Source: Ferruginibacter lapsinanis | GTDB lineage: Bacteria > Bacteroidota > Bacteroidia > Chitinophagales > Chitinophagaceae | Assembly: GCF_020783315.1 (NCBI RefSeq) | Contig: NZ_CP086063.1 | Span: 992,001 to 1,056,000, forward strand | Reading direction: 5' to 3' | DNA length: 64,000 nt | Shown: positions 1-64,000 of the stretch, piece after piece | How positions within the stretch are numbered: position 1 is the stretch's first letter | Layout of the letters: every line of letters starts with the position of its first letter | Made by a program: the position numbers and the translations under genes | The notes under the pieces: generated by a model | The model's database searches: none | What the model was told of the DNA's origin: nothing | What the model saw: only the letters and a program-made list of their open reading frames with translations

Positions 1-2
1 TC

Positions 3-764
3 ACACAGGTTGATTATCTTACTGAAACAGGTGGTAAAGATCCTTCCGGAATGAAATTCATTCTTGATAACCACAATTATCATTTCAGCTTTGGAGAAAA
101 TATTGGGCAGGCCTCTTGCAGGATTCCTCTTGCAGGATTTAACTGGCATACAACCAGGCAACCCATCTGCATTGATTGTTGGAATACAATCAATCCGCAA
201 AAATCAAATATCATTTCTACAGTGATGAATTGGTCAGTAAGACCGGATCTTATTTTCGACAACGAGAACTGGGGACAGAAAAATATTGAATTTAAAAAAT
301 TCATCGGTATCCCAAAATTGTTTACCGACATATCCTTTGAAATAATCATTACAGGTTTAACCGATGAAAAAAGAAATGAAATAAAAGCACACGGATGGAA
401 TACGTTGGACCCATTAAAAACGATCACGGATACCTTAAGTTATAAAGAATTTATTACTACTGCTATGGCAGAATTCTCTGTAGCGAAACATACTTATGTA
501 AAATCCAATAGTGGCTGGTTTAGCTGCAGGTCTGCTTGTTATCTGGCAGCAGGAAAACCGGTGATCGCACAAGACACGCAATGGTCAAAATACATTCCTA
601 CAGGTAATGGTTTATTTGCCTTTACCGATACAGAGTCAATCATTACATCTGTAAATGATCTGAAAGAGAATTATATGAAACATTCGAAAGCGGCAATAGA
701 AATTGCACGGGAATATTTTGATAGTAATAAAATATTAAATCAACTCCTTGAAAAAATTTCCTGA
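3..764 (+). CDS. Glycosyltransferase-like protein, 3' part (5' end outside window)
   Basis: The reading frame is open to the left edge, so the gene starts outside the window; the first ATG inside it, at 51, is not the true start. The visible 250 or so residues align throughout with the second half of the next protein: both carry ENIGQ, TRQPI, SNSGWFS, RSACYLA and GKPV motifs. The C-terminal GKPV-QDT region resembles the nucleotide-sugar side of GT-B glycosyltransferases (CgeB/GT1-like), which is a family-level inference. Its stop overlaps the next start by one base (TGATG), so the pair is translationally coupled. Substrate unknown. Confidence 0.6.
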   Translation, partial: TQVDYLTETGGKDPSGMKFILDNHNYHFSFGENIGQASCRIPLAGFNWHTTRQPICIDCWNTINPQKSNIISTVMNWSVRPDLIFDNENWGQKNIEFKKFIGIPKLFTDISFEIIITGLTDEKRNEIKAHGWNTLDPLKTITDTLSYKEFITTAMAEFSVAKHTYVKSNSGWFSCRSACYLAAGKPVIAQDTQWSKYIPTGNGLFAFTDTESIITSVNDLKENYMKHSKAAIEIAREYFDSNKILNQLLEKIS

Positions 765-1909
765 TGCGTATACTTGTGCTGGGATATATCATACGTGGGC
801 CATTGGGCGGATTAGCATGGCATCATTTACAATACGTATTAGGACTAAAACAATTAGGCCACGAAGTTCTTTTTGTAGAAGACAGTGAAGATTACCCCGC
901 CTGTTACGATCCACAAACTTCTTTAGTTACAGAAGATCCGGCTTACGGGCTTCGTTTTATTAACGATCTTTTCAATTACTACAATCTCCAATCTCAATGG
1001 GCTTATTATGATGCACATACCAACAGATGGTATGGAAGAGACAAACAATATGTATTTGATTTTAGTTCATCTGCTGATATCGTATTAAATATTTCCGGCG
1101 TTAATCCTTTACGAGACTGGTGGGTTAATATTCCGTCACGGGTATTTATTGATACGGACCCCGGATTTACGCAAATAAAAATTTTAACCGACACTGCTTA
1201 TAAAGCGTTGGCAAATGCACACACTGTATTTTTTTCTTTTGCAGAAAATATTGGGCAACAATATTGTAGTGTCCCTCTAGCAGATCTGACCTGGATACCA
1301 ACAAGACAGCCTATCTATATACCAGCGTGGAAAATTTGCGAACCTAGCCCTTTAGAGAAATGGACTACTGTCATGCAATGGGATAGTTATCAGGCGAAAG
1401 AATATGATGGCCGATTCTATGGAATGAAATCTTTATCTTTTAAAGACTATATGACATTGCCTGGTCGTTTTACTAATGAAGTATTTGAAATAGCGTTGGG
1501 AGGAGTTTCTGCTCCAAGAGAAGAATTGAAAAAGAATGGATGGGATTTAATTAGTTCTTTGGTTCCCACTAAAACCGCACAGAGCTACCAGGAATATATT
1601 CAATCATCCAAAGGAGAATGGAGTATTGCTAAACATGGTTATGTACTTTCCAACAGTGGTTGGTTCAGCGAACGCAGTGCCTGCTATCTTGCCAGCGGAA
1701 AACCAGTACTTGTTCAGGATACAGGATTTTCAAAAGTGTTACCAACCGGAAAGGGATTGCTCATTTTTACTTCAATGGAAGAAGCAGAAGAAGCTATTCG
1801 TATCATTAATGAGCAATATGCACTCCATTGCAGATCTGCCAGAGAGATGGCAGAAGATCATTTTGATGCTTCCAGGGTCCTTACACATATACTGGACCGG
1901 GTTACCTAA
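764..1909 (+). CDS. Glycosyltransferase-like protein, tandem paralogue
   Basis: 381 residues, full length. The N-terminus (MRILVLGYIIRGPLGG, then HHLQYVLGLKQLGHEV) looks like the first Rossmann strand and helix of a GT-B glycosyltransferase. The C-terminal half has the NSGWFSERSACYLASGKPV block shared with the preceding gene. No signal peptide or membrane segment is seen, so it is probably cytoplasmic and acts on a nucleotide-sugar donor; the acceptor cannot be told from sequence. The start is fixed by one-base overlap with the upstream stop. The two genes look like a duplication kept side by side. Confidence 0.6.
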   Translation: MRILVLGYIIRGPLGGLAWHHLQYVLGLKQLGHEVLFVEDSEDYPACYDPQTSLVTEDPAYGLRFINDLFNYYNLQSQWAYYDAHTNRWYGRDKQYVFDFSSSADIVLNISGVNPLRDWWVNIPSRVFIDTDPGFTQIKILTDTAYKALANAHTVFFSFAENIGQQYCSVPLADLTWIPTRQPIYIPAWKICEPSPLEKWTTVMQWDSYQAKEYDGRFYGMKSLSFKDYMTLPGRFTNEVFEIALGGVSAPREELKKNGWDLISSLVPTKTAQSYQEYIQSSKGEWSIAKHGYVLSNSGWFSERSACYLASGKPVLVQDTGFSKVLPTGKGLLIFTSMEEAEEAIRIINEQYALHCRSAREMAEDHFDASRVLTHILDRVT

Positions 1910-1952
1910 TAATTTTACTTCAGCCAATTCTATCCGGATTTTTATTTTACAA

Positions 1953-1960
1953 TATCTTTG
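1953..1960 (+). promoter_or_regulatory. -7 promoter element of trmB
   Basis: TATCTTTG matches the Bacteroidota TAnnTTTG element exactly and ends 7 bases before the trmB ATG at 1968. This position supports the short start and implies a very short or absent 5' leader. No clear -33 TTG is seen. Confidence 0.5.
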
Positions 1961-1967
1961 CCGGCTA

Positions 1968-2846
1968 ATGGGTCAGAAAAAATTAATTCGCTTTGCGGCT
2001 ATAAAAACATTTGCCAACGTTCTGGAGTATCCGGAAAATATGCAGGGTAAATGGAATACATTTTTCAAAAATAACAATCCTATCGTGTTGGAATTGGCTT
2101 GCGGAAGAGGGGAGTACACGGTAGGTTTATCGAGAATGTTTGCCGATAAAAATTTTATCGGGGTAGATATAAAAGGTAACAGGATATTTATTGGTGCAAA
2201 AAAATGCCTGGATGAGCAACTGCACAATGCTGCTTTTCTACGTACTCAAATAGAAAAATTAGCAGATTATTTCAGTGAAGATGAAGTAAGTGAAATATGG
2301 CTCACTTTTCCAGATCCGCAATTAAGAACGTCCCGGGCCAAAAAAAGATTAACACATCCAAGATTTTTAAGATTGTATCAAAAAGTACTATCAACAAAAG
2401 GATGTATTCATTTAAAAACCGATTCTCCGGATCTGTATACATTTACCAAAAGGGTTATTGATATGTATGGATTAACCTTGCTGGAAGATTGCGATGATGT
2501 GAACGCAAAAAGTAATAAAGAAGAATTAAAAATAATTACCCATTATCAAAGTTTAGATATAGCAAAAAGCAATAAGATATTCTACCTTAAATTTCAGTTG
2601 CCCGAAGTAATTGCTGATATGGATGAACAATTGCAGGAGATACTGAAAAGAGAAGAGCCCAATAATGAAACTGACCAGGAAGAACGATTCAGTAATGAAG
2701 ATGACCTGATCGTTTTTACTGCAGAGTATTTGTTAGAGCGAGGCTATTGTTGTGGCAATGGCTGCAGAAACTGCCCTTACGAATATAAAAATGTTCCGGA
2801 GCCGAAAAGGAGTAAATTGCTGGCCATTCAACAAGCCTCTAAATAA
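1968..2846 (+). CDS. trmB: tRNA (guanine-N7-)-methyltransferase fused to a DUF5522 Cys-rich tail
   Basis: TrmB methylates G46 of tRNA at N7 using S-adenosylmethionine. Residues about 40-50 hold the SAM-binding LELACGRGEY motif, and 112-132 hold the TrmB signature TFPDPQLR followed by KKRLTHPRF. The protein is 292 residues, longer than the usual 210-240. The extra C-terminus carries GYCCGNGCRNCPY at about 259-271, the hallmark of DUF5522, normally a separate small protein in this phylum. The frame stays open upstream to 1626, but that stretch lies inside the glycosyltransferase gene. ATG 1968 is preferred because TrmB homology begins there and a TAnnTTTG element sits just before it. Confidence 0.88.
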   Translation: MGQKKLIRFAAIKTFANVLEYPENMQGKWNTFFKNNNPIVLELACGRGEYTVGLSRMFADKNFIGVDIKGNRIFIGAKKCLDEQLHNAAFLRTQIEKLADYFSEDEVSEIWLTFPDPQLRTSRAKKRLTHPRFLRLYQKVLSTKGCIHLKTDSPDLYTFTKRVIDMYGLTLLEDCDDVNAKSNKEELKIITHYQSLDIAKSNKIFYLKFQLPEVIADMDEQLQEILKREEPNNETDQEERFSNEDDLIVFTAEYLLERGYCCGNGCRNCPYEYKNVPEPKRSKLLAIQQASK

Positions 2847-2863
2847 CCACAATAACCTCCGTA

Positions 2864-2871
2864 TATTTTTG
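2864..2871 (+). promoter_or_regulatory. -7 promoter element of the alkyltransferase-like gene
   Basis: TATTTTTG matches TAnnTTTG exactly, 11 bases before the ATG at 2883. No convincing -33 TTG lies at the expected distance, so strength is uncertain. Confidence 0.4.
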
Positions 2872-2882
2872 TAACTTATCGT

Positions 2883-3272
2883 ATGAAAAAGAAAGCTGTG
2901 AAAAAGATTGCCGCTAAAGAAACAGCAAAAAGTACAGTAAAAGAATATTCTTTTTTTGCAGATGTATATGATGTGGTAAGACAAATACCCAAAGGAAGAG
3001 CAACCAGCTATGGAGCAATTGCAAATTACCTCGGCACAAAATTATCGGCACGTATGGTAGGATGGGCAATGAACGCCGCACATAGTGCTACCCCAAAAGT
3101 GCCAGCTCACAGAGTGGTGAACAGAAATGGTATGCTCACCGGCAAACATCATTTTGCCACACCTACTTTAATGGAAGAATTGTTAAAAAAAGAAAAGATC
3201 CTCGTCAAAGAAGATACAATTGTGGATTTCAAAAAAATATACTGGGACCCCTCGGAAGAATTAGGTCTGTAA
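2883..3272 (+). CDS. MGMT-family alkyltransferase-like DNA-binding protein (ATL), lacks the acceptor Cys
   Basis: 129 residues with a Lys-rich N-terminus followed by the MGMT DNA-binding domain (IPKGRATSYGAIA, helix-turn-helix, VPAHRVVNRNG). In active O6-alkylguanine transferases the core is PCHRV; here it is PAHRV with Ala at about residue 75. The protein therefore cannot accept an alkyl group, which is the defining feature of ATL proteins. ATLs bind O6-alkylguanine and hand it to nucleotide excision repair. It follows trmB by 36 bases and the next gene by 10 bases, possibly one transcription unit. Family call firm; repair role known from the family. Confidence 0.82.
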   Translation: MKKKAVKKIAAKETAKSTVKEYSFFADVYDVVRQIPKGRATSYGAIANYLGTKLSARMVGWAMNAAHSATPKVPAHRVVNRNGMLTGKHHFATPTLMEELLKKEKILVKEDTIVDFKKIYWDPSEELGL

Positions 3273-3282
3273 AATTATTACT

Positions 3283-4005
3283 ATGGATGAAAAAACTATA
3301 ATGGGTACCATCACTTTTATCCATCATGATAAACAGTACGCTACTATTGAATACGAACTCAATGGCAAGAAAAAAAGTATCAATGGGTATATTGATGAAA
3401 AAACGCAGGCAAAATTAAAAGCTGCCAGGATCATTAAGAAAGAACATAAATTTCATATCGGCGACACCGTAACTTTTATTATTGTTCTATCTCCACGTGG
3501 GGACAAAATGATAGCCGACCATATCCAATTCAAATACAATAATCCTTTAGATAATTTAATTAATAAAGCTGCAATTGAAAACCGTTTTGTAGGATACTTA
3601 AAAAAAGTAGATGCCGGTTATTTTGTAAAAGAAACAGGAAGCTATGTGTTGTTCCCGCTGATATTATCCCCCTGGGAAAAAGTTCCTCACGAAGACAAAT
3701 TAAACGAGCCCATATTTTTTAAACTGGAAAATATTGATAAGCCCGATAAAGCAACTGCCTCTATGTACAAAAGTGTATATATACCAGAGTATACGGCAGC
3801 GATGCAACACTTTAAAAATAAGACAGTAATAGATGCCGTTGTTTATAAAGTAACGCCACATGGTATTTTTGTAAATGTAATAGGAGATAAAATTCAGGCA
3901 AAGATCCCTGTTAATAAAGATGAGGCTGCAGTTAATATTGGAGATACAATAAAAATCAGGATCACTTATCTTGGAAGTACAAAAATTATAGTTGAAAAAG
4001 CTTAA
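3283..4005 (+). CDS. Predicted OB-fold (cold-shock/S1-like) nucleic-acid-binding protein
   Basis: 240 residues. The N-terminal 85 or so (GTITFIHHDKQYATIEY, later FHIGDTVTFII) resemble a cold-shock or S1-type OB fold. The last 70 (VVYKVTPHGIFVNVIGDKIQAKIPV, then NIGDTIKIRI) resemble a single S1 domain with its GIFV and GD-I-I features. This suggests RNA or single-stranded DNA binding, but I do not recognise a named family. No signal peptide or membrane segment. It begins 10 bases after the ATL gene and ends 8 bases from the convergent DUF420 gene. Confidence 0.5.
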   Translation: MDEKTIMGTITFIHHDKQYATIEYELNGKKKSINGYIDEKTQAKLKAARIIKKEHKFHIGDTVTFIIVLSPRGDKMIADHIQFKYNNPLDNLINKAAIENRFVGYLKKVDAGYFVKETGSYVLFPLILSPWEKVPHEDKLNEPIFFKLENIDKPDKATASMYKSVYIPEYTAAMQHFKNKTVIDAVVYKVTPHGIFVNVIGDKIQAKIPVNKDEAAVNIGDTIKIRITYLGSTKIIVEKA

Positions 4006-4012
4006 TTGAGTT

Positions 4013-4597
4013 CTATAAATAGTAAGGGCTTATCATCAGATAAATAATCACTCCTGTAACAGCAACATAGAACCAAACCGGCCAGGTGATCCTTGTAAGT
4101 TTTTTATGTTTTTCATATTCTCCAATTAAGGCACGATAAGCTGTAAATAAAATAAAAGGAAGTATGATGGCCGCTAATGGAATATGTGTGATCAATAAAA
4201 TGTAATACAATATACGTAACCTTCCTACCTGCAATTTTTCATCGGCGTCTACTAATCCATCATGATTGATATCACCAAACTTTGTTTCGCCGGCTAATAA
4301 ATGATGACAAATGTATGATATCAAAAACAACACTGATAGCACGATGGCAACAAGCATTATTTTTTTGTGCAGCAAATAGCTTTTTTGTTTTACTGCGATA
4401 ATGCCGGCAATTAATAAAAATGCTACGATAGAGTTTATAATTGCGTTTGCCTGTGCAAACACATGCGGATTGAATCCAAGGTCAATATCCAGATGATATT
4501 TTGACAAAATAGCCACAGCTCCAAAAACTACAACAGACAATACCCATATCACCGACTTGGCCCCTCTGTCATTTTTAATCATTGTTGGTTCTAACAT
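4013..4597 (-). CDS. DUF420 membrane protein with an inserted EF-hand loop
   Basis: 194 residues, about five membrane helices, last gene of the respiratory cluster. DUF420 proteins (CtaM/YozB-like) are small membrane proteins associated with assembly of heme-copper oxidases. The expected ITHIPLAAIILP helix is present. Unusually, residues 109-120 between two helices read as a perfect calcium-binding EF-hand loop: D109, N111, D113, G114, D117 and E120 occupy the ligand positions. This loop would lie on the outer side of the membrane if the usual topology holds. Start could also be the Met six codons later. Confidence 0.75.
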   Translation of the reverse strand: MLEPTMIKNDRGAKSVIWVLSVVVFGAVAILSKYHLDIDLGFNPHVFAQANAIINSIVAFLLIAGIIAVKQKSYLLHKKIMLVAIVLSVLFLISYICHHLLAGETKFGDINHDGLVDADEKLQVGRLRILYYILLITHIPLAAIILPFILFTAYRALIGEYEKHKKLTRITWPVWFYVAVTGVIIYLMISPYYL

Positions 4598-4658
4598 ACA
4601 CGCAATTTAATTAAAGATACAATCAAAGCAAATTTGGCTGCTTCTTGTATCTCATTTT

Positions 4659-5375
4659 TTAACTCCTTTCAAATAGTTCTTTTAAAAAATCTTTGAACGT
4701 TCTTTTTTTATTTTTTTCCAGCATAAGTAGCGGAATATCTCGTACAAGTTTGGCTTGTTTCACAGTATCAAAACCGTTATACCAACCTCTTACAACTCTG
4801 TCTCTGTCCAGCAGAAAAAAGTTTTCCGTATGAATGAACGCAGTATCCACTTCTGTATCTGCAATGCTTGCCTTTAGTTCATTAAAAGCAAAATCATATA
4901 TCTCCTTTTTATTCCCCGTTAAAAACCACCAGCTATCATGATTACTGGTGTACCTGTTTGCAAACTTTCTCAGTTGCGGTACAGAATCGTATTCAGGATC
5001 AATACTGATTGAAATAAATTGAACAATACTGTCTTTACCGTCTCCAAATGAATTTTGTAACCGTTGCATGCTCTTAGCAAGCCCCGGACAAATACTTGGG
5101 CATCTGCTAAAGAAAAAATCGATCACCAATATTTTTCCTTTTAAAGAGTCCAGGTCTACTGTCTTTCCTAATTGATTGGTAAAACTTAAATTTTTCGCTT
5201 TGTGCCAGATAGTATCAACACTTATCTTCCCGTTATTGTTTACTGTAGCTACGCTATCATAAAAATAACGATGAGGCATATCCACAGCTGCTTCACTATA
5301 ATATTTTACCAGAAAATATCCTGTAAAAGGCAATACCATTGCCAGTAATACTCCTAAAATTGCTCTTTTGTTCAT
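4659..5375 (-). CDS. SCO1/SenC-family copper chaperone for cytochrome oxidase
   Basis: 238 residues: an N-terminal signal anchor (about residues 5-25), then a thioredoxin-like domain. The copper ligands are visible as C92-P-S-I-C96 and H182 in IHTENFFLLD. SCO proteins deliver or reduce copper for the CuA centre of subunit II, on the outer face of the inner membrane. Position directly behind the oxidase genes (103 bases after ctaF, 61 before DUF420) fits that role. The nearest alternative is a general SCO-like redox protein, but Cys, Cys and His are all kept. Confidence 0.85.
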   Translation of the reverse strand: MNKRAILGVLLAMVLPFTGYFLVKYYSEAAVDMPHRYFYDSVATVNNNGKISVDTIWHKAKNLSFTNQLGKTVDLDSLKGKILVIDFFFSRCPSICPGLAKSMQRLQNSFGDGKDSIVQFISISIDPEYDSVPQLRKFANRYTSNHDSWWFLTGNKKEIYDFAFNELKASIADTEVDTAFIHTENFFLLDRDRVVRGWYNGFDTVKQAKLVRDIPLLMLEKNKKRTFKDFLKELFERS

Positions 5376-5478
5376 ATTGCTTTTTTAAGGTAATCAGGCT
5401 CCTGAAAGAAGACTTCCCTAAAACTAAAAACCACTGCAAAGGTGCAATGGTTTTAGCATAAAAAACGTTTTTTATTGA

Positions 5479-5910
5479 TTAATGTTTTTCCATTATTTCT
5501 TTTGAAGCAGGAGCAACATGTTCTGTTTTTACTTCGATACGATTATACCTGTTACGTAAATGTCTCCAGCTGGTTCCGTCCCACAAAAATGCAGCGATGA
5601 ACCAGATAAATAAACAAAGCGGAACAATAATAGTCATCATAAAGTTTCTGATCTCATCTCCTAAATGCATAAAAATAGAAACGATATAATAGGCTTTTGC
5701 CAGCGTTAAGATACAAACCGCACCTTTAAATCCTAACACTAAACTTGCATTAGGGTGTTCTCCTTTGTGTATATTATAGATAGCCAGCCCTATTGCCAAT
5801 TCAATAATTGTAATAACAGATAGCAGCCAAAATGTTTTCCATATTTTACCTGTACCTGAAGCATGCTCAGGATGAAAAGTAATTTCCGGTGAAGAAGCGT
5901 GTGCACTCAT
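5479..5910 (-). CDS. ctaF: Cytochrome c oxidase subunit IV family protein
   Basis: 143 residues with three predicted membrane helices: IWKTFWLLSVITIIELAIGL, a central segment around VLGFKGAVCILTLAKAYYIV, and IIVPLCLFIWFIAAFLWDG. This matches the three-helix CtaF/subunit IV family that stabilises aa3/caa3 oxidases. It follows ctaE1 by 59 bases and precedes the SCO gene. Sequence conservation in this family is weak, so the call rests largely on length, helices and position. Confidence 0.78.
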   Translation of the reverse strand: MSAHASSPEITFHPEHASGTGKIWKTFWLLSVITIIELAIGLAIYNIHKGEHPNASLVLGFKGAVCILTLAKAYYIVSIFMHLGDEIRNFMMTIIVPLCLFIWFIAAFLWDGTSWRHLRNRYNRIEVKTEHVAPASKEIMEKH

Positions 5911-5969
5911 TTTAAATATCGTTTAGTATGTTTAGAAGTTTTGACGTTTAGGAATACCTAAACAAATTG

Positions 5970-6707
5970 TTATATAAGATAAAAGCAAAGAAATACAAAT
6001 ACCCAAACCAGATCCACAAAATGCCAGTATAGTCCAGCTTTTTCTATCATTTCATAATGACCACGTTGATCAAAATGACCCAATTTAGTTTTAATATACA
6101 TTACAAGATTAATGATCACACCGCTGAATACGTGAAAACCATGGAACCCTGTGATGCCAAAAAAGTATCCGCCAAAAGCAATCGGACCCGGTGTTGCAAC
6201 TTCCTGTCCATTAAACATTACTTCGGGGCCAAATGGATTGTGAGATACTGTTGTATTCCAATGTTCAATTTGACCGTTTACCAAAACTGCATGATCGCCT
6301 GTTAGTAAATGCGTCCACTCCCAAGCCTGACAGCTCAAAAACGCTAATCCCCCCAGGATGGTCCAGAGCATATATTTTTCAACGCCGGCCTTATTCATTT
6401 TATGTCCTTCATGTACCGCCAATACCATTGTAACCGAACTGAAGATCAAAATAAATGTCATCAAGCTCACAAATGCCAATGGTAAATTTGCATGCCCTGC
6501 AAAAGGGAATGAATTAAACACATGGTTAGGATCTGCCCAACTATTTACACTAAAACGAATAGTACCATAGCTGATAAGAAATGCACCAAATGTAAATGCA
6601 TCACTCATTAAAAAGTACCACATCATTACCTTACCATAGCTGGCATTGAAGGGGCTTCTTCCGCCACTCCACCATTTTGTTCCTTGTTGTGCTGCTGCTG
6701 TAGACAT
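5970..6707 (-). CDS. ctaE: Cytochrome c oxidase subunit III, copy 1
   Basis: 245 residues, with the seven-helix pattern of heme-copper oxidase subunit III and its signatures: HEGHKMNKAG, GITGFHGFHVFSGVIIN, and the C-terminal EKAGLYWHFVDLVWVFVF. It packs against subunit I and supports proton uptake and enzyme stability. A long loop around residues 135-175 is a lineage-specific insertion. It is the second of two adjacent subunit III genes, a common layout in Bacteroidota where both copies lie in tandem. The spacer in front of it is filled with heptamer repeats. Confidence 0.9.
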   Translation of the reverse strand: MSTAAAQQGTKWWSGGRSPFNASYGKVMMWYFLMSDAFTFGAFLISYGTIRFSVNSWADPNHVFNSFPFAGHANLPLAFVSLMTFILIFSSVTMVLAVHEGHKMNKAGVEKYMLWTILGGLAFLSCQAWEWTHLLTGDHAVLVNGQIEHWNTTVSHNPFGPEVMFNGQEVATPGPIAFGGYFFGITGFHGFHVFSGVIINLVMYIKTKLGHFDQRGHYEMIEKAGLYWHFVDLVWVFVFLCFYLI

Positions 6708-6770
6708 ATTTTTTAAAGTTCTGAGTTGCCAGTTCTTAGTTTTTAGTTCTGTGTTGTAATAATCTTGAAC

Positions 6771-6802
6771 AACTATGAACTATGAACTATAAACTATGAA
6801 CT
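6771..6802 (-). repeat. Heptamer tandem repeat AACTATG in the ctaE2-ctaE1 spacer
   Basis: About 4.6 copies of AACTATG, one with a terminal A, begin at the base following the ctaE2 stop. The rest of the spacer (6722-6760) has related AGTTCT/AGTTTT words that are partly complementary, so the transcript may fold between the two genes. Confidence 0.7.
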
Positions 6803-7369
6803 CTATTTTATCATTATTAAAAAAATCAATAAATAAATCCATAAAAGATCTACAAAATGCCAGTAAGTAGCCATTACTTCTACCGGTACAATATCGTAGT
6901 TCCTCATTTTGCTGCTGAATGCTTTAGCAAATAAAATCAACAAAGCAATTAAGCCGCCTATTACATGCAAACCATGCAAACCAACAATTATGTATAAAAA
7001 GGAAAACGATACATTTTTTGTAAGCGTCATTCCACTTTCCCATAATTGATTGAATCCAACTACCTGTAATCCAAGAAAAAGAACTCCCAGCGCTAATGTA
7101 GCTATCATAAGCGTTCTATATTGAGCCATTGCTCTTTTTTTGAACGCATTCTGAGCCATCCAGATTGTAACACTACTTGCTACGATCGCTACTGTCGACA
7201 CCCAAAAAACCGTTGGTATCTCAAACGTTATCCAATTTACCTGGTTACGCTTTACAATATAAGCACTTGTTAATCCGGCAAACATCATTACAATACTTGC
7301 AATGCCTACCCAAAGGGTAAACTTATGCGGATGTATTCTTTTCCTTTGTTCCATCGCCACGGTATTCAT
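6803..7369 (-). CDS. Cytochrome c oxidase subunit III, copy 2
   Basis: 188 residues from the ATG at 7369 (the frame opens earlier at a TTG at 7390, which is less likely). Five membrane helices and the subunit III landmarks GLHGLHVIGGLIALLILF and VMATYWHFVDLLWIYLLIF are clear. It is shorter than the downstream copy and lacks the extra loop. Five-helix subunit III forms are common in ACIII-linked and SoxM-type oxidases. Whether both copies are used in one complex or are alternatives cannot be told here. It lies 144 bases after ctaB. Confidence 0.88.
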   Translation of the reverse strand: MNTVAMEQRKRIHPHKFTLWVGIASIVMMFAGLTSAYIVKRNQVNWITFEIPTVFWVSTVAIVASSVTIWMAQNAFKKRAMAQYRTLMIATLALGVLFLGLQVVGFNQLWESGMTLTKNVSFSFLYIIVGLHGLHVIGGLIALLILFAKAFSSKMRNYDIVPVEVMATYWHFVDLLWIYLLIFLIMIK

Positions 7370-7513
7370 TCTACTATTTTTATTACACAAATTTTTATTT
7401 TATAACCAGCCAAGATCCATTACTCAACATCGTTGTGTCACTCCCTTGTACCGCATACCTATATTCAACTTTTATCTCAGCGTAATTCAACTATTTAAAT
7501 CTTTAAACGATTC

Positions 7514-8443
7514 TTACGCTCTGCCAACAAACAACGCCAACAACACGATCATCAAATAAAAATAAGAACTGAACATTACTTTTTTGGCACTGCCAAGATC
7601 CATTCTTTTAAACAACAATACGCTCACATACACCATCCACAAATTGCACAATAACAAAACGACCATAGTTATAATCCCTCTTGTTCCAACATCTGTAATA
7701 CCTACAAAGTATGGCAACAATCCAACCGGTATCATTAATGCACTGTATATAATAGATTGCAGTGCAGTAAATTTTGTTGGTCCTTTATCGCTAGGCAATA
7801 ATTTGAATCCGGCGGTAGTATAATCCTGATGTGCCAGCCAGGCAATTGCCCAAAAATGCGGAAACTGCCAAAGGAACTGTATTGCAAAAAGCACCCAGCC
7901 GCCAATTTCAAATCCTCCTGTTGCTGCTACCCAACCAATAAGGCAAGGTAAAGCTCCCGGAATTGCACCAACAAGTACTGCGATTGAGTTTACTTTTTTT
8001 AACGGTGTATAAATGAACCCGTATAAAAACAAACTAAATAATCCAACCAGAGCACTTGCGCTGTTAAACCAATACCACAAAATGAAAACCCCTAGCGCTC
8101 CGGCTATTATTGCAAAAGCTGAAGCTTCTGTTGTACTCATTCTGCCACTGGCCACCGGTCTTTTTGCTGTACGCTTCATCAAAGAATCGGATTTTTTTTC
8201 CAACACCTGATTAATAGCGTTTGCAGAACCGGTAATTAACATACCCCCTACAAAAAGTAAAAGAACTGATATTATTTTATTGCGGCTATAATGATCTTCA
8301 TTAGGCGCAATTAAAAAACTCACCACTGTACTAAATACGACCATAAAGCTTAAAGTGAACTTGATCAACTGAAAGTAATCTTTCACTTTACTTGCCACCC
8401 CAAACGAGGTTGAGTTGGCTATGGTTGTTTTATCCTCCTGCAT
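7514..8443 (-). CDS. ctaB: Protoheme IX farnesyltransferase (heme O synthase)
   Basis: 309 residues, an UbiA-fold prenyltransferase with about nine helices. It adds farnesyl to heme B to make heme O, the precursor of heme A used by the oxidase encoded here. The first substrate-binding motif is visible as NAINQVLEKKSDSLMKRTAKRP. The second Asp-rich loop lies around HQDYTTAGFKLLP. No heme A synthase (ctaA) gene is in the window. The start codon is preceded by the GTTAATG heptamer repeat, with only four bases between repeat and ATG. Confidence 0.92.
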   Translation of the reverse strand: MQEDKTTIANSTSFGVASKVKDYFQLIKFTLSFMVVFSTVVSFLIAPNEDHYSRNKIISVLLLFVGGMLITGSANAINQVLEKKSDSLMKRTAKRPVASGRMSTTEASAFAIIAGALGVFILWYWFNSASALVGLFSLFLYGFIYTPLKKVNSIAVLVGAIPGALPCLIGWVAATGGFEIGGWVLFAIQFLWQFPHFWAIAWLAHQDYTTAGFKLLPSDKGPTKFTALQSIIYSALMIPVGLLPYFVGITDVGTRGIITMVVLLLCNLWMVYVSVLLFKRMDLGSAKKVMFSSYFYLMIVLLALFVGRA

Positions 8444-8447
8444 TTTA

Positions 8448-8471
8448 GTTAATGGTTAATGGTTAATGGTT
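8448..8471 (-). repeat. Heptamer tandem repeat GTTAATG just upstream of ctaB
   Basis: 3.4 exact copies of a 7-base unit (GTTAATG as read on the plus strand) occupy the leader directly before the ctaB start codon at 8443. The rest of the spacer (8472-8560) holds AATCTTC-AGATC and AATCTTCAAATC words. Confidence 0.75.
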
Positions 8472-8560
8472 TGCCACTTTCCAAAAACACCAATCTTTAT
8501 TTTCAAAAAACTTAATTCAATTTCCTCCAATCTTCAGATCACCAAATCTTCAAATCGAAA

Positions 8561-10363
8561 TTAATGATCTTTACTTTCGTGTTCTCCGATCGGTTCTGTT
8601 TGCGGAATAAATTCTCTTCCGTCTTTTCCATAATCATAAGCTCCACGATGTACTTCAGGAATTTCTCCCACCCAGTTGCCATGTCCCGGACGGATAGGTG
8701 TAGTCCATTCCAAAGTATTTGCACCCCAAGGATTTTGAGTAGTAACTTTTCTTCCTTTAAAAATGCTATAGAAAAAGTTGAACACAAATAATAATTGAAC
8801 AGCAAAAACAACCATCGCAACAAAGCTGATGAATTCGTTTAAGCCACCAAACATTTTGAAAGACTCCCATCCACTGTAATCGTAATAACGACGAGGCATA
8901 CCCGCCAATCCTTCGTAGTGCATTGGCCAGAAGATCAAATACGCTCCAATGATAGTTACCCAAAAATGGATATAACCAAGTGTAGTATTTAAGTATCTGC
9001 CATACATTTTAGGGAACCAATGGTACACGCCGGCAAACATTCCAAAGAATGAAGCCACACCCATTACTATATGAAAGTGAGCAATTACGAAATAAGTATC
9101 ATGTAAGTGAATGTCCAATGCAGAGTTTCCTAAGAAGATCCCTGTCAATCCTCCACTGATAAATAAACTTACAAACCCGATAGCGAACATCATTGCAGGA
9201 GTAAACCTGATATTTGCACGCCACAATGTAGTTAACCAGTTAAATACTTTAATAGCTGAAGGCACCGCAATTAATAATGTAAGCAATACAAAGAATGCTC
9301 CAAGGAAAGGATTCAATCCGGTTACAAACATATGATGCGCCCAAACCAAGAAGGCAAGAATTGCAATGGCAAACATTGATCCAACCATCGCCATGTACCC
9401 GAAGATCGGTTTACGACTGTTAACAGAAAGAATTTCTGACGACATACCCATAGCCGGTAATAAGATGATGTATACCTCAGGGTGACCAAGGAACCAGAAT
9501 AAATGTTGGAATAAAATAGCACTACCGCCTTCGTTTGGTAAAATTTTACCATTAACAACGATATCACTTAAATAAAAACTAGTACCTAAGTTTCTATCAA
9601 ACAATAATAATATAGCACCTGATAATAATACAGGGAAAGATAATACCCCTAACACTGCAGTAAAGAACAATGCCCAAACAGTCAATGGCATTCTTGTCAT
9701 ACTCATACCTTTAGTACGCATGTTAAGAATGGTAGTGATATAATTCAGCCCACCTAATAATGAACTCACAATAAACATAGCCATACTCACTAACCAAAGA
9801 TCCATACCGATCTTAGATCCGCTCGACGCATCACCTAATGCACTTAATGGAGGATAAATTGTCCAACCACCACTTGCCGGTCCTGTTTGAACAAACAGAG
9901 AAGACATCATGATAATAGAAGCCAAAAAGAAAAACCAGTAACTTAACATGTTAAGCATCGGAGAGGCCATATCTCTTGCACCAATTTGTAAAGGAATTAA
10001 GAAATTGGCAAAAGTTCCACTCAAACCTGCAGTTAATACAAAGAACACTAGGATAGTTCCGTGCATAGTTACCAAGGCATAATAAAATTCAGGTTGAATT
10101 TTACCACCTTTAGCCCAGTGGCCTAAAATATCTTCCAACCAAGGGAAAGTCGATTCAGGATAACCTAATTGTAAACGGAATAACACCGAAAACAGACCTC
10201 CAATAATTGCCCATATCATCCCTGTAATCAGGAATTGTTTGGCAATCATTTTATGATCCTGACTAAATACGTATTTAGTGATAAATGTCTCGTGGTGATG
10301 ATGTTCTCCATGTGCATCATGTGCTGAATGAACATCTGCTCCGTGTAACGCTACTGTACTCAT
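8561..10363 (-). CDS. ctaD: Cytochrome c oxidase subunit I (aa3 type)
   Basis: 600 residues, the heme-copper catalytic subunit reducing O2 to water and pumping protons. Visible ligands: H101 in TMHGTIL for low-spin heme, GHPEVYI with the CuB His, the Glu typical of A1-type enzymes and the cross-linked Tyr, VWAHHMFVTG for the other two CuB His, and HDTYFVIAHFH for heme a3 and heme a. The N-terminal 25 residues before the first helix are strikingly His-rich (nine His between residues 7 and 24). It lies 34 bases behind ctaC, so co-transcription is near certain. Confidence 0.97.
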   Translation of the reverse strand: MSTVALHGADVHSAHDAHGEHHHHETFITKYVFSQDHKMIAKQFLITGMIWAIIGGLFSVLFRLQLGYPESTFPWLEDILGHWAKGGKIQPEFYYALVTMHGTILVFFVLTAGLSGTFANFLIPLQIGARDMASPMLNMLSYWFFFLASIIMMSSLFVQTGPASGGWTIYPPLSALGDASSGSKIGMDLWLVSMAMFIVSSLLGGLNYITTILNMRTKGMSMTRMPLTVWALFFTAVLGVLSFPVLLSGAILLLFDRNLGTSFYLSDIVVNGKILPNEGGSAILFQHLFWFLGHPEVYIILLPAMGMSSEILSVNSRKPIFGYMAMVGSMFAIAILAFLVWAHHMFVTGLNPFLGAFFVLLTLLIAVPSAIKVFNWLTTLWRANIRFTPAMMFAIGFVSLFISGGLTGIFLGNSALDIHLHDTYFVIAHFHIVMGVASFFGMFAGVYHWFPKMYGRYLNTTLGYIHFWVTIIGAYLIFWPMHYEGLAGMPRRYYDYSGWESFKMFGGLNEFISFVAMVVFAVQLLFVFNFFYSIFKGRKVTTQNPWGANTLEWTTPIRPGHGNWVGEIPEVHRGAYDYGKDGREFIPQTEPIGEHESKDH

Positions 10364-10397
10364 TGTTCTAGATAATTTTTCTATTCCCTAAATAATA

Positions 10398-11453
10398 TTA
10401 ATTTTTTGCAGGTAATACCTGAGTAATCTGTGTTTTTGCTGATGCACTATCAGTTACAGCTTTCGCCGGATCTTTATCAGGAAAAACTGTGTAGTATTCT
10501 GGCTTTTGTGTAGATAACCATTTTTTGTAATCTGATTCACTTTCTACAATTATCACTCCTCTCATAGAAAAGTGACCTTTACCACACATTTGATCACAAC
10601 TTAGTTCGTATACAAAATTTGGATTTCCTGAACGTACTTTCATTTCTTCTGTTGTATATAATGGAGTAAACCACATAGTTGTTGGTATACCTGGTACTGC
10701 ATCCATTTTTAATCTGAAATGAGATAAACCTACATCATGAATCACGTCTTGTGCGTTGATCACTAATTTAACAGGTTTACCAACCGGGATATGCATCGTA
10801 CCTCCTACGTGAATATCATCTAAACTTGCCTGATCTTCAAAATCAACACCAAGACTATTAGCCCCTTTAGTTAATTTATAATTCTTTTTACCCAATACAT
10901 TATCAGCACCCGGATAGCGGAATTCCCAACCAAACTGATGACCGGTAACTTCTACTACCACAGATTCTTTTGGCGCTTCTCCTGTCATCTTAAACCAATA
11001 TTTTAAACCAAATACTACCAGAACAGTTAAGAATATAGCAGGAACTGTTGTCCACAATAATTCCAATTTTGTATTATGTGGAAAGTAAAAAGCTTTTCTA
11101 TCATCATTTTCCTGATATTTAAATGCAAACCAGAACAGCAATACCTGAGTGATAACAAATACCACACCTGTTACGCCAATAGTGATGTACAACATCAAAT
11201 CAATTTTTTGACCGATTTCCGATGCTGCTCCCTGAGGGAATAATGTTTTGCTATAAAACATTTCATTACACCACCAACAACCAATCAATCCCAATACTAA
11301 AAACACGACCAATAAAAAAGCATTGATCTTATTGTTTTGTTTACGGGATTTTTCTTCTCCTTTTAATACACTTACATACTCACTGGCTTTCGCAATCTGA
11401 AAGATGATTACGAAAATCATTACTACAATAGTTATCAACAAAATCGGTGTCAT
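10398..11453 (-). CDS. ctaC: Cytochrome c oxidase subunit II, CuA-type, no heme c domain
   Basis: 351 residues. Four hydrophobic segments come first, two more than in the simplest subunit II, followed by the periplasmic cupredoxin domain. The CuA ligands are clear: His in HDVGLSHFRLKMD and the SCDQMCGKGHFSM segment with two Cys, His and Met. No CxxCH motif is present, so this is an aa3 rather than caa3 subunit II and must take electrons from ActE, ActA or another cytochrome. It begins 151 bases after actF. Confidence 0.95.
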   Translation of the reverse strand: MTPILLITIVVMIFVIIFQIAKASEYVSVLKGEEKSRKQNNKINAFLLVVFLVLGLIGCWWCNEMFYSKTLFPQGAASEIGQKIDLMLYITIGVTGVVFVITQVLLFWFAFKYQENDDRKAFYFPHNTKLELLWTTVPAIFLTVLVVFGLKYWFKMTGEAPKESVVVEVTGHQFGWEFRYPGADNVLGKKNYKLTKGANSLGVDFEDQASLDDIHVGGTMHIPVGKPVKLVINAQDVIHDVGLSHFRLKMDAVPGIPTTMWFTPLYTTEEMKVRSGNPNFVYELSCDQMCGKGHFSMRGVIIVESESDYKKWLSTQKPEYYTVFPDKDPAKAVTDSASAKTQITQVLPAKN

Positions 11454-11604
11454 ATAAAATTATTTTTTCGCCGCTTTCGTTCTCTACCTTTAAAAGGTTT
11501 GAACCGGATTTGACAAAAGGTTTTTTGTTTTTATTTGAATTAACTTTTTTATTTAATCCTCTGTTTTATTCAATTTTACCACAAATTCAGTACCACGCTC
11601 TTCT

Positions 11605-12849
11605 TTATGTATGATGTATCATACTTTCTTTTAAATAAGGATGGTTTTTAGCTGTTAATGGATGTTTGGTCAAGAAAGCACCCACTCTCCACATAATAAT
11701 ACCAATGAAAAGTGCAGCTATACCAAATTCAAAAGGCATTAATTCTGCATGATCTTTTAATGTACCAGGCATTACCATTTGCCAAAAATCTATCCAGTGA
11801 CCAAAAATGATCAATACTGCCGTTACAGTAAGTATCGTCCAGTTTCTTTTGGTACTTTTTTTCATTAAGATTAAGAACGGCAAAACGAAGTTCATAATAA
11901 GGTTTAAGAAGAATATTCCACGGAATGGTCCTTGTACTCTTATTTTAAAATACCCTGTTTCTTCGGGAATATTTGCATACCAGATCAACATATATTGAGA
12001 GAACCACAGGTATGTCCAGAATATAGAGAATGCAAACATGAATTTACCCACGTCATGAATATGTTCGTCAGTAACATATGGTAATTGACCCCTGTTTTTT
12101 AAGAAGATAACAAAAATTGCGATCAGCGACATTCCTGATACAAATGAGCTTGCAAATGTATACCAGCTAAACATAGTGCTATACCAATGAGCATCGATAC
12201 TCATTATCCATAACCATGGAATAGTAGATCCAACTGTTAACCCAAAGAAGACGATAAATAGAGAAGAATATAAAAAGTTTTTATCGATCCATTTTTTACC
12301 TGTTTCATAATCCATTGTTCCTCCTTTATCACTATCTAAACTTAATTGACGTAATTTTTTACCCAATAACCACCAAACCAATACAGTGATAGCACTCCAA
12401 ACCGAGAAAAATACAGGATTTAAAAATCCTTTTTTACCATTTAATATATGATCATGTGCAACAGCATCTTTATCTACCCAATGATAGATATCATGATGTC
12501 CGCCCCAAACAATAGACATTAGAATTACAAATGCGATTAAGCCTAAAACCGGCACTACACTTGAAATTGCTTCCGGCACCCTTTTTAAAGCAACCTGCCA
12601 GCCACCTTGTGCCAATGTTGTTACACCTATAAAGAACATGCTTGCATTTACAATCAATAAAAAGAAGACACTGTTTTGCAATAGCACTGACCAAAAACGT
12701 GTGCTTTGTATGTGCTCGCCTCCGTGGCCAACTTCCCATGGATGAAACATAAATACTCCGTATAGCAATGCAATTACCCCTGCGGCAATTAGTCCTATTG
12801 TCCACTTTTTGTAGCTGCCTGGTAATTCGAATGTGTTCGTGGTCGTCAT
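11605..12849 (-). CDS. actF: ACIII subunit ActF, quinol:cytochrome c oxidoreductase membrane subunit
   Basis: 414 residues with about ten membrane helices, homologous to the NrfD-like ActC/ActF integral subunits but lacking the last helical parts. In solved ACIII complexes ActC and ActF sit side by side and ActF is thought to contribute to proton transfer. Typical blocks are visible: RVPEAISSVVPVLG, FFSVWSAITVLVWW, STIPWLWIMSIDAHWYST and FGHWIDFWQMVMPG. It follows actE by 24 bases. Upstream and downstream genes confirm the assignment. Confidence 0.93.
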   Translation of the reverse strand: MTTTNTFELPGSYKKWTIGLIAAGVIALLYGVFMFHPWEVGHGGEHIQSTRFWSVLLQNSVFFLLIVNASMFFIGVTTLAQGGWQVALKRVPEAISSVVPVLGLIAFVILMSIVWGGHHDIYHWVDKDAVAHDHILNGKKGFLNPVFFSVWSAITVLVWWLLGKKLRQLSLDSDKGGTMDYETGKKWIDKNFLYSSLFIVFFGLTVGSTIPWLWIMSIDAHWYSTMFSWYTFASSFVSGMSLIAIFVIFLKNRGQLPYVTDEHIHDVGKFMFAFSIFWTYLWFSQYMLIWYANIPEETGYFKIRVQGPFRGIFFLNLIMNFVLPFLILMKKSTKRNWTILTVTAVLIIFGHWIDFWQMVMPGTLKDHAELMPFEFGIAALFIGIIMWRVGAFLTKHPLTAKNHPYLKESMIHHT

Positions 12850-12873
12850 CTAAATATTATTTTGAATGAATGC

Positions 12874-13527
12874 TTATTTTGCTTTTTTAGTTGAATCTGA
12901 TGCCGCAGCTGCAGGAATAACTGCAGCAGTTGTTGCTTTTGGTTGTAATGTTCTGATGTATTGAACTAATTCCCAACGTTGTTTTCTGCTTAACTGAGAT
13001 GCATAGCTTCCCATGTTATTTTTTCCATAATATATAGAATGGAACATGGTACCATCAGCCATTTTGATATACGCATCAGTAGTAAGGTTTGCCACACCAC
13101 CAATTTTACCTGAGGTTGCTAAAGGACCGGTTGCTTTTCCATCAGCGCCATGACATATTGCACAATTAATATTGAACAATCTTGCAGCTTCCGCACTATC
13201 AGCACCAACCAATGGTGTTGTAAGTGGATTTTTTACCGACGCACTTTGTGCATACCCGGCAGAATCATTCGGAAGTGTATATGGAAACATCTCTCCTCTT
13301 GCAACTGTACCAAGTACCGGTACACGGTTGTAAAATATTTTACTTCCTGCTTTAGTTACATCATCCGTAAAAATGGTAGAGTCAAGCAATGCATAACTTT
13401 CTACTGCACGGCTGTAAGCCATATCAGGCATATAAATTTTTCCTGGCTCACGCTTGCTATCGCAACTTGTTATGGTTACAATAATTGCTGTAATTAATAC
13501 GGCGGTTAAATAAGTAATTCGTTTCAT
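12874..13527 (-). CDS. actE: ACIII subunit ActE, monoheme cytochrome c lipoprotein
   Basis: 217 residues. The signal peptide ends in a lipobox (TITSC, Cys22), so the protein is anchored to the outer face of the inner membrane. One heme site, CAICHG, is present, with a candidate axial Met in the GTMFHSIYYGKNNMGSY region. ActE accepts electrons from the ActA hemes and can pass them to the oxidase. The C-terminus is Ala/Thr-rich and likely disordered. The spacer to actD upstream (13528-13668) contains GC-rich palindromes. Confidence 0.93.
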   Translation of the reverse strand: MKRITYLTAVLITAIIVTITSCDSKREPGKIYMPDMAYSRAVESYALLDSTIFTDDVTKAGSKIFYNRVPVLGTVARGEMFPYTLPNDSAGYAQSASVKNPLTTPLVGADSAEAARLFNINCAICHGADGKATGPLATSGKIGGVANLTTDAYIKMADGTMFHSIYYGKNNMGSYASQLSRKQRWELVQYIRTLQPKATTAAVIPAAAASDSTKKAK

Positions 13528-13547
13528 TTATTAAATTTTACCCCAAA

Positions 13548-13559
13548 CCCCTGAAGGGG
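13548..13559. repeat. GC-rich palindrome in the actD-actE spacer
   Basis: CCCCTGAAGGGG, a 12-base perfect palindrome in an otherwise AT-rich spacer, within CCCCAAACCCCTGAAGGGGC. A hairpin in the actD-actE intercistronic RNA is likely. Confidence 0.55.
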
Positions 13560-13630
13560 CTTCCCTTTGTTAGATTATAAAATTTGTTTTACTTCTTTTA
13601 ATTTTAAAAGTTCGTATTTTTTATTTTACT

Positions 13631-13667
13631 CTTCCCCAGTTCCCCCTTTAGGAGGCGGAGGGGGTGT
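13631..13667. repeat. GC-rich inverted repeat next to the actD stop
   Basis: C-runs (CCCC, CCCCC) are followed by TTTAGGAGGCGGAGGGGG, a strong imperfect hairpin immediately after the actD stop codon on the transcript. Composition is unlike the flanking genes. It looks like an intergenic palindromic repeat rather than coding DNA. Confidence 0.55.
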
Positions 13668-13668
13668 C

Positions 13669-14262
13669 TTAGTATCCTTTCTCGTCGTCTCTGTATAATT
13701 TTTGTTCTCTGTCATATCTTCCAATCCACCAACCTGTTTCTGCATTTTGAACGTTTACTTCTTTAGCTCCGGCATTTTGTAAAAACGCCTGAACTTCTGC
13801 ATCGTTTGTTTTATCTGTACACTCGATAGCCATCACAAAAAGATCATCTGTTGCTCTTGCATGAAAATGATGCTTTTTCACAAACGGAGATAGCTGACAC
13901 AAATAACAAAAGGTCAATACCATCCCTACAGCAGCAAATAATACTGTTAACTCAAATGTAATAGGTATCCAGGCAGGCAAAGAAAAATGCGGTTTACCAC
14001 CAATATTCAATGGCCAGTCTTTTGTTAAGATCCAACTGATGCAACTCAATGCTGTTGTTGTTCCGGTAATACCATAAATAAACCCTGCAGTATGTATGCT
14101 GGTTTCTCTTAATCCCATTGCATGGTCTAGACCATGTACAGGAAATGGTGTGTACACATCATGAATTTTGTATCCGGCCTTGCGTACATTCTTTACCGCA
14201 GGGAACAATACATGTTCATCATCGAAACACCCAACTACAAATTTTTTAATTCCTCCAGCCAT
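13669..14262 (-). CDS. actD: ACIII subunit ActD (DUF3341)
   Basis: 197 residues. The N-terminal 60 residues (FVVGCFDDEHVLFPAVKNVRKAGYKIHDVYTPFPVHGLD) are the DUF3341 signature, followed by two membrane helices (about residues 60-85 and 100-125) and a cytoplasmic tail. ActD is a structural membrane subunit of ACIII without cofactors. It starts 84 bases after actC, in a spacer with repeated ACGAATTACGATTT-type and AACGTTTTAA words. Confidence 0.93.
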   Translation of the reverse strand: MAGGIKKFVVGCFDDEHVLFPAVKNVRKAGYKIHDVYTPFPVHGLDHAMGLRETSIHTAGFIYGITGTTTALSCISWILTKDWPLNIGGKPHFSLPAWIPITFELTVLFAAVGMVLTFCYLCQLSPFVKKHHFHARATDDLFVMAIECTDKTNDAEVQAFLQNAGAKEVNVQNAETGWWIGRYDREQKLYRDDEKGY

Positions 14263-14272
14263 CTTAATTATA

Positions 14273-14350
14273 TTTACGAATTACGATTTTTGATTTACGA
14301 TTTCTTTAAACCTGTTAAACCCTTAACGTTTTAAACCTTGAACGTTTTAA
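14273..14350. repeat. Repeat-filled actC-actD spacer
   Basis: Two repeat families share this spacer: TTACGA/ATTTACGATT words at 14273-14304, and a direct repeat AACGTTTTAA at 14325-14334 and 14341-14350, the second copy including the actC stop codon. Related TTAAAC words lie between. Purpose unknown. Confidence 0.55.
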
Positions 14351-15798
14351 TGAGCATGCTCAACTTCTTCGATATAGAATTTTTCAGCATCTGCTTTTTC
14401 TATATCGGTCATTTTACGTTTATAACTTTCTCCTGTTGTTTTCAACACACTCTTAATTTCCGCAACCGCAATAACAGGGAAGTATTTAGCAAATAAGAAG
14501 AAGCAGGTAAAGAACAATCCGAACGTACCCAGATAAAACCCGATCTCATAAACAGAAGGACTATAGTAAGTACTCCAGCTTGATGGAAGATAATCTCTGT
14601 AAGTAGACGTTACGATAATTACAAACCTTTCGTACCACATACCTATGTTTACGATAATACTCATGAAGAAAGTAAACGCAACGTTTCTTCTTAATTTTTT
14701 TACCCAGAACATTTGTGGAGATACCACATTACAGAACATCATTAACCAATAGCTCCATCCATAAGGACTGAACAGGTTAGCTCTGTTTTCTTTAAATGCA
14801 TACCACTCGTAAGGATTTTGTCCGTACCAAGCGATGAACAACTCTGTGATATAAGCGATACCCACGATAGACCCTGTCAATACAATTACTTTATTCATTG
14901 CTTCGATGTGACCTAATGTGATATAATCTTCTAATGCAAATACTTTTCTTAAGATGATCATCAGCGTTTGCACCATTGCAAAACCAGAGAAGATCGCACC
15001 CGCCACAAAGTAAGGAGGGAAGATGGTGGTGTGCCAACCAGGAACAACCGAAGTTGCAAAGTCAAAGGATACGATCGTATGTACAGAAAGTACCAACGGC
15101 GTACTTAAACCTGCCAATACCAACGACAAGCTTTCGTGACGTTGCCAGTGCTTAGTGCTACCTGTCCAACCGAAAGAAGCAACACCATATAATAATTTAC
15201 GCAATTTAGTTTTAGCTCTGTCTCTTACTGTTGCCAGATCTGGTAACAAACCAGAGTACCAGAATAATAATGAAACAGTGAAATAAGTTGATATCGCAAA
15301 TACGTCCCAAAGTAGTGGAGAGTTAAAGTTAACCCATAAAGGACCACGGGTATTTGGATAAGGTAATACAAAGAATGCCATCCACACACGACCCATATGC
15401 CAGATAGGAAACTGACCGGCGCACATTACCGCAAAAATTGTCATCGCTTCCGCAGCTCTGTTCACACCTGTTCTCCAACCTTGTCTGAATAATAATAAAA
15501 TCGCAGAGATCAACGTTCCGGCGTGACCAATACCTACCCACCATACGAAGTTGGTAATATCCCAACCCCAACCGATGGTCTTATTAAGGTTCCACTGACC
15601 GATACCATAGGTAACCTCTCTGTAAATACTATACACCCCAAATAACAGCAATCCAACACTGATCCAGAAACCAATATACCAAAGGCGACTTGGTTTCATC
15701 TCAATCGGACGTATAATATCTTCCGTTACCTGGTGATAATCTTTATTACCATCAACTAGTGGTTCCCTGATTTGTGACTCGTACTTTAATAATGACAT
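14347..15798 (-). CDS. actC: ACIII subunit ActC, NrfD-like integral membrane subunit
   Basis: 483 residues with ten predicted helices of the NrfD/PsrC type. It carries the menaquinol-binding region of ACIII near its contact with the ActB iron-sulfur domain. Recognisable segments include IGHAGTLISAILLLFRQGWR, AMTIFAVMCAGQFPIWHMGR and VPGWHTTIFPPYFVAGAIFSG. Typical of ActC, the N-terminus is cytoplasmic. A four-copy AAAGTGA heptamer repeat ends 8 bases in front of its start codon. Confidence 0.95.
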   Translation of the reverse strand: MSLLKYESQIREPLVDGNKDYHQVTEDIIRPIEMKPSRLWYIGFWISVGLLLFGVYSIYREVTYGIGQWNLNKTIGWGWDITNFVWWVGIGHAGTLISAILLLFRQGWRTGVNRAAEAMTIFAVMCAGQFPIWHMGRVWMAFFVLPYPNTRGPLWVNFNSPLLWDVFAISTYFTVSLLFWYSGLLPDLATVRDRAKTKLRKLLYGVASFGWTGSTKHWQRHESLSLVLAGLSTPLVLSVHTIVSFDFATSVVPGWHTTIFPPYFVAGAIFSGFAMVQTLMIILRKVFALEDYITLGHIEAMNKVIVLTGSIVGIAYITELFIAWYGQNPYEWYAFKENRANLFSPYGWSYWLMMFCNVVSPQMFWVKKLRRNVAFTFFMSIIVNIGMWYERFVIIVTSTYRDYLPSSWSTYYSPSVYEIGFYLGTFGLFFTCFFLFAKYFPVIAVAEIKSVLKTTGESYKRKMTDIEKADAEKFYIEEVEHAH

Positions 15799-15805
15799 AT
15801 CTTTT

Positions 15806-15835
15806 AAAGTGAAAAGTGAAAAGTGAAAAGTGAAA
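15806..15835 (-). repeat. Heptamer tandem repeat AAAGTGA upstream of actC
   Basis: 4.3 exact copies of AAAGTGA (plus-strand reading) in the leader of actC, 7 bases upstream of its start at 15798. On the transcript this is a TCACTTT repeat. The rest of the 174-base spacer to actB contains a longer non-coding stretch and the post-stop GATTTGAAGATT word. Confidence 0.75.
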
Positions 15836-15972
15836 CCTTTGTCGCTTTCTCTTTTATATTTTTAAATTTTTACTTATTCTTTTGTTACGAACTATTGTTC
15901 TTTATTCAACTTCAGTGGCGTCGCACTCTTCAACATTTGTTCTCTATTGAACCAACACAATCTTCAAATCAA

Positions 15973-18900
15973 TTAATGATGTGCCGCTTCTGCTTTCTCT
16001 TCCGCTTTTGCTTCGCCATGTCCTTCTGCTTCTTTTTCGTTTGTTACATTTCTATCGGTGTTTTTAATTTTCACCTGATAGCTAACATTCGGTAAAACGT
16101 GCAGTTGTTCCAATACATAGAAAGTACGGTGTTCGTCTTCTCTTAATTTAGACACTTCACTTTCTTTATCATTTACATTACCAAAAGTGATAGAGTGTGT
16201 AGGACAAGCTTGCATACAAGCAGTCTTAACGTTTCTTACCAAACTTGGATCTTCTGCTTTTTTAGCAATTAATTTATTTTCCTGTAAACGTTGTACGCAG
16301 AAAGAACATTTTTCGATCACACCTCTTGAACGAACAGTTACATCCGGATTCAACACCATTCTTGTAAGGTCGTCATTCATTTGTAGTGTGGTCTCATCTA
16401 AGTCAACACCGATCAATGGATTTTGATTATCACCAAAACTATCAGCACCAGTGTAATCTAACCAGTTGAAACGACGCACTTTAAACGGACAGTTATTAGC
16501 ACAATATCTTGTACCGATACACCTGTTGTATGTCATTTGGTTCAATCCTTCACTACTATGGTTAGTTGCAGCAACCGGACAAACGTTTTCGCAAGGAGCG
16601 TTATCACAATGCTGACATAACATCGGCTGGAACACCACATCAGGGTTGTTCATATCACCGGTGAAATATCTGTCGATACGTAACCAATGCATTTCATGGG
16701 CTCTCATTACCTGAGTCTTACCTACAACAGCAACGTTGTTTTCTGCAGTACATGCAACTACGCAGGCACTACAACCGGTACAGGTATTTAAGTCGATGCT
16801 CATTCCCCATTTGATTCCCGGTTTTTCGTAATCAGGATAAATGGTAGCATCTTTTCTAAAATCTTTTCCACCAAAAGGAAGTAGTTTAACTCTTTCTGTA
16901 TTTGGCTCTTCTAATACTTCTTCAGGATTAGCAATGAATTTTGCTAAAGTAGTTTCATAAATAACAGGACGGCTTTCTGAAGATCCGTGTACCTGCGTTT
17001 GTGCTACAGCGTAAGTGTTACCTGTTTTGGTAATTTCTGCAGCAGCAGAATATCTGAAGCCTGTTCCATCAAACCCAACCAGCGGATAGGCATTTGCACC
17101 TGCCCCATTGGCCGAAAGTCCGATGTATTCAGCTGTTTTATTTTTATCTGTACTTTGACGACCATAACCTAATGCAACTGCTACAGTTTCTGATTGTACA
17201 CCAGGTATGATCAATACCGGCAATTCAATACTTTTTCCGTTAACTGTAATTTTTACAGTTGGTTTTTCAGGTTGTACTTCATAACCATCTCCCTGACGTT
17301 GATTACCCAATACATCGATACCCAAAATAGTTTTGGCCAATGCAGGGCTCATCATTGCGTAGTTATCCCAAGTCACTTTAGAAATAGGATCAGGTAATTC
17401 CTGCAACCATGGGTTGTTGGCTTGTTTACCGCTACCAATTGATACTTTTTGATAAATAACCAATTCATATTTGCCACCTTTAGCCTCAGTTGCTTTTGCA
17501 GCAGCAGCAGCAAGTGCAGCTCCACTAAAAGTTGCCCCTCCGGCAGCAGCTGGAGTGGCCGGTTCAATTACACCATCTTGTAATGCTTTATTATAAGCAT
17601 CTTCTCCGGCTAATTTAGCAGTCCAATATGTTTTAAAATATGTTTCGTAATCCGCAGTTGTACTGCCAGACCATTTTAATAAAGAGGTTTGGAACGCTCT
17701 TGTTTTAAATAATGGATTGATCGTTGGTTGGATCAAACTGATATAACCAGTTTTTGGTTCAGCATCACCGAAGCTTTCTAACCAATGGTGAGACGGAATA
17801 GAGAATTTACACAATTCCGTTGTTTCATTCATTGTGCCATTGAAAGAAATTGTAACAGGTACTTTTTTCAATGCTTCAGCAAATTTTTTGCTGTCATAAT
17901 AAGTATATACAGGGTTTGATTCGTACACCAATAAAGCACCAATCGCACCTGCATTCATTTCGTCTACCAATTTGGTAATATCTGCATCTATCCCTTTACG
18001 ATAGTTAGAAGTTGCAGACCAGTCAATTGTTTTACCATTAGCTCCAATCGCTTCATTAATTGCGTTTACAATGATCTGAAGATTTACATCATTGCTTCCG
18101 CAAACAACTAATGCTGCACCTTTACTAGCAGTTAATGCAGCAGCGGCGGTTTCAATTCCTTTAACCAAGGCCGCATCATTGATAGCAGGAGCTGTTACAG
18201 CGCCACCCAATTTTGCTAACAATGCTAACGCTACTGCTGCTTTTTGAGATGGCTTATGTACAAAACGATCATCGGCATTACTACCTGTAAGACTCATTGT
18301 ACTTTCAAACTGTATATGACGGCTCATTTCAGGTTTTTCTCCTGAGATCTTTCTGCTTTTTGCGTATTGAGTACTAAACTCAACCGGATTTAACCAGGTT
18401 CCTAAGAAATCTGCTCCTATACTTACAATTACTTTAGCCGCATCAAAATGATAAGAAGGAATAGCCTTTTTACCATAACATGCTTCATTGGCTAATAACA
18501 TACCGCTGTAACTGATCGCATCGTATTGCACGTGACGGCTACCGGCAGGTTGTTTAGCAAGGAATTCAGTAATAACCTGTTCAGTACTTGGAGAATTGAT
18601 CGTTGAAGATAAAATAATAACCGGTTTTCCGGCAACGCCTGCCATTGCAGTCGCTACTAATTTATCTAACGCATCAAAACTGGTTACTTCTTTAAATCCT
18701 TTGCCATCGTTCTGTTGTGGGTAACGTAAACGTGTGGTATCGTATAGATCTAAAACAGAAGCCTGTGCTTGTGCACTAGTTCCTCCATTTGTAATAGTAG
18801 ATAATTCGTTCCCTTCAATTTTGATTGGTCTTCCGTCTCTTTGTTTAACAACAACCGGAATAACATCACCTTCATTTACATAAGTAGAAGCATAATAATT

Positions 18901-19170
18901 TGCAACACCCGGAATGATATTATCCGGACGATGTAAATAAGGCACAGCCTTGCGTACAGGCATTTCACAACTTGCAGCTAATGTTGCCGCAGCAGTGCTA
19001 AAACCTAAATATTTAAGAAAATCTCTACGAGGAGTTTTTGAATTCAGCATACCATTGTCCAATTCTTCCAATGGCAACAAATCTTCCTGAAATTCGTTTT
19101 TTGCCGACTTTTCAAAAGCTTCTGTTTGATTTAGCTCTCCAAAATTTTGCCAGTACTTCTTATTACTCAT
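15973..19170 (-). CDS. actB: ACIII subunit ActB, molybdopterin-oxidoreductase-like iron-sulfur protein
   Basis: 1065 residues, a fusion of a molybdopterin-oxidoreductase-like domain (about 1-760) and an iron-sulfur domain (about 780-1010). A variant twin-arginine signal with TPRRDFLKYLG lies near residue 47, preceded by an unusual N-terminal extension as is normal for this family. Four Cys clusters are visible: CTGCSACVVAC, CQHCDNAPCENVCP, CIGTRYCANNCP, and CSFCVQRL with CMQACP. The first domain lacks a metal cofactor in known ACIII. Electrons pass from quinol at ActC through ActB to the ActA hemes. Confidence 0.95.
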   Translation of the reverse strand: MSNKKYWQNFGELNQTEAFEKSAKNEFQEDLLPLEELDNGMLNSKTPRRDFLKYLGFSTAAATLAASCEMPVRKAVPYLHRPDNIIPGVANYYASTYVNEGDVIPVVVKQRDGRPIKIEGNELSTITNGGTSAQAQASVLDLYDTTRLRYPQQNDGKGFKEVTSFDALDKLVATAMAGVAGKPVIILSSTINSPSTEQVITEFLAKQPAGSRHVQYDAISYSGMLLANEACYGKKAIPSYHFDAAKVIVSIGADFLGTWLNPVEFSTQYAKSRKISGEKPEMSRHIQFESTMSLTGSNADDRFVHKPSQKAAVALALLAKLGGAVTAPAINDAALVKGIETAAAALTASKGAALVVCGSNDVNLQIIVNAINEAIGANGKTIDWSATSNYRKGIDADITKLVDEMNAGAIGALLVYESNPVYTYYDSKKFAEALKKVPVTISFNGTMNETTELCKFSIPSHHWLESFGDAEPKTGYISLIQPTINPLFKTRAFQTSLLKWSGSTTADYETYFKTYWTAKLAGEDAYNKALQDGVIEPATPAAAGGATFSGAALAAAAAKATEAKGGKYELVIYQKVSIGSGKQANNPWLQELPDPISKVTWDNYAMMSPALAKTILGIDVLGNQRQGDGYEVQPEKPTVKITVNGKSIELPVLIIPGVQSETVAVALGYGRQSTDKNKTAEYIGLSANGAGANAYPLVGFDGTGFRYSAAAEITKTGNTYAVAQTQVHGSSESRPVIYETTLAKFIANPEEVLEEPNTERVKLLPFGGKDFRKDATIYPDYEKPGIKWGMSIDLNTCTGCSACVVACTAENNVAVVGKTQVMRAHEMHWLRIDRYFTGDMNNPDVVFQPMLCQHCDNAPCENVCPVAATNHSSEGLNQMTYNRCIGTRYCANNCPFKVRRFNWLDYTGADSFGDNQNPLIGVDLDETTLQMNDDLTRMVLNPDVTVRSRGVIEKCSFCVQRLQENKLIAKKAEDPSLVRNVKTACMQACPTHSITFGNVNDKESEVSKLREDEHRTFYVLEQLHVLPNVSYQVKIKNTDRNVTNEKEAEGHGEAKAEEKAEAAHH

Positions 19171-19183
19171 AATATGATAGTTC

Positions 19184-19230
19184 GATAATTTGGTGATTTG
19201 ATAATTTGGCGATTTGATAATTTGGCAATT
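19184..19230 (-). repeat. 16-base tandem repeat in the actA-actB spacer
   Basis: Three imperfect copies of GATAATTTGGYGATTT (19184-19199, 19200-19215, 19216-19231), each built of two 8-base halves. Further along the spacer, CAAATCTCCAAATC is complementary to the same words, so the actA-actB RNA can form a long imperfect hairpin. Confidence 0.65.
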
Positions 19231-19284
19231 GAAAAACTTACATACATTTTCAAATCTCCAAATCAGCTAATCTTCAAATCAATA

Positions 19285-20538
19285 TTAATAGTGACATTTT
19301 TGACATTCTGTTCCACCGATCTTTTCAACTGTTACACTGTCCATTTTACCAGCTTTGATATCATTGTGGAATTTCTCGTAAATGCTGTAAAATTTGTTTC
19401 CTTCTCCGGTTTCTTTGTTATAGAAGTTAACCTTTGATTCTCTGTGACAATTGATACACCAGCCCATGCTTAGGTCAGCAAATTGTTTTACTTCAGGCAT
19501 TTCCTGTATAGGGCCATGGCAGGTCTGACATTGTTGTTTACCTACTTTTACGTGTTGGCTATGGTTAAAGTAAACATGGTCAGGCAGGTTGTGAATTTTT
19601 ACCCATTCGATTGGTCTGCCTGGTTTATCGTAAGTTTTTGAATCAGGATTCCAACCTGCGTATTGATATAGTTTTTGAATTTCTGCAGTACCGTTTACCT
19701 GTGTACCATCTTCTCTTACAATAGGATCTCCTTTGTACTCTTTAATGGCTTTGTGGCAATTCATACAAACATTTACTGAAGGAATACTTGCTTGTTTGCT
19801 ATCCTGAGCTCCTCCATGACAGTATAAACAACTGATCTGGTTAGTGCCGGCATGTACTTTATGTGAATAGTAAATAGGTTGTACTGGTTGATAGTTTTTC
19901 ATTCTACCCAAACCAATAGCTGCATTAATTGTAATGTAACCTCCTACAAAAAATAACGCTAAAACACCTAACATTAGGTAGCTTTTATTGCGGTAGAATG
20001 GCACCGGCTCACTTCTTAATATACCTTCTTTTTCATCTGATAATTTACGTAAGCTGCTGTTTACCTGTAATAATATAAATGCAATTACAGCAAGAATAAT
20101 GGTAAGGATTCCAAATAAAAGCGAATTGTCTTCTTTAGGTGCTTCTCCGTTTGTTGCACTAACTGCAGGTGCTTTTTTCTCATATTTATCTGCCCAATCC
20201 AATATAGCAGTAATATCAGCTTTACTGATATTAGCTTCACTTTGAGCCGTCATCACAGAGCCGTATTTGGCTTTCAAAGCCTTTGCGTAAGGGTCTGTTT
20301 CTACCATTGAGGTAGTATTATATACCCATTTATATACCCAATCAGGACTTGGTTCTCTCTTTCTTGCACCTTTCAACGCCGGACCTGTGTAGTCTTCATC
20401 GGGTTTATGACAGTTGGCACAATTTGCTTTAAAAAGCGCCTCGCCATCTTGGGCAAAAATTGAATTATTAAAAGAAACAAGTGCAACGAATAGTAAACTT
20501 GCAAGAATTTTGTAAAAGTTTTTTCTATAACGACTCAT
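19285..20538 (-). CDS. actA: ACIII subunit ActA, multiheme cytochrome c with six CxxCH sites
   Basis: 417 residues. A signal peptide (about 1-30) is followed by a cytochrome c domain with CANCH at residues 40-44, then two membrane segments around residues 140-165 and 185-205, then a five-heme domain with CLYCH, CMNCH, CQTCH, CINCH and CQKCH, the last one three residues from the end. The classical ActA is pentaheme, so the front domain is an extra fused monoheme module, a form known in Bacteroidota. First gene of the cluster; the promoter at 20588-20620 lies about 50 bases upstream. Confidence 0.95.
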   Translation of the reverse strand: MSRYRKNFYKILASLLFVALVSFNNSIFAQDGEALFKANCANCHKPDEDYTGPALKGARKREPSPDWVYKWVYNTTSMVETDPYAKALKAKYGSVMTAQSEANISKADITAILDWADKYEKKAPAVSATNGEAPKEDNSLLFGILTIILAVIAFILLQVNSSLRKLSDEKEGILRSEPVPFYRNKSYLMLGVLALFFVGGYITINAAIGLGRMKNYQPVQPIYYSHKVHAGTNQISCLYCHGGAQDSKQASIPSVNVCMNCHKAIKEYKGDPIVREDGTQVNGTAEIQKLYQYAGWNPDSKTYDKPGRPIEWVKIHNLPDHVYFNHSQHVKVGKQQCQTCHGPIQEMPEVKQFADLSMGWCINCHRESKVNFYNKETGEGNKFYSIYEKFHNDIKAGKMDSVTVEKIGGTECQKCHY

Positions 20539-20587
20539 ACAGATAATAGCGGATGTCTTGGTGTGGAAAAATTTCCTTCTTTGGCTG

Positions 20588-20620
20588 CAAAAATAAGGCA
20601 GGATATTGACAATATATCAA
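20588..20620 (-). promoter_or_regulatory. Promoter of the ACIII-oxidase gene cluster
   Basis: On the minus strand TTG (20620-20618), a 22-base spacer and TATTTTTG (20595-20588) match the Bacteroidota TTG-N17-23-TAnnTTTG promoter. The element lies 50 bases before the actA ATG. No comparable promoter was noticed within the cluster down to 4013, so it may drive the entire 16.5 kb unit. Confidence 0.6.
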
Positions 20621-20777
20621 CATTTCGAAAAAAAATTTTTGCCCATTGGACGTGGGTTTCAGCGAATTGTTGATTTTAGCAACCTCCTATTGTCATATTT
20701 ATGTAAACAGTTTTTTGCTTCTTTAGATTTATAAAGATTGGTTAGTATTTCACAAATTTTTGCGTCACTTTTGCCAA

Positions 20778-21650
20778 ATGTTGGAGAAATTAAAACAACG
20801 TTGGGGTGTAAACGAACTAAACCTGATATTGATAATTTGCACCTTTGCCCTCGGCGGGAGCCTTTGTGGCTATACCGGCAGAAGATTATTGGTCCTTTTT
20901 GACATCGACAAAGGTTTTCTTTGGGTATTACTATATATAATACTGATCACCATCTTGTGGCCATTCTGTGTATTATTAATAAGCATCCCCCTGGGGCAGT
21001 TCAATTTTTTTACCCGCTATTTGTCTAAAATCTGGAAAAGAATGAATGGAAAGAATAAGAATAATGCTTCTATTTCTGTGGCAATATATGCCAGCGGAGC
21101 AGGCAGCAATGCAGCCAGGATAATAGAAGAATTTAAAGATCATCCATATATAAAGATTGCCCTAGTTGTTTGCAATAAACCCGGCGCTGGGGTGCTGAAA
21201 ATAGCAACAGATAATAATATTCCTGTCTTATTAATAGAAAAAGAACGTTTTTTTAGGGGAGATGCCTATTTAGAGGAGCTCAAAAAGCATTCTATCGGCT
21301 TCATTATATTGGCAGGCTTTCTATGGAAGATCCCCGCCAAACTCACCGGTGCCTATCCGGGTAAGATCGTTAATATCCATCCGGCGTTATTACCCAATTA
21401 CGGGGGCAAGGGAATGTATGGCGGTTTCGTACATGCTGCCGTTATTGCTAATAAAGAAAAGGAAAGTGGCATTTCAATTCATTATGTTGATGAATTATAT
21501 GACCATGGGAACATCATTTTTCAGGCAAAATGCCCCGTAAGTGATGATGATACCCCTGATACATTGGCTCAGAAAATTCATGTGCTCGAGCATCAACATT
21601 ATCCTAAAGTGATTGCCCTGGTTTTGCAACAAATGCAAAATCAGCGTTAA
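20778..21650 (+). CDS. purN: DUF6787 membrane domain fused to phosphoribosylglycinamide formyltransferase
   Basis: 290 residues from ATG 20778 (an in-frame TTG at 20760 is less likely). Residues 1-88 form a two-helix membrane module, starting MLEKLKQRWGV and ending GQFNFFTRYLSKIWKRM, that matches the small Bacteroidota family DUF6787. Residues 89-290 are PurN, which formylates GAR in purine synthesis: SGAGSNAARI at the N-terminus, the catalytic NIHPALLP (Asn, His) and Asp in DELYDHG. An in-frame ATG at 21042 sits exactly at the junction and could give free PurN. Membrane-tethered PurN is unusual; no stop or frameshift separates the parts. Confidence 0.85.
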   Translation: MLEKLKQRWGVNELNLILIICTFALGGSLCGYTGRRLLVLFDIDKGFLWVLLYIILITILWPFCVLLISIPLGQFNFFTRYLSKIWKRMNGKNKNNASISVAIYASGAGSNAARIIEEFKDHPYIKIALVVCNKPGAGVLKIATDNNIPVLLIEKERFFRGDAYLEELKKHSIGFIILAGFLWKIPAKLTGAYPGKIVNIHPALLPNYGGKGMYGGFVHAAVIANKEKESGISIHYVDELYDHGNIIFQAKCPVSDDDTPDTLAQKIHVLEHQHYPKVIALVLQQMQNQR

Positions 21651-21715
21651 AAGAATCAGGTTATCTTATAAAAGAACAATACTTGGGTTAATATTGTAGC
21701 TAATATTCAAGTGTA

Positions 21716-22462
21716 TTGCATCAATATGTACAAAAATACTTCTGCGTTGCTTTCTTTTTATTGATCGCAAATATATGTGCAGCACAACTTACTGTAAGCG
21801 GCACTGTCTATGATTCAACAAAAATTATACCTGTAAAAGATGTAATTGTACAAAGCAGTAGCGGTAGAACTGCTATTACAGACTCTGCCGGCCATTATGA
21901 GATTGTTACAGATGATGCCGATTCTCTGACCTTCATTTATAATAACAAGCCTTCTCTAAAATTTTCTGTCCGACAGATAGAAAACATCAGCAGCTTTGAT
22001 ATTTCTTTACGCATACGTACTTATGAAAAATACAAATCGCTAAGAGAAGTAAAAGTTTTCAGCAAAACATATAAACAAGACTCCATTGAAAACAGGGAAA
22101 GGTATGCCAAGATCTTTAATCATACTAAACCGGGCATTAGTACCACAACCTCTACTTATTCCGGAGTTCCGGGGATGGATCTGGATGAATTTATAAACAT
22201 ATTCAGATTTAAGAGGAACAGGCAACTCCGCAATATGCAAAACAGGTTGCTGGAACAGGAGCAGGAAAATTACATCAACTATCGTTTTAATAAAATGATG
22301 GTAAAAAGAATAACGCATCTCGATGGGAAAGAATTAGACACATTCATGCAAAAATACCGACCCGATTATGCATTCACAATAGCCAGTAGTACGGTAGATT
22401 TTTATCAATACATATTAAACTCGTCTTATCAATTTAAAAGAGATCTCCTGTTAAACAAGTAA
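21716..22462 (+). CDS. Secreted protein with N-terminal carboxypeptidase-regulatory-like domain
   Basis: 248 residues from a TTG start; an in-frame stop at 21701 excludes an earlier start and no ATG precedes the signal peptide. Residues 1-23 are a signal peptide (FCVAFFLLIANICAAQ). Residues about 25-95 form a CarboxypepD_reg-like beta-sandwich (VSGTVYDSTKIIPVKDVIV, DSAGHYEI), the module found at the N-terminus of TonB-dependent receptors. The rest is charged and helical with no recognised domain. Likely periplasmic or outer-membrane associated. Function unknown. Confidence 0.6.
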   Translation: MHQYVQKYFCVAFFLLIANICAAQLTVSGTVYDSTKIIPVKDVIVQSSSGRTAITDSAGHYEIVTDDADSLTFIYNNKPSLKFSVRQIENISSFDISLRIRTYEKYKSLREVKVFSKTYKQDSIENRERYAKIFNHTKPGISTTTSTYSGVPGMDLDEFINIFRFKRNRQLRNMQNRLLEQEQENYINYRFNKMMVKRITHLDGKELDTFMQKYRPDYAFTIASSTVDFYQYILNSSYQFKRDLLLNK

Positions 22463-22473
22463 TCATATCAGTT

Positions 22474-24219
22474 TTACACCGGCACATTGATTGCCACTAA
22501 AGTGCCTTTTTCCGGTGTACTATCAAATTCAATAGTGCCTTTTAAATACTCTATCCGGGTTCGCATATTTTTTAACCCGATACCTTCTATATTTTCTTTT
22601 TGAGATATATCAAACCCTTTTCCGTTGTCTTCTATCGTAATGCTGATCCCATCAATATCTTTTATCAGAGAAATATCCAACTGATTAGCACCACTGTGTT
22701 TAATTACATTATTTACACACTCTTGTATCACCCGATATAAAACAGTTTCTGCATTACTATCTATCCTTTCATTCAATCCCTCACTAAACAGATCTACTTT
22801 TAATATTCTGCTGTCGATCTTATCAATAAATTCTCTGATAGCATTTGCCAATCCTTTTTTAAGCAAGGCATTTGGCATCATCTGATGGCTTACACTTCTT
22901 ACTTCCTTACAACTCTCATCTACCAACGATACTATTTTATCATACGCCATTTTTTGATTTTTGTCTTTCAATTGCAGATCAGATTCAAAAGCAGACAGAT
23001 TCATTTTCGCCGCACTCATCATTTGCCCAACCCCGTCATGCAATTCCTGGGCAATTCGTTTACGTTCATTCTCTTCTGCTTCTAATACTGCTTTTGTAGA
23101 AAGATCCTGTTGTTTTATGATGGCATCTCTCAATTTGGTCTCTTGTCTTAATTTATATCTGCGGTAAAAACTATAACTCAGCAAACTCAATAAAATAAAC
23201 AATCCGATAGACCCAAAAAGCCAGTAGTTTTTTTTCGTCAGCTCAAATTTTTGTTGTTGTATCTGTTTTTCCTTTTGCGCTGTTTGATACTTTGCTTCAG
23301 CATCCGCCATTTGTTTATTTCTTTCTATGTTTATCAGGCTGTCGCTATATAGGGAGAATTTATGTTGCCATTCATATGCCTTTGGATAATCTTTTAAACC
23401 GGCATATTCTACTGCCATATTATCTGCAGATGCAACCAGAATATCCAGTGCGCCAATTTTTTCTGCGATAGCAAATCCTTTTACATTATACGCTAACGCT
23501 TCAGCATAACCGTTAGTTTTATTCAATGCACTGGCAATATTTACATTGTTAGCTGCTATTACAAACTGATCTCCCAATTTTTCTGCAATAACCAGAGCCT
23601 GTTTGTAATAATCAATTGCCTGGGGATATTTATCCATGTTCTTATACATTACCCCAAGATTATTCAAGGCGATAGATATTCGTTGGTCATTTTGTATCTT
23701 CTTATAAATGTCCAATGCTATCTCGTAATAGTGTACCGCAGTGTCAAACTTTTGTTGCATCTCATACACAATGCCTGTATTGTTTGCACAATCTGCAATG
23801 GTAAGAGAGTCTTTTAATTCTAACGCTATGGCTTCGGCTTTGGCATGATACACCAACGCTTTCGAAAAATTTTTTTGCTCTCTGTATAAAGCCCCGATAT
23901 TATTCAGCGCTTTGGCTTTGGAAGATCGGTCACCGGTTTCTTCCGCCAATTTTTCTGAAGACTGATAATTTTGTAAAGACTCTAACGGTTTGCCTAATTG
24001 CCCGTAAATTTTACCGATGTTAAAATAAATACGAATGGCTCTTTTTTTATCGCCGTTTTGTAATGCTTGAGTAAGTGTTTTTTGAAAGATCGTTAAAGAT
24101 TGTTCATAATCTCCGGTACTGAACAATTCGGTTGCTTGTTTTAATAACAGCGTATCTACCTGTGATTTCCCAATCAGATTGAATGAGCAAAAAAAGAGGA
24201 TGAAAAGAAGTTTTTTCAA
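22474..24219 (-). CDS. TPR-containing sensor histidine kinase, HisKA_3 (NarL-partner) type
   Basis: 581 residues from a TTG start with a signal peptide. Residues about 25-300 contain at least five tetratricopeptide repeats (AKALNNIGALYREQKNF, ISIALNNLGVMYKNMDKY), predicted periplasmic. One membrane helix lies near residues 335-355 (WLFGSIGLFILLSLLSYSFY). The phospho-accepting His is about residue 393 in AQELHDGVGQ, followed by a HATPase_c domain (NVIKHSGA, EDNGKGFD, GIGLKNMRTR). Such kinases pair with LuxR-type response regulators; none is adjacent, so it is an orphan here. It is divergent from the gene at 24351. Confidence 0.88.
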   Translation of the reverse strand: MKKLLFILFFCSFNLIGKSQVDTLLLKQATELFSTGDYEQSLTIFQKTLTQALQNGDKKRAIRIYFNIGKIYGQLGKPLESLQNYQSSEKLAEETGDRSSKAKALNNIGALYREQKNFSKALVYHAKAEAIALELKDSLTIADCANNTGIVYEMQQKFDTAVHYYEIALDIYKKIQNDQRISIALNNLGVMYKNMDKYPQAIDYYKQALVIAEKLGDQFVIAANNVNIASALNKTNGYAEALAYNVKGFAIAEKIGALDILVASADNMAVEYAGLKDYPKAYEWQHKFSLYSDSLINIERNKQMADAEAKYQTAQKEKQIQQQKFELTKKNYWLFGSIGLFILLSLLSYSFYRRYKLRQETKLRDAIIKQQDLSTKAVLEAEENERKRIAQELHDGVGQMMSAAKMNLSAFESDLQLKDKNQKMAYDKIVSLVDESCKEVRSVSHQMMPNALLKKGLANAIREFIDKIDSRILKVDLFSEGLNERIDSNAETVLYRVIQECVNNVIKHSGANQLDISLIKDIDGISITIEDNGKGFDISQKENIEGIGLKNMRTRIEYLKGTIEFDSTPEKGTLVAINVPV

Positions 24220-24261
24220 TTTGGTTTCGGTTTAGATTTAAAAATACACATTTGATTTGAT

Positions 24262-24315
24262 GATTTGAAAATTTGGAGATTATTGAGCAACCCCTCATCT
24301 CCAAATTTTCAAATC
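24262..24315. repeat. Perfect 19-base inverted repeat between divergent genes
   Basis: Left arm GATTTGAAAATTTGGAGAT (24262-24280) and its exact complement (24297-24315) enclose a 16-base loop. It lies between the starts of the histidine kinase and the 24351 gene, so it is not a simple terminator. The words resemble the post-stop motif and the actA-actB spacer repeats. Confidence 0.75.
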
Positions 24316-24350
24316 TCCAAATTAGAACTATTTTTGTTGAAACTATTTTT

Positions 24351-24896
24351 ATGAATCAAACAACATTAGGTATAGGTACAAGATTACAACATACTCAACA
24401 CGGGCCCGGTGTGATCATCGGCGTAAAATATGCCACGTACATTATCTCATTCATTAATTATGGTATCAAAGAAATTGACAAAACGGATACGCACTTGGAG
24501 GAGATCATTGCTGAAAATGCGACAGTAGAATTAGAAACTACCAGCGATGTAGAAAGATCTTTATTAAAAATATTGCGTTTATGGAATGGTGTTAGCGAAG
24601 TGGTTCCGTTGGGAGATAAATGGAAAGGGGGCACTATGTTGCTGCAAGCTGCGGATAAAACCTTAAAGCCCAAAGAAATTCCCATTGAAGATTTTTTTCA
24701 CAAAATAGTAATGCTCAGAGACAGGCTAAGAGTACTCGAACAAAATATCAACAGTAATAAAAAACTGAGCGATGAAGAAAAAGTAAACATTCAGCAATAT
24801 ATTACCCGTTGTTACGGCTCTCTCACTACTTTCAACGTTTTATTTAAAGATAAGGAAGATTGGTTTGTAGGAGAGAAGGGGGGTAAAGAAGATTAA
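24351..24896 (+). CDS. Conserved hypothetical protein
   Basis: 181 residues from ATG 24351. The frame opens at 24273, but the upstream part runs through the 19-base inverted repeat and is not coding-like. The first 60 residues (LGIGTRLQHTQHGPGVIIGV, then YIISFINYGIKEID) look like a small SH3/Tudor-type beta barrel similar to the C-terminal domain of UvrD-like proteins. The remainder is helical with a possible coiled coil at about 115-160. No signal peptide. Cytoplasmic; function unknown. Confidence 0.6.
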   Translation: MNQTTLGIGTRLQHTQHGPGVIIGVKYATYIISFINYGIKEIDKTDTHLEEIIAENATVELETTSDVERSLLKILRLWNGVSEVVPLGDKWKGGTMLLQAADKTLKPKEIPIEDFFHKIVMLRDRLRVLEQNINSNKKLSDEEKVNIQQYITRCYGSLTTFNVLFKDKEDWFVGEKGGKED

Positions 24897-24902
24897 ATAA
24901 TA

Positions 24903-24932
24903 AAGGTGACGATTTGCATAAATCATCACCTT
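24903..24932. terminator. Hairpin between convergent genes
   Basis: AAGGTGACGATTT, loop GCAT, AAATCATCACCTT: a 13-base stem with one mismatch, between the convergent genes ending at 24896 and 24946. Probably a shared bidirectional terminator, though T-runs are short. Confidence 0.55.
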
Positions 24933-24945
24933 ATATCAAAACAAT

Positions 24946-25467
24946 TTAATCGTCGTCTTTTTCTTTTTTATTCTCTTTTCCTTCTATATTTTTTTCATTC
25001 GCATTTTGTTGTGTAACTGTTGCGGCACCTGCGCTTATTTCTGTGTGGCGAATCTGGCCACCATAATAACCCGTACGAGCCATTGCCGCAAAACACACAG
25101 CAGAGAAAAGAAAAGTGGCCATAAAGGCCGTTTTTGCCATTGTTGTTTTTTTTCTTTCTAGAAATAATGCCAACAAAGCCGATACTCCTGTAAGTCCCAT
25201 TAACCAGATAGCGAGTGTTGCTGCATCTTCGTGCAGCTCGATCATGGTTTTCACTACACCCGGCAGCTTTTCTACAGATTCTTCCGCTGGTTCTCCGGTT
25301 AAATAAACAGGTATAGCAATAATGGCCATCAATGCTAATATTACCGAGGAAATTATTTTGATATTGTTTTGATTTTTAATGAGCCCCCATAACAGAAGGC
25401 CGCTGCCAATCAAAGTTCCTATAATTGGAAAATGATTGAGCAGCAAATGAAGATGTGTTGTATTCAT
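24946..25467 (-). CDS. Four-helix membrane protein, DUF2231-like
   Basis: 173 residues with four membrane helices and conserved polar positions: HLLLNHFPIIGTLIG in helix 1, LTGEPAEE after helix 2, ELHEDAATLAIWLM in helix 3 and YYGGQIRHTE after helix 4. These match the DUF2231-type family of putative heme or metal-binding membrane proteins. The C-terminal 35 residues are Lys/Glu/Asp-rich and probably disordered. It is followed upstream by a small secreted protein gene 42 bases away on the same strand. Confidence 0.65.
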   Translation of the reverse strand: MNTTHLHLLLNHFPIIGTLIGSGLLLWGLIKNQNNIKIISSVILALMAIIAIPVYLTGEPAEESVEKLPGVVKTMIELHEDAATLAIWLMGLTGVSALLALFLERKKTTMAKTAFMATFLFSAVCFAAMARTGYYGGQIRHTEISAGAATVTQQNANEKNIEGKENKKEKDDD

Positions 25468-25509
25468 TGCTAAAATTTTATTGTTGAAAAAATATCGTTC
25501 TATAAAAGA

Positions 25510-25947
25510 TCAACAATAACGGGGAGGTTGCCAGATAGCAGCCAGATATTGTGAATGAATAAATGAATCATTTCGTATAAAGAATCCCATATCTTTTACC
25601 TGAATAGCAGTAAAAAAAATGCTCGACTGAAAAGCTGGTAATAAGTATACTGGTGCTGAAGTAATATTTTCCACTGACTTGAATGGTAACTTATTGTCTT
25701 CGTTTGCATCGTTGTCTGTTCCGTTTTCGGTGTAGTAATGCTGAATTAGAAAAGCGATGAGTTTAGTTTTATTATCTTCTTCCTTATGGTCATAGAAATG
25801 CGCTACCAACAAAGGTAATTTCATCAATTCCTTACATGGATTTGCTGATACCAGATAAATGGCTATCAAAAAAAGCGACGCTATTTTATTAAAACACCCC
25901 ACAATACAAATTACAGGCAAAAAAGATTTTGAATCAATGATTTTCAT
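25510..25947 (-). CDS. Small conserved secreted or membrane protein (IWQPPR tail)
   Basis: 145 residues from ATG 25947 (an in-frame TTG lies two codons earlier). A hydrophobic N-terminus spans about residues 10-35. The middle has CKELMKLPLLVAHFYDHKEEDN and LPFKSVENI, and the end has LAAIWQPPRYC. I recall this pattern as a small Bacteroidota protein often found near heavy-metal efflux genes; no such pump is in the window, so that context is knowledge and not evidence here. Function unknown. It probably shares a transcript with the downstream DUF2231-like gene. Confidence 0.55.
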   Translation of the reverse strand: MKIIDSKSFLPVICIVGCFNKIASLFLIAIYLVSANPCKELMKLPLLVAHFYDHKEEDNKTKLIAFLIQHYYTENGTDNDANEDNKLPFKSVENITSAPVYLLPAFQSSIFFTAIQVKDMGFFIRNDSFIHSQYLAAIWQPPRYC

Positions 25948-26120
25948 CAGCAAAATGCGCTAAAACACACCATTCAAAAGCTTGTTATGGTTAACGGGAT
26001 TTTTTAGTGTACCTTTAACCGAATCTGCCGAAACAATTAGCACTTTTTTCAACAGGTTTTTTACAACAACTTCATTGTTCCGATTAATGGAACTATTTAA
26101 AACAAAAAGAGAAAAGCACT

Positions 26121-26567
26121 ATGGCGGAAACCTGGAATAAAAAGGAAAGAGAAAAGAAAAAAAAGCAAGAACGCAAAGAAAAAGCTGAAAAGAAACAAGA
26201 GCGTAAAGAAAACAGCAGTGGCGACACAAGTCTGGAGAGTATGCTTATGTACCTTGATGAAAATGGCAATTTTACCTCTAAACCTCCAGATCCGAGAAAG
26301 AAGATAGTTGTTAATGTAGAAGATATTCAGATTGGTGTACCTAAACACGAACCAACTAACCCCGAAGACCTTATCAGAAAAGGCGTAGTTACATTTTTTA
26401 ATGATGCTAAAGGATATGGCTTTATAAAAGATACAGAAACACAAGAAAGTGTTTTTGTTCATATAAATGCATTATCAGAAGCTATCAAAGAAAATAATAT
26501 GGTGACTTTTGAAGTAGAGATGGGACCAAAGGGTGCCAGCGCTACTAATGTGAAACTGTTAAAGTAA
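26121..26567 (+). CDS. Cold-shock-domain protein with Lys/Glu-rich N-terminus
   Basis: 148 residues. The N-terminal 35 residues are almost entirely Lys, Glu, Arg and Gln, a charged helix. The C-terminal 70 residues are a cold-shock domain: GVVTFFNDAKGYGFIKD includes RNP1 (KGYGFI) and ESVFVHINAL includes RNP2 (VFVHI). It should bind single-stranded RNA or DNA, as an RNA chaperone. A short inverted repeat TTCC-GATTAAT-GGAA lies around 26078-26092 upstream. The long N-terminal extension distinguishes it from the 65-70 residue CspA type. Confidence 0.85.
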   Translation: MAETWNKKEREKKKKQERKEKAEKKQERKENSSGDTSLESMLMYLDENGNFTSKPPDPRKKIVVNVEDIQIGVPKHEPTNPEDLIRKGVVTFFNDAKGYGFIKDTETQESVFVHINALSEAIKENNMVTFEVEMGPKGASATNVKLLK

Positions 26568-26573
26568 TATCAC

Positions 26574-27197
26574 TTAGTTCAATAGTTCTTTCTGTAAAAA
26601 TTCATTCGCATCTATACCCTTTTCATCTTTTAATGAATAGGATATATTCAATGCATCGGAAGTTTGCACCGCATTTTTTCCATCAAGATATATAACCTTA
26701 CCGGACTCAAACACAAGACTGGTAAGGTTAATTTTTGTAACGAAGGATTTATACCTTATTGGCAATACTATGTACATTTCCGGATACCAGGCTCTTGATG
26801 AGTAGTTGGCAATCTTATAAATCAGTATTTTTTCCCAGGCAAATAGCTGGTTACTGTATCTGAAGCTATTGTATTTTTGAAAGGCTATCTTATCAGAGAG
26901 CTCTTTTATACCTTCTCCGCTTTCAAAATAATTATCACACATAATATCTGCCGCTTTTAACGAATCAAAAATGATTCTAGACGTATCATGGTTGAACCAG
27001 TCTGTATTATTGGTTTTCACTTTTGGCTCACATATCTTCATCTCTATCTTATAATTTGTAAAATCTCTTTTGATAGAATCCATCGTAAGTTCAACAGACA
27101 ATGAAGGAGATTGTGCAAAAAGATTTTGACCATTCCCAAAGATCACCATCCAACAAAAACATCGCAAAATGACAGGGATAGAGAACACTTGTTTCAT
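26574..27197 (-). CDS. Secreted hypothetical protein
   Basis: 207 residues. A signal peptide (about 1-28, ending NGQNLFAQS) is followed by a soluble domain with no motif I recognise. The body is rich in aromatic and charged residues (SSRAWYPEMYIVLPIRYKSF). Convergent with the cold-shock gene, 6 bases apart. No operon partner on its own strand within 65 bases. Function unknown; predicted periplasmic. Confidence 0.5.
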   Translation of the reverse strand: MKQVFSIPVILRCFCWMVIFGNGQNLFAQSPSLSVELTMDSIKRDFTNYKIEMKICEPKVKTNNTDWFNHDTSRIIFDSLKAADIMCDNYFESGEGIKELSDKIAFQKYNSFRYSNQLFAWEKILIYKIANYSSRAWYPEMYIVLPIRYKSFVTKINLTSLVFESGKVIYLDGKNAVQTSDALNISYSLKDEKGIDANEFLQKELLN

Positions 27198-27261
27198 GTA
27201 ATAAAGTTACTCCTTATCAATATGTTTTACAATACCACTACCAGGGTATTCTGCCTATTAG

Positions 27262-28389
27262 TCAAAGCCCTCTTCCTCCGGTTACAATACTATAAATTGC
27301 AGGAAGGTACCTCCGTAACAGATACCCGAAACCTATGGAAAATATTATGATACATAATGGCAATACAATGAAAGTAACGAGCCTGTACCCCGGATAATGA
27401 TCTATATATAAGAAAATGGCTTTGGTTGCATATAGAACAAGCGGCGCATGCAGCACATATATCATAAATGAGAATGCGGTCAGCTGTACAAACCAGGCCT
27501 TGCCCATGCAGTATTTCACCATAGCATTGCCTCCGTACCAGGCAACGATCAATCCGCTTATAACAACTATTTTATGGCAAAGCAATAAAATGTGTTCTAT
27601 GCCATTAAAATGCGGCAAAAAAGCTAGCAGTGTTTTTACCACAGAAAGCGCAACAAAAACAATAAACCAATATACCGGTTGTAACCATTTTCCGGGTTTA
27701 TCAATATCAAAATTGGTTTTCTGCATCCAGATACCAAGGGAGAAAAATAACAGTCCTTCTCCTTCCACAAACACAATACCAACAGTGGCCAACCAGGCTA
27801 AAACTGCAAAGGAGAAGAATATCCATTTTGCAATACGATGCGTTACACACCAACGCAACGCCGGATACGCCAGGTTATAAAAAAACAACACCCGAATAAA
27901 CCACAACTGATAACTGGCAGGAAAAAAGATCCATCGTGCCAATACCTCATACCAGTGATATTGATGCAACAATGTTCTGGTGTTATCTATTTGCATCATA
28001 CGTGTTGCGATGATTATATTTTTACCGAAATAAAAAAATTCCAATACATAGGTCAGTATCAATGCTATGGCACTCCATATCAGGTAAGGATAAAGTAATG
28101 TTTTTACCCGTTTGCCAGTTCTTTCTTTATAAGGTTTACTATCTCCCATGGCAAATAAGTAACCAGAGATGATAAACAGCATGGGTATACGGAAACGAAA
28201 TAATCCATTCGCCAGCCAGTATTCTGTAAAAGTGGTGAATGATAGCGGTTCTCCCGGAAGTGTCCAGGGTTGTAAATAATTCAAATCGAGATTGTACCCA
28301 TGTACAAAAACCAATAGCACCATAGATACAAAAGCCCAAAATCTGAATTTTTGTGAATTGAATGCAGATAACATACGATCGATTGACAT
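27262..28389 (-). CDS. Acyltransferase 3 family membrane protein
   Basis: 375 residues from ATG 28389 (the frame opens at a TTG, 28410). About ten membrane helices in the arrangement of the Acyl_transf_3/OafA family, with FVHGYN in helix 1 (catalytic-type His), FRIPMLFIISGYLFAM after helix 2 and KTLLYPYLIWSAIA. Such proteins transfer acyl groups to extracellular sugars or lipids. Substrate unknown. It stands alone between a hypothetical gene and a divergent oxygenase gene. Confidence 0.82.
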   Translation of the reverse strand: MSIDRMLSAFNSQKFRFWAFVSMVLLVFVHGYNLDLNYLQPWTLPGEPLSFTTFTEYWLANGLFRFRIPMLFIISGYLFAMGDSKPYKERTGKRVKTLLYPYLIWSAIALILTYVLEFFYFGKNIIIATRMMQIDNTRTLLHQYHWYEVLARWIFFPASYQLWFIRVLFFYNLAYPALRWCVTHRIAKWIFFSFAVLAWLATVGIVFVEGEGLLFFSLGIWMQKTNFDIDKPGKWLQPVYWFIVFVALSVVKTLLAFLPHFNGIEHILLLCHKIVVISGLIVAWYGGNAMVKYCMGKAWFVQLTAFSFMIYVLHAPLVLYATKAIFLYIDHYPGYRLVTFIVLPLCIIIFSIGFGYLLRRYLPAIYSIVTGGRGL

Positions 28390-28495
28390 ATCAATGATAA
28401 CAACTATCAACCAGATATTTAAATAAATTATTATCTATTGTAATAAAAAGAAGATAAACGGCAATAACAGCTACCTTCACCTCAACACCGGCAAA

Positions 28496-29119
28496 TTGCC
28501 AAATTCAGCTTCCCAATCATTTTTATTGAAAGATAGTTTTAATACACTCGTAGATAGTTTTATTGATAATAAAGTGGGGGTGGCAGAAAATTTTTTACCT
28601 GCCATGCTTGCCGGTAATCTAAAAGAGAACCTGATCAAACTCTATAATGAAAAACAACTGCAGCAAGCCGGAACCGGGAATGATACCACTGTAGTACATA
28701 ATAAATTAATGAGAAGTGATATTATTTATTGGTTAGACCGTAAGCATAATAACCAGTATGAGAATGAATTTTTTGAGTTGATGGATAATTTTGTTTCCTT
28801 TTTAAACAGTACCTGTTACACTGGTATTACAGGATATGAATTTCATTATACTATGTACGAACCGGGAAGTTTTTATAAAAAACATCTGGACCAGTTTCGA
28901 AATAATGACAGCAGGCAATATTCAATGATACTATATCTTAATGATAACTGGCAGGATGAAGACGGCGGAAAATTGCGTATACACCATAGTGATAGTTTTC
29001 AAGACATATCTCCAGAAAACGGAAAAATAGTTTTCTTCAAAAGCAATGAACTTCCTCACGAAGTTATGATCACCAATAAGCCCAGACTGAGTATTACCGG
29101 GTGGTTGAAAATACATTAA
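28496..29119 (+). CDS. 2-oxoglutarate/Fe(II)-dependent oxygenase, prolyl-4-hydroxylase-like
   Basis: About 207 residues from TTG 28496, or 197 from TTG 28526; no ATG precedes the homologous region, so the start is uncertain. The iron triad is visible as HLD in FYKKHLDQF and the distal His in ELPHEVMIT, with the 2-oxoglutarate Arg in KPRLSITGWLKIH. DGGKLRI gives the strand between them. The family hydroxylates Pro or other residues of proteins or small molecules. No signal peptide. The two candidate non-coding RNAs lie directly downstream on the same strand. Confidence 0.78.
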   Translation: MPNSASQSFLLKDSFNTLVDSFIDNKVGVAENFLPAMLAGNLKENLIKLYNEKQLQQAGTGNDTTVVHNKLMRSDIIYWLDRKHNNQYENEFFELMDNFVSFLNSTCYTGITGYEFHYTMYEPGSFYKKHLDQFRNNDSRQYSMILYLNDNWQDEDGGKLRIHHSDSFQDISPENGKIVFFKSNELPHEVMITNKPRLSITGWLKIH

Positions 29120-29202
29120 ACAGAAATTCTTCCTCAAACAATGTCGAACAATTTCTACAACAATCTCATCATTTTTATTACATTTTTTCTTTTGTTCCAA
29201 GC

Positions 29203-29342
29203 CGATATTTGTATTGTCAATTATCCAACTATCCAAATGAAAACAACGCAATAATCCAAATCCTTGAAAATTGACGATGTAGTAGAAAATGAGACTACCA
29301 AAATCCTGTTCTAAGAAAAACCTTCAGCAATGAGGGTTTTTT
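29203..29342 (+). ncRNA. Candidate small RNA, copy 1 of a tandem pair
   Basis: A 140-base non-coding unit. It opens with a 30-base segment (29208-29237) that is identical in copy 2 exactly 220 bases later, preceded by GATATTTG, one base away from the TAnnTTTG element. An internal stem GTAGT/ACTAC follows at about 29279-29298. It ends in a 9-base perfect hairpin, AAACCTTCA-GCAA-TGAGGGTTT, and a T-run: a good intrinsic terminator. The only ATG frame is five codons and is absent from copy 2. Not matched by me to any known RNA family. Confidence 0.5.
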
Positions 29343-29422
29343 ATTTTACAAATTGCCGGTAAATAGTATAATTTCTACCCCAATCGCATTGTTTTAATGA
29401 CATTTAATCCTTTGAATCAAAC

Positions 29423-29566
29423 CGATCTTTGTATTGTCAATTATCCAACTATCCAAACCAAACAATATCCAGATCCGTATCCATGAAAATTGACCAAGTA
29501 GTGATAAAAAGAAACTACCTTAAACCCTGTTTACCAATAAAAAGCCTTCAGTAATGAGGGTTTTTT
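29423..29566 (+). ncRNA. Candidate small RNA, copy 2 of a tandem pair
   Basis: Same architecture as copy 1: GATCTTTG, the identical 30-base segment (29428-29457), a shared GAAAATTGAC core, the GTAGT/ACTAC stem with a changed loop, and the terminator GCCTTCA-GTAA-TGAGGGT followed by TTTTT. The variable parts differ by substitutions while the stems stay pairable (A-T becomes G-T in the terminator stem), which argues for selection on RNA structure. No open reading frame. Confidence 0.5.
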
Positions 29567-29580
29567 GTTTTACAAGTAAT

Positions 29581-29612
29581 AAAAAACCGGAAAGGGTAAT
29601 CCCTTTCCGGTT
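29581..29612 (-). terminator. Terminator of the DUF6515 gene
   Basis: A 12-base perfect stem AACCGGAAAGGG with loop TAAT. On the minus strand it is followed by TTTTTT, 24 bases past the stop of the 29636-30604 gene. Classic intrinsic terminator. Confidence 0.85.
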
Positions 29613-29635
29613 CATTCACATATACGCTAACTTTT

Positions 29636-30604
29636 TTAATTTGCTTTGATCACTTCATACCAGATCTCTCCGTTCTGTTGTATAACAGGCTTATATTGGG
29701 CTCCATCTATTGTATAATATGTTTCGCCATCAATTACTACTGTTTGATATCCTTCCGGTAAGCTTTCTACTATCGCACCCAAAGGGGGTGATACGACAAA
29801 ATAATTAGCCCCTCTTTGATCGTAGTAAGTGCCATTAAAATAATAATAAGGGTAATTACGCACATATATTCTTCTGTAACCTACCGGCAATACATTAATA
29901 TAAATACCTATCGGTGGAGCACATACAATAAACAAATTGTTATATGGTCGATAAAAAACTCCATCCCAATAATGGTAGCCAAAGCCGCCAAAATTAATAT
30001 TGATATAGGTTGAAGGCAGACTGTAAAAATAGCTGTTACGCCTTGGCAGATAATCATATCTCCAGCCGGGGTTATATGGACTATATATTGGTCTTCGATC
30101 ATACCTGTACTCAGGACGATAAGCCGGCCTGTCCCGGGTGCCTATAACAGGTCTGTTATTATAATTATTGTTGCCGGGTCTGTTAAAGTTATTGTTTGTT
30201 GCCGGACGATTTGTTTGTGGGATCCTGTCTGTATTACGATCGATATTTCTGTCACGACTTATATCCCTATTAACATTTCTTTCGGGAGCAGGTGTATTGT
30301 TAATTCCACGATTATTATTTCTATCAAAATTAACATTGTTCTGCCCACGGTTAAAATCTCTAGAAGGATTATTGTTACCCCTATTGATCACCACATCATT
30401 ATTTTGTCTGATACGTGGCGGCATTTCCCTTACCTGGTTCTGTCTCGGGGTAGTTTCCCGTACTGTTGCATTTCTTTCTCTGCCTCGATCTCTCTGGGCA
30501 ATTGCAGAGCCGGCAAACAACCAACTCGACAAAAGTGCAACTGTTACTGCAGTTGCATAACGCCTGCTTATAGCAGAGGTTATAAATAAATTACTTGTTT
30601 TCAT
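29636..30604 (-). CDS. DUF6515-family secreted Asn/Arg-rich protein
   Basis: 322 residues. The signal peptide ends near residue 36 (SAIAQ). Residues about 37-165 are low-complexity, dominated by Asn, Arg, Asp and Pro (NRDISRDRNIDRN). The C-terminal 140 residues contain repeated Tyr-rich units (GFGYHYWDGVFYRPY, YPYYYFNGTYYDQ, VIDGETYYTIDGAQYKPV) that match the DUF6515 pattern. Probably periplasmic or cell-surface. Function unknown. Single-gene unit with its own terminator downstream. Confidence 0.7.
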   Translation of the reverse strand: MKTSNLFITSAISRRYATAVTVALLSSWLFAGSAIAQRDRGRERNATVRETTPRQNQVREMPPRIRQNNDVVINRGNNNPSRDFNRGQNNVNFDRNNNRGINNTPAPERNVNRDISRDRNIDRNTDRIPQTNRPATNNNFNRPGNNNYNNRPVIGTRDRPAYRPEYRYDRRPIYSPYNPGWRYDYLPRRNSYFYSLPSTYININFGGFGYHYWDGVFYRPYNNLFIVCAPPIGIYINVLPVGYRRIYVRNYPYYYFNGTYYDQRGANYFVVSPPLGAIVESLPEGYQTVVIDGETYYTIDGAQYKPVIQQNGEIWYEVIKAN

Positions 30605-30769
30605 CTGGTTTTTTTTAATTGTAAAAAAAATTCATAATTCTTTTAAGAATAGACTATTAAATAGTACAATAATCTTACCAAAAGGACTGTTTTCACATAA
30701 CAATAACATTTGTTAAAAGGATGATAATAGTACCGGAGTCAACTCATCCCTAATCTGTATTTTAGCAGG

Positions 30770-31246
30770 ATGAAAGCAGCCACTATCAGCGAACTGAAAC
30801 AAGAGTTATTGAATATATCGCCTACACAGGTAACGGAGCTTTGCCTGCGACTTGCCCGTTTTAAAAAAGAGAATAAAGAGCTGCTTACATATTTGCTTTT
30901 TGAAGCACATGATACGGACGCTTATATCCAAAGTGTAAAGAAAGAAATGGACGGAGAATTTGAGATAATCAATAAAAGTAATGTATACTTTGTAAAAAAA
31001 ACACTGCGTAAAATTTTACGCATCACCAATAAATTTATTCGGTACAGCAGTTCGGCCACGGTAGAAACTGAATTACTGATCTACTTTTGTGCGTCAGTAA
31101 AAAATTTAGGTAGTACTATCAATAACAATCCCGTCATTAATAATATTTATCAAAATCAATTGAAGAAAATAAACAAAGCGGTAGCCACAATGCACGAAGA
31201 CCTGCAATACGATTATTTGAAAGAAATAAAAAAGCTGAGTGAGTAA
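30770..31246 (+). CDS. Conserved hypothetical helical protein
   Basis: 158 residues, predicted nearly all helical, soluble, with many Lys and Glu. No catalytic motif is visible. The start is a good ATG near the Bacteroidota-like TATTTTAG word. Convergent with the DUF1456 gene 9 bases downstream. I do not recognise the family beyond an impression that similar proteins occur in related genomes. Confidence 0.5.
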   Translation: MKAATISELKQELLNISPTQVTELCLRLARFKKENKELLTYLLFEAHDTDAYIQSVKKEMDGEFEIINKSNVYFVKKTLRKILRITNKFIRYSSSATVETELLIYFCASVKNLGSTINNNPVINNIYQNQLKKINKAVATMHEDLQYDYLKEIKKLSE

Positions 31247-31255
31247 GAAAAAGAT

Positions 31256-31513
31256 CTAATCAATATCTCTATCTGTATTTGGTTTGGGCTCGGTAAGTCT
31301 ACCGCGTTTGTAAATAATCAACCCATTTAAAAAATTACGAAGGATCTGATCTCCTGCTTCTACATAACCAGGGTGATCAGCATTTCTAAAAATATCTCCG
31401 AGCGCTCCTTTACTGATCTCAAAATCAACCAATGCCAGGATCTCAATTATATCATCATTTCTTAAAGACAGCGCCACACGTAGTTTTTTCAGAATATCAT
31501 TGTTGCTTAGCAT
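31256..31513 (-). CDS. DUF1456 (YehS-like) protein, single-repeat form
   Basis: 85 residues. LSNNDILKKLRVALSLRNDDIIEILALVDFEISKGALGDIF and DQILRNFLNGLIIYKRGR match one repeat of DUF1456. The E. coli YehS protein has two such repeats in about 155 residues, so this one is half length. The end (TEPKPNTDRDID) corresponds to the linker between repeats. No remnant of the second repeat was noticed downstream, where the convergent gene begins 9 bases away. Function of the family is unknown. Confidence 0.75.
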   Translation of the reverse strand: MLSNNDILKKLRVALSLRNDDIIEILALVDFEISKGALGDIFRNADHPGYVEAGDQILRNFLNGLIIYKRGRLTEPKPNTDRDID

Positions 31514-31553
31514 ATATTATTTTTTATAGGATAAAAGTAGGTTTACTTTTTTA

Positions 31554-31889
31554 TTATTCTATTAATTTAAAGTAGGTTACTTTATATCGGTGATTAACAA
31601 TCTTTCCCTGTACTGCCGCTTTTCTGATAGCATTACAAAAACCTTCTTTTGCATGTGCGTCTCCATGATCGTCGATATTCGTTCCGTCAACAAAATAAGC
31701 TTTCTTATTTATACGAACTGCCAAATTACATCCCTTGCCAGGCAAATGAAATTGACATTGCCCACAAGAAACTTCTACTATTTCAATTTTTTTTGTTGTA
31801 TCAGGTAACGAAATATTTACCCGATCATTTTGTGCTTTTATATTTTGAAAAAATAAAATGCAAATAATAACGCAACCAATTGATCTCAT
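31554..31889 (-). CDS. DUF6370 secreted Cys-containing protein
   Basis: 111 residues. A signal peptide (about 1-19) precedes a compact domain with VSCGQCQFHLPGKGCNLAVRI, AYFVDGTNIDDHGDAHAKEGFCNAIRKA and KVTYF. The Cys pattern CxxC, C and C with the DDHGDAH block is the DUF6370 signature, compatible with metal or redox chemistry in the periplasm; that function is inference. It is 40 bases upstream of the DUF1456 gene on the same strand. Confidence 0.72.
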   Translation of the reverse strand: MRSIGCVIICILFFQNIKAQNDRVNISLPDTTKKIEIVEVSCGQCQFHLPGKGCNLAVRINKKAYFVDGTNIDDHGDAHAKEGFCNAIRKAAVQGKIVNHRYKVTYFKLIE

Positions 31890-32098
31890 AAAAAATATTG
31901 ACGTATGAATAATTATTAAAATTAAGATTTATTAAAGGGATATCTTCTTTTTAACCCTAAAAGACACTTCTGACAAGGGGATATATAATCAAATACGATG
32001 TTTGGACATCATATTTATAATTACACAAAACCCTTATCCATAAAGGCTTTTAAAATTTTTTTAACTTTTTAACCGCAATGAAACGACTCTTATTTTGA

Positions 32099-32130
32099 TT
32101 TGCAGGGCGTCTGAAGCCGCTGTACTTTTG
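32099..32130 (+). promoter_or_regulatory. Promoter with long leader for the 32286 gene
   Basis: TTTG (32099-32102), 20-base spacer and TACTTTTG (32123-32130) match the Bacteroidota consensus completely. The next gene starts 155 bases downstream, giving an unusually long untranslated leader. The rest of the 31890-32285 gap shows nothing else I can name. Confidence 0.6.
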
Positions 32131-32239
32131 CTTTATCAATCCAATGTGACCCGTTTATAAATTACTCACAAAGGCGTTTACCTACCATTGCCTGCTTAGA
32201 AAAAAATTATTTGTACGTACTTACCGAGAACTTGTTGTT

Positions 32240-32281
32240 ATGAAAATGAAGAGGACTTTTTTTCTAACATTTAAAAATTAA
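32240..32281 (+). other. Possible 13-codon leader ORF
   Basis: ATG AAA ATG AAG ... AAT TAA encodes MKMKRTFFLTFKN and ends 4 bases before the ATG of the 32286 gene. It could couple translation to that gene or be chance; no conservation evidence is available here. Confidence 0.25.
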
Positions 32282-32285
32282 GATT

Positions 32286-32705
32286 ATGAAAACGTTAAAA
32301 AACACACATCGCACATTAATAGTTGCCTTTGCACTTATATTTTCGCTAACGGCAGCTAACAACGTAAAAGCTGAAGCAGGAAAAGATTTTATTCCCGTAG
32401 CAGTGAAATACGTAGGAACGGCAAACAATGCACCTGTATTTCAATTGTCTTTTAGTAATGAGCAGGTTGAAACATTTGCTATTACTATCAAAAACAAAGA
32501 AAACACCATTTATTTTGAAAAATTAAAAGGTACAAGCAAAACACTGCTTCGCAAATATCAGTTCATTAATGAAAGTGGATCTGATAACGAAGATGAACAA
32601 ATCACCATTGAAGTAAGAAATGTTTCTACTAACAAAGTAGTTACTTATACTTTTAATGTTAATGAGGCTTCATCTAAAGGATATGACCTTGTTGCAGTAA
32701 AATAA
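32286..32705 (+). CDS. Secreted hypothetical protein
   Basis: 139 residues with a signal peptide (about 1-30, ending NNVKAEA) and one beta-rich domain (VKYVGTANNAPVFQLSF, VTYTFNVNEA) of immunoglobulin-like character, as in many small Bacteroidota exported proteins with a YDLVAVK end. Single gene with its own strong promoter, a 155-base leader and a long terminator hairpin, which suggests high, regulated expression. Function unknown. Confidence 0.6.
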   Translation: MKTLKNTHRTLIVAFALIFSLTAANNVKAEAGKDFIPVAVKYVGTANNAPVFQLSFSNEQVETFAITIKNKENTIYFEKLKGTSKTLLRKYQFINESGSDNEDEQITIEVRNVSTNKVVTYTFNVNEASSKGYDLVAVK

Positions 32706-32710
32706 AGTAT

Positions 32711-32753
32711 AACATGAATTGCCGGAAGATATAATGATCCGGTAATTCATGTT
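32711..32753 (+). terminator. Terminator hairpin after the 32286 gene
   Basis: A 16-base stem with one G-T wobble (AACATGAATTGCCGGA pairing with TCCGGTAATTCATGTT), 5 bases after the stop. The T-run behind it is broken, so termination may be partial. Confidence 0.65.
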
Positions 32754-32979
32754 GTATTATATATTTCTGTTGCGGTGGTTAACTATGCATGAGGAATATT
32801 TTACACACCAGTATGGTAGAAAAATGCTTATCTGTTTTCTTCATAACATATAATACGGCGGTAAACCTGCAGTTACGTTAATTAAGTGCTTGAGGTATGG
32901 TATTTGACTTCATACTGAAAGCTACATGGTACAAAATGTACTTCAACAAAATGCAGCACTTAACCGTTTAATTTTATTT

Positions 32980-33204
32980 ATGAAAAAAGTAATTGCTTTT
33001 TTGTCGCTGGCTGTTGTAGCAATGGCCTGTACAAATGATCCAAAAGAAACTAACAAAGATGTGATCGTTATTCCTGCCACGCCGGCTCCACCAACACAAA
33101 CCATCATTGTAAAAGATCCTCCTGCAAAATCAACAACAGTAATTTTGGATAAAAAAGGAGTGCAGGTTGAAACAAAGAAGGTTGATGTTTCTATTAAACC
33201 CTGA
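32980..33204 (+). CDS. Small lipoprotein
   Basis: 74 residues from ATG 32980; the frame opens at 32926 but signal-peptide and lipobox positions favour the later start. MKKVIAFLSLAVVAMAC gives a lipobox with Cys17. The mature part is Pro/Thr/Lys-rich (PATPAPPTQTIIVKDPP) and ends in a short beta-like segment, VILDKKGVQVETKKVDVSIKP. Probably membrane-anchored in the periplasm. Function unknown. Confidence 0.6.
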   Translation: MKKVIAFLSLAVVAMACTNDPKETNKDVIVIPATPAPPTQTIIVKDPPAKSTTVILDKKGVQVETKKVDVSIKP

Positions 33205-33284
33205 TCCGGTTTGTTGATGTATTTTAAAAGTATGTAACAAAGGCAATTGCTTTTGTTTGCTTTTTTTTGATTTTCTTTGCCTGA

Positions 33285-34106
33285 ATGGCACTTCATATCA
33301 CCTCATTGAACTCAGGCAGCAATGGTAATTGTTATTACGTTGGTAATGCAACAGATGCTGTATTGATAGATGTTGGTATCTCCTGCAGGGAGACAGAAAT
33401 CCGTATGAAGCAATTAGGGCTTTCCTTAAAAACAATAAAGGCCATTTTCGTATCGCATGAACATACAGATCACATTAAAGGTGTTTCTACTTTAGCACAT
33501 AAATACAGTGTGCCTGTTTACATTACAGATGCAACTGCAAAAAATGGTCCCCGATTGATCAAACATCTTTCTAAACCATTTATTGCTGATCAACCTGTTA
33601 CTGTTGGTAATTTAGAAATCACCGGTTTTACCAAACAACATGATGCCGCCGACCCACATAGTTTTATTATACGACACAATGAAATAACTGTTGGCGTATT
33701 TACCGATATTGGCACTGTTTGCAAACAAGTGATCCGGTATTTCAAACAATGCCATGCTGTTTTTTTAGAAGCTAATTATGATGAAACATTACTGGAAAAT
33801 GGAGGTTACCCAATCTATTTAAAAAACAGGATAAGAGGAGGACAGGGGCATTTATCTAACAAAGAAGCGTTAGAGCTGTTTATAGAACATCGGCCGTCTT
33901 TTATGACGCATTTGTTATTATCACATTTATCGAAAGACAATAATTCACCACAACTTGCAGAAGAGCTGTTTAAAAAACATGCCGGTGACACAAATATTAT
34001 TGTTGCATCCCGTTACCAGGCTACAGATGTAATTACCATTACCGGTAATGAAAAAGCCGAACATATTATCTCTTCAAAACCTATGCAACTTGGTTTATTC
34101 AGTTAA
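33285..34106 (+). CDS. MBL-fold metallohydrolase, WalJ/YycJ-like
   Basis: 273 residues. The metallo-beta-lactamase signature is visible as VSHEHTDHIKG, with further ligands in TDIGTVC and LLSHLSKDN. N-terminal SLNSGSNGNCYYVG is typical of the YycJ/WalJ group, linked in other bacteria to DNA or RNA processing exonuclease-like roles. No signal peptide, so cytoplasmic. Single gene; the gene downstream on the opposite strand ends 158 bases away. Confidence 0.85.
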   Translation: MALHITSLNSGSNGNCYYVGNATDAVLIDVGISCRETEIRMKQLGLSLKTIKAIFVSHEHTDHIKGVSTLAHKYSVPVYITDATAKNGPRLIKHLSKPFIADQPVTVGNLEITGFTKQHDAADPHSFIIRHNEITVGVFTDIGTVCKQVIRYFKQCHAVFLEANYDETLLENGGYPIYLKNRIRGGQGHLSNKEALELFIEHRPSFMTHLLLSHLSKDNNSPQLAEELFKKHAGDTNIIVASRYQATDVITITGNEKAEHIISSKPMQLGLFS

Positions 34107-34136
34107 AGCTGTATTTTAAGAAATTATACGCTAGTA

Positions 34137-34172
34137 ATAAAAAAAGTTGATCTTCCGAATGGTTGATCAACT
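34137..34172 (-). terminator. Terminator of the minus-strand small-gene cluster
   Basis: AGTTGATC and GATCAACT form an 8-base stem with a 12-base loop; on the minus strand it is followed by TTTTTTT. It lies 92 bases beyond the stop of the zinc-ribbon gene. Confidence 0.65.
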
Positions 34173-34263
34173 CCATATATAAACAAACGTAAACCAACTA
34201 TTTATTACTTGTATTCGCTAACAGGTATCAGAAATCTACATTTACGATCTCATATACTTTTTG

Positions 34264-34527
34264 TTATATGCTTTTTTGCCAGCGCTTTAAATGCGGCAGC
34301 ATATCCAATGACCTCTTTAATATGTCTTTTGGAAAATTCATCTTTTGCATTTGTGAAGTAATTGTTGACTGCATTTGTTCGAGTGTTTCATCAGGCTTTT
34401 TAAATGCGCCCTTCTGATAACAATATTTACAATAATCATTGCTTTTTGAACCGTCTTTTTCTGTACCTCTGTCTTCGATATTATCAATGGGCATTGTACA
34501 GCTTTGACAGTATAATGTAGGTTGCAT
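34264..34527 (-). CDS. Small zinc-ribbon protein
   Basis: 87 residues. YCQSCTMPI and DYCKYCYQKGAF give two CxxC knuckles 24 residues apart, a putative zinc-ribbon (Zn_ribbon_2-like) domain, followed by a helical tail rich in Met and Lys. Possibly a nucleic-acid or protein binding factor. It is the last gene of a run of small minus-strand genes. Confidence 0.6.
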   Translation of the reverse strand: MQPTLYCQSCTMPIDNIEDRGTEKDGSKSNDYCKYCYQKGAFKKPDETLEQMQSTITSQMQKMNFPKDILKRSLDMLPHLKRWQKSI

Positions 34528-34553
34528 GATTAAGATTTTAAAAATTAGAACTC

Positions 34554-34844
34554 TTATTTAGTTTTCGTAAACCATTTGCCCATCATGGCTCCAGCTTTAT
34601 CAACCATTTTTCCTGCAAAAACTGAGAGAATGGATGATACGCCATCTGCAAAGAGTGTACTCTTTTCTTCTTTCTCTTTTTTACTAAATAGCTTCGAAAT
34701 CATTTGCCCCGCAATTTTTACAGGCGCCGCTGCTTCTTTTACATCCCGCCAATCATATTTAATAGCTTTTTCCAGCTCAATTTTTCGTTGTGCTAATTGT
34801 TCTTTTTTATTTTTTAATTCTTGTATGCTATTGATCTTTTCCAC
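34554..34844 (-). CDS. Small hypothetical protein partnered with a holin-like membrane protein
   Basis: 96 residues from a GTG start that overlaps the end of the holin-family gene by 17 bases, so the two are translationally coupled. An N-terminal coiled coil (IQELKNKKEQLAQRKIELEKA) precedes a Lys-rich middle and an amphipathic C-terminus with SSILSVFAGKMVDKAGAMMG. No recognised domain. Overlap suggests a function with the membrane partner. Confidence 0.5.
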   Translation of the reverse strand: MEKINSIQELKNKKEQLAQRKIELEKAIKYDWRDVKEAAAPVKIAGQMISKLFSKKEKEEKSTLFADGVSSILSVFAGKMVDKAGAMMGKWFTKTK

Positions 34845-35199
34845 TTTCGTTCTCTTCTTCTTTAAATAATTTTTTCAGCATGGCATTCATGATAGGTAAC
34901 CGGATGATTTTTTCTCTGGCTTTCCAGATGAACACACCAATGAGTAAATAAATTCCGGCTACAATTAAAAAACCCCAATAATATTCACCTGTTAGTTTTG
35001 CAAATGCAAATGCAAGGGCAATGCTTATTAATGTAATGAAAAACATACATCCCACTAATAGTACAATTATCGTGATGGCTGCGGCTATCACTGCAGAACT
35101 TTTTTCTGCTACAGATAGTTTTACCGATGTTATATGATTATTCACATACTCTTTCACATGGTCAGCCAACTCTTCAACCTTCGTAAATACCTGTTCCAT
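34828..35199 (-). CDS. Phage-holin-family (Holin-X, PF07332-like) membrane protein
   Basis: 123 residues: an N-terminal amphipathic helix, then two membrane helices (AVIAAAITIIVLLVGCMFFITLISIALAFAF and YYWGFLIVAGIYLLIGVFIW) and a charged C-terminus. This matches the small chromosomal Holin-X family, which despite its name is usually not phage-borne. No phage genes surround it. It probably acts with the overlapping gene downstream. Confidence 0.65.
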   Translation of the reverse strand: MEQVFTKVEELADHVKEYVNNHITSVKLSVAEKSSAVIAAAITIIVLLVGCMFFITLISIALAFAFAKLTGEYYWGFLIVAGIYLLIGVFIWKAREKIIRLPIMNAMLKKLFKEEENESGKDQ

Positions 35200-35415
35200 T
35201 GCTAGTTGCTATTGTGCATATAAAAGTATACAGCACCTGTTAGTACAAGAATGACATTAGTCAGTTTTTTGATTGATTGTGGTTAATTTTTGGGAGGTAG
35301 ATATTTGATCGGCTATCCTTATAGCAGGAATAAAAAAGAACCACAAATATTAGATCTGTAATACTTACTGGCTTTAATAGAAATTAGATTATTGCCCAAT
35401 CCTCATAAGAATTTA

Positions 35416-35757
35416 TTAAATTATAACAGCGTCTGATGCCTCTTCCTCCAAGTCGTTATGATTATCTCCTCCTATGCTGTAATAATTATTTTCTTCATCC
35501 TCACTTCCAATTGCTTCTTGCTCGTCGTCCTGTTCAGATCCGGGTACATCTAAATCAGTGACCGAACCTTCGTTATCTCCTTCACCTGTGTTTGTGATAA
35601 TTTCATTGTTTTCATTTGGCGCTTTTTTTTGAGAAATATTTTCGGAATCTACTTCAGTCTGTTCGATACTTTTATCATAAATATCTTCACTGAATGGTAT
35701 AGGAGTGTGTCCCATTAAATAAATTCCATTTCCAAAATTGTTTGCTGCCTGGCTCAT
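35416..35757 (-). CDS. Acidic low-complexity hypothetical protein
   Basis: 113 residues, very rich in Glu, Asp and Asn (about 40 acidic or amide residues in the last 80), with no hydrophobic core. An N-terminal 25 residues (FGNGIYLMGHTPIPFSEDIYD) are less acidic. Probably disordered. It lies in the run of small minus-strand genes. Coding status is supported by length and frame but not by homology. Confidence 0.4.
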   Translation of the reverse strand: MSQAANNFGNGIYLMGHTPIPFSEDIYDKSIEQTEVDSENISQKKAPNENNEIITNTGEGDNEGSVTDLDVPGSEQDDEQEAIGSEDEENNYYSIGGDNHNDLEEEASDAVII

Positions 35758-35808
35758 ACTATTAGTTTTATTTGGATTGATTGTAGAAAAAATTGTTACC
35801 GTTAAATA

Positions 35809-36192
35809 TTAATGTTTTGAAAAATATTCTTTAACAAAAGTGTGTTGTTGATTTTCTGTCATTTTATCTGCTTGTGCTATTTCAATTTTGATCGTATCAA
35901 AAAAATGATCCTCTTTTAAAATATTCATTAATTCATTTTTGGCGTTTGTCGGACCAAAGAGAATAACATCTGTATAGTTTTTGATAATGTTACACAACTC
36001 CTTATAGTAGGTTGAATTAAGGTGTTGTTCTTTATTATGCATTCCTTTTTCACTTTTGTTTAGCGTGATTTCTTTTTCTTCATTTGTAAACTTTGATTCG
36101 ATAGTTTTCGTTTCCATCGGGCCTGTTGTTAACTCCATTAAATGAGCTAATGCATGATCCAAACAAATACCTAAAAATTTTTTGGGTGTCAT
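35809..36192 (-). CDS. eRF1/Pelota domain-3-like small protein
   Basis: 127 residues. The pattern GICLDHALAHLMEL, ESKFTNEEKEITLNKSE, MHNKEQHLNSTYYKEL, VILFGPTNAKNELMNIL and VKEYFSKH matches a conserved small Bacteroidota family whose fold resembles eRF1 domain 3 / host-factor attachment proteins. These are often near stress genes. Role unknown. It is 12 bases downstream of the 36405 gene and shares its orientation. Confidence 0.55.
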   Translation of the reverse strand: MTPKKFLGICLDHALAHLMELTTGPMETKTIESKFTNEEKEITLNKSEKGMHNKEQHLNSTYYKELCNIIKNYTDVILFGPTNAKNELMNILKEDHFFDTIKIEIAQADKMTENQQHTFVKEYFSKH

Positions 36193-36204
36193 TGTAGTAA
36201 CATA

Positions 36205-36405
36205 TTAAGTTGCAGAATATTTTTTTATTAAATTATTTAATGAATCGGAGTAGTCCTGTAAATTCTTAATTGTAATTTCCGGGCTCTCTTCATCGGGCAC
36301 TGTTACTGGCATCTCCGTTATGTATTTTGATAATTCCGGATATTTTTCATTTATCATCATAGTTGTTTTTAAGATCGTTTCAGTAAGTTGTTTTTCTGTG
36401 TTCAT
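36205..36405 (-). CDS. Small conserved hypothetical protein
   Basis: 66 residues, mostly helical (TETILKTTMMINEKYPELSKYI, then NLQDYSDSLNNLIKKY). No signal peptide. I have seen this pattern as a small stand-alone protein in related genomes but cannot name it. First gene of the minus-strand cluster that runs to 34264; the gap to the next gene is 12 bases. The gap upstream (36406-36763) holds no gene, only a GC-rich palindrome at 36726-36741. Confidence 0.45.
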   Translation of the reverse strand: MNTEKQLTETILKTTMMINEKYPELSKYITEMPVTVPDEESPEITIKNLQDYSDSLNNLIKKYSAT

Positions 36406-36725
36406 ACAATGGGGTTATTTATTTCTGCATTAAATGACTCAGCATTAAAATCTATTTCTGTTGTAAAGTTGTATACTCTTACATTGATTAGTATTACACA
36501 ATTAGGGAAAAGAGTTGCAACATTCACAGGTTATAATCCGATAAGAGCCTGATATTTATTTAACGAATATGCCACATCGTTTAAGTATATAATTGAACAT
36601 GCATAAAAAGAAAATCGACCTTAATCAACTTGTATCTACTTAAATAAGTTAACATGTTTTAATTTGAACGAGTGCCACAATGAGGGTTATTGGAAGGTGA
36701 TCGAAATTATTTTATCGAACGCTAC

Positions 36726-36741
36726 GGCCTGCCAGCAGGCC
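36726..36741. repeat. GC-rich palindrome in a gene-free stretch
   Basis: GGCCTGC-CA-GCAGGCC, a 7-base perfect stem, stands out in an AT-rich 350-base gap. It lies just downstream of the tRNA terminator on the minus strand. Function unknown. Confidence 0.5.
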
Positions 36742-36763
36742 TAGTCGGGGTTATCTCCGGGCA

Positions 36764-36805
36764 TAAAAAAGCTCAGAATTTACGCCAAACGTATATTCTG
36801 AGCTT
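36764..36805 (-). terminator. Terminator of tRNA-Phe
   Basis: AGCTCAGAAT (36770-36779) and ATTCTGAGCT (36795-36804) form a perfect 10-base stem; on the minus strand a run of TTTTTT follows, ten bases past the 3' end of the tRNA. Confidence 0.85.
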
Positions 36806-36813
36806 CTTACTTG

Positions 36814-36886
36814 TGGTGTGGGCCGGGATTGAACCGGCGACACAAGGATTTTCAGTCCTTTGCTCTACCAACTGAGCTACCGCACC
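36814..36886 (-). tRNA. tRNA-Phe (GAA)
   Basis: 73 bases. On the minus strand the cloverleaf reads: acceptor GGTGCGG, D-arm GCTC-AGTTGGTA-GAGC, anticodon arm AAGGA-CTGAAAA-TCCTT with GAA at the centre, variable loop GTGTC, T-arm GCCGG-TTCAATC-CCGGC, acceptor CCACACC and discriminator A. CCA is not encoded. Position 5 (C) faces position 68 (A), a mismatch within an otherwise perfect acceptor stem. A terminator follows directly. Confidence 0.95.
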
Positions 36887-36956
36887 GTTCCCTTTCGGGG
36901 CTGCAAAAATAAGGGAATATTGCTCAAATATTCAATTTTAGTAAGAAAATATTCTG

Positions 36957-39239
36957 CTAATTACCATATACGCACAAAAACTTGATACGCATTATTTTAA
37001 GTTGCTCCCAGTTAAAGCCACTATCAGCAAGCTCTTCCTGCGCTAATTGCAGACTGCTGGTTTCGCAGGCTTTAAAATAATCTATGATCTCTTCCTGCTC
37101 ATATTCATCCACCAATTCATCAATGGCATAATCCAGGTTGAGCTTGGTGCCACTGGCTACAATGGTCTCCATTTCTTCCAACAATTCATCAATACGCAGG
37201 TCCTTGGTTTTAGCAATGGTTTCAAGTGGTATCTTTTTATCTACGTTTTGTATAATGAAAATTTTATTATTGTTTCTGTTTACTACTCCTTTCATTACAA
37301 AATCATCCGGACGTTCAATGTCATTCTCTTCTACATAAGTAGCTATCAGATCAACAAACTTTTTACCATAGCGTACTGCTTTTCCTTTACTTACACCCTG
37401 GCATTTTTCCAATTCTTCTATAGTGGTAGGATATAGTGTTGCCATATCTTCCAAACTTCCTTCAAGGAAAATAACAAATGGAGGCAGGTTTTTCTCCTTA
37501 GCAACTTTTTTACGAAGCTCTTTCAACATTTCCAGTAATTTTTCATCGGCAGCTCCTCCGGTTGTTGCCGCCGGGCTTCCTTCATCATCATCCGCATCTG
37601 CTCCTTCAAATAAGTTGTTCAATGCAATTTTAAAAGATGTTGGTTTCTTTAAAAAAGCCTGCCCTTTTGGGGTAATTTTTAATACGCCATACTCCTCAAT
37701 ATCTTTTTGCAATAATCTTTCCAGCAACATTTGTCGCATCAATGAATTCCAGAAATGTTCGTCTTTATCTTTTCCTGCACCAAAAAAATCTCTTTCTTCA
37801 TGCCTGAACATTTTTACCTGCGGATTAGGTTTACCTTTTATAATATGCATCAGGTATTCCATCGTAAACTGTTCATCCAACCCTTTAATGATTTTTAAAA
37901 CGATATTCGCTTCTGTTTTTGCTTCTATCAATTCTTTAGGATTATTACAGTTGTCGCACATTTTATTACACTGTTTGGTATCATACTCTTCACCAAAATA
38001 GTTCAATAAAATTTTTCTTCTGCAAACAGAACTTTCAGAGTAGGCAACGGTTTCATTGATCAATTGAGCGCCTACTTCTCTTTCGCTTAAAGGCTTATCT
38101 CTCATCAGATGTTCTAACTTAGCAACATCTTTATGTGAATAATATAGGATGCATTTTCCTTCCATACCATCTCTGCCGGCACGGCCTGTTTCCTGGTAAT
38201 AATTTTCTATTGATTTGGGTATATTATAATGTATTACAAAACGAATATCCGGCTTATCTATACCCATACCAAACGCTATGGTAGCAACGATCACCTGCAC
38301 ATCTTCATTTAAAAAAAGATCTTGTCTTTCTGCTCTTAATTTAGAATCCAGGCCTGCATGATACGCTACTGCTTTAATGCCGTTGGCCATCAGCATATCC
38401 GCTAATTCTTCTGTCGTTTTTCTGTTGAGTGTATAGATGATCCCACTCTTGCCTTTGTTTTGTGAGATAAAGCGAACAATACTTTTAGCTGTTTGATCCT
38501 TTTTTACTTTTGGTAAAATCTCGTAGTATAAATTAGCTCTGTTAAAAGAAGAAATAAATACTTTAGGATTGCGTAAACCAAGATTACGTAAAATGTCGCT
38601 TTGCACTTTTGGGGTAGCTGTTGCCGTTAGTGCAATCATGGGAGCATCCTTGCTGATCAGCTCCATCATTTCTCTCAGTCTTCTGTACTCTGGTCTAAAA
38701 TCATGCCCCCACTCACTGATACAATGGGCTTCATCTACTGCAAAAAAAGAAACATTCAGGTCTTTAAAAAACTCTATATTCTCTTCTTTGGTCAATGTTT
38801 CCGGTGCTACATACAGCATTTTTGTTTTACCGGAGGTAAGGTCATCTTTAACTATCTTTTGCTGTCCTTTATTTAATGTACTGTTTAAAAAATGAGCTAC
38901 ATCATCTTTACTGCTATAACTTCTTACCAGATCAACCTGGTTTTTCATTAAAGCGATCAGCGGCGAAACAATAATGGCACAACCTTCACTAATAATCGCC
39001 GGCAATTGATAGCATAAGCTTTTTCCGCCACCTGTGGGCATAATTACAAATGTATCATTGCCGCCTAAAAGATGTTTAATAATATCTTCCTGGGGGTCTT
39101 TAAATGCATTAAATCCAAAATAATCCTGTAATTGGGCGGTTAAATTGAGATTTTTGGTCTTACTGATAGCTGTTATGCTTTTTGCTGGTTTTTTGGTAGC
39201 AGATTTTGCAATACCGGATTTTGTTTTTGCTGTCGCCAT
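36957..39239 (-). CDS. recQ: RecQ-family ATP-dependent DNA helicase
   Basis: 760 residues from ATG 39239; the frame opens 81 bases earlier but homology and Lys-rich start favour MATAKTK. A basic 35-residue N-terminal tail precedes the helicase core: Walker A MPTGGGKSLCYQLP, DEAH box AVDEAHCISEWGHDFRPEYRRL, motif VI region YYQETGRAGRDG, the zinc site CRRKILLNYFG-C-CDNC, a winged-helix part and an HRDC domain (about 590-670). The C-terminal 120 residues are an extension found in many Bacteroidota RecQ. It unwinds DNA during recombination repair. Longer than the 600-residue E. coli form. Confidence 0.95.
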   Translation of the reverse strand: MATAKTKSGIAKSATKKPAKSITAISKTKNLNLTAQLQDYFGFNAFKDPQEDIIKHLLGGNDTFVIMPTGGGKSLCYQLPAIISEGCAIIVSPLIALMKNQVDLVRSYSSKDDVAHFLNSTLNKGQQKIVKDDLTSGKTKMLYVAPETLTKEENIEFFKDLNVSFFAVDEAHCISEWGHDFRPEYRRLREMMELISKDAPMIALTATATPKVQSDILRNLGLRNPKVFISSFNRANLYYEILPKVKKDQTAKSIVRFISQNKGKSGIIYTLNRKTTEELADMLMANGIKAVAYHAGLDSKLRAERQDLFLNEDVQVIVATIAFGMGIDKPDIRFVIHYNIPKSIENYYQETGRAGRDGMEGKCILYYSHKDVAKLEHLMRDKPLSEREVGAQLINETVAYSESSVCRRKILLNYFGEEYDTKQCNKMCDNCNNPKELIEAKTEANIVLKIIKGLDEQFTMEYLMHIIKGKPNPQVKMFRHEERDFFGAGKDKDEHFWNSLMRQMLLERLLQKDIEEYGVLKITPKGQAFLKKPTSFKIALNNLFEGADADDDEGSPAATTGGAADEKLLEMLKELRKKVAKEKNLPPFVIFLEGSLEDMATLYPTTIEELEKCQGVSKGKAVRYGKKFVDLIATYVEENDIERPDDFVMKGVVNRNNNKIFIIQNVDKKIPLETIAKTKDLRIDELLEEMETIVASGTKLNLDYAIDELVDEYEQEEIIDYFKACETSSLQLAQEELADSGFNWEQLKIMRIKFLCVYGN

Positions 39240-39524
39240 GGCTTTCTTTTCCTTCACACTGAGTTTATTAATGTAAATAGTTGATTTTGTGTTATCTGAC
39301 GTAGTCTGAAACTCATACAAACTCTTTAAGGGTTGTAAAGTTAACTTAACTGGACCTTACTTACAAATTGCTGGTTTATTTAACTACGCTTTAAGATAAT
39401 CATTAATTTCTGAAAGTCAAAGCCTTTTGGCGAATTCTGCATTTGGCCATTTTACTACCGCCGATTGAGTGAAAAGACCGGTTTTGTGTACAAAACCGCT
39501 TATCATTTAATTAAAAATGCAGGC

Positions 39525-39555
39525 TTTGTGTTGTCGGGTAATTAAAGTAGGTTTG
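39525..39555 (+). promoter_or_regulatory. Promoter of kdsD-manC
   Basis: TTTG (39525-39528), 19-base spacer, TAGGTTTG (39548-39555): a complete match to the Bacteroidota consensus, 10 bases before the kdsD ATG. The leader would be only a few bases long. Confidence 0.65.
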
Positions 39556-39565
39556 CGGCTGAAAA

Positions 39566-40531
39566 ATGAACAACACAGCTATATTAAAAACCGCATTAGC
39601 AACCATTCAGTTAGAAGCAGACTCTATACTTGGTTTAAAGGCATTTATCAATAAAGATTTTGAAAATGCGCTCACCGCTATTTTTTCTTCTAAGGGCCGG
39701 GTGGTGATAAGTGGTGTAGGTAAAAGTGCTGTTATAGCACAAAAGATAACCGCAACCTTTAATAGCACCGGAACGCCGGCCATATTCATGCATGGTGCTG
39801 ATGCCATTCATGGAGATCTGGGTATGGTACAACCGGATGATATTGTACTATTGATCAGTAAAAGTGGTAACAGTCCAGAAATAAAAGCTTTGGTACCGCT
39901 GATAAAAAGCTTTGGTAATTTATTGATCGGAATGGTGGGGAATACAGATTCTTTTCTGGCGGGGCAAAGTGATATTTTGTTGAATACAACTGTTGAACAG
40001 GAGGCATGTCCTAATAATTTAGCGCCAACTACAAGTACTACTGCCCAAATGGTAATGGGTGATACGCTGGCTGTTTGCCTGATGGAAATGAAAGAATTCA
40101 ATTCAACCGATTTTGCAAAATTTCACCCTGGTGGTGCATTAGGAAAAAAACTCTACCTGAGAGTTGACGACCTGAGTTCGCAGAACGAAAAACCTGTAGT
40201 TGCTGAAAATGCTTCTATCAGTGAGGTTATTATTGAAATTACAAAAAATCGATTAGGGGCAACAGTAGTATTGGGAAATGATAATTCTATTGCAGGGATT
40301 ATTACTGATGGAGATCTACGCAGGATGTTGTCTAAAACAAATAGCTTTGATACACTTAAAGCAAAAGATATTATGACTGTTAATCCACAAACAGTGGACG
40401 CAGATGTATTGGCTTCGGATGCAATGAGTATTATGAGAACAAAAGGCATCAACCAACTTATAGTAGTTGAAAATACTGCTTACCTTGGTATTATACATTT
40501 ACAGGATCTGGTTAGAGAAGGCATTTTATAA
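39566..40531 (+). CDS. kdsD: Arabinose-5-phosphate isomerase (KpsF/KdsD/GutQ family)
   Basis: 321 residues. An SIS domain (about 1-200: GVGKSAVIAQKITATFNSTGTP, HGDLGMVQPDD, SKSGNSPEIKAL, PTTSTTAQMVMGD) is followed by two CBS repeats (about 205-321, ending HLQDLVREGIL). It converts ribulose-5-phosphate to arabinose-5-phosphate, the first committed step towards Kdo of lipopolysaccharide. It is three bases from manC and clearly co-transcribed, a surface-polysaccharide operon. Confidence 0.93.
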   Translation: MNNTAILKTALATIQLEADSILGLKAFINKDFENALTAIFSSKGRVVISGVGKSAVIAQKITATFNSTGTPAIFMHGADAIHGDLGMVQPDDIVLLISKSGNSPEIKALVPLIKSFGNLLIGMVGNTDSFLAGQSDILLNTTVEQEACPNNLAPTTSTTAQMVMGDTLAVCLMEMKEFNSTDFAKFHPGGALGKKLYLRVDDLSSQNEKPVVAENASISEVIIEITKNRLGATVVLGNDNSIAGIITDGDLRRMLSKTNSFDTLKAKDIMTVNPQTVDADVLASDAMSIMRTKGINQLIVVENTAYLGIIHLQDLVREGIL

Positions 40532-40534
40532 TTT

Positions 40535-41623
40535 ATGAGTATGAACAAAAATAATTATGTAGCCATAATGGCTGGGGGTATTGGAAGCAGGTTTTGGCCA
40601 ATGAGCAGAACAAATTTTCCCAAACAATTTTTAGATATTTTAAATACGGGCAGAACTTTAATACAGGGAACCTTCGATCGATTCGCTTTATTTATTCCTG
40701 TAGAAAATATTTATGTAGTTACGTCTGAACAATACAGAGACATTGTTGCACAACAGTTACCCGAATTGCCGGCTGAAAATATTTTATGTGAGCCATCTAG
40801 AAAAAATACAGCTCCATGCGTTGCTTATATTTCTTATAAACTCATCCAAATGAATCCGGAAGCTAATTTAATATGTGCGCCGGCCGATCATATTATTCTT
40901 GAACCCGAAGGGTTTAAAAAAATATGTACCGATGCTTTGCATTTTACCGCACATATTAAAGCACTGGTAACACTTGGTATTAAACCAACACATCCTAATA
41001 CCGGATATGGCTATATACAATACGAGCAACAGTCTGTAAGTGATAATGTGTATAAAGTAAAAACTTTTACAGAAAAACCAGACAAAGCCTTAGCTGAAAC
41101 ATTTATTGCCAGTGGAGATTTTTTATGGAACGCAGGTATTTTTGTTTGGCAGGTTAAAAATATTCTGGCAGCTTTTGAAAAATTTTTGCCGGAAATGCAT
41201 GAAGTGTTTGACGCAGAAAAAAGTAATTTCAGTACATCTGGAGAAAAGGCCGCCATCGAACGTATTTATCCGCAATGTGTAAATATCTCTATCGATTATG
41301 GTGTAATGGAAAAAGCAGATAATGTATATATTATCCCTTCTTCTTTTGGTTGGAGCGACCTGGGTACATGGGCTAGTGCTTATGATAATTTAGAAAAAGA
41401 TTATTTAGACAACGCTGTTGCCGGCCATAATGTAATGATCATAGATGCTACAAAAAATATGGTACACGCCGATAATAAAAAGCTTGTACTGATACAGGGG
41501 TTAGATGATTTTATTGTGGTAGATACAAAAGATGTATTACTCATCTGTAAAAAAGATAAAGAACAGGAGATAAAAGAATATGTTGCCGAGGTAAAAAGAA
41601 ATAAAGGCGATAAATTTTTATAA
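40535..41623 (+). CDS. manC: Mannose-1-phosphate guanylyltransferase
   Basis: 362 residues. The nucleotidyltransferase signature MAGGIGSRFWPMSR-FPKQFLDI is at the N-terminus, with APADHII, FTEKPDKALAE and DYGVMEKADNVYIIP further on. It makes GDP-mannose from mannose-1-phosphate and GTP. The usual second, cupin-like phosphomannose isomerase domain of bifunctional ManC is absent; a separate cupin of that type is encoded at 59946. Start could be two codons later (MNKNN). A strong terminator follows. Confidence 0.92.
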   Translation: MSMNKNNYVAIMAGGIGSRFWPMSRTNFPKQFLDILNTGRTLIQGTFDRFALFIPVENIYVVTSEQYRDIVAQQLPELPAENILCEPSRKNTAPCVAYISYKLIQMNPEANLICAPADHIILEPEGFKKICTDALHFTAHIKALVTLGIKPTHPNTGYGYIQYEQQSVSDNVYKVKTFTEKPDKALAETFIASGDFLWNAGIFVWQVKNILAAFEKFLPEMHEVFDAEKSNFSTSGEKAAIERIYPQCVNISIDYGVMEKADNVYIIPSSFGWSDLGTWASAYDNLEKDYLDNAVAGHNVMIIDATKNMVHADNKKLVLIQGLDDFIVVDTKDVLLICKKDKEQEIKEYVAEVKRNKGDKFL

Positions 41624-41633
41624 TTGGTTTGCT

Positions 41634-41661
41634 AACCCTTCGTAAAACGAAGGGTTTTTTT
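41634..41661 (+). terminator. Terminator after kdsD-manC
   Basis: AACCCTTCG-TAAAA-CGAAGGGTT followed by TTTTTT: a 9-base perfect stem with T-run, 10 bases after the manC stop. Confidence 0.9.
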
Positions 41662-41702
41662 ATATCGATATAAAATATTTTACTGCAGCACCTGTATAAT
41701 TG

Positions 41703-41710
41703 TACTTTTG
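41703..41710 (+). promoter_or_regulatory. -7 element upstream of the aminotransferase gene
   Basis: TACTTTTG matches TAnnTTTG exactly, 19 bases before the TTG start at 41730. No good -33 TTG was found at the usual distance. Confidence 0.4.
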
Positions 41711-41729
41711 GTAATAAATAATTTTTAAT

Positions 41730-42881
41730 TTGAAACAGCAGATAATTAACAGCAAACTTCCTAATATAGGCACTACTATATTTACGTTAATGAGTTCTCT
41801 GGCAGCTGAACACGGCGCTATTAATCTGGGCCAGGGGTTTCCGGATTTTATGATGAGTGAAGAATTGATCGCACTGGTAAACAGGGCTATGCACAAGGGC
41901 AATAATCAATATGTGCATATGAATGGATTGCCTTTGTTGAGACAAAGAATAGCGGAAAAAGTTGCAGGTCTTTATACTGCCAATATTGATCCTGATACAG
42001 CAATTACAGTTACCCCGGGTGGCACCTACGCCATTTATACAGCACTCACTACCATTTTGCAACCTGGTGATGAAGTTATTGTTTTTGAACCTGCATATGA
42101 TAGCTATATTCCCAATATTGAAATAAATAAAGCTGTTCCTGTTTTAATTCCACTTGTTTATCCTGATTATAGTATTGATTGGGAAATGGTAAAACAAAAG
42201 ATCTCCAAAAGAACAAAAGCCATTATCATTAACTCTCCTCATAACCCTACCGGTAGTGTGTTGAGCAAAAATGATATGTTGCAATTACAGCATATTGTTA
42301 AGGACACTAATATTTTTATTATCAGCGATGAAGTGTATGAACACCTTATTTTTGATGGTCTTCTGCACGAAAGTATTTTGCGTTATCCTGATCTGTTGGA
42401 AAGAAGTTTTGTTTGTTTTTCTTTTGGTAAAACATATCATTGCACCGGATGGAAATTAGGGTATTGTATCGCACCTCCAACCCTAATGAATGAATTCAGG
42501 AAAGTGCATCAGTTCAATTGCTTTAGCTGTAACAGCCCAATGCAATTTGCCCTGGCCAATTATCTTGATCAGAAAGATGCTTATCTGCAACTGGGTAATT
42601 TTTTACAACAAAAGAGAGATTATTTTCAGCAACTGATGAGCCAAACCAAATTCATTCCGCTGGTTTCTCATGGTAGTTATTTTCAATTATATAGTTATAA
42701 AAATATCAGCGAAGAAAAGGAAAAAGATTTTGCCATCCGATTAACGAAAGAATATGGTGTGGCAACTATTCCTACATCAGCATTTTATAAAAATGAAAAC
42801 GAAAACAGCGTGGTTCGCTTTTGTTTTGCCAAAAGAGAAGACACGCTGTATAAAGCGGTTGAAAGATTAATTAAGCTATAA
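41730..42881 (+). CDS. PLP-dependent class I/II aminotransferase, methionine aminotransferase-like
   Basis: 383 residues from a TTG start. Class I aminotransferase landmarks: NLGQGFPDF, TVTPGGTYAIYTAL, NSPHNPTGSV, ISDEVYEHLIFDG, and the PLP lysine in SFGKTYHCTGWKLGYCIAPP. The IFTLMSSLAAEHGAINLGQGFPDF opening and KTYHCTGWKLGY are typical of the YbdL methionine/KMBA aminotransferase group, which closes the methionine salvage route. Exact substrate is inference. Convergent with the dienelactone hydrolase gene: the stops abut with no gap. Confidence 0.87.
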   Translation: MKQQIINSKLPNIGTTIFTLMSSLAAEHGAINLGQGFPDFMMSEELIALVNRAMHKGNNQYVHMNGLPLLRQRIAEKVAGLYTANIDPDTAITVTPGGTYAIYTALTTILQPGDEVIVFEPAYDSYIPNIEINKAVPVLIPLVYPDYSIDWEMVKQKISKRTKAIIINSPHNPTGSVLSKNDMLQLQHIVKDTNIFIISDEVYEHLIFDGLLHESILRYPDLLERSFVCFSFGKTYHCTGWKLGYCIAPPTLMNEFRKVHQFNCFSCNSPMQFALANYLDQKDAYLQLGNFLQQKRDYFQQLMSQTKFIPLVSHGSYFQLYSYKNISEEKEKDFAIRLTKEYGVATIPTSAFYKNENENSVVRFCFAKREDTLYKAVERLIKL

Positions 42882-43712
42882 TCATCTTTTAAACAGATCC
42901 TCAAAAAATATTTTCATATCATTCCATGATGCAGTATCTGCTGCTGCATTATACCTGATCGGCATTTTAAATTTTTCACCTGTGGCCGTTGCATCCGGAT
43001 TACTGAAGGCGTGTGTTGCCCCGGCATATTCTTTAAAAGTAGAATTTGCGCCAATAGAATCCATTTGTTTTTTAAACAGATCCGCCTGCTCCTTACGCAC
43101 AGAGGAATCAGCGCTTCCATGGCAAACAAGAATTTTAGCTTTCAGTAAATCTTTATTTGCCGGTGTACCTATTAAACTTCCATGAAAACTGACAATTCCT
43201 TTTATGTTTGTACCTAGTCTTGCTACATTCAATAGCATACCTCCACCAAAACAATATCCTATACCTGCTACATTTGCAGCATCAGTCTGTTCGTATGTTT
43301 TTAGTTTATCGATTGCTGCTTCAATCCTGATCTTTGCTTTTTGGGGTGCTTTATATAATTGCCCTGCATAAGCGCCGGCACTGTCTGGTGTTTCTAATAA
43401 TTTACCATTACCATACAAATCAATAGCCATGGCTATATAACCCAGTTTTGCCAACTCTCTGGCTCTTCTTTTTACATATTCGTTCATTCCCCACCATTCA
43501 GGCACAACTAAAACAGCAGGACGTTTGCCTTTAATATTTTCATCATAAACCACAAAAGCATTCATGGTAATACTATCTCCGGCATAAGTGGTATTCTCTT
43601 CTTTTAATACAGCTGCTTCTTTTTGTGTTGCTGATTTTGGCTGATTATTACAAGCTATAAATAATAAACTTATTGTAACGGAAATTATAAGTAAAACATT
43701 GATACGTTTCAT
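42882..43712 (-). CDS. Dienelactone hydrolase family lipoprotein
   Basis: 276 residues. The signal peptide ends in a lipobox (LLFIAC, Cys21). The alpha/beta-hydrolase domain follows with the dienelactone-hydrolase features: PEWWGMNEYVKRRARELAKLGY, the nucleophile Cys in GIGYCFGGG, an acid in HGSADSSV and the His in AGATHAFSNP. The substrate is unknown; being lipid-anchored in the periplasm it is unlikely to act in a classical chlorocatechol route. Confidence 0.85.
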   Translation of the reverse strand: MKRINVLLIISVTISLLFIACNNQPKSATQKEAAVLKEENTTYAGDSITMNAFVVYDENIKGKRPAVLVVPEWWGMNEYVKRRARELAKLGYIAMAIDLYGNGKLLETPDSAGAYAGQLYKAPQKAKIRIEAAIDKLKTYEQTDAANVAGIGYCFGGGMLLNVARLGTNIKGIVSFHGSLIGTPANKDLLKAKILVCHGSADSSVRKEQADLFKKQMDSIGANSTFKEYAGATHAFSNPDATATGEKFKMPIRYNAAADTASWNDMKIFFEDLFKR

Positions 43713-43792
43713 AATATACCTTTTTTTATGTTGAGATCTATCTCATATAACGACCAATAGATAAAAATGTTCGAATTTTTTTACCGTAAATA

Positions 43793-44743
43793 TTAGCCAT
43801 TAGCCTGCAAAATAAAATACATATTCAATGCAACATAGATAAACAATAAAATTTGTGCCGTAGTTATATCAAACTTATGTGCCTGATTGATCTTATTCTT
43901 TTTAACCATTTTTAATGACAGTGCAGTTGCAGACACCACTAATAAAATAAACAGTAACGTAATTCCATGTAATGTATCAACGAGCGTAAAGGAAACAGAC
44001 TCCGGCAATGAAGAGTCAATAATATACTTGTTTCCTATTACAGCAAACAGGGCTCCTACACTTAATCCAAAACGGGAGTCAATACCATCTGCATGTATAT
44101 AAAAACACACATAGGCAATCAGAAAGGCAACATACATACCCAGGAACATTTTCCAGAATAATCCCATAGCATCACGTTTGATACCAACCTTTACCTTAAA
44201 TGTGCTATACTCGGTGTGTGGAGTATCAACACTCTCGTCTCCAAAAGTTGTCTCATAAGCTTTAATACCTGTGGAAATATCAAAGCTGTCTATGGTCCAG
44301 CCCCTTAATGTAAAACGAGGATCAAAATGCTTACCAAGAGTGTCTGCTACAAAAACAAGGGACTTCGAATCAAACTGCGAATTTTCTATTGAAAGTCTCA
44401 GTTTTTGCCTGTCGAAGGGAAAATTATTGATCTTCCAGGAGTCTTTCATCACACAGTCTAATTTCATTAAAATATACACCCTTCCGTTAGAAGTATCGAT
44501 TGTTGAAAAAGATTTATCAACAGATTTTGCCTGTGGTACCTCCAGGTTTTGCAAAAAATCAAAGTCTTTATTTTTATACTTCAGCCATAACCAAAACTTA
44601 ATAGTGTATTCTTTTTGTTTAAAGTCTATATCATGTATACTGGTAATATAAATACCGGTACTAACAGTATCGGGTACATTTTTTTGAGCAAAAATTGAAG
44701 TGGTAAATATTAAGCCTACAACTAGTAAAAGTGTATGTTTCAA
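43793..44743 (-). CDS. Prokaryotic pentameric ligand-gated ion channel (Cys-loop-like) homologue
   Basis: 316 residues from a TTG start. A signal peptide (1-19) is followed by an extracellular beta-sandwich with NFPFDRQKL at about 107-115, the conserved Pro-Phe-Asp of the Cys-loop region. Only one Cys (C97) precedes it, so the disulfide loop is absent as in other bacterial members. Four membrane helices follow: about 195-216, 225-242, 252-277 and 292-312. This matches GLIC/ELIC topology. The M1-M2 pore lining segment RFGLSVGALFAVIGNKYII is atypical. Ligand and ion preference are unknown. Confidence 0.72.
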   Translation of the reverse strand: MKHTLLLVVGLIFTTSIFAQKNVPDTVSTGIYITSIHDIDFKQKEYTIKFWLWLKYKNKDFDFLQNLEVPQAKSVDKSFSTIDTSNGRVYILMKLDCVMKDSWKINNFPFDRQKLRLSIENSQFDSKSLVFVADTLGKHFDPRFTLRGWTIDSFDISTGIKAYETTFGDESVDTPHTEYSTFKVKVGIKRDAMGLFWKMFLGMYVAFLIAYVCFYIHADGIDSRFGLSVGALFAVIGNKYIIDSSLPESVSFTLVDTLHGITLLFILLVVSATALSLKMVKKNKINQAHKFDITTAQILLFIYVALNMYFILQANG

Positions 44744-44844
44744 TTTCTGTTTTTTTGATGAAAAGACGTATAAATATACATCCTATAAAATTAACCTACA
44801 AGGGATTGTTTATCTAACTATCGTATGAAAAATTTACATGTAAT

Positions 44845-45972
44845 TTATCCTAAACAAGTATCTCCATCAAAAGGTAAAATTTGCCAGACATTTTTTTCCT
44901 GCAGGATCTTATTCATTTCTGTATCAGATGTTTGAAAAAATACCGGAAACTGAGGAACATTACGTTTTAACGTAAATACAGGTATGTCGTTTTTTTTGAT
45001 TGTTCCGGGAAGATGAAATTCTAAAATATCCATTTTTTGTTCACAAGAATATCTTACAAGTTCTTTAATGATTTTTTGTTTTACTTTTTCGTTTTCTGCT
45101 AATAGGTCAATTATTTTATATCTCTTTAATTCTTTATTTTCTATCACCGGTTCATCAATTATAGAAGCATAGCCAATTATCTCATCAGTTTCTGACATGT
45201 ATATAAAAACCTTTTTTGTAAGCCCTCTGCTTCCGCCAGTATAATACCATTTTAAAATATTTGAACTTCGGGATGCTATAAGTCCTTTGCTTGACTGCAG
45301 ATATCTTTCCCAAAACTTATCAAAGTCAACTGAAAGTGTGTTCACGTCAACTTCTTTAAGTCGCTTGTTTTTTGCAATTAATTTATACTGCAGTTTCCAG
45401 GGAAGTAAAAAATTTGCCGCTTTAAAAGCAAATTTCAAAATACTATTATTATCCAGCTTTTCTTTATACTTATGCGTTATTAGTTTAAGTAAATTAATAG
45501 GCACCATATAAACTGTCTCCAGGTCGGGATCTGGTACTCTTTTTCCATTATATTTTTCAAATATCCTACCGGTAGGCTTTATTGCTGTTGTTACAAGTTT
45601 GGTAGAAATAGGATGATGATTAAAAAATATATCACACAGCAGATGGGTAAATGTCCTGTATTCCTTTTCTACACCCCATTGACTTGCAATGGCTATCGGA
45701 AAAATTTTTTTGTTGTAATAATATACTCTTGGAAAGCAACCAAAAAAACCAACTATAGTATTGTTATGTTCCATTACCCACCCATACAAAACATCTTCAT
45801 CAAATTGTTGATAATATGGATTATTATCCCACAATCTATTCCAATGAGTATTTATTTTTTCTATTTCGTTCTTGTTAGGTAAATTTAATCCAAGCCTGTT
45901 TAATAGATCCGAAACAGCAACAGCATCCTCACGTTTTGCCAGTCTTATTTTAATTTCATTTATATCTATCAT
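44845..45972 (-). CDS. GNAT-type acyltransferase, polysaccharide-modification-like
   Basis: 375 residues. The N-terminal 150 residues resemble a GNAT fold (IRLAKREDAVAVSDLLNRLGL, NTIVGFFGCFPRVYY, ASQWGVEKEYR), and the second half (residues 215-375) looks like another GNAT module (GYASIIDEP, ELVRYSCEQKMDILEF). Tandem-GNAT proteins beside polysaccharide deacetylases are typical of cell-envelope or exopolysaccharide loci. It overlaps the upstream deacetylase gene by four bases. Substrate unknown. Confidence 0.65.
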   Translation of the reverse strand: MIDINEIKIRLAKREDAVAVSDLLNRLGLNLPNKNEIEKINTHWNRLWDNNPYYQQFDEDVLYGWVMEHNNTIVGFFGCFPRVYYYNKKIFPIAIASQWGVEKEYRTFTHLLCDIFFNHHPISTKLVTTAIKPTGRIFEKYNGKRVPDPDLETVYMVPINLLKLITHKYKEKLDNNSILKFAFKAANFLLPWKLQYKLIAKNKRLKEVDVNTLSVDFDKFWERYLQSSKGLIASRSSNILKWYYTGGSRGLTKKVFIYMSETDEIIGYASIIDEPVIENKELKRYKIIDLLAENEKVKQKIIKELVRYSCEQKMDILEFHLPGTIKKNDIPVFTLKRNVPQFPVFFQTSDTEMNKILQEKNVWQILPFDGDTCLG

Positions 45973-46808
45973 CTGCTAAAAAAATATTTTAGTTGAAAGT
46001 TTTCCCAATTTGCAATTATATGATCACGTTTTATCAGATATAAATTATCTCCCTTTTGCATTTTTCCTCTGTTGGTTGTTGCAAATGAAGTATATCCTGT
46101 TTTTTTAGCAATTTCTGTGGTTATTTCGGGGTTAAAATCAATACCGGTTCTACCCCATGGACAAGCAAAATGATCGCAATTAATATTTAATTTGGATTCG
46201 ATCATCAATTTCGACTCTCGTAATTCTTTCTCTATCTCTTGATAGTTTAATTTTGATAAATTAGCATGGTTGCAGGTATGAGATCCAAAAGAAATTTTTT
46301 GAGAAAGCATTTCTTTACAATTATCCCAATTTAAGAATGATATGATTTTTGGATTCTTTAGGTTGTTTTTTTTCAACTCTTCAATATCTGCTTCATTATT
46401 TATATCTAACCCTATGCTATTTGTTGGTAAATATATAATCACCGGGATATCAAGATGGGAAGTAATTTCCATCATATTTGAATAGCAGTTATAAAAACCA
46501 TCATCAAAACTTACACAAAAAAATCTACCATCAATTGGCTCCCTTCCGTTTATTAATTCACAGGCTTTGTCAATAGAAATAAATTCTCCATAATTTTTAA
46601 GATATTTTAACTGTCTTTCAAAGCCTTTTTTTTCATCATCAAAAACATGATGATAATATGGAAACCTTACCCAATCGTTTGTTTTATTAATATCACTATT
46701 AAAAGCTTTGGCATACAAAACAGCTTTTCTTAATAAACCCCTTGATCTATTAAAAAAACTTTCGCCAATTGCGTAATCTTTATATGTTTTGATCTCTTCT
46801 ATTTTCAA
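45969..46808 (-). CDS. Polysaccharide deacetylase (NodB-homology) family protein
   Basis: 279 residues from a TTG start. The NodB core is visible: FCVSFDDGFYN (metal Asp), FGSHTCNHANLSKL (His pair) and CPWGRTGIDFNP (motif 3), GYTSFATTNRG. Such enzymes remove N-acetyl groups from polysaccharides. No signal peptide is seen, so it may act on a cytoplasmic lipid- or nucleotide-linked precursor. It is coupled by a four-base overlap to the GNAT gene and follows DUF1569 by 64 bases. Confidence 0.8.
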   Translation of the reverse strand: MKIEEIKTYKDYAIGESFFNRSRGLLRKAVLYAKAFNSDINKTNDWVRFPYYHHVFDDEKKGFERQLKYLKNYGEFISIDKACELINGREPIDGRFFCVSFDDGFYNCYSNMMEITSHLDIPVIIYLPTNSIGLDINNEADIEELKKNNLKNPKIISFLNWDNCKEMLSQKISFGSHTCNHANLSKLNYQEIEKELRESKLMIESKLNINCDHFACPWGRTGIDFNPEITTEIAKKTGYTSFATTNRGKMQKGDNLYLIKRDHIIANWENFQLKYFFSR

Positions 46809-46872
46809 TTATTGTTTTGATTAAAGTTATTGATAAATGTCTATCAAATCATATAATACTATGATCACATTA

Positions 46873-47322
46873 TTACACTCCAAATTGTTCCAAATGATGA
46901 TTCAGGTGTTTATACATACTCTTTCCCCATTGCTCCGCAGTAAATTTTCCGAAAAAAGGATGTACCCTATCTCCAATACCCGCAGCGTTTTTTTTATAAA
47001 ATATTTCCATTATTGATAATAAATCCTTCTTTTCAATATCAAAGTCACGTTTATTTTTAATAATAAAATCTGGTGCTGTGGGCAAGTTTCTTTTCCACGG
47101 CGACTCATCGTATAACTTACTTTTCATCATCCATCCTATCAATCTTCCTATAAACATTCTGGGTAATTCTTTTTCAGAAACCGGTACTTTAAATGCTTCT
47201 ATACAATGTGCCAACATTTGTGCTACATCCATCTTTCCCCATTTTCTCTGTGTTTGAGGAGTTAACTTATTTATACGATCAATAATTCCATTGTACGTTT
47301 CTGCGTCAAACAGATTTTTCAT
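46873..47322 (-). CDS. DUF1569 (DinB-like) protein
   Basis: 149 residues. The family pattern is clear: TPQTQRKWGKMDVAQMLAHCIEAFKVP, VHPFFGKFTAEQWGKSMYKHLNHHLEQFGV. The fold is a DinB-like four-helix bundle with His residues (H36, H118, H139-H140 regions) able to bind a metal. Enzymatic role unknown. It follows nadA by 14 bases, so the two share a transcript. Confidence 0.85.
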   Translation of the reverse strand: MKNLFDAETYNGIIDRINKLTPQTQRKWGKMDVAQMLAHCIEAFKVPVSEKELPRMFIGRLIGWMMKSKLYDESPWKRNLPTAPDFIIKNKRDFDIEKKDLLSIMEIFYKKNAAGIGDRVHPFFGKFTAEQWGKSMYKHLNHHLEQFGV

Positions 47323-47336
47323 AAAAAGTATTTTAG

Positions 47337-48341
47337 TTACAAACCATATTGTTTACTTATTTCCAGCATTCTATCTATAGGCTTTTTTGCGGCCAGACGT
47401 AATTGTTCGTCCATTATTATTTCAGGCAGTTCGTACTTCATACATAAATACAGTTTTTCAAGTGTATTTAATTTCATGTGCGGACAATCGTTACAAGCAC
47501 AGCTATTATTGGGTGGTGCCGGTATAAAAGTCTTATGTGGACTATTTTTCTGCATTTGATGCAGTATCCCTGTCTCTGTTACCACAATAAATTCTGTGGC
47601 ATCACTTTGCTGAGAGTATTTTAACAAACCTGTAGTACTACCTATATAATCAGCTACTGTCAATACAGCTTCTTCACATTCAGGATGAGCAATTATCTTA
47701 GCTTTTGGATGTCTTATTTTTAATTTGGTAATTTTTTCCAAACTAAAAATTTCATGTACCATACAGGCGCCGTTCCAAAGCACCATATTTCTTCCGGTTT
47801 TTTTATTCAGGTAAGCTCCTAAATTTTTGTCCGGCGCAAAAATTATTTTCTGCTCTTTAGGTAAACTCTCAATTATTTTTTCTGCATTACTGCTGGTGCA
47901 GATAATATCACTCAAAGCTTTCATTCCTGCAGAACAATTGATATAAGTAATAACCAAATGATCAGGATATTTTTCTTTAAACTTTTTAAACAACTCAGGC
48001 GGTGCACTATCGCTTAATGAACAGCCGGCCTTCAGATCCGGCAGTAATACTTTTTTTCCAGGATTTAGAATTTTAGCTGTCTCTGCCATAAAGTGCACAC
48101 CGGCAAAAACAATAATGTCTGCTTGTGTCTTTTCAGCCTGTTGTGCCAACCCAAGACTATCTCCGATAAAATCGGCCACATCCTGAATATCCGGTTCCTG
48201 ATAATAATGCGCCAGTACGATTGCATTTTTTTCTTTCTTTAATTTTTCTATTTCAGCAAATATATCAATTGAAACATCAATGTCAACATCTAAAAATCCA
48301 ACGGATTCAATTTTTGATTTTACGGTGTTAATATCTATCAT
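47337..48341 (-). CDS. nadA: Quinolinate synthase
   Basis: 334 residues. NadA condenses iminoaspartate with dihydroxyacetone phosphate to quinolinate in NAD synthesis, using a [4Fe-4S] cluster. The three cluster Cys are in [20 protein letters not shown] and [45 protein letters not shown] and [14 protein letters not shown] are other hallmarks. No nadB or nadC is adjacent; nadD lies at 56506. First gene of a minus-strand run beginning at the large gap at 48342. Confidence 0.96.
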
Positions 48342-48915
48342 AATATGTATTAATACTATTTTATTTAAATAAACTTACTACTATTAGGGGTGTTAATTTG
48401 TGGAAACTAATTTTTTAGATTTTTTGTAAAATTAAATTAATCAGTTTATTAACTATCATCCACAAGTAATTAACATTGTTATTTTTTATGTTTTTGTAGA
48501 GTGATAAGAGTTTTAGTGAATGTATGTGTATTTTCTTAACATAGGTTAGTAAGAAATCGTGGGTATAATATTTTTGATCTATAGATTAAGTTCGATGTTA
48601 GGTGGATACCTGATAAACTACCTTTAACTAACACAGTTTCAATGATTGAATATCTTACCCATTGATTTTACCCCAAGTACCCACCAAATGAAATTGTTAA
48701 AAGTTGATTTATGCACAGGTTTTAGATGTTATAAACACCCTTGTGTGAATAGATTTATTTAGTTAAATGAATATAATCCCGTTTTTGGTCCCTCTTTTTT
48801 TGTAAAATGCTTATCTATCCTAACTTGTAATAAAATATCTATCATTAAATTTTAGATTATAATATCTTAATTTATCCTATTTTTGCCCTCCATTTTAATA
48901 TATATAGTATAGTTT
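48342..48915. other. Gene-free AT-rich region with DnaA-box-like sites (possible origin)
   Basis: 574 bases between divergent nadA and the PpiD-like gene. DnaA-box-like words: TTATGCACA (48709-48717, full match to TTATNCACA), TCATCCACA (48456-48464, one mismatch), CTATTCACA on the minus strand (48744-48752, one mismatch) and GTTTCCACA on the minus strand (48399-48407, two mismatches). Very AT-rich. No ORF, tRNA or repeat was recognised. parS sites, mnmG and dnaN lie 9-15 kb to the right. Suggestive only. Confidence 0.25.
48878..48885 (+). promoter_or_regulatory. -7 promoter element of the PpiD-like gene
   Basis: TATTTTTG matches TAnnTTTG exactly, 30 bases before the ATG at 48916. No clear -33 TTG. 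Confidence 0.45.
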
Positions 48916-51054
48916 ATGCAAATTATTCAGAATATCCGTGATAAAGGCGCTGCCATAGTAATTGGAGTTATTGCCCTTAGTTTAATTGGTTTTATATTGA
49001 TGGATGCTAAACAAGGCACAGGCCGTATGTTTGGATCTAACTCTTCGGCTATTGGAAAGATCAATGGTGAAGCTATTACCTATGACGAGTTTAATACTAA
49101 AGTTAAACAATTGGAAGATCAGCAGTATGGTGGCAGGGTTACCGGTAATATGGTATATCAGATTCGTCAGAACGTTTGGGACCAAATGGTTGGCCAAAAA
49201 ATATTAAGAGACGAGTTTGAAAAATTAGGACTTGTTTTTTCTTCTAAAGAAATGAGTGCTATTATGTTCAGCGACGAAGCTCCACAAGCTTTAAAACAAG
49301 CTTTTACTGATAAAACAACCGGACAATATGATATTGCCAAAGTTCAACAATGGTGGCAGCAGGCAAAAAAATACAAAGGAGAACAAATGGTTGCTGTTGA
49401 ACAGGAAATAGTAGAGCCAATGAAATTTCAAACCTTATTAAATAAATATACCTCATTAATTAGTGCGTCGGCCTACTATCCAACCTGGATGAAAGAAAAA
49501 GAAGCAGCAGAAAATAAAACTTTTGCTACTATATCTTATGTATCAATTCCATATAATGTTATAAGCGATAGCGCTGTAAAGGTTACGGACGAGGATATTA
49601 TGAACTATGTAAAGAAGTATCCTAAACTATATAAACAAGAGGCTGGCAGATCAATTTCGTATGTTGCATTTGATGCAAACCCCAGTGCTGCTGATTCTGC
49701 TGCTAATGTAGCTGCTTTAGAAACTTTAAAACCTTTATTTATTGCTGATACAAATGCAAAAGCATTTGTTGGCAGAAATATGAGTGCAATTAAATATAAC
49801 GACGCTTATCTTTCAAAAGCAAAATTGACCATGTCTCAAAAAGATTCTATAGCTGCATTGCCGGTTGGTGGAGTTTTTGGCCCTTATCTAGATGGAAGCA
49901 ATTTTGTGTTAGCGAAGATGGTGGGTGTTAAATCAATGCCAGACTCAATCAAATGCAGACACATATTAATTGCTACTACAGATAGACAAACTGGTGCTGA
50001 AATTTTGAGTGATAGCATAGCAAAAAAACGCATTGACAGTATTGCTGATGCAATTAAAGCCGGTGCTAGTTTTGATGCGTTGGAAGCTCAGTTCTCTACC
50101 GACCAGGCTGCTCATAAAGATAAAGGTGTAATGACTTTTGATCTGGCTACCGTTCAAAATAAAGAACAGTTTGCTCCAGAATTTGGTGAGTTTTTATTGA
50201 ATGAAAAAGGCGAAACCAAAAAGACAGTTAAAACTAATTTCGGATGGCATTATATAGAAATATTGGAAAAGAAAAATCCAACCATTTCTTATAAGATTGC
50301 TTATATGGCTAAAGAAATTTCTCCAAGCGACGAAACAGTAAATGCAGCAAGTGCTCAGGCCACTAAACTTTCTGGTGAAGCAAGAAATAGTAAAGCTTTA
50401 GATGCATATGTTGCAAAGAACGGATTGAAGAAAATAGACGGATCGGCCTTGGTTAAAGAAAACGATTATCAATTAGGCGGTTTACAAGAAGCCAGACAAT
50501 TAATAAAATGGGCTTTTGAAGCTAAGGAAGGTGAAGTAAGTGAGCCATTCAGTATCAACGATCAGTTTATTGTTGCGGTTGTTACAAAAGTGCAACCAGA
50601 AGGTTTACCAGATGCAAAACTGGCAAGACCAATGGTGGAAAGCCTGGTTAGAAATATCAAAAAATCTGAAGAGATCATTAAAAAAATAGGCGCTACTCCA
50701 ACATTAGAAGCTGCAGCTGCAGCTTACGGTAAAGAGATAGCTGTAGCCGGAGCTGACTCTACATTAACTTTTGGAGCACAGATCATAAATGGCATTGGCC
50801 AGGAACCTAAATTAATTGGAGCTTCATTTAATAAAGAAAACCAAACAAAAGTTTCTGCCCCGATTGCTGGTATCAATGGTGTGTATGTTATTAAGGTAAA
50901 TAGTACTGGCGTAAAACCTGCAGATGCGCCTGAAGTGGCAGCTGAACAAGCGAAAAGTAGAGTACAATCAATTCGTCAACAAGTTTCTTATGGCTGGTAC
51001 GAAGGTTTAAAGAAAACAGCAGATATTAAAGACGATAGAAGTAAGTTTAACTAA
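48916..51054 (+). CDS. PpiD-like membrane-anchored peptidyl-prolyl isomerase / foldase
   Basis: 712 residues. A membrane anchor near residues 12-30 (GAAIVIGVIALSLIGFILMD) is followed by a SurA/PpiD N-terminal domain (GKINGEAITYDEFNTKV). A parvulin-type isomerase domain (about 345-460: IKCRHILIATTD, DSIADAIKAGASFDALEAQFSTD, GWHYIEILEKK) follows, then a second, divergent C-terminal parvulin-like part. The protein is periplasmic-facing and helps exported proteins fold. About 90 residues longer than E. coli PpiD. Own promoter and terminator; single gene. Confidence 0.88.
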   Translation: MQIIQNIRDKGAAIVIGVIALSLIGFILMDAKQGTGRMFGSNSSAIGKINGEAITYDEFNTKVKQLEDQQYGGRVTGNMVYQIRQNVWDQMVGQKILRDEFEKLGLVFSSKEMSAIMFSDEAPQALKQAFTDKTTGQYDIAKVQQWWQQAKKYKGEQMVAVEQEIVEPMKFQTLLNKYTSLISASAYYPTWMKEKEAAENKTFATISYVSIPYNVISDSAVKVTDEDIMNYVKKYPKLYKQEAGRSISYVAFDANPSAADSAANVAALETLKPLFIADTNAKAFVGRNMSAIKYNDAYLSKAKLTMSQKDSIAALPVGGVFGPYLDGSNFVLAKMVGVKSMPDSIKCRHILIATTDRQTGAEILSDSIAKKRIDSIADAIKAGASFDALEAQFSTDQAAHKDKGVMTFDLATVQNKEQFAPEFGEFLLNEKGETKKTVKTNFGWHYIEILEKKNPTISYKIAYMAKEISPSDETVNAASAQATKLSGEARNSKALDAYVAKNGLKKIDGSALVKENDYQLGGLQEARQLIKWAFEAKEGEVSEPFSINDQFIVAVVTKVQPEGLPDAKLARPMVESLVRNIKKSEEIIKKIGATPTLEAAAAAYGKEIAVAGADSTLTFGAQIINGIGQEPKLIGASFNKENQTKVSAPIAGINGVYVIKVNSTGVKPADAPEVAAEQAKSRVQSIRQQVSYGWYEGLKKTADIKDDRSKFN

Positions 51055-51083
51055 TTATAGCAAAAAGTGATATAATCACTATT

Positions 51084-51113
51084 AAGCCGGACCGTTTGGT
51101 TCGGCTTTTTTAT
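51084..51113 (+). terminator. Terminator after the PpiD-like gene
   Basis: AAGCCGGACC-GTTT-GGTTCGGCTT with one G-T wobble, then TTTTT. Strong intrinsic terminator, 30 bases past the stop. Confidence 0.9.
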
Positions 51114-51159
51114 TTCTGTTCTCGAAAATTATGTCTGGCTAAACCATTGGTATAAATAG

Positions 51160-51167
51160 TAATTTTG
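51160..51167 (+). promoter_or_regulatory. -7 element with leaderless spacing for the DUF2480 gene
   Basis: TAATTTTG matches TAnnTTTG exactly and ends only 4 bases before the ATG at 51172. Transcription from it would begin at or next to the start codon. Confidence 0.5.
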
Positions 51168-51171
51168 CATT

Positions 51172-51678
51172 ATGGAAGAAGTATTTGTAAATAAGGTAAG
51201 CGAAAGCGGTTTGGTTACCCTTGATCTGGAAGAATATTATCCAAAAGAAGAAATAGCAGTCTTTGATCTTAAGGACTATTTATTTATGGGATTAATTCTA
51301 AAGGAAAAAGATTTTCGGGAGGCATTAAAGAGTTTAGACGTTTCAGTATTTGCCGATAAAATCGTAGCTGTAACATGTAGTGCCGATGCGGTAATTCCTA
51401 TGTGGGCTTATATGTTGGTGGCTACTTATTTACAGCCGGTTGCCACAGAAATCATTTACGGCACAGCGGAAGAGGTAAAAAGACAAATTTTATTTCAAAG
51501 AATTGGGACAATCAATGTAAGTGAGTTTACAGATAAACGTGTGGTAATAAAAGGTTGTGGAGAATTACCGATCGGAGAACAAGCTTATCTGGAAGCTACC
51601 AAATTACTGCGGCCGGTTGTAAAAAGTATCATGTATGGAGAGCCTTGTAGCACCGTGCCTATATTTAAAAAGAAGTAA
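51172..51678 (+). CDS. DUF2480 family protein
   Basis: 168 residues, matching the Bacteroidota-specific family DUF2480 over its full length: VNKVSESGLVTLDLEEYYP at the N-terminus, VTCSADAVIPMWAYMLVATYLQP in the middle, VIKGCGELPIGEQAYLEATKLLRPV and KSIMYGEPCSTVPIFKKK at the end. Conserved Cys at positions about 70, 129 and 161 are notable. Function unknown; soluble. A TAnnTTTG element sits 4 bases before the start. Confidence 0.85.
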   Translation: MEEVFVNKVSESGLVTLDLEEYYPKEEIAVFDLKDYLFMGLILKEKDFREALKSLDVSVFADKIVAVTCSADAVIPMWAYMLVATYLQPVATEIIYGTAEEVKRQILFQRIGTINVSEFTDKRVVIKGCGELPIGEQAYLEATKLLRPVVKSIMYGEPCSTVPIFKKK

Positions 51679-51730
51679 TGGGGTATCTTCACCATTATTT
51701 TTTATCTTCATTATTCTATAAATTTTATAC

Positions 51731-52366
51731 ATGTTAGATGCATTATTAAAAGGCCTTGCGATCAGTTTGTTGTTAGTGTTCTCTGTTGGCCCGGTAATTT
51801 TTACCATCATCAAACAAAGTATTAATAATGGAAGAGACGGTGGTTTTAGTTTTGTAGGAGGCGTTTGGTTAAGTGATTTGTTATGGGTCATCTTAAGTAA
51901 TGCCTTCTCTGAGATTGTGGTTGAATTACTTCATTTTAAAAAAAGTATAGGTTTTGTTGGTAGTATGTTTTTGATAGGGATGGGGGTGTTCTACCTTTTT
52001 TTTAAGAAATTAAAATTACGTAGCGAAGAGGAGGCTGCTATTAAAATCACCAAAAGTACTCATGCTAAATTATTTGCCTCTGGCTTTTTGATCAATACAT
52101 TAAACCCTGCTGTAATTGCTTTCTGGCTCACTACTGCCACCACTATTGCTATTTCAAATACCGTTAAAGAACGGATTATCATATTTACCACCTGTCTTGC
52201 ATTGAATATGAGTGCAGATATTTTGAAAGTTACCATGGCAGGAAAACTGCGTAATAAATTAACTGATAAAAATATTTCATTGATCAATAAACTATCCGGT
52301 TTACTGTTAGTTGTTTTTGGTGTAGTGTTATTGATTGGTGTTATTTACTCAGCAGTTAAAGCCTAA
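51731..52366 (+). CDS. LysE-family translocator
   Basis: 211 residues with six membrane helices: LLKGLAISLLLVFSVGPVIFTIIKQSI is the LysE/RhtB opening, with GGVWLSDLLWVILSN and FLINTLNPAVIAFWLTTATT later. The family exports amino acids or related small molecules. Substrate not predictable. It is followed by mtgA after 8 bases, and mtgA by kdnB after 21, so these three form one transcription unit. Confidence 0.85.
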   Translation: MLDALLKGLAISLLLVFSVGPVIFTIIKQSINNGRDGGFSFVGGVWLSDLLWVILSNAFSEIVVELLHFKKSIGFVGSMFLIGMGVFYLFFKKLKLRSEEEAAIKITKSTHAKLFASGFLINTLNPAVIAFWLTTATTIAISNTVKERIIIFTTCLALNMSADILKVTMAGKLRNKLTDKNISLINKLSGLLLVVFGVVLLIGVIYSAVKA

Positions 52367-52374
52367 CGATCTCT

Positions 52375-53055
52375 ATGCAAAAATTCTGGAGTATTTTAAA
52401 AAAGACTTTTCTTTGGTTGTTTATTTTGCAATTTGTTTACATACTTTTTTGTAAATGGATCAATCCTCCTGTAACACTCACACAACTTGGTAGTGTGTTT
52501 CAGGGAAATGGCTTGAGTAGAGATTATATTGATTTTGATGAGATGGGCCCCAATATGAAACTGGCTGTTATGGCCAGTGAAGACCAGCTTTTTCCCGATC
52601 ATGACGGGTTTGATCTGAAGGCAATCAAATTAGCAATGAAATATAATAAGGTTCATCCGAATAAGACCAGGGGAGCAAGCACAATAAGTCAACAGGTTGC
52701 AAAAAATGTTTTTCTATGGCAGGGAAGAAGTTATTTTAGAAAAGGACTTGAACTTTATTTTACTTTTATGATTGAAAAAATATGGAGCAAGCAACGTATT
52801 TTGGAGACCTATTTGAATGTGGCTGAAATGGGAAGAGGAGTTTTTGGGGTTCAGGCTGCCGCAAAAAAATATTTTAATAAAGATGCAAAATATTTAACCA
52901 GAGGAGAGGCCGCGATGATAGCCGCTTCTTTACCCAATCCTAAAAAGTACACTGTTAAACCTTTGAGCAGATATGTATCTAATAGATATGATGATATCAT
53001 ACGACAAATGAATAATTTGGAAGGAGATCCCGATATTCAGGAGTTAATTAAATAA
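52375..53055 (+). CDS. mtgA: Monofunctional peptidoglycan glycosyltransferase (GT51)
   Basis: 226 residues: one N-terminal membrane anchor (about 8-27), then a GT51 domain. The catalytic Glu is in MASEDQLFPDHDGFD, and motif 2 is RGASTISQQVAKNVFLWQGRSYFRK. EKIWSKQRILETYLNVAEMGRGVFGV completes the domain. It polymerises lipid II into glycan strands on the outer face of the membrane. No transpeptidase domain, so it is monofunctional. Confidence 0.94.
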   Translation: MQKFWSILKKTFLWLFILQFVYILFCKWINPPVTLTQLGSVFQGNGLSRDYIDFDEMGPNMKLAVMASEDQLFPDHDGFDLKAIKLAMKYNKVHPNKTRGASTISQQVAKNVFLWQGRSYFRKGLELYFTFMIEKIWSKQRILETYLNVAEMGRGVFGVQAAAKKYFNKDAKYLTRGEAAMIAASLPNPKKYTVKPLSRYVSNRYDDIIRQMNNLEGDPDIQELIK

Positions 53056-53076
53056 GTTTGTAAAAATTTTCACCTC

Positions 53077-54150
53077 ATGAATTTTAGAAATTTTAAAATG
53101 GTTGGCTATGTCGTTTACGGACGTGGAGCCTTTAATCAACTGGATGAAATATTGGAGCCTAATAGAAAGGGAACAGCTCCAATGATTTTTTTGGTAGATC
53201 ATTTTTTTGAAAATAAAGAACTGGTAAATCGTGTTCCTGCAAAGGGAAAGGATAAAATAATTTTTGTGGATGTTACCTATGAACCTAAAACAACTTATGT
53301 TGATTCTTTGGCCAGACAATTAAAAGATGAGTTTGGAACAGTGAGCGGTATTATTGGAATTGGTGGAGGTTCTGCTATGGATCTTGCTAAAGCTGTTTCA
53401 TTAATGATGACCAATCCGGGAAGTAGCGCTGATTATCAGGGTTGGGATTTAGTAAAACAGGCGGGTGTATATAAAGTAGGGATACCCACTCTAAGTGGAA
53501 CAGGTGCAGAGGTTAGCAGAACTACAGTTCTTACCGGACCAACCAGAAAACTAGGTATGAATTCTGATTTTACTCCCTTCGATCAGATTGTGTTAGATCC
53601 GGAGCTGTGTGCCAATGCACCAGCCAATCAAAGATTTTATACCGGTATGGATTGTTATATACATTGTATCGAAAGTCTTACCGGAACTTATTTAAATGAA
53701 TTTAGTAAAAGCTATGGAGAAAAAGCACTTGATCTGTGCAGAGAAGTGTATGTAAATAAAAATGGCTGGGATGCAGATAGCGACGATAAATTAATGATGG
53801 CCTCTTACGCAGGTGGTATGAGTATTGCTTATTCGCAAGTTGGGGTTGCTCATGCGGTTAGTTACGGTCTGAGTTTTTTATTAGGCACAAAACATGGTAT
53901 AGGTAATTGTATCGTTTTTGATAAACTGGAAGAATATTATCCGGAGGGTGTAAAGGAGTTTAAGTATATGGTTGAAAAGAACAACATAGATATTCCAAAA
54001 AATATTTGTGCCAATTTATCAGAAGACGATTTTAATAAAATGATCGATGTATCACTAGGGATGAAGCCTTTATGGGAGAATGCATTAGGAAAAAACTGGG
54101 AATCAATCATTACCAGAGGAAAGCTAAGAGCTTTGTATGAACAACTTTAA
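53077..54150 (+). CDS. kdnB: Iron-containing alcohol dehydrogenase family, Kdo 8-oxidase (KdnB)-like
   Basis: 357 residues, closely resembling KdnB, which oxidises C8 of Kdo in the route to 8-amino-Kdo of lipopolysaccharide. Visible features: IGIGGGSAMDLAKAVSLM (NAD binding), GIPTLSGTGAEVSRT, and metal ligands in TGMDCYIHCIESL, VAHAVSYGLSF and KHGIGNC. The partner aminotransferase KdnA, normally required, is not in the window. Overlaps the convergent DUF3089 gene by four bases at the 3' end. Substrate assignment rests on remembered similarity to the Shewanella enzyme. Confidence 0.75.
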   Translation: MNFRNFKMVGYVVYGRGAFNQLDEILEPNRKGTAPMIFLVDHFFENKELVNRVPAKGKDKIIFVDVTYEPKTTYVDSLARQLKDEFGTVSGIIGIGGGSAMDLAKAVSLMMTNPGSSADYQGWDLVKQAGVYKVGIPTLSGTGAEVSRTTVLTGPTRKLGMNSDFTPFDQIVLDPELCANAPANQRFYTGMDCYIHCIESLTGTYLNEFSKSYGEKALDLCREVYVNKNGWDADSDDKLMMASYAGGMSIAYSQVGVAHAVSYGLSFLLGTKHGIGNCIVFDKLEEYYPEGVKEFKYMVEKNNIDIPKNICANLSEDDFNKMIDVSLGMKPLWENALGKNWESIITRGKLRALYEQL

Positions 54151-55211
54151 TTGTGTTGCTTTTGAAAGGAAAGAATTCTTGTTTGTATATTCTGCCTGAT
54201 ATTGTTATAAAATAAATTGATATCACCAATATGATAATTTTTTTTGGTAAAGAAAATATTACCAAAAAATCTTGGTTTACTACACCATAAAATATTTTGG
54301 TGTATTTGAGCATTTACAACACCCGGAACAATTTTATTGTAATTTTTTAAGATCCCTCCACCGTTCATTTTTCGTGGAGCAAATTCTTCAGAACTGTTCC
54401 AGGTAAGTGGATTTACAACAATAGATTTAAGTTTTTCTTTGGCTATATATTTGGGTTCTATATATCCATTTTTAAATGTTCGCCAACTTACAAAGCAACC
54501 TGTTGAAAGAGAGTCGTGGCAAGGGTTAAGACTTTCAAAATATTTTTCATGAATGGGCATGCCGATCAAATAGGCACATACCAAATTTTTCTGCAGCTCT
54601 TTTCCTTCAAAATATTCTTTTAATAATTTAGCTGCATGAACTGTACCTTGGCTATGCGATGCGATGATAATTGGTCTTCCGTTATTCCAGGTTTTCATAT
54701 AAAAATCGAAAGCATTTTTAATATCTTCATACGCAAACGCAAACGCTTTATTTACCATAGCCGTATCATCAGAAAAAAACGCCTTTAAGTGAGCCTGCCT
54801 GTATCTTGGAGAAAACACTCTACATTTTTCACTAAAAACGCTGGCCTGATATAAGATTGTTGAATAATCTGTTTTTGAGTTTATTTCAGCATTATCAATA
54901 GATGCATTCCAACTTGTATCTGAATAATCTACCAGTGTTGTAGGGTAAATAAAAAACACATCTACGGCAGAGTCTTTACTATAATTTTTTTGTAACGAAG
55001 CGGATATACTATCTGAGGGATCCCACTTCCATGGATGGGCAGCCCAATAGCTAAGATTACTGTAATCTGGTTTGCCATCAATCGAACTGAATTTGTATTC
55101 TGGTCTGTTCGAATAATTTTTTTTACTGCAGGAAGAAACTATCAATAACGCCATACAATAAACGAGACATCGAACAGAGTTACGCAAGCTTGGTTTCTTA
55201 AAGAAAATCAT
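54147..55211 (-). CDS. DUF3089 lipoprotein, alpha/beta-hydrolase
   Basis: 354 residues. A lipobox is visible (LIVSSC, Cys28). The hydrolase core contains [14 protein letters not shown], a G/SxSxG nucleophile elbow in [16 protein letters not shown] (Ser nucleophile), and YLIGMPI. DUF3089 proteins are lipase-like. Probably outer or inner membrane-anchored esterase. Start codon ATG at 55211. It is convergent with kdnB and divergent from the chromate transporter gene, only 5 bases apart at the start. Confidence 0.8.
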
Positions 55212-55258
55212 ATAATTTGTACCTTTATAATTGCTACTGTAAAACTAACTGTAAAACA

Positions 55259-56509
55259 CTGAACTTATTAAGGCATATACCATTTTTAAAAGCTGTCCTC
55301 CTTCATAGTATTACTGCTTTTGGAGGGCCACAAGGGCATTTTGGTATGATGATGAAAACTTTTGTTGATAAGCGAAGGGATGTTACCAGCGAAGAACTGA
55401 TGGAATATGTTTCCTTTTGTCAACTGCTACCCGGAGCCTCGTCCACACAAACACTTACACTGATTGGTTACAAACGAGGGAGGCTTCCTTTAGCTGTGAT
55501 GACACTTATTATCTGGATCTTTCCTGCATGTTTCCTTATGGGGGCGCTTTCTTTTCTGGTAGCAAAAATTGGTTCAGATAATTTACACACAAGTATTTTT
55601 CAGTTTGTGCAGCCTATGGCTATTGGGTTTTTGATATATGCGGCTTTTAAAGCTTTTAAAATTTCTGTAAACAATCTTATTACACTGATAATAATGTTGT
55701 TGTCGATGTGCTTTACCTATTTTTTATTCAAAGCACCCTGGGTCTTTCCTTTGTTGATTGTGCTTGGCGGTATTGCAACAAATTTTAGTAATAAACGATT
55801 TCCTGAAAAAGAGAAAGTTAAACCCAGACACATACGATGGACGAATATCTGGTTGTTTGTTTTGATATTTGTTTTGGCTGGTTTCTTGAGTGAAACAGCA
55901 CGTAAGCAGGATTGGCATGATAGAAAGGCGTATAATCTTTTCGAGAATTTTTATCGCTTCGGAAGCCTTGTGTTTGGTGGAGGCGACGTATTGATACCAA
56001 TGATGTTGGATCAATATGTGGCAAGGCCAACCGATCCCAAATTTGCAGACCCTCAGCAAAATATTATTCGAATTGATAAGCAGGAGTTACTTACAGGTGC
56101 AGGAATCGTGAGGGCTATACCCGGCCCCGTTTTTTCGATAGCTTCCTACACCGGTGGGATTGCACTAAAAAATGAAGGATCTGACCGGCAACTGTTGGGT
56201 TGTGTGATTGGGTCGGTCGCAATATTTTTACCCAGCGCTTTGCTGGTGCTTTTCTTTTTTCCTGTGTGGCAATATTTGAAGAAATTTGTTGTGGTCAACA
56301 GGGCGCTTGAGGGAATCAATGCAGTTGTCGTCGGATTGATGTGGGCTGCATCCTTATATTTACTGAAAGATACATCCATCATGTCCTTCAGACTTATCAG
56401 TATGATGAATATTGGGGTTATTCTCGGAACATTCCTTACGCTTTATTTTACCAAACTTCCGGCCCCAATAATTGTTGTGGTTTGTGTGGCTATCGGCTGG
56501 CTTTTCTAA
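55259..56509 (+). CDS. chrA: Chromate transporter (ChrA), fused two-domain form
   Basis: A CHR family protein with two homologous halves: [23 protein letters not shown] in the first and [14 protein letters not shown] and [17 protein letters not shown] in the second. About ten membrane helices. It exports chromate or sulfate in the families studied. The frame opens at TTG 55217, but the first 14 codons look non-coding and include promoter-like TATAATTTG; the family begins at [11 protein letters not shown]. The only codon there is CTG 55259, used here. Start is therefore uncertain (416 residues if CTG). Confidence 0.85.
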
Positions 56510-57081
56510 ATTGATTTATAATAGCCATTATTTAATATTTCTTCATTCACCTGATCAGGAACCAGGTAGCGTATTGATTTGCCTTCTTTAATTAACTCAC
56601 GGATACGTGTACTCGAAATTTCTAGCAATGGTGCATCTATGATTTCTATTCTTGCGCCTATGGTATTAACAACATCAAAACCAGGTCTTATATATATATA
56701 TATAAGATGATTTTTTATGATCAGCTCAAAATTTTTCCACTTAGACAAATTGCTGAAACTGTCACTTCCCATGATAATAGAGAATTCATGTTCCGGATGT
56801 TTTTCTTGTAAGTACGTAAGTGTATCGATGGTGTAAGAAGGCCTTGGTAATTTAAATTCTACACTGGAAGCTTTTAATTTTGATTCACCTTCAACTGATG
56901 ATTGAATAAAATGTAACCGATGGTATTCATTCAGTAAGGTATTCGATTTTTTAAAGGGGTTTTGCGGAGATACGATCATCCAAACTTGATCTGCAAATCC
57001 TTCATTGACGATATGATTGGCGATTATTAAATGACCCATATGCACTGGGTTAAATGAGCCAAAATATAGTCCAATTTTCAT
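56506..57081 (-). CDS. nadD: Nicotinate-nucleotide adenylyltransferase
   Basis: 191 residues. The nucleotidyltransferase signature [21 protein letters not shown] (HxGH) and [13 protein letters not shown] are both clear. It makes deamido-NAD from nicotinate mononucleotide and ATP, downstream of NadA. The DNA holds an eight-unit TA dinucleotide run at 56689-56704 encoding the conserved YIYIRPG segment. Convergent with chrA, overlapping it by four bases. FeoA follows 13 bases upstream on the same strand. Confidence 0.94.
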
Positions 57082-57094
57082 AAAATATTGATAA

Positions 57095-57328
57095 TCAATT
57101 GTTTAATTCTTCAACCCATATGTTTTCGGCTTCATTTAGTCGCAAACTTAGATTATAACCTGCTACCATAATGGATATAGGGTCTCCGAGTGGAGCTATT
57201 TGATCTATAATGATTGTCTCTCCGGGTACACATCCCATTTCCATCAATTTTAAGAAAATATCATCTTTTTCAAAATATTTAATGAGTACAGTTTTTCCTA
57301 CTTCAATTTCCGAAAGTCGCCTATCCAT
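57095..57328 (-). CDS. FeoA-domain protein
   Basis: 77 residues, a single SH3-like FeoA domain: LSEIEVGKTVLIKYF, LKLMEMGCVPGETIIIDQIAPLGDPI, LRLNEAENIWVEEL. FeoA assists the ferrous transporter FeoB, but no feoB is in the window. It may act in trans or be a stand-alone family member. A CAAAGGTA word (57349-57356, a perfect TAnnTTTG on the minus strand) lies 20 bases before its start. Confidence 0.82.
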   Translation of the reverse strand: MDRRLSEIEVGKTVLIKYFEKDDIFLKLMEMGCVPGETIIIDQIAPLGDPISIMVAGYNLSLRLNEAENIWVEELNN

Positions 57329-57401
57329 TCTAGCAGATTTATTTACTGCAAAGGTATTTATTCAACTTTGATTGATAATTTCGAATTCAGAAATTATACG
57401 T

Positions 57402-57824
57402 ATGAAAGTGCAATTCTTTTTTATTAAAAATGAGTCGGTGTTGAAAGACAGGACCAAGCTTAAACAATTTATTCCTACCGTTTTCTCCAAAGAGAAAAAG
57501 AAGCTCGGTTCTCTATTATATATTTTTTGCTCAGACGATTATCTATTGGAGATAAATAAGGCCTACTTAAAGCATAACTATTATACAGATATAATCACCT
57601 TCTCATTATCCGAACTCAACAGGCCTATTGAAGGGGAGATCTATATTAGTGTTGATAGAGTTAGGGATAATGCCCTTCAGTTAGGTACAACGATCAAAGA
57701 GGAATTACATCGGGTTATCTTCCATGGTGCATTGCATCTTTGTGGCTACAAGGATAAATCGTCCAAAGAAGAAGCATTAATGAGAAAGGTAGAAGGTAAG
57801 TACCTGGATCTTTATTTTGCTTAG
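57402..57824 (+). CDS. ybeY: Endoribonuclease YbeY (rRNA maturation)
   Basis: 140 residues from ATG 57402 (the frame opens at a TTG, 57372). YbeY is a metal-dependent RNase for 16S rRNA 3' maturation and ribosome quality control. The core FHGALHLCGYKDKSSKEEALM holds two of the three usual zinc His; the third, in HGxLHLxGYDH, is Asp here (GYKD). Bacteroidota members often show this change, so activity is probably kept. The DIITF and LEINKAYL parts are typical. parS-like sites follow. Confidence 0.9.
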   Translation: MKVQFFFIKNESVLKDRTKLKQFIPTVFSKEKKKLGSLLYIFCSDDYLLEINKAYLKHNYYTDIITFSLSELNRPIEGEIYISVDRVRDNALQLGTTIKEELHRVIFHGALHLCGYKDKSSKEEALMRKVEGKYLDLYFA

Positions 57825-57840
57825 TGTTACACGTGGAACA
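57825..57840. other. parS-like site 1
   Basis: TGTTACACGTGGAACA; the classical parS is TGTTTCACGTGAAACA, differing at positions 5 and 12 but preserving the CACGTG core and TGTT-AACA ends (TGTTNCACGTGNAACA). It begins one base after the ybeY stop. A likely ParB binding site. Confidence 0.75.
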
Positions 57841-57870
57841 TTGGGCTTCTTTCACTTTGGTATAGTAGAA

Positions 57871-57886
57871 TGTTACACGTGGAACA
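57871..57886. other. parS-like site 2
   Basis: Identical 16 bases to site 1, 46 bases downstream in the same orientation. Two exact copies in a 132-base spacer argue against chance. Confidence 0.75.
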
Positions 57887-57943
57887 TATAACGTAACCCA
57901 ATAAGCATCTAGCTTAATTTTAAAACGACATTTTTCAATTTCG

Positions 57944-57951
57944 TATCTTTG
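57944..57951 (+). promoter_or_regulatory. -7 element with leaderless spacing for mnmG
   Basis: TATCTTTG matches TAnnTTTG exactly, 5 bases before the mnmG ATG at 57957. Transcription would begin at or beside the start codon. Confidence 0.55.
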
Positions 57952-57956
57952 CACCC

Positions 57957-59825
57957 ATGTTTCCAGATTACGATATAATAGTAGTAGGCGCCGGCCATGC
58001 CGGTTGTGAAGCCGCTGCCGCTGCCGCCAATATGGGTAGTAAGGTACTGTTGATCACCATGAATATGCAAACAATTGGTCAAATGAGTTGCAACCCGGCA
58101 ATGGGTGGTATAGCTAAAGGTCAAATTGTGAGAGAGATAGATGCCATGGGAGGATATAGCGGTATAGTAAGTGATGCCAGTATGATCCAGTTTAGGATGT
58201 TGAACAGAAGTAAAGGGCCTGCAATGTGGAGCCCTCGGGTACAAAGCGATAGGATGGTTTTTGCCACAAAATGGAGAGAAGTGCTGGAAAACACTCCAAA
58301 TGTTGACTTTTATCAGGATATGGTGAATGGATTATTGGTGAAAGATGGCAAAGTGTATGGTGTTTCTACCGGTTTGGGACATGATATCAAAGCCAAGTCG
58401 GTTGTTTTGACCAATGGTACCTTCCTGAATGGTATTATACATATTGGAGAGAAGCAATTGGGGGGAGGAAGGATGGCAGAGAAAGCAGCTACCGGTATCA
58501 CTGAGCAATTAGTGAGTCTTGGTTTCGAAAGCGACAGATTGAAAACCGGAACACCACCAAGACTGGATGGAAGAAGCTTGGACTACTCAAAAATGGAGGA
58601 ACAAAGGGGAGATGATGATATAATTGGATTTAGTTACAAGGATGTTCCACGAATCACATCGGATCAGCAGAAGAGTTGCTGGGTTACTTACACTAGTCCG
58701 GAGGTACATGATATCCTTAAAACTGGCTTTGAAAAGAGCCCGATGTTTCAGGGAAGAATACAAGGAACGGGTCCAAGGTATTGTCCAAGTATCGAAGACA
58801 AGATAAACAGGTTTGCTGAGAGAGATAGGCATCAACTTTTTGTAGAGCCCGAAGGTTTTAATACAATAGAGGTATATGTAAATGGATTTTCATCCTCTTT
58901 ACCAGAAGAGGTTCAGTTTCAAGCACTTAAGAAGGTTCCAGGGTTTGAGAACTGTAAAATGTTTCGTCCTGGCTATGCTATAGAGTACGATTATTTTCCA
59001 CCAACCCAATTGAAATTCAGTCTTGAGACTAAGCTATTAGAAAACCTGTTTTTTGCCGGACAGATAAACGGGACCACCGGCTATGAGGAAGCGGCTTGTC
59101 AGGGATTAATGGCAGGGATCAATGCTCATCAAAAATCCAGAAATCTTGAGCCGGTTGTTTTAAAAAGAAGCGAAGCATACATTGGCGTTTTAATAGACGA
59201 CCTTATCAACAAAGGAACCGATGAGCCATACAGAATGTTTACCAGCCGTGCTGAGTTCAGAACTTTGCTACGTCAGGATAACGCAGACCTCCGTTTGACC
59301 GAGATCAGCTATCGTTTAGGTCTTGCCGATCAGGATCGAATGGATAAGGTGATCAGAAAAAGGGAAAGTGTGCAGCAAATAAAAGATTTGTTGCAACAAA
59401 TTAGCTTAGAGCCGGAAGAAATAAACGGGTTATTAGAAAGCGTTTATTCGTCACCGTTAGATAAAAGACAAAAGGCATCTCAAATATTATTAAGGCCTAA
59501 CCTTAGTTTGTTGGCAATGGTAAAAGCCGTGCCGAAACTGGCTGCAGTATTGAATGGATTCAGTACAGAAACGTTGGAGCAGGCAGAAATACAACTCAAG
59601 TACGACACATATATTGAGAAAGAAAAGGAGTTGGTAACTAAAATGAGTTTACTAGAAGATCTGATCATTCCAGATAATTTTGATTATGAAAAACTAGTTT
59701 CTCTAGGTACAGAAGCCAAACAGAAATTCAAGAAAATACGCCCACATACACTCGGCCAGGCCTCCCGTATATCCGGCGTAAATCCCAGCGATGTACAGAT
59801 ATTGATGGTTTTTATGGGGAGATAA
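57957..59825 (+). CDS. mnmG: tRNA uridine 5-carboxymethylaminomethyl modification enzyme MnmG (GidA)
   Basis: 622 residues. FAD-binding GAGHAGCEAAAAAANMGSKVLLI at the N-terminus, GGIAKGQIVREIDAMGG, FFAGQINGTTGYEEAACQGLMAGINA and the C-terminal helical domain (SRISGVNPSDVQILMVF). With MnmE it modifies U34 of several tRNAs; mnmE is not in the window. The gene is classically found near the replication origin in many bacteria, which fits the parS sites just upstream. Confidence 0.97.
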   Translation: MFPDYDIIVVGAGHAGCEAAAAAANMGSKVLLITMNMQTIGQMSCNPAMGGIAKGQIVREIDAMGGYSGIVSDASMIQFRMLNRSKGPAMWSPRVQSDRMVFATKWREVLENTPNVDFYQDMVNGLLVKDGKVYGVSTGLGHDIKAKSVVLTNGTFLNGIIHIGEKQLGGGRMAEKAATGITEQLVSLGFESDRLKTGTPPRLDGRSLDYSKMEEQRGDDDIIGFSYKDVPRITSDQQKSCWVTYTSPEVHDILKTGFEKSPMFQGRIQGTGPRYCPSIEDKINRFAERDRHQLFVEPEGFNTIEVYVNGFSSSLPEEVQFQALKKVPGFENCKMFRPGYAIEYDYFPPTQLKFSLETKLLENLFFAGQINGTTGYEEAACQGLMAGINAHQKSRNLEPVVLKRSEAYIGVLIDDLINKGTDEPYRMFTSRAEFRTLLRQDNADLRLTEISYRLGLADQDRMDKVIRKRESVQQIKDLLQQISLEPEEINGLLESVYSSPLDKRQKASQILLRPNLSLLAMVKAVPKLAAVLNGFSTETLEQAEIQLKYDTYIEKEKELVTKMSLLEDLIIPDNFDYEKLVSLGTEAKQKFKKIRPHTLGQASRISGVNPSDVQILMVFMGR

Positions 59826-59945
59826 ATTTTTTACTCCAAAATAACTTCAGTAAGTATGTGAAATGTTTTTTGTAGATCTCAAAATGATGAGAGGTAATCT
59901 GCAGATAATTTTCATATAATTGTTTTTCTTACTTTTATAAAAATA

Positions 59946-60461
59946 ATGCCAATGAAGTTTACAGAGCACACCAGCAAAGAATTGGTTTTTGCAGAGATAG
60001 AAAAATACCTCAATAGCTTAAATATTTCTATTGATAAAACAGACACCACCAGACCATGGGGAGGATTTTTTGTAATTGAAGAGTCGGAAGCAGAAAAATT
60101 TATACAATTATATTTCTCTCATCTTACTAAAGAAGAGCTATCTATTTCAGGAAAATTAAGTCCTAAAATACTGGTAGTAGCACCACATAAAAAATTGAGC
60201 TGGCAATATCATCATCGTCGAGCCGAGATATGGAAACTCATTGGTGGCAAAGCGGCTGTAGCAACAAGTGATGATGATACTGAAAAAGAAACAACTTATT
60301 TACAGATCGGAGATATCATACAACTAAAACAAGGAGAACGCCACCGCCTTATTGGTTTGGGAGAATGGGGAATAGTGGCAGAAATATGGAGACATACAGA
60401 TGCGTTAAACCCAAGCGATGAAGATGATATTGTAAGAGTACAGGATGACTTTGGCAGATAG
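59946..60461 (+). CDS. Cupin protein, type II phosphomannose-isomerase-like
   Basis: 171 residues. The C-terminal cupin core (LSWQYHHRRAEIWKLIGGKAAV, GDIIQLKQGERHRLIGLGEWGIVAEIW, EDDIVRVQDDFGR) closely matches the phosphomannose isomerase domain fused to ManC in other bacteria. The manC at 40535 lacks that domain, so this may be the separate isomerase making mannose-6-phosphate; that link is inference. Metal ligands H, H, E and H are visible. Start ATG 59946, or the Met two codons later. Confidence 0.7.
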   Translation: MPMKFTEHTSKELVFAEIEKYLNSLNISIDKTDTTRPWGGFFVIEESEAEKFIQLYFSHLTKEELSISGKLSPKILVVAPHKKLSWQYHHRRAEIWKLIGGKAAVATSDDDTEKETTYLQIGDIIQLKQGERHRLIGLGEWGIVAEIWRHTDALNPSDEDDIVRVQDDFGR

Positions 60462-60465
60462 TATT

Positions 60466-62937
60466 TTATTTTTCTACTGCCAACACCATCTTTATTTCGC
60501 CATAACTTATACCCGGTAAATTTTCTACCAAAGTTTTGTGACTTTGAGCGCCAAATAATTTTATTGCATTTTTTATTTGCTGTTGCTTTTCTTTATTGAC
60601 AAGTTCATTAATATCAATTTCTCCAGTACTGATGAAATTAGTTAAGTGACCTTCAATTGTGTTTTTTGTAAGATTTCGAATTGTTGCAATTTCATCAACA
60701 GTTTTTCCTTCTTTATATAGGTCAAAAGAAACAGTCTTTGTATCAATTTTTGGCTCAGTACTTTTTTCTTTCTTTTCTTTTTTGGGGTCTATTGCTTTTG
60801 AAAACATATTGGTTTCCAAACCATGCCGATGACAATAACTTTCAACGGCCTCAATAATATCTGCACCATAAGTTTCAACTTTTGCTTTACCGAAACCACT
60901 TATTTGCATCAGGTCCTTTTTTGTTAGTGGAAGATAGAGCGCAATCTCTCTTAGCGAATCCTGCTTTGCTACCATATAAATAGGTTGACCTGATTCTTCC
61001 ACGACCATATCCCGCCAGCGTTTCAGCGTATTGTATAATTCAACATTTGGAATATCTGAATTCGAAACAGTTTCTTTTTTGGCGCTAGCATAACAATTGA
61101 TGTTAAATCGGCTCTGTGCAAATTTTAATTTATGTTGCAAAAATGAAGTGACAGAAAAAGGTTGTCTGCAATATTGTAAAAAATAATTGGTAGCATATAT
61201 AGATTGAGCTGCTAAAACTAAATGTTCATTGATTTCTGTCACAGCTTCTTTGTGCTCGGTTACTAACGGTTGGTTTTGAATCTGCTGTTGTAAAGAAGAA
61301 AACTTTGGAATGAAATGATTAGCTGCATCAGAGATTCTTTGTTGCAGCACCTGGTTGTTTTCAATAATTCCTTCATCTTTCATTAATGAAGCAACAAGGC
61401 TGATAAATTTTAACCCCACACTTTTGTCGGTTAAAAATTTTTCCTGCAATGTTTGTATCCATACGGCGGCCTCAGGATTTAATTTATCTATATGTTGTTT
61501 GACCTGGAAATGCAGTTGACCAATAGTGGTATCTATATCGGCAAATGAAAAAATTTCTTCTAACAATTGTAAAGTATATAATTGCCTTGCGCCGGCAAAT
61601 CGTTCTGCTAAAGAACCTTTGTGGGTAAGAGTTTGCTGGCCTTTTTTTACATGACCATTGCTTTGTATGGCGGTTACAGGGATCTTAGATAATAACACAA
61701 TGCCTTCCAGGCTGGTACACCGGCTTAATGCAACATATACCTGGCCGCTGCTAAATGCTGCACCTGCATCGATCATTACTTTATCAAATGTGAGTCCCTG
61801 GCTTTTATGAATAGTAATGGCCCATGCTAATCTTAAGGGGTATTGAGAAAATGTTCCAATGGTTTCCTGTTCTAATTTTCCGTCTGTTCGGTTTAAGGTA
61901 TATCTTGTATTCTCCCATGTTTCTTTGGCAACATCAATATCAAAACCATCTACTTCTACAATAATTCTTTCTTTCTCTAAAGATTTAACTACGCCGATCT
62001 TTCCGTTGAAATATCTTTTTTGAATCAGATCATTTTTTAAGAACATTACCTGGGCTCCTTCTTTCAGGATCAATTCATATTCTGCAGGATATATATGCTC
62101 AGGAAATTCATCATCAACGGTTGCGGTATAAGTGAATGTATCTCCAAACAATCTGTATAGTTGCATTTGATTGATCTCATCTGCCTGTTTGTTGTGAGAG
62201 GTAAGTGTAATATATTTTTCTTCACGGGAGGGTCTGAATGTTGGATCATATCTCATGTGCAGATCTTCAAAATCATCAGCTGTCATATCATTATTACGCA
62301 CCTTATTTAACAGGCGTACAAAAGAGTCTTCTTTCTGACGATAGATCTTATCCAGCTCAATCAATAGAGGCATTTGCTCTTTAACAGCAAGGCTGTCGAA
62401 GAAGAATGGCGAACTATAATATTCCTGCAAAATGCTCCACTCGTGATTTTGAGCAACGGGAGGAAGTTGATACAGATCCCCGATGCATAAAAGTTGTACG
62501 CCACCAAAAGGGGTATCATAATTTCTACGAATACTTTTTAAAATGGTATCAAGCGCATCCATTACATCACAACGAACCATGCTTATTTCGTCAATAACCA
62601 ATAGCTCCATTTTACGAAGCAATTGTTGGCGTTGTTTGTTGTACCTGATCTTTGAAAGTAATTCAGACTTATTACCCGAAGTAGGTAAGAATGGTTGAAA
62701 AGGTAGTTGAAAAAGGCTATGCAAAGTAACGCCTCCGGCGTTAATAGCGGCAACGCCGGTTGGGGCAGCTACTACAATATTTTTTGTACAGTTTTCTTTT
62801 AAATATTTAAGAAAAGTGGTTTTGCCTGTGCCGGCTTTACCGGTAAGAAAAATATTCTCACTGGTTTCGGTAACAAACCTGTACGCAAGTTCAAAAATTT
62901 CGTTACGATCAATATGTTGTAAACTAGACACAGGCAA
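60466..62937 (-). CDS. Pif1-like helicase with HRDC and C-terminal helix-turn-helix
   Basis: 823 residues from a TTG start. The helicase core is Pif1/RecD-like: Walker A TGKAGTGKTTFLKYL, DEISMVRCDVMDAL, GGVQLLCIGDLYQLPPV, WAITIHKSQGLTFDKVMID and YVALSRCTSLEG. Residues about 640-715 form an HRDC domain (LKRWRDMVVEESGQPIYMVAKQDSLREIALYLP), and the last 75 a HTH_40 domain (VDEIATIRNLTKNTIEGHLTNFI). The same layout is widespread in Bacteroidota and resembles part of RecQ. Probable role in replication or repair. Convergent with the cupin gene, 4 bases apart. Confidence 0.87.
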   Translation of the reverse strand: MPVSSLQHIDRNEIFELAYRFVTETSENIFLTGKAGTGKTTFLKYLKENCTKNIVVAAPTGVAAINAGGVTLHSLFQLPFQPFLPTSGNKSELLSKIRYNKQRQQLLRKMELLVIDEISMVRCDVMDALDTILKSIRRNYDTPFGGVQLLCIGDLYQLPPVAQNHEWSILQEYYSSPFFFDSLAVKEQMPLLIELDKIYRQKEDSFVRLLNKVRNNDMTADDFEDLHMRYDPTFRPSREEKYITLTSHNKQADEINQMQLYRLFGDTFTYTATVDDEFPEHIYPAEYELILKEGAQVMFLKNDLIQKRYFNGKIGVVKSLEKERIIVEVDGFDIDVAKETWENTRYTLNRTDGKLEQETIGTFSQYPLRLAWAITIHKSQGLTFDKVMIDAGAAFSSGQVYVALSRCTSLEGIVLLSKIPVTAIQSNGHVKKGQQTLTHKGSLAERFAGARQLYTLQLLEEIFSFADIDTTIGQLHFQVKQHIDKLNPEAAVWIQTLQEKFLTDKSVGLKFISLVASLMKDEGIIENNQVLQQRISDAANHFIPKFSSLQQQIQNQPLVTEHKEAVTEINEHLVLAAQSIYATNYFLQYCRQPFSVTSFLQHKLKFAQSRFNINCYASAKKETVSNSDIPNVELYNTLKRWRDMVVEESGQPIYMVAKQDSLREIALYLPLTKKDLMQISGFGKAKVETYGADIIEAVESYCHRHGLETNMFSKAIDPKKEKKEKSTEPKIDTKTVSFDLYKEGKTVDEIATIRNLTKNTIEGHLTNFISTGEIDINELVNKEKQQQIKNAIKLFGAQSHKTLVENLPGISYGEIKMVLAVEK

Positions 62938-63000
62938 AACGAATTATGTATTTAATTAAAGATAGACAGAGATATACTGAAAATAGGTTGCATGCATTAT

Positions 63001-63468
63001 TTATTTTTTTTGGATAATTTCTCTGATAAGGTCCGATTCGAAACCTTTCTGTAACAGATAATCCTGCATTTTTCTTTTTTTGATAAAAATATTTTTTTCC
63101 TTCTTTAATGAGATGGCTTTTTTTTCGGCAAGAGAATAAAGAGTATCCATATAATCCTGCTCATCTATTTGCTTCAACGCCTTTTTTATGCAATAATCGC
63201 TTACCCCTTTGTGTTTTAGCTCGTATTTGATCTTTACTTTCCCCCAGTTTTTGGTTCTGAATTTGCCTCCGGCAAAATGAATGGCAAAACGTTCCTCATT
63301 CAGGTAATTTTCTTCGATCAATCTTCCGATCAGCTCCTCTACATCATCTTTAAACAACCCGTACCCATATAACTTTTCTTTTACCTCCGAGTGACATCGC
63401 TCCTGATAAGCGCAGAACTGCTTTATTTTTGGAAAAGCCTGCTTAGGTGTGAGTTTTTGTTCAAACAT
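63001..63468 (-). CDS. recX: RecX-family regulatory protein
   Basis: 155 residues: three-helix RecX repeats with CAYQERCHSEVKEKLYGYGL, LIEENYLNEERFAIHFAGGKFRTKNWGKVKIKYELKHKGVS and LLQKGFESDLIREII. RecX inhibits RecA filament extension. recA is not adjacent. A CAAAAATA word (63475-63482; minus-strand TATTTTTG) just upstream is a plausible -7 element. Divergent from dnaN. Confidence 0.88.
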   Translation of the reverse strand: MFEQKLTPKQAFPKIKQFCAYQERCHSEVKEKLYGYGLFKDDVEELIGRLIEENYLNEERFAIHFAGGKFRTKNWGKVKIKYELKHKGVSDYCIKKALKQIDEQDYMDTLYSLAEKKAISLKKEKNIFIKKRKMQDYLLQKGFESDLIREIIQKK

Positions 63469-63581
63469 AGTTTACAAAAATAGCAGGGTTGTTACAATGA
63501 CAGCCGAATTTTGTGGCTAAATTTTGATAAATCAAATTATCTGAACAATTCGTCATTAAGACAAACAAATATTTCTGTATC

Positions 63582-63613
63582 TTGAGCCGGTTAAATGCAA
63601 AATTTTATCTTTG
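63582..63613 (+). promoter_or_regulatory. Promoter of dnaN
   Basis: TTG (63582-63584), 21-base spacer, TATCTTTG (63606-63613), a full match to the Bacteroidota consensus, 20 bases before the dnaN ATG. Confidence 0.6.
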
Positions 63614-63633
63614 ATTTTTAATACAACTATATT

Positions 63634-64000
63634 ATGAAGTTTATTGTTTCCTCTTCGGCATTGTTAAAGCAACTGCAACAGATCAACGGTGTTATTAATA
63701 CAAATACGGTATTACCTATTTTGGAAGATTTTCTATTTGAAATTGAAAAAAATAAATTGACGGTTGTTGCCACAGATTTGGAAACAGTGATGAAAGTGCA
63801 TTTGGATATTGAAGCCAAAGACAGTGGAAAAGTTTGTATTCCTGCAAAAATTTTAATGGACTCTTTAAAGAATATAGCAGAGCAACCGCTGACTTTTACT
63901 ATTGATAAAAATTATGGAATTGAAATTACCAGTGACAATGGTAAATACAAAGTGATGGGAGAAAATCCGGATAATTTTCCAAAGGAACCGGCAGCGGATG
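63634..64000 (+). CDS. dnaN: DNA polymerase III beta subunit (sliding clamp), 5' part
   Basis: 122 visible residues; the gene runs off the right edge. MKFIVSSSALLKQLQQINGVINTNTVLPILEDFLFEI and VVATDLETVMKVHLDI, then CIPAKILMDSLKNI and YKVMGENPDNFPK, are the first clamp domain. The clamp holds the polymerase on DNA. dnaN is usually close to dnaA and oriC in bacteria, but not always in Bacteroidota. It has its own promoter and is divergent from recX. Confidence 0.96.
   Translation, partial: MKFIVSSSALLKQLQQINGVINTNTVLPILEDFLFEIEKNKLTVVATDLETVMKVHLDIEAKDSGKVCIPAKILMDSLKNIAEQPLTFTIDKNYGIEITSDNGKYKVMGENPDNFPKEPAAD

Follow-up and report, generated by a model that had tools for sequence, protein, structure and literature searches.

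A tandem pair of predicted small-RNA genes in Ferruginibacter lapsinanis, probable members of a multicopy family with short repeated motifs

To our knowledge, few small-RNA families have been described in Bacteroides and their kin. Several kinds of bacterial RNA can be compared with the locus studied here. Protein-titrating RNAs of the CsrB/RsmZ type present GGA motifs in the hairpin loops of a folded RNA; LhrC of Listeria pairs with ribosome binding sites through redundant C-rich motifs; and in type III toxin-antitoxin systems (ToxIN) the RNA is located directly upstream of the toxin gene, with a terminator between them. Among the closest described systems is FopS, which is reported from Bacteroidaceae in 12-15 copies per genome, is 65-70 nt long with one conserved 5′ seed, and is bound by an RRM protein, RRM proteins being the class to which paralogous small RNAs bind in Bacteroides (PMC11697453). 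Bacteroides and kin are said to lack classical RNA chaperones (PMC11697453), and TAnnTTTG is given as the Bacteroidota −7 consensus (PMC7366714).

The window analyzed here is a stretch of 64,000 nt of the F. lapsinanis genome (contig NZ_CP086063.1, positions 992,001 to 1,056,000), in which a preliminary description had marked two structured non-coding units as candidate small-RNA genes. Judged by sequence comparison, the two units are probably tandem paralogues that belong to a small-RNA family present in multiple copies in this genus. Small RNAs with several copies per genome are known as a kind; for the family described here, no Rfam match at threshold and no report in the open-licence literature was found.

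Extent and structure of the two units

The features by which the units had been recognized, i.e., an identical 30-base opening (29208-29237 and 29428-29457), a GAAAATTGAC block, the GTAGT/ACTAC pair and a T-tailed hairpin, are present in both copies. The homology between the copies begins near 29150, about 50 bases upstream of the start first noted, which indicates a joint duplication of promoter, RNA and terminator; the duplicated unit, at about 200 bp, is larger than first described. In a whole-genome search, copy 2 matched copy 1 with 81% identity over about 154 bases (E 2e-31), while the next-best match to the unit in the same genome had an E value of 0.011 over 34 bases. In a tree of 20 family members the two copies are sisters with 99/99 support (the bootstrap is rough and not fully settled), which points to a duplication within the lineage of the window genome.

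By comparison with relatives, each unit consists of a two-site operator (CTACA followed by TTACA or TGACA), a −7 box, a body of about 105 nt and an intrinsic-type terminator, all on the plus strand. In copy 1, the operator (29155-29182) is made of CTACA (29155-29159) and TTACA (29178-29182), which match a looser operator pattern exactly and stand at the same fixed positions as elsewhere in the family. It is followed by the −7 box GATATTTG (29204-29211), which occupies the first positions of the family model R2 and corresponds to the Bacteroidota −7 consensus, by a G-poor predicted RNA body with five AUCC motifs (29212-29315; 95.6 bits with R2, of which it is a training sequence), and by a terminator hairpin with a GCAA (GNRA-type) loop and a T-run (29316-29342). 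In copy 2, the operator (29375-29402) reads CTACC (29375-29379) and TGACA (29398-29402), again an exact match to the looser pattern; the −7 box GATCTTTG (29424-29431), placed by the R2 model positions and the upstream alignment, precedes a predicted body that also has five AUCC motifs (29432-29538; 95.1 bits, likewise a training sequence) and a terminator hairpin with a GUAA loop and a T-run (29539-29566). Both terminators are assigned from folding and from covariation in the family; a simple terminator scan listed neither of them. Counted from the −7 box, the units are 139 and 143 nt long. Another strong hairpin (29584-29613), whose T-run is on the minus strand, separates the second RNA from the DUF6515 gene that converges on it and is the probable terminator of that gene.

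The statement that neither unit has an open reading frame is right in substance. There is a 41-codon TTG frame within copy 2 and a GTG frame overlapping copy 1, and ORF lengths in 41 members do not exceed those in shuffles (mean 20.7 vs. 22.7 codons); coding potential of the units was therefore rejected. The structural part of the description was only partly borne out. With their terminators, the window units are somewhat better folded than their shuffled counterparts (z −2.12 and −1.81). Once the terminator is left off, the body shows no more folding than dinucleotide shuffles do (mean z 0.00 in 41 members and −0.21 in the 20 best-scoring ones). The last 62 nt before the terminator show weak extra structure in the family (mean z −0.78 in the 20 best members and −0.56 in all 41) and none in the window copies (z +0.74 and −0.39). 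Since the bodies show no fold excess over shuffles, conserved stems other than the terminator were rejected. Of the stems described as kept, the terminator indeed covaries; the two others are not common to the family, and only the terminator passed the covariance check. The long stem GTCAATT/AATTGAC has exactly the same letters in both copies and thus shows no covariation. The terminator stem does carry the A-T to G-T change described, but on one side only. Across the family, in an alignment fitted to the terminator structure, 5 of its 11 pairs change on both sides and 98.6% of cells are paired; in the same fitted alignment, with some chance matches included, 22 cells carry both-side changes against 5.2 in shuffles. 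The terminator loop is of the GNRA type in 15 of 17 training sequences.

It had also been considered that both copies might be an untranslated trailer of the upstream oxygenase mRNA. This is disfavoured: the oxygenase is found in none of the relatives' loci compared (tblastn, E ≤ 1e-5), and the operator is conserved.

Relatives in other genomes and the common promoter

A model built from the two window copies only (R1) gave 13 matches at E ≤ 1, spread over 10 of the 97 other genomes searched; all were inside open frames of 168-800 codons and were dropped. Eight scattered matches of an exact 19-base probe in genome contigs, with none in viral contigs, were taken as chance. A DNA search of 93 same-genus genomes yielded 14 with E ≤ 0.001, which matched short pieces of the terminator, and upstream of these pieces a common layout was apparent on reading. 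The model R2 was made of 17 aligned sequences, with only the terminator entered as structure. It found only the two window copies in their own genome, and at least 58 matches of at least 40 bits (17 of them training sequences) in at least 29 of the 93 same-genus genomes, at least 18 of which had two or more such matches. R2 scoring was limited to 34 candidates per genome, so members may be missed. At E ≤ 0.05 something was retrieved in 54 of the 93 genomes, part of it chance, and the other 39 had no R2 match even at this threshold; some of the weak matches are chance terminators. Many species of the genus thus have the family, often in more than one copy. Tandem runs comprise two R2 matches in the window, two in G120, three in G070 and four in G028; the last, in which four matches follow each other within 1 kb (L208, G028:C195, 1687-2674), is the longest array seen. 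Two long members of other species measure 395 nt, with ten AUCC/AUAUCY motifs, and 301 nt, with eight. In the wider taxonomic family, matches at E ≤ 0.01 were obtained in 19 of 244 genomes (13 of 101 genera), five of them of the same genus and 14 among the 239 outside it. Sixteen of these matches (15 outside the genus, one inside) were read; three look real, two in G369 and one in G367.

As the preliminary description suspected, no known family accounts for the units: at the gathering threshold, Rfam scans with Flavo-1 and 6S among the models gave only a tRNA in the window and nothing in seven loci with other members. Sub-threshold Rfam matches were rejected (the best, STnc150, had E 0.0023 and 26.1 bits vs. 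a gathering score of 60). No report of this small-RNA family was found in the open-licence PubMed Central literature, where CCTTCAGCAATGA occurs in one paper, on endometriosis (PMC11533058).

The family promoter consists of a CTACA-N18-TTACA operator followed by a CATCTTTG-like −7 box. The 90 bases upstream are outside R2 and so independent of it. Among the 43 R2 matches of at least 45 bits, a CTAC-type match is present at −49 from the −7 box in 25, and at −26 likewise in 25. Allowing up to two mismatches of nine, the operator is found at 39 of 56 R2 matches (41 sources) vs. 2.2% of about 20,000 random positions of the same loci; with up to one mismatch, the figures are 31 of 56 and 0.2%. Seventeen of the 56, including 7 of the 20 best-scoring, are without a good operator.

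A tight operator-plus-box pattern, drawn from the family sites themselves, retrieved 19 sites in 17 of 93 same-genus genomes, compared with one for the reversed-pattern control; it did not match the window copies themselves. When the sites were inspected by eye, 14 led into RNA bodies of the family type, two into genes for ECF sigma factors, one into a gene for a response regulator and one, in the window's own genome, into a 37-aa frame; the last one, inside a coding gene, was taken as chance. The looser pattern has five exact matches in the own genome, including both window copies and a site at 3105199, and two of the five look like chance; with one mismatch it is not enriched there (117 sites vs. 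181 in the reversed control). At 3105199 (G000:C1:3105199-3105254, minus strand, locus L240), the operator and −7 box thus recur exactly for a third time in this genome; they are followed by a reading frame for a hydrophobic peptide of 37 aa, and no terminator of the family was seen.

Taken together with the layout of the window copies, the earlier reading of duplicated regulatory RNAs stands, on the evidence of sequence, as far as duplicated small-RNA genes with their own promoter and terminator are concerned; regulation by them would be a further, presumptive step.

Motifs of the predicted RNAs and possible modes of action

The RNA bodies are G-poor (12.5% G) and rich in two short motifs. 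Counted in the same 41 bodies in which the AUCC/UGAAA(A)CC motifs had been noticed, AUCC occurs 113 times (36.3 ± 5.5 in shuffles), UGAAA 56 times (20.3) and the AUCC-UGAAA combination 44 times (4.2); in the 24 bodies outside R2 training the counts are 68 for AUCC and 20 for the composite, vs. 23.0 and 2.6 in shuffles. Thirty-three of the 41 bodies have at least two AUCC motifs and eight have fewer than two, two of these having none. The most enriched 6-mers are TATCCA, ATCCAA, TCCAAT, AATCCT and ATCCTT, followed closely by CTGAAA and GAAACC. GGAU is absent from all 41 bodies, where 4.5 occurrences are expected, so the members avoid pairing with each other through the AUCC motif. Layout, short motifs and operator spacing are common to many species, in contrast to the folding and the remaining sequence. 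The short repeated motifs look as if they were made to catch another molecule.

The most likely explanation of the locus is a co-regulated family of trans-acting small RNAs, whose regulation and mechanism we infer. One regulator would switch all copies on together, and the predicted transcripts would act in trans via two single-stranded motifs, AUCC and UGAAA(A)CC, that each recur along the RNA. An RNA-binding protein may dock on these motifs and be titrated or delivered by the RNAs, a reading to which we give somewhat less than an even chance. The dose would then be set by copy number and repeat number, and the candidates for the bound protein would be the three RRM proteins that the window genome encodes or the product of the nearby gene 30770-31246.

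The motif might just as well serve as a seed for pairing. Small RNAs acting as antisense, which have the small-RNA family reading in common with the explanation above and differ from it in mechanism only, would pair through C-rich AUCC and CCUNUGAAACC stretches with several mRNAs and block translation, as FopS or LhrC do. We consider this a serious possibility, though not the one we would choose. Such families typically consist of multicopy, single-stranded, G-poor RNAs that end in a 3′ terminator, FopS itself is described as a single-stranded 5′ seed plus terminator (PMC11697453), and the lack of GGAU in the bodies is consistent with antisense action as well. However, the enriched words are short and repeated and do not form a single long seed, and the motif is found, in the same sense, in three transcripts of the shared promoter. 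Moreover, at −20 to −4 of 222 mechanically defined ORFs, GGAU occurs 11 times vs. 8.7 expected and AGGA 8 times vs. 11.2, a comparison that addresses a general effect and not single targets; since neither is enriched, general Shine-Dalgarno masking was rejected. We favour titration over antisense action because the conserved units are short, repeated, variable in number and unfolded, and because three of the four promoter-sharing protein-coding transcripts (a small sample without a control) have same-sense AUCC in the leader, namely those of two ECF sigma factors and the 37-aa frame, the leader of the response regulator being without it.

The two ECF sigma factor genes (L268 and L281) belong to two relatives and combine the same promoter with AUCC in the leader, an arrangement that suggests a shared regulon or feedback. 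More speculatively, titration could be part of a genus-wide modular decoy-RNA system, which in its entirety we hold to be rather unlikely: co-induced RNAs with AUCC-UGAAAACC docking arrays (up to about ten) would soak up an RNA-binding protein, mRNAs of the same promoter, including those of ECF sigma factors, would carry the site in their leaders and be released when the RNAs are made, and repeat number and tandem copying would tune the dose. The protein soaked up may be the product of 30770-31246.

Neighbouring genes and comparison with known systems

The gene at 30770-31246 (plus strand) encodes a conserved 158-aa protein. Neither Pfam nor NCBIfam places it in a family, the PDB yields neither a fold match at E ≤ 0.001 nor a sequence match by profile, and no viral relatives were found; a single-sequence model is all helical, with a mean pLDDT of 74. 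Its homologues are spread patchily over the phylum (34 of 395 genomes). In 11 of the 32 genomes compared, a homologue is located directly downstream of a member, at 54-346 nt and on the same strand, with the terminator standing between them. In G025 and G028 (the latter by a partial match) the distance is 1.1-1.8 kb, and in G119 a second, doubtful R2 match is 34 nt upstream of the homologue. At 25 loci with a homologue in other genera, no such RNA was seen by eye in the 420 nt upstream, so the pairing of RNA and gene looks like a feature of this genus. At loci L309 and L310, the homologue follows a gene that reads, by eye, like a cold-shock protein.

The close spacing in 11 genomes would agree with a cis-acting leader or attenuator of the 30770-31246 gene, or with an RNA-plus-protein module of type III toxin-antitoxin layout whose copies have drifted away. 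This reading is nevertheless improbable: in the window 1.2 kb and an opposite-strand gene separate the RNA copies from 30770-31246, many members are found elsewhere, tandem copies with their own promoter and terminator cannot all be leaders, the 25 loci of other genera have the gene without the RNA, and the protein is without a Pfam or NCBIfam match.

DUF6515 genes adjoin a member in the window genome (G000) and in G108 and G020. DUF6515 as a constant neighbour was rejected, since of the 29 same-genus genomes with a DUF6515 match only these three, as far as seen, have a member beside it. The genome with the best DUF6515 match, G117, has no family member, and the window copies do not group with those of G108 and G020 in the tree.

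A selfish or functionless repeat, in which promoter-terminator cassettes spread as a small repetitive element, would suit the tandem and dispersed copies and their patchy occurrence across the genus, but is very improbable, as linkers diverge while motifs are kept, operator spacing is fixed, members occupy the same place in several genomes (beside the 30770-31246 homologue in 11 and beside DUF6515 in three), the window units are unmatched in phage or plasmid records, and the terminator pattern is unmatched in viral contigs.

In the trans-acting small-RNA family that we favour, promoter and motif are defined and the repeat numbers form a natural series, which makes both the transcriptional regulator and the partner directly testable, and the conserved adjacency of the 30770-31246 homologue provides a candidate partner gene.

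Compared with type III toxin-antitoxin systems, the family likewise shows, in 11 genomes, a repeat-bearing RNA, a terminator and then one small protein gene, an arrangement absent in the window; its repeats, however, are short and degenerate, a gene of this kind is missing next to many copies, and the 30770-31246 protein does not match the ToxN/CptN/TenpN kind of toxin (Pfam, NCBIfam, PDB profile, all-helical model). With LhrC it shares tandem and dispersed copies and redundant C-rich single-stranded motifs, but there is no sign of Shine-Dalgarno use in the 222 ORFs tested. As in CsrB/RsmZ-type RNAs, many copies of one short motif, in variable number, are found in an RNA with its own promoter; here, in contrast, the motifs are AUCC and UGAAA in RNA that is low in G, devoid of GGAT in the 41 bodies and without structure excess. 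The family resembles FopS and GibS (PMC11697453, PMC7366714) in being multicopy paralogous small RNAs of the same phylum, with two paralogues in the window genome, in the TAnnTTTG kind of −7 box and in a single-stranded 5′ part followed by a terminator. It differs from FopS, given as 65-70 nt (PMC11697453), in the length of the window units as counted from the −7 box, and, across a family that ranges from about 130 to 395 nt, in its short repeated motifs and two-site operator.
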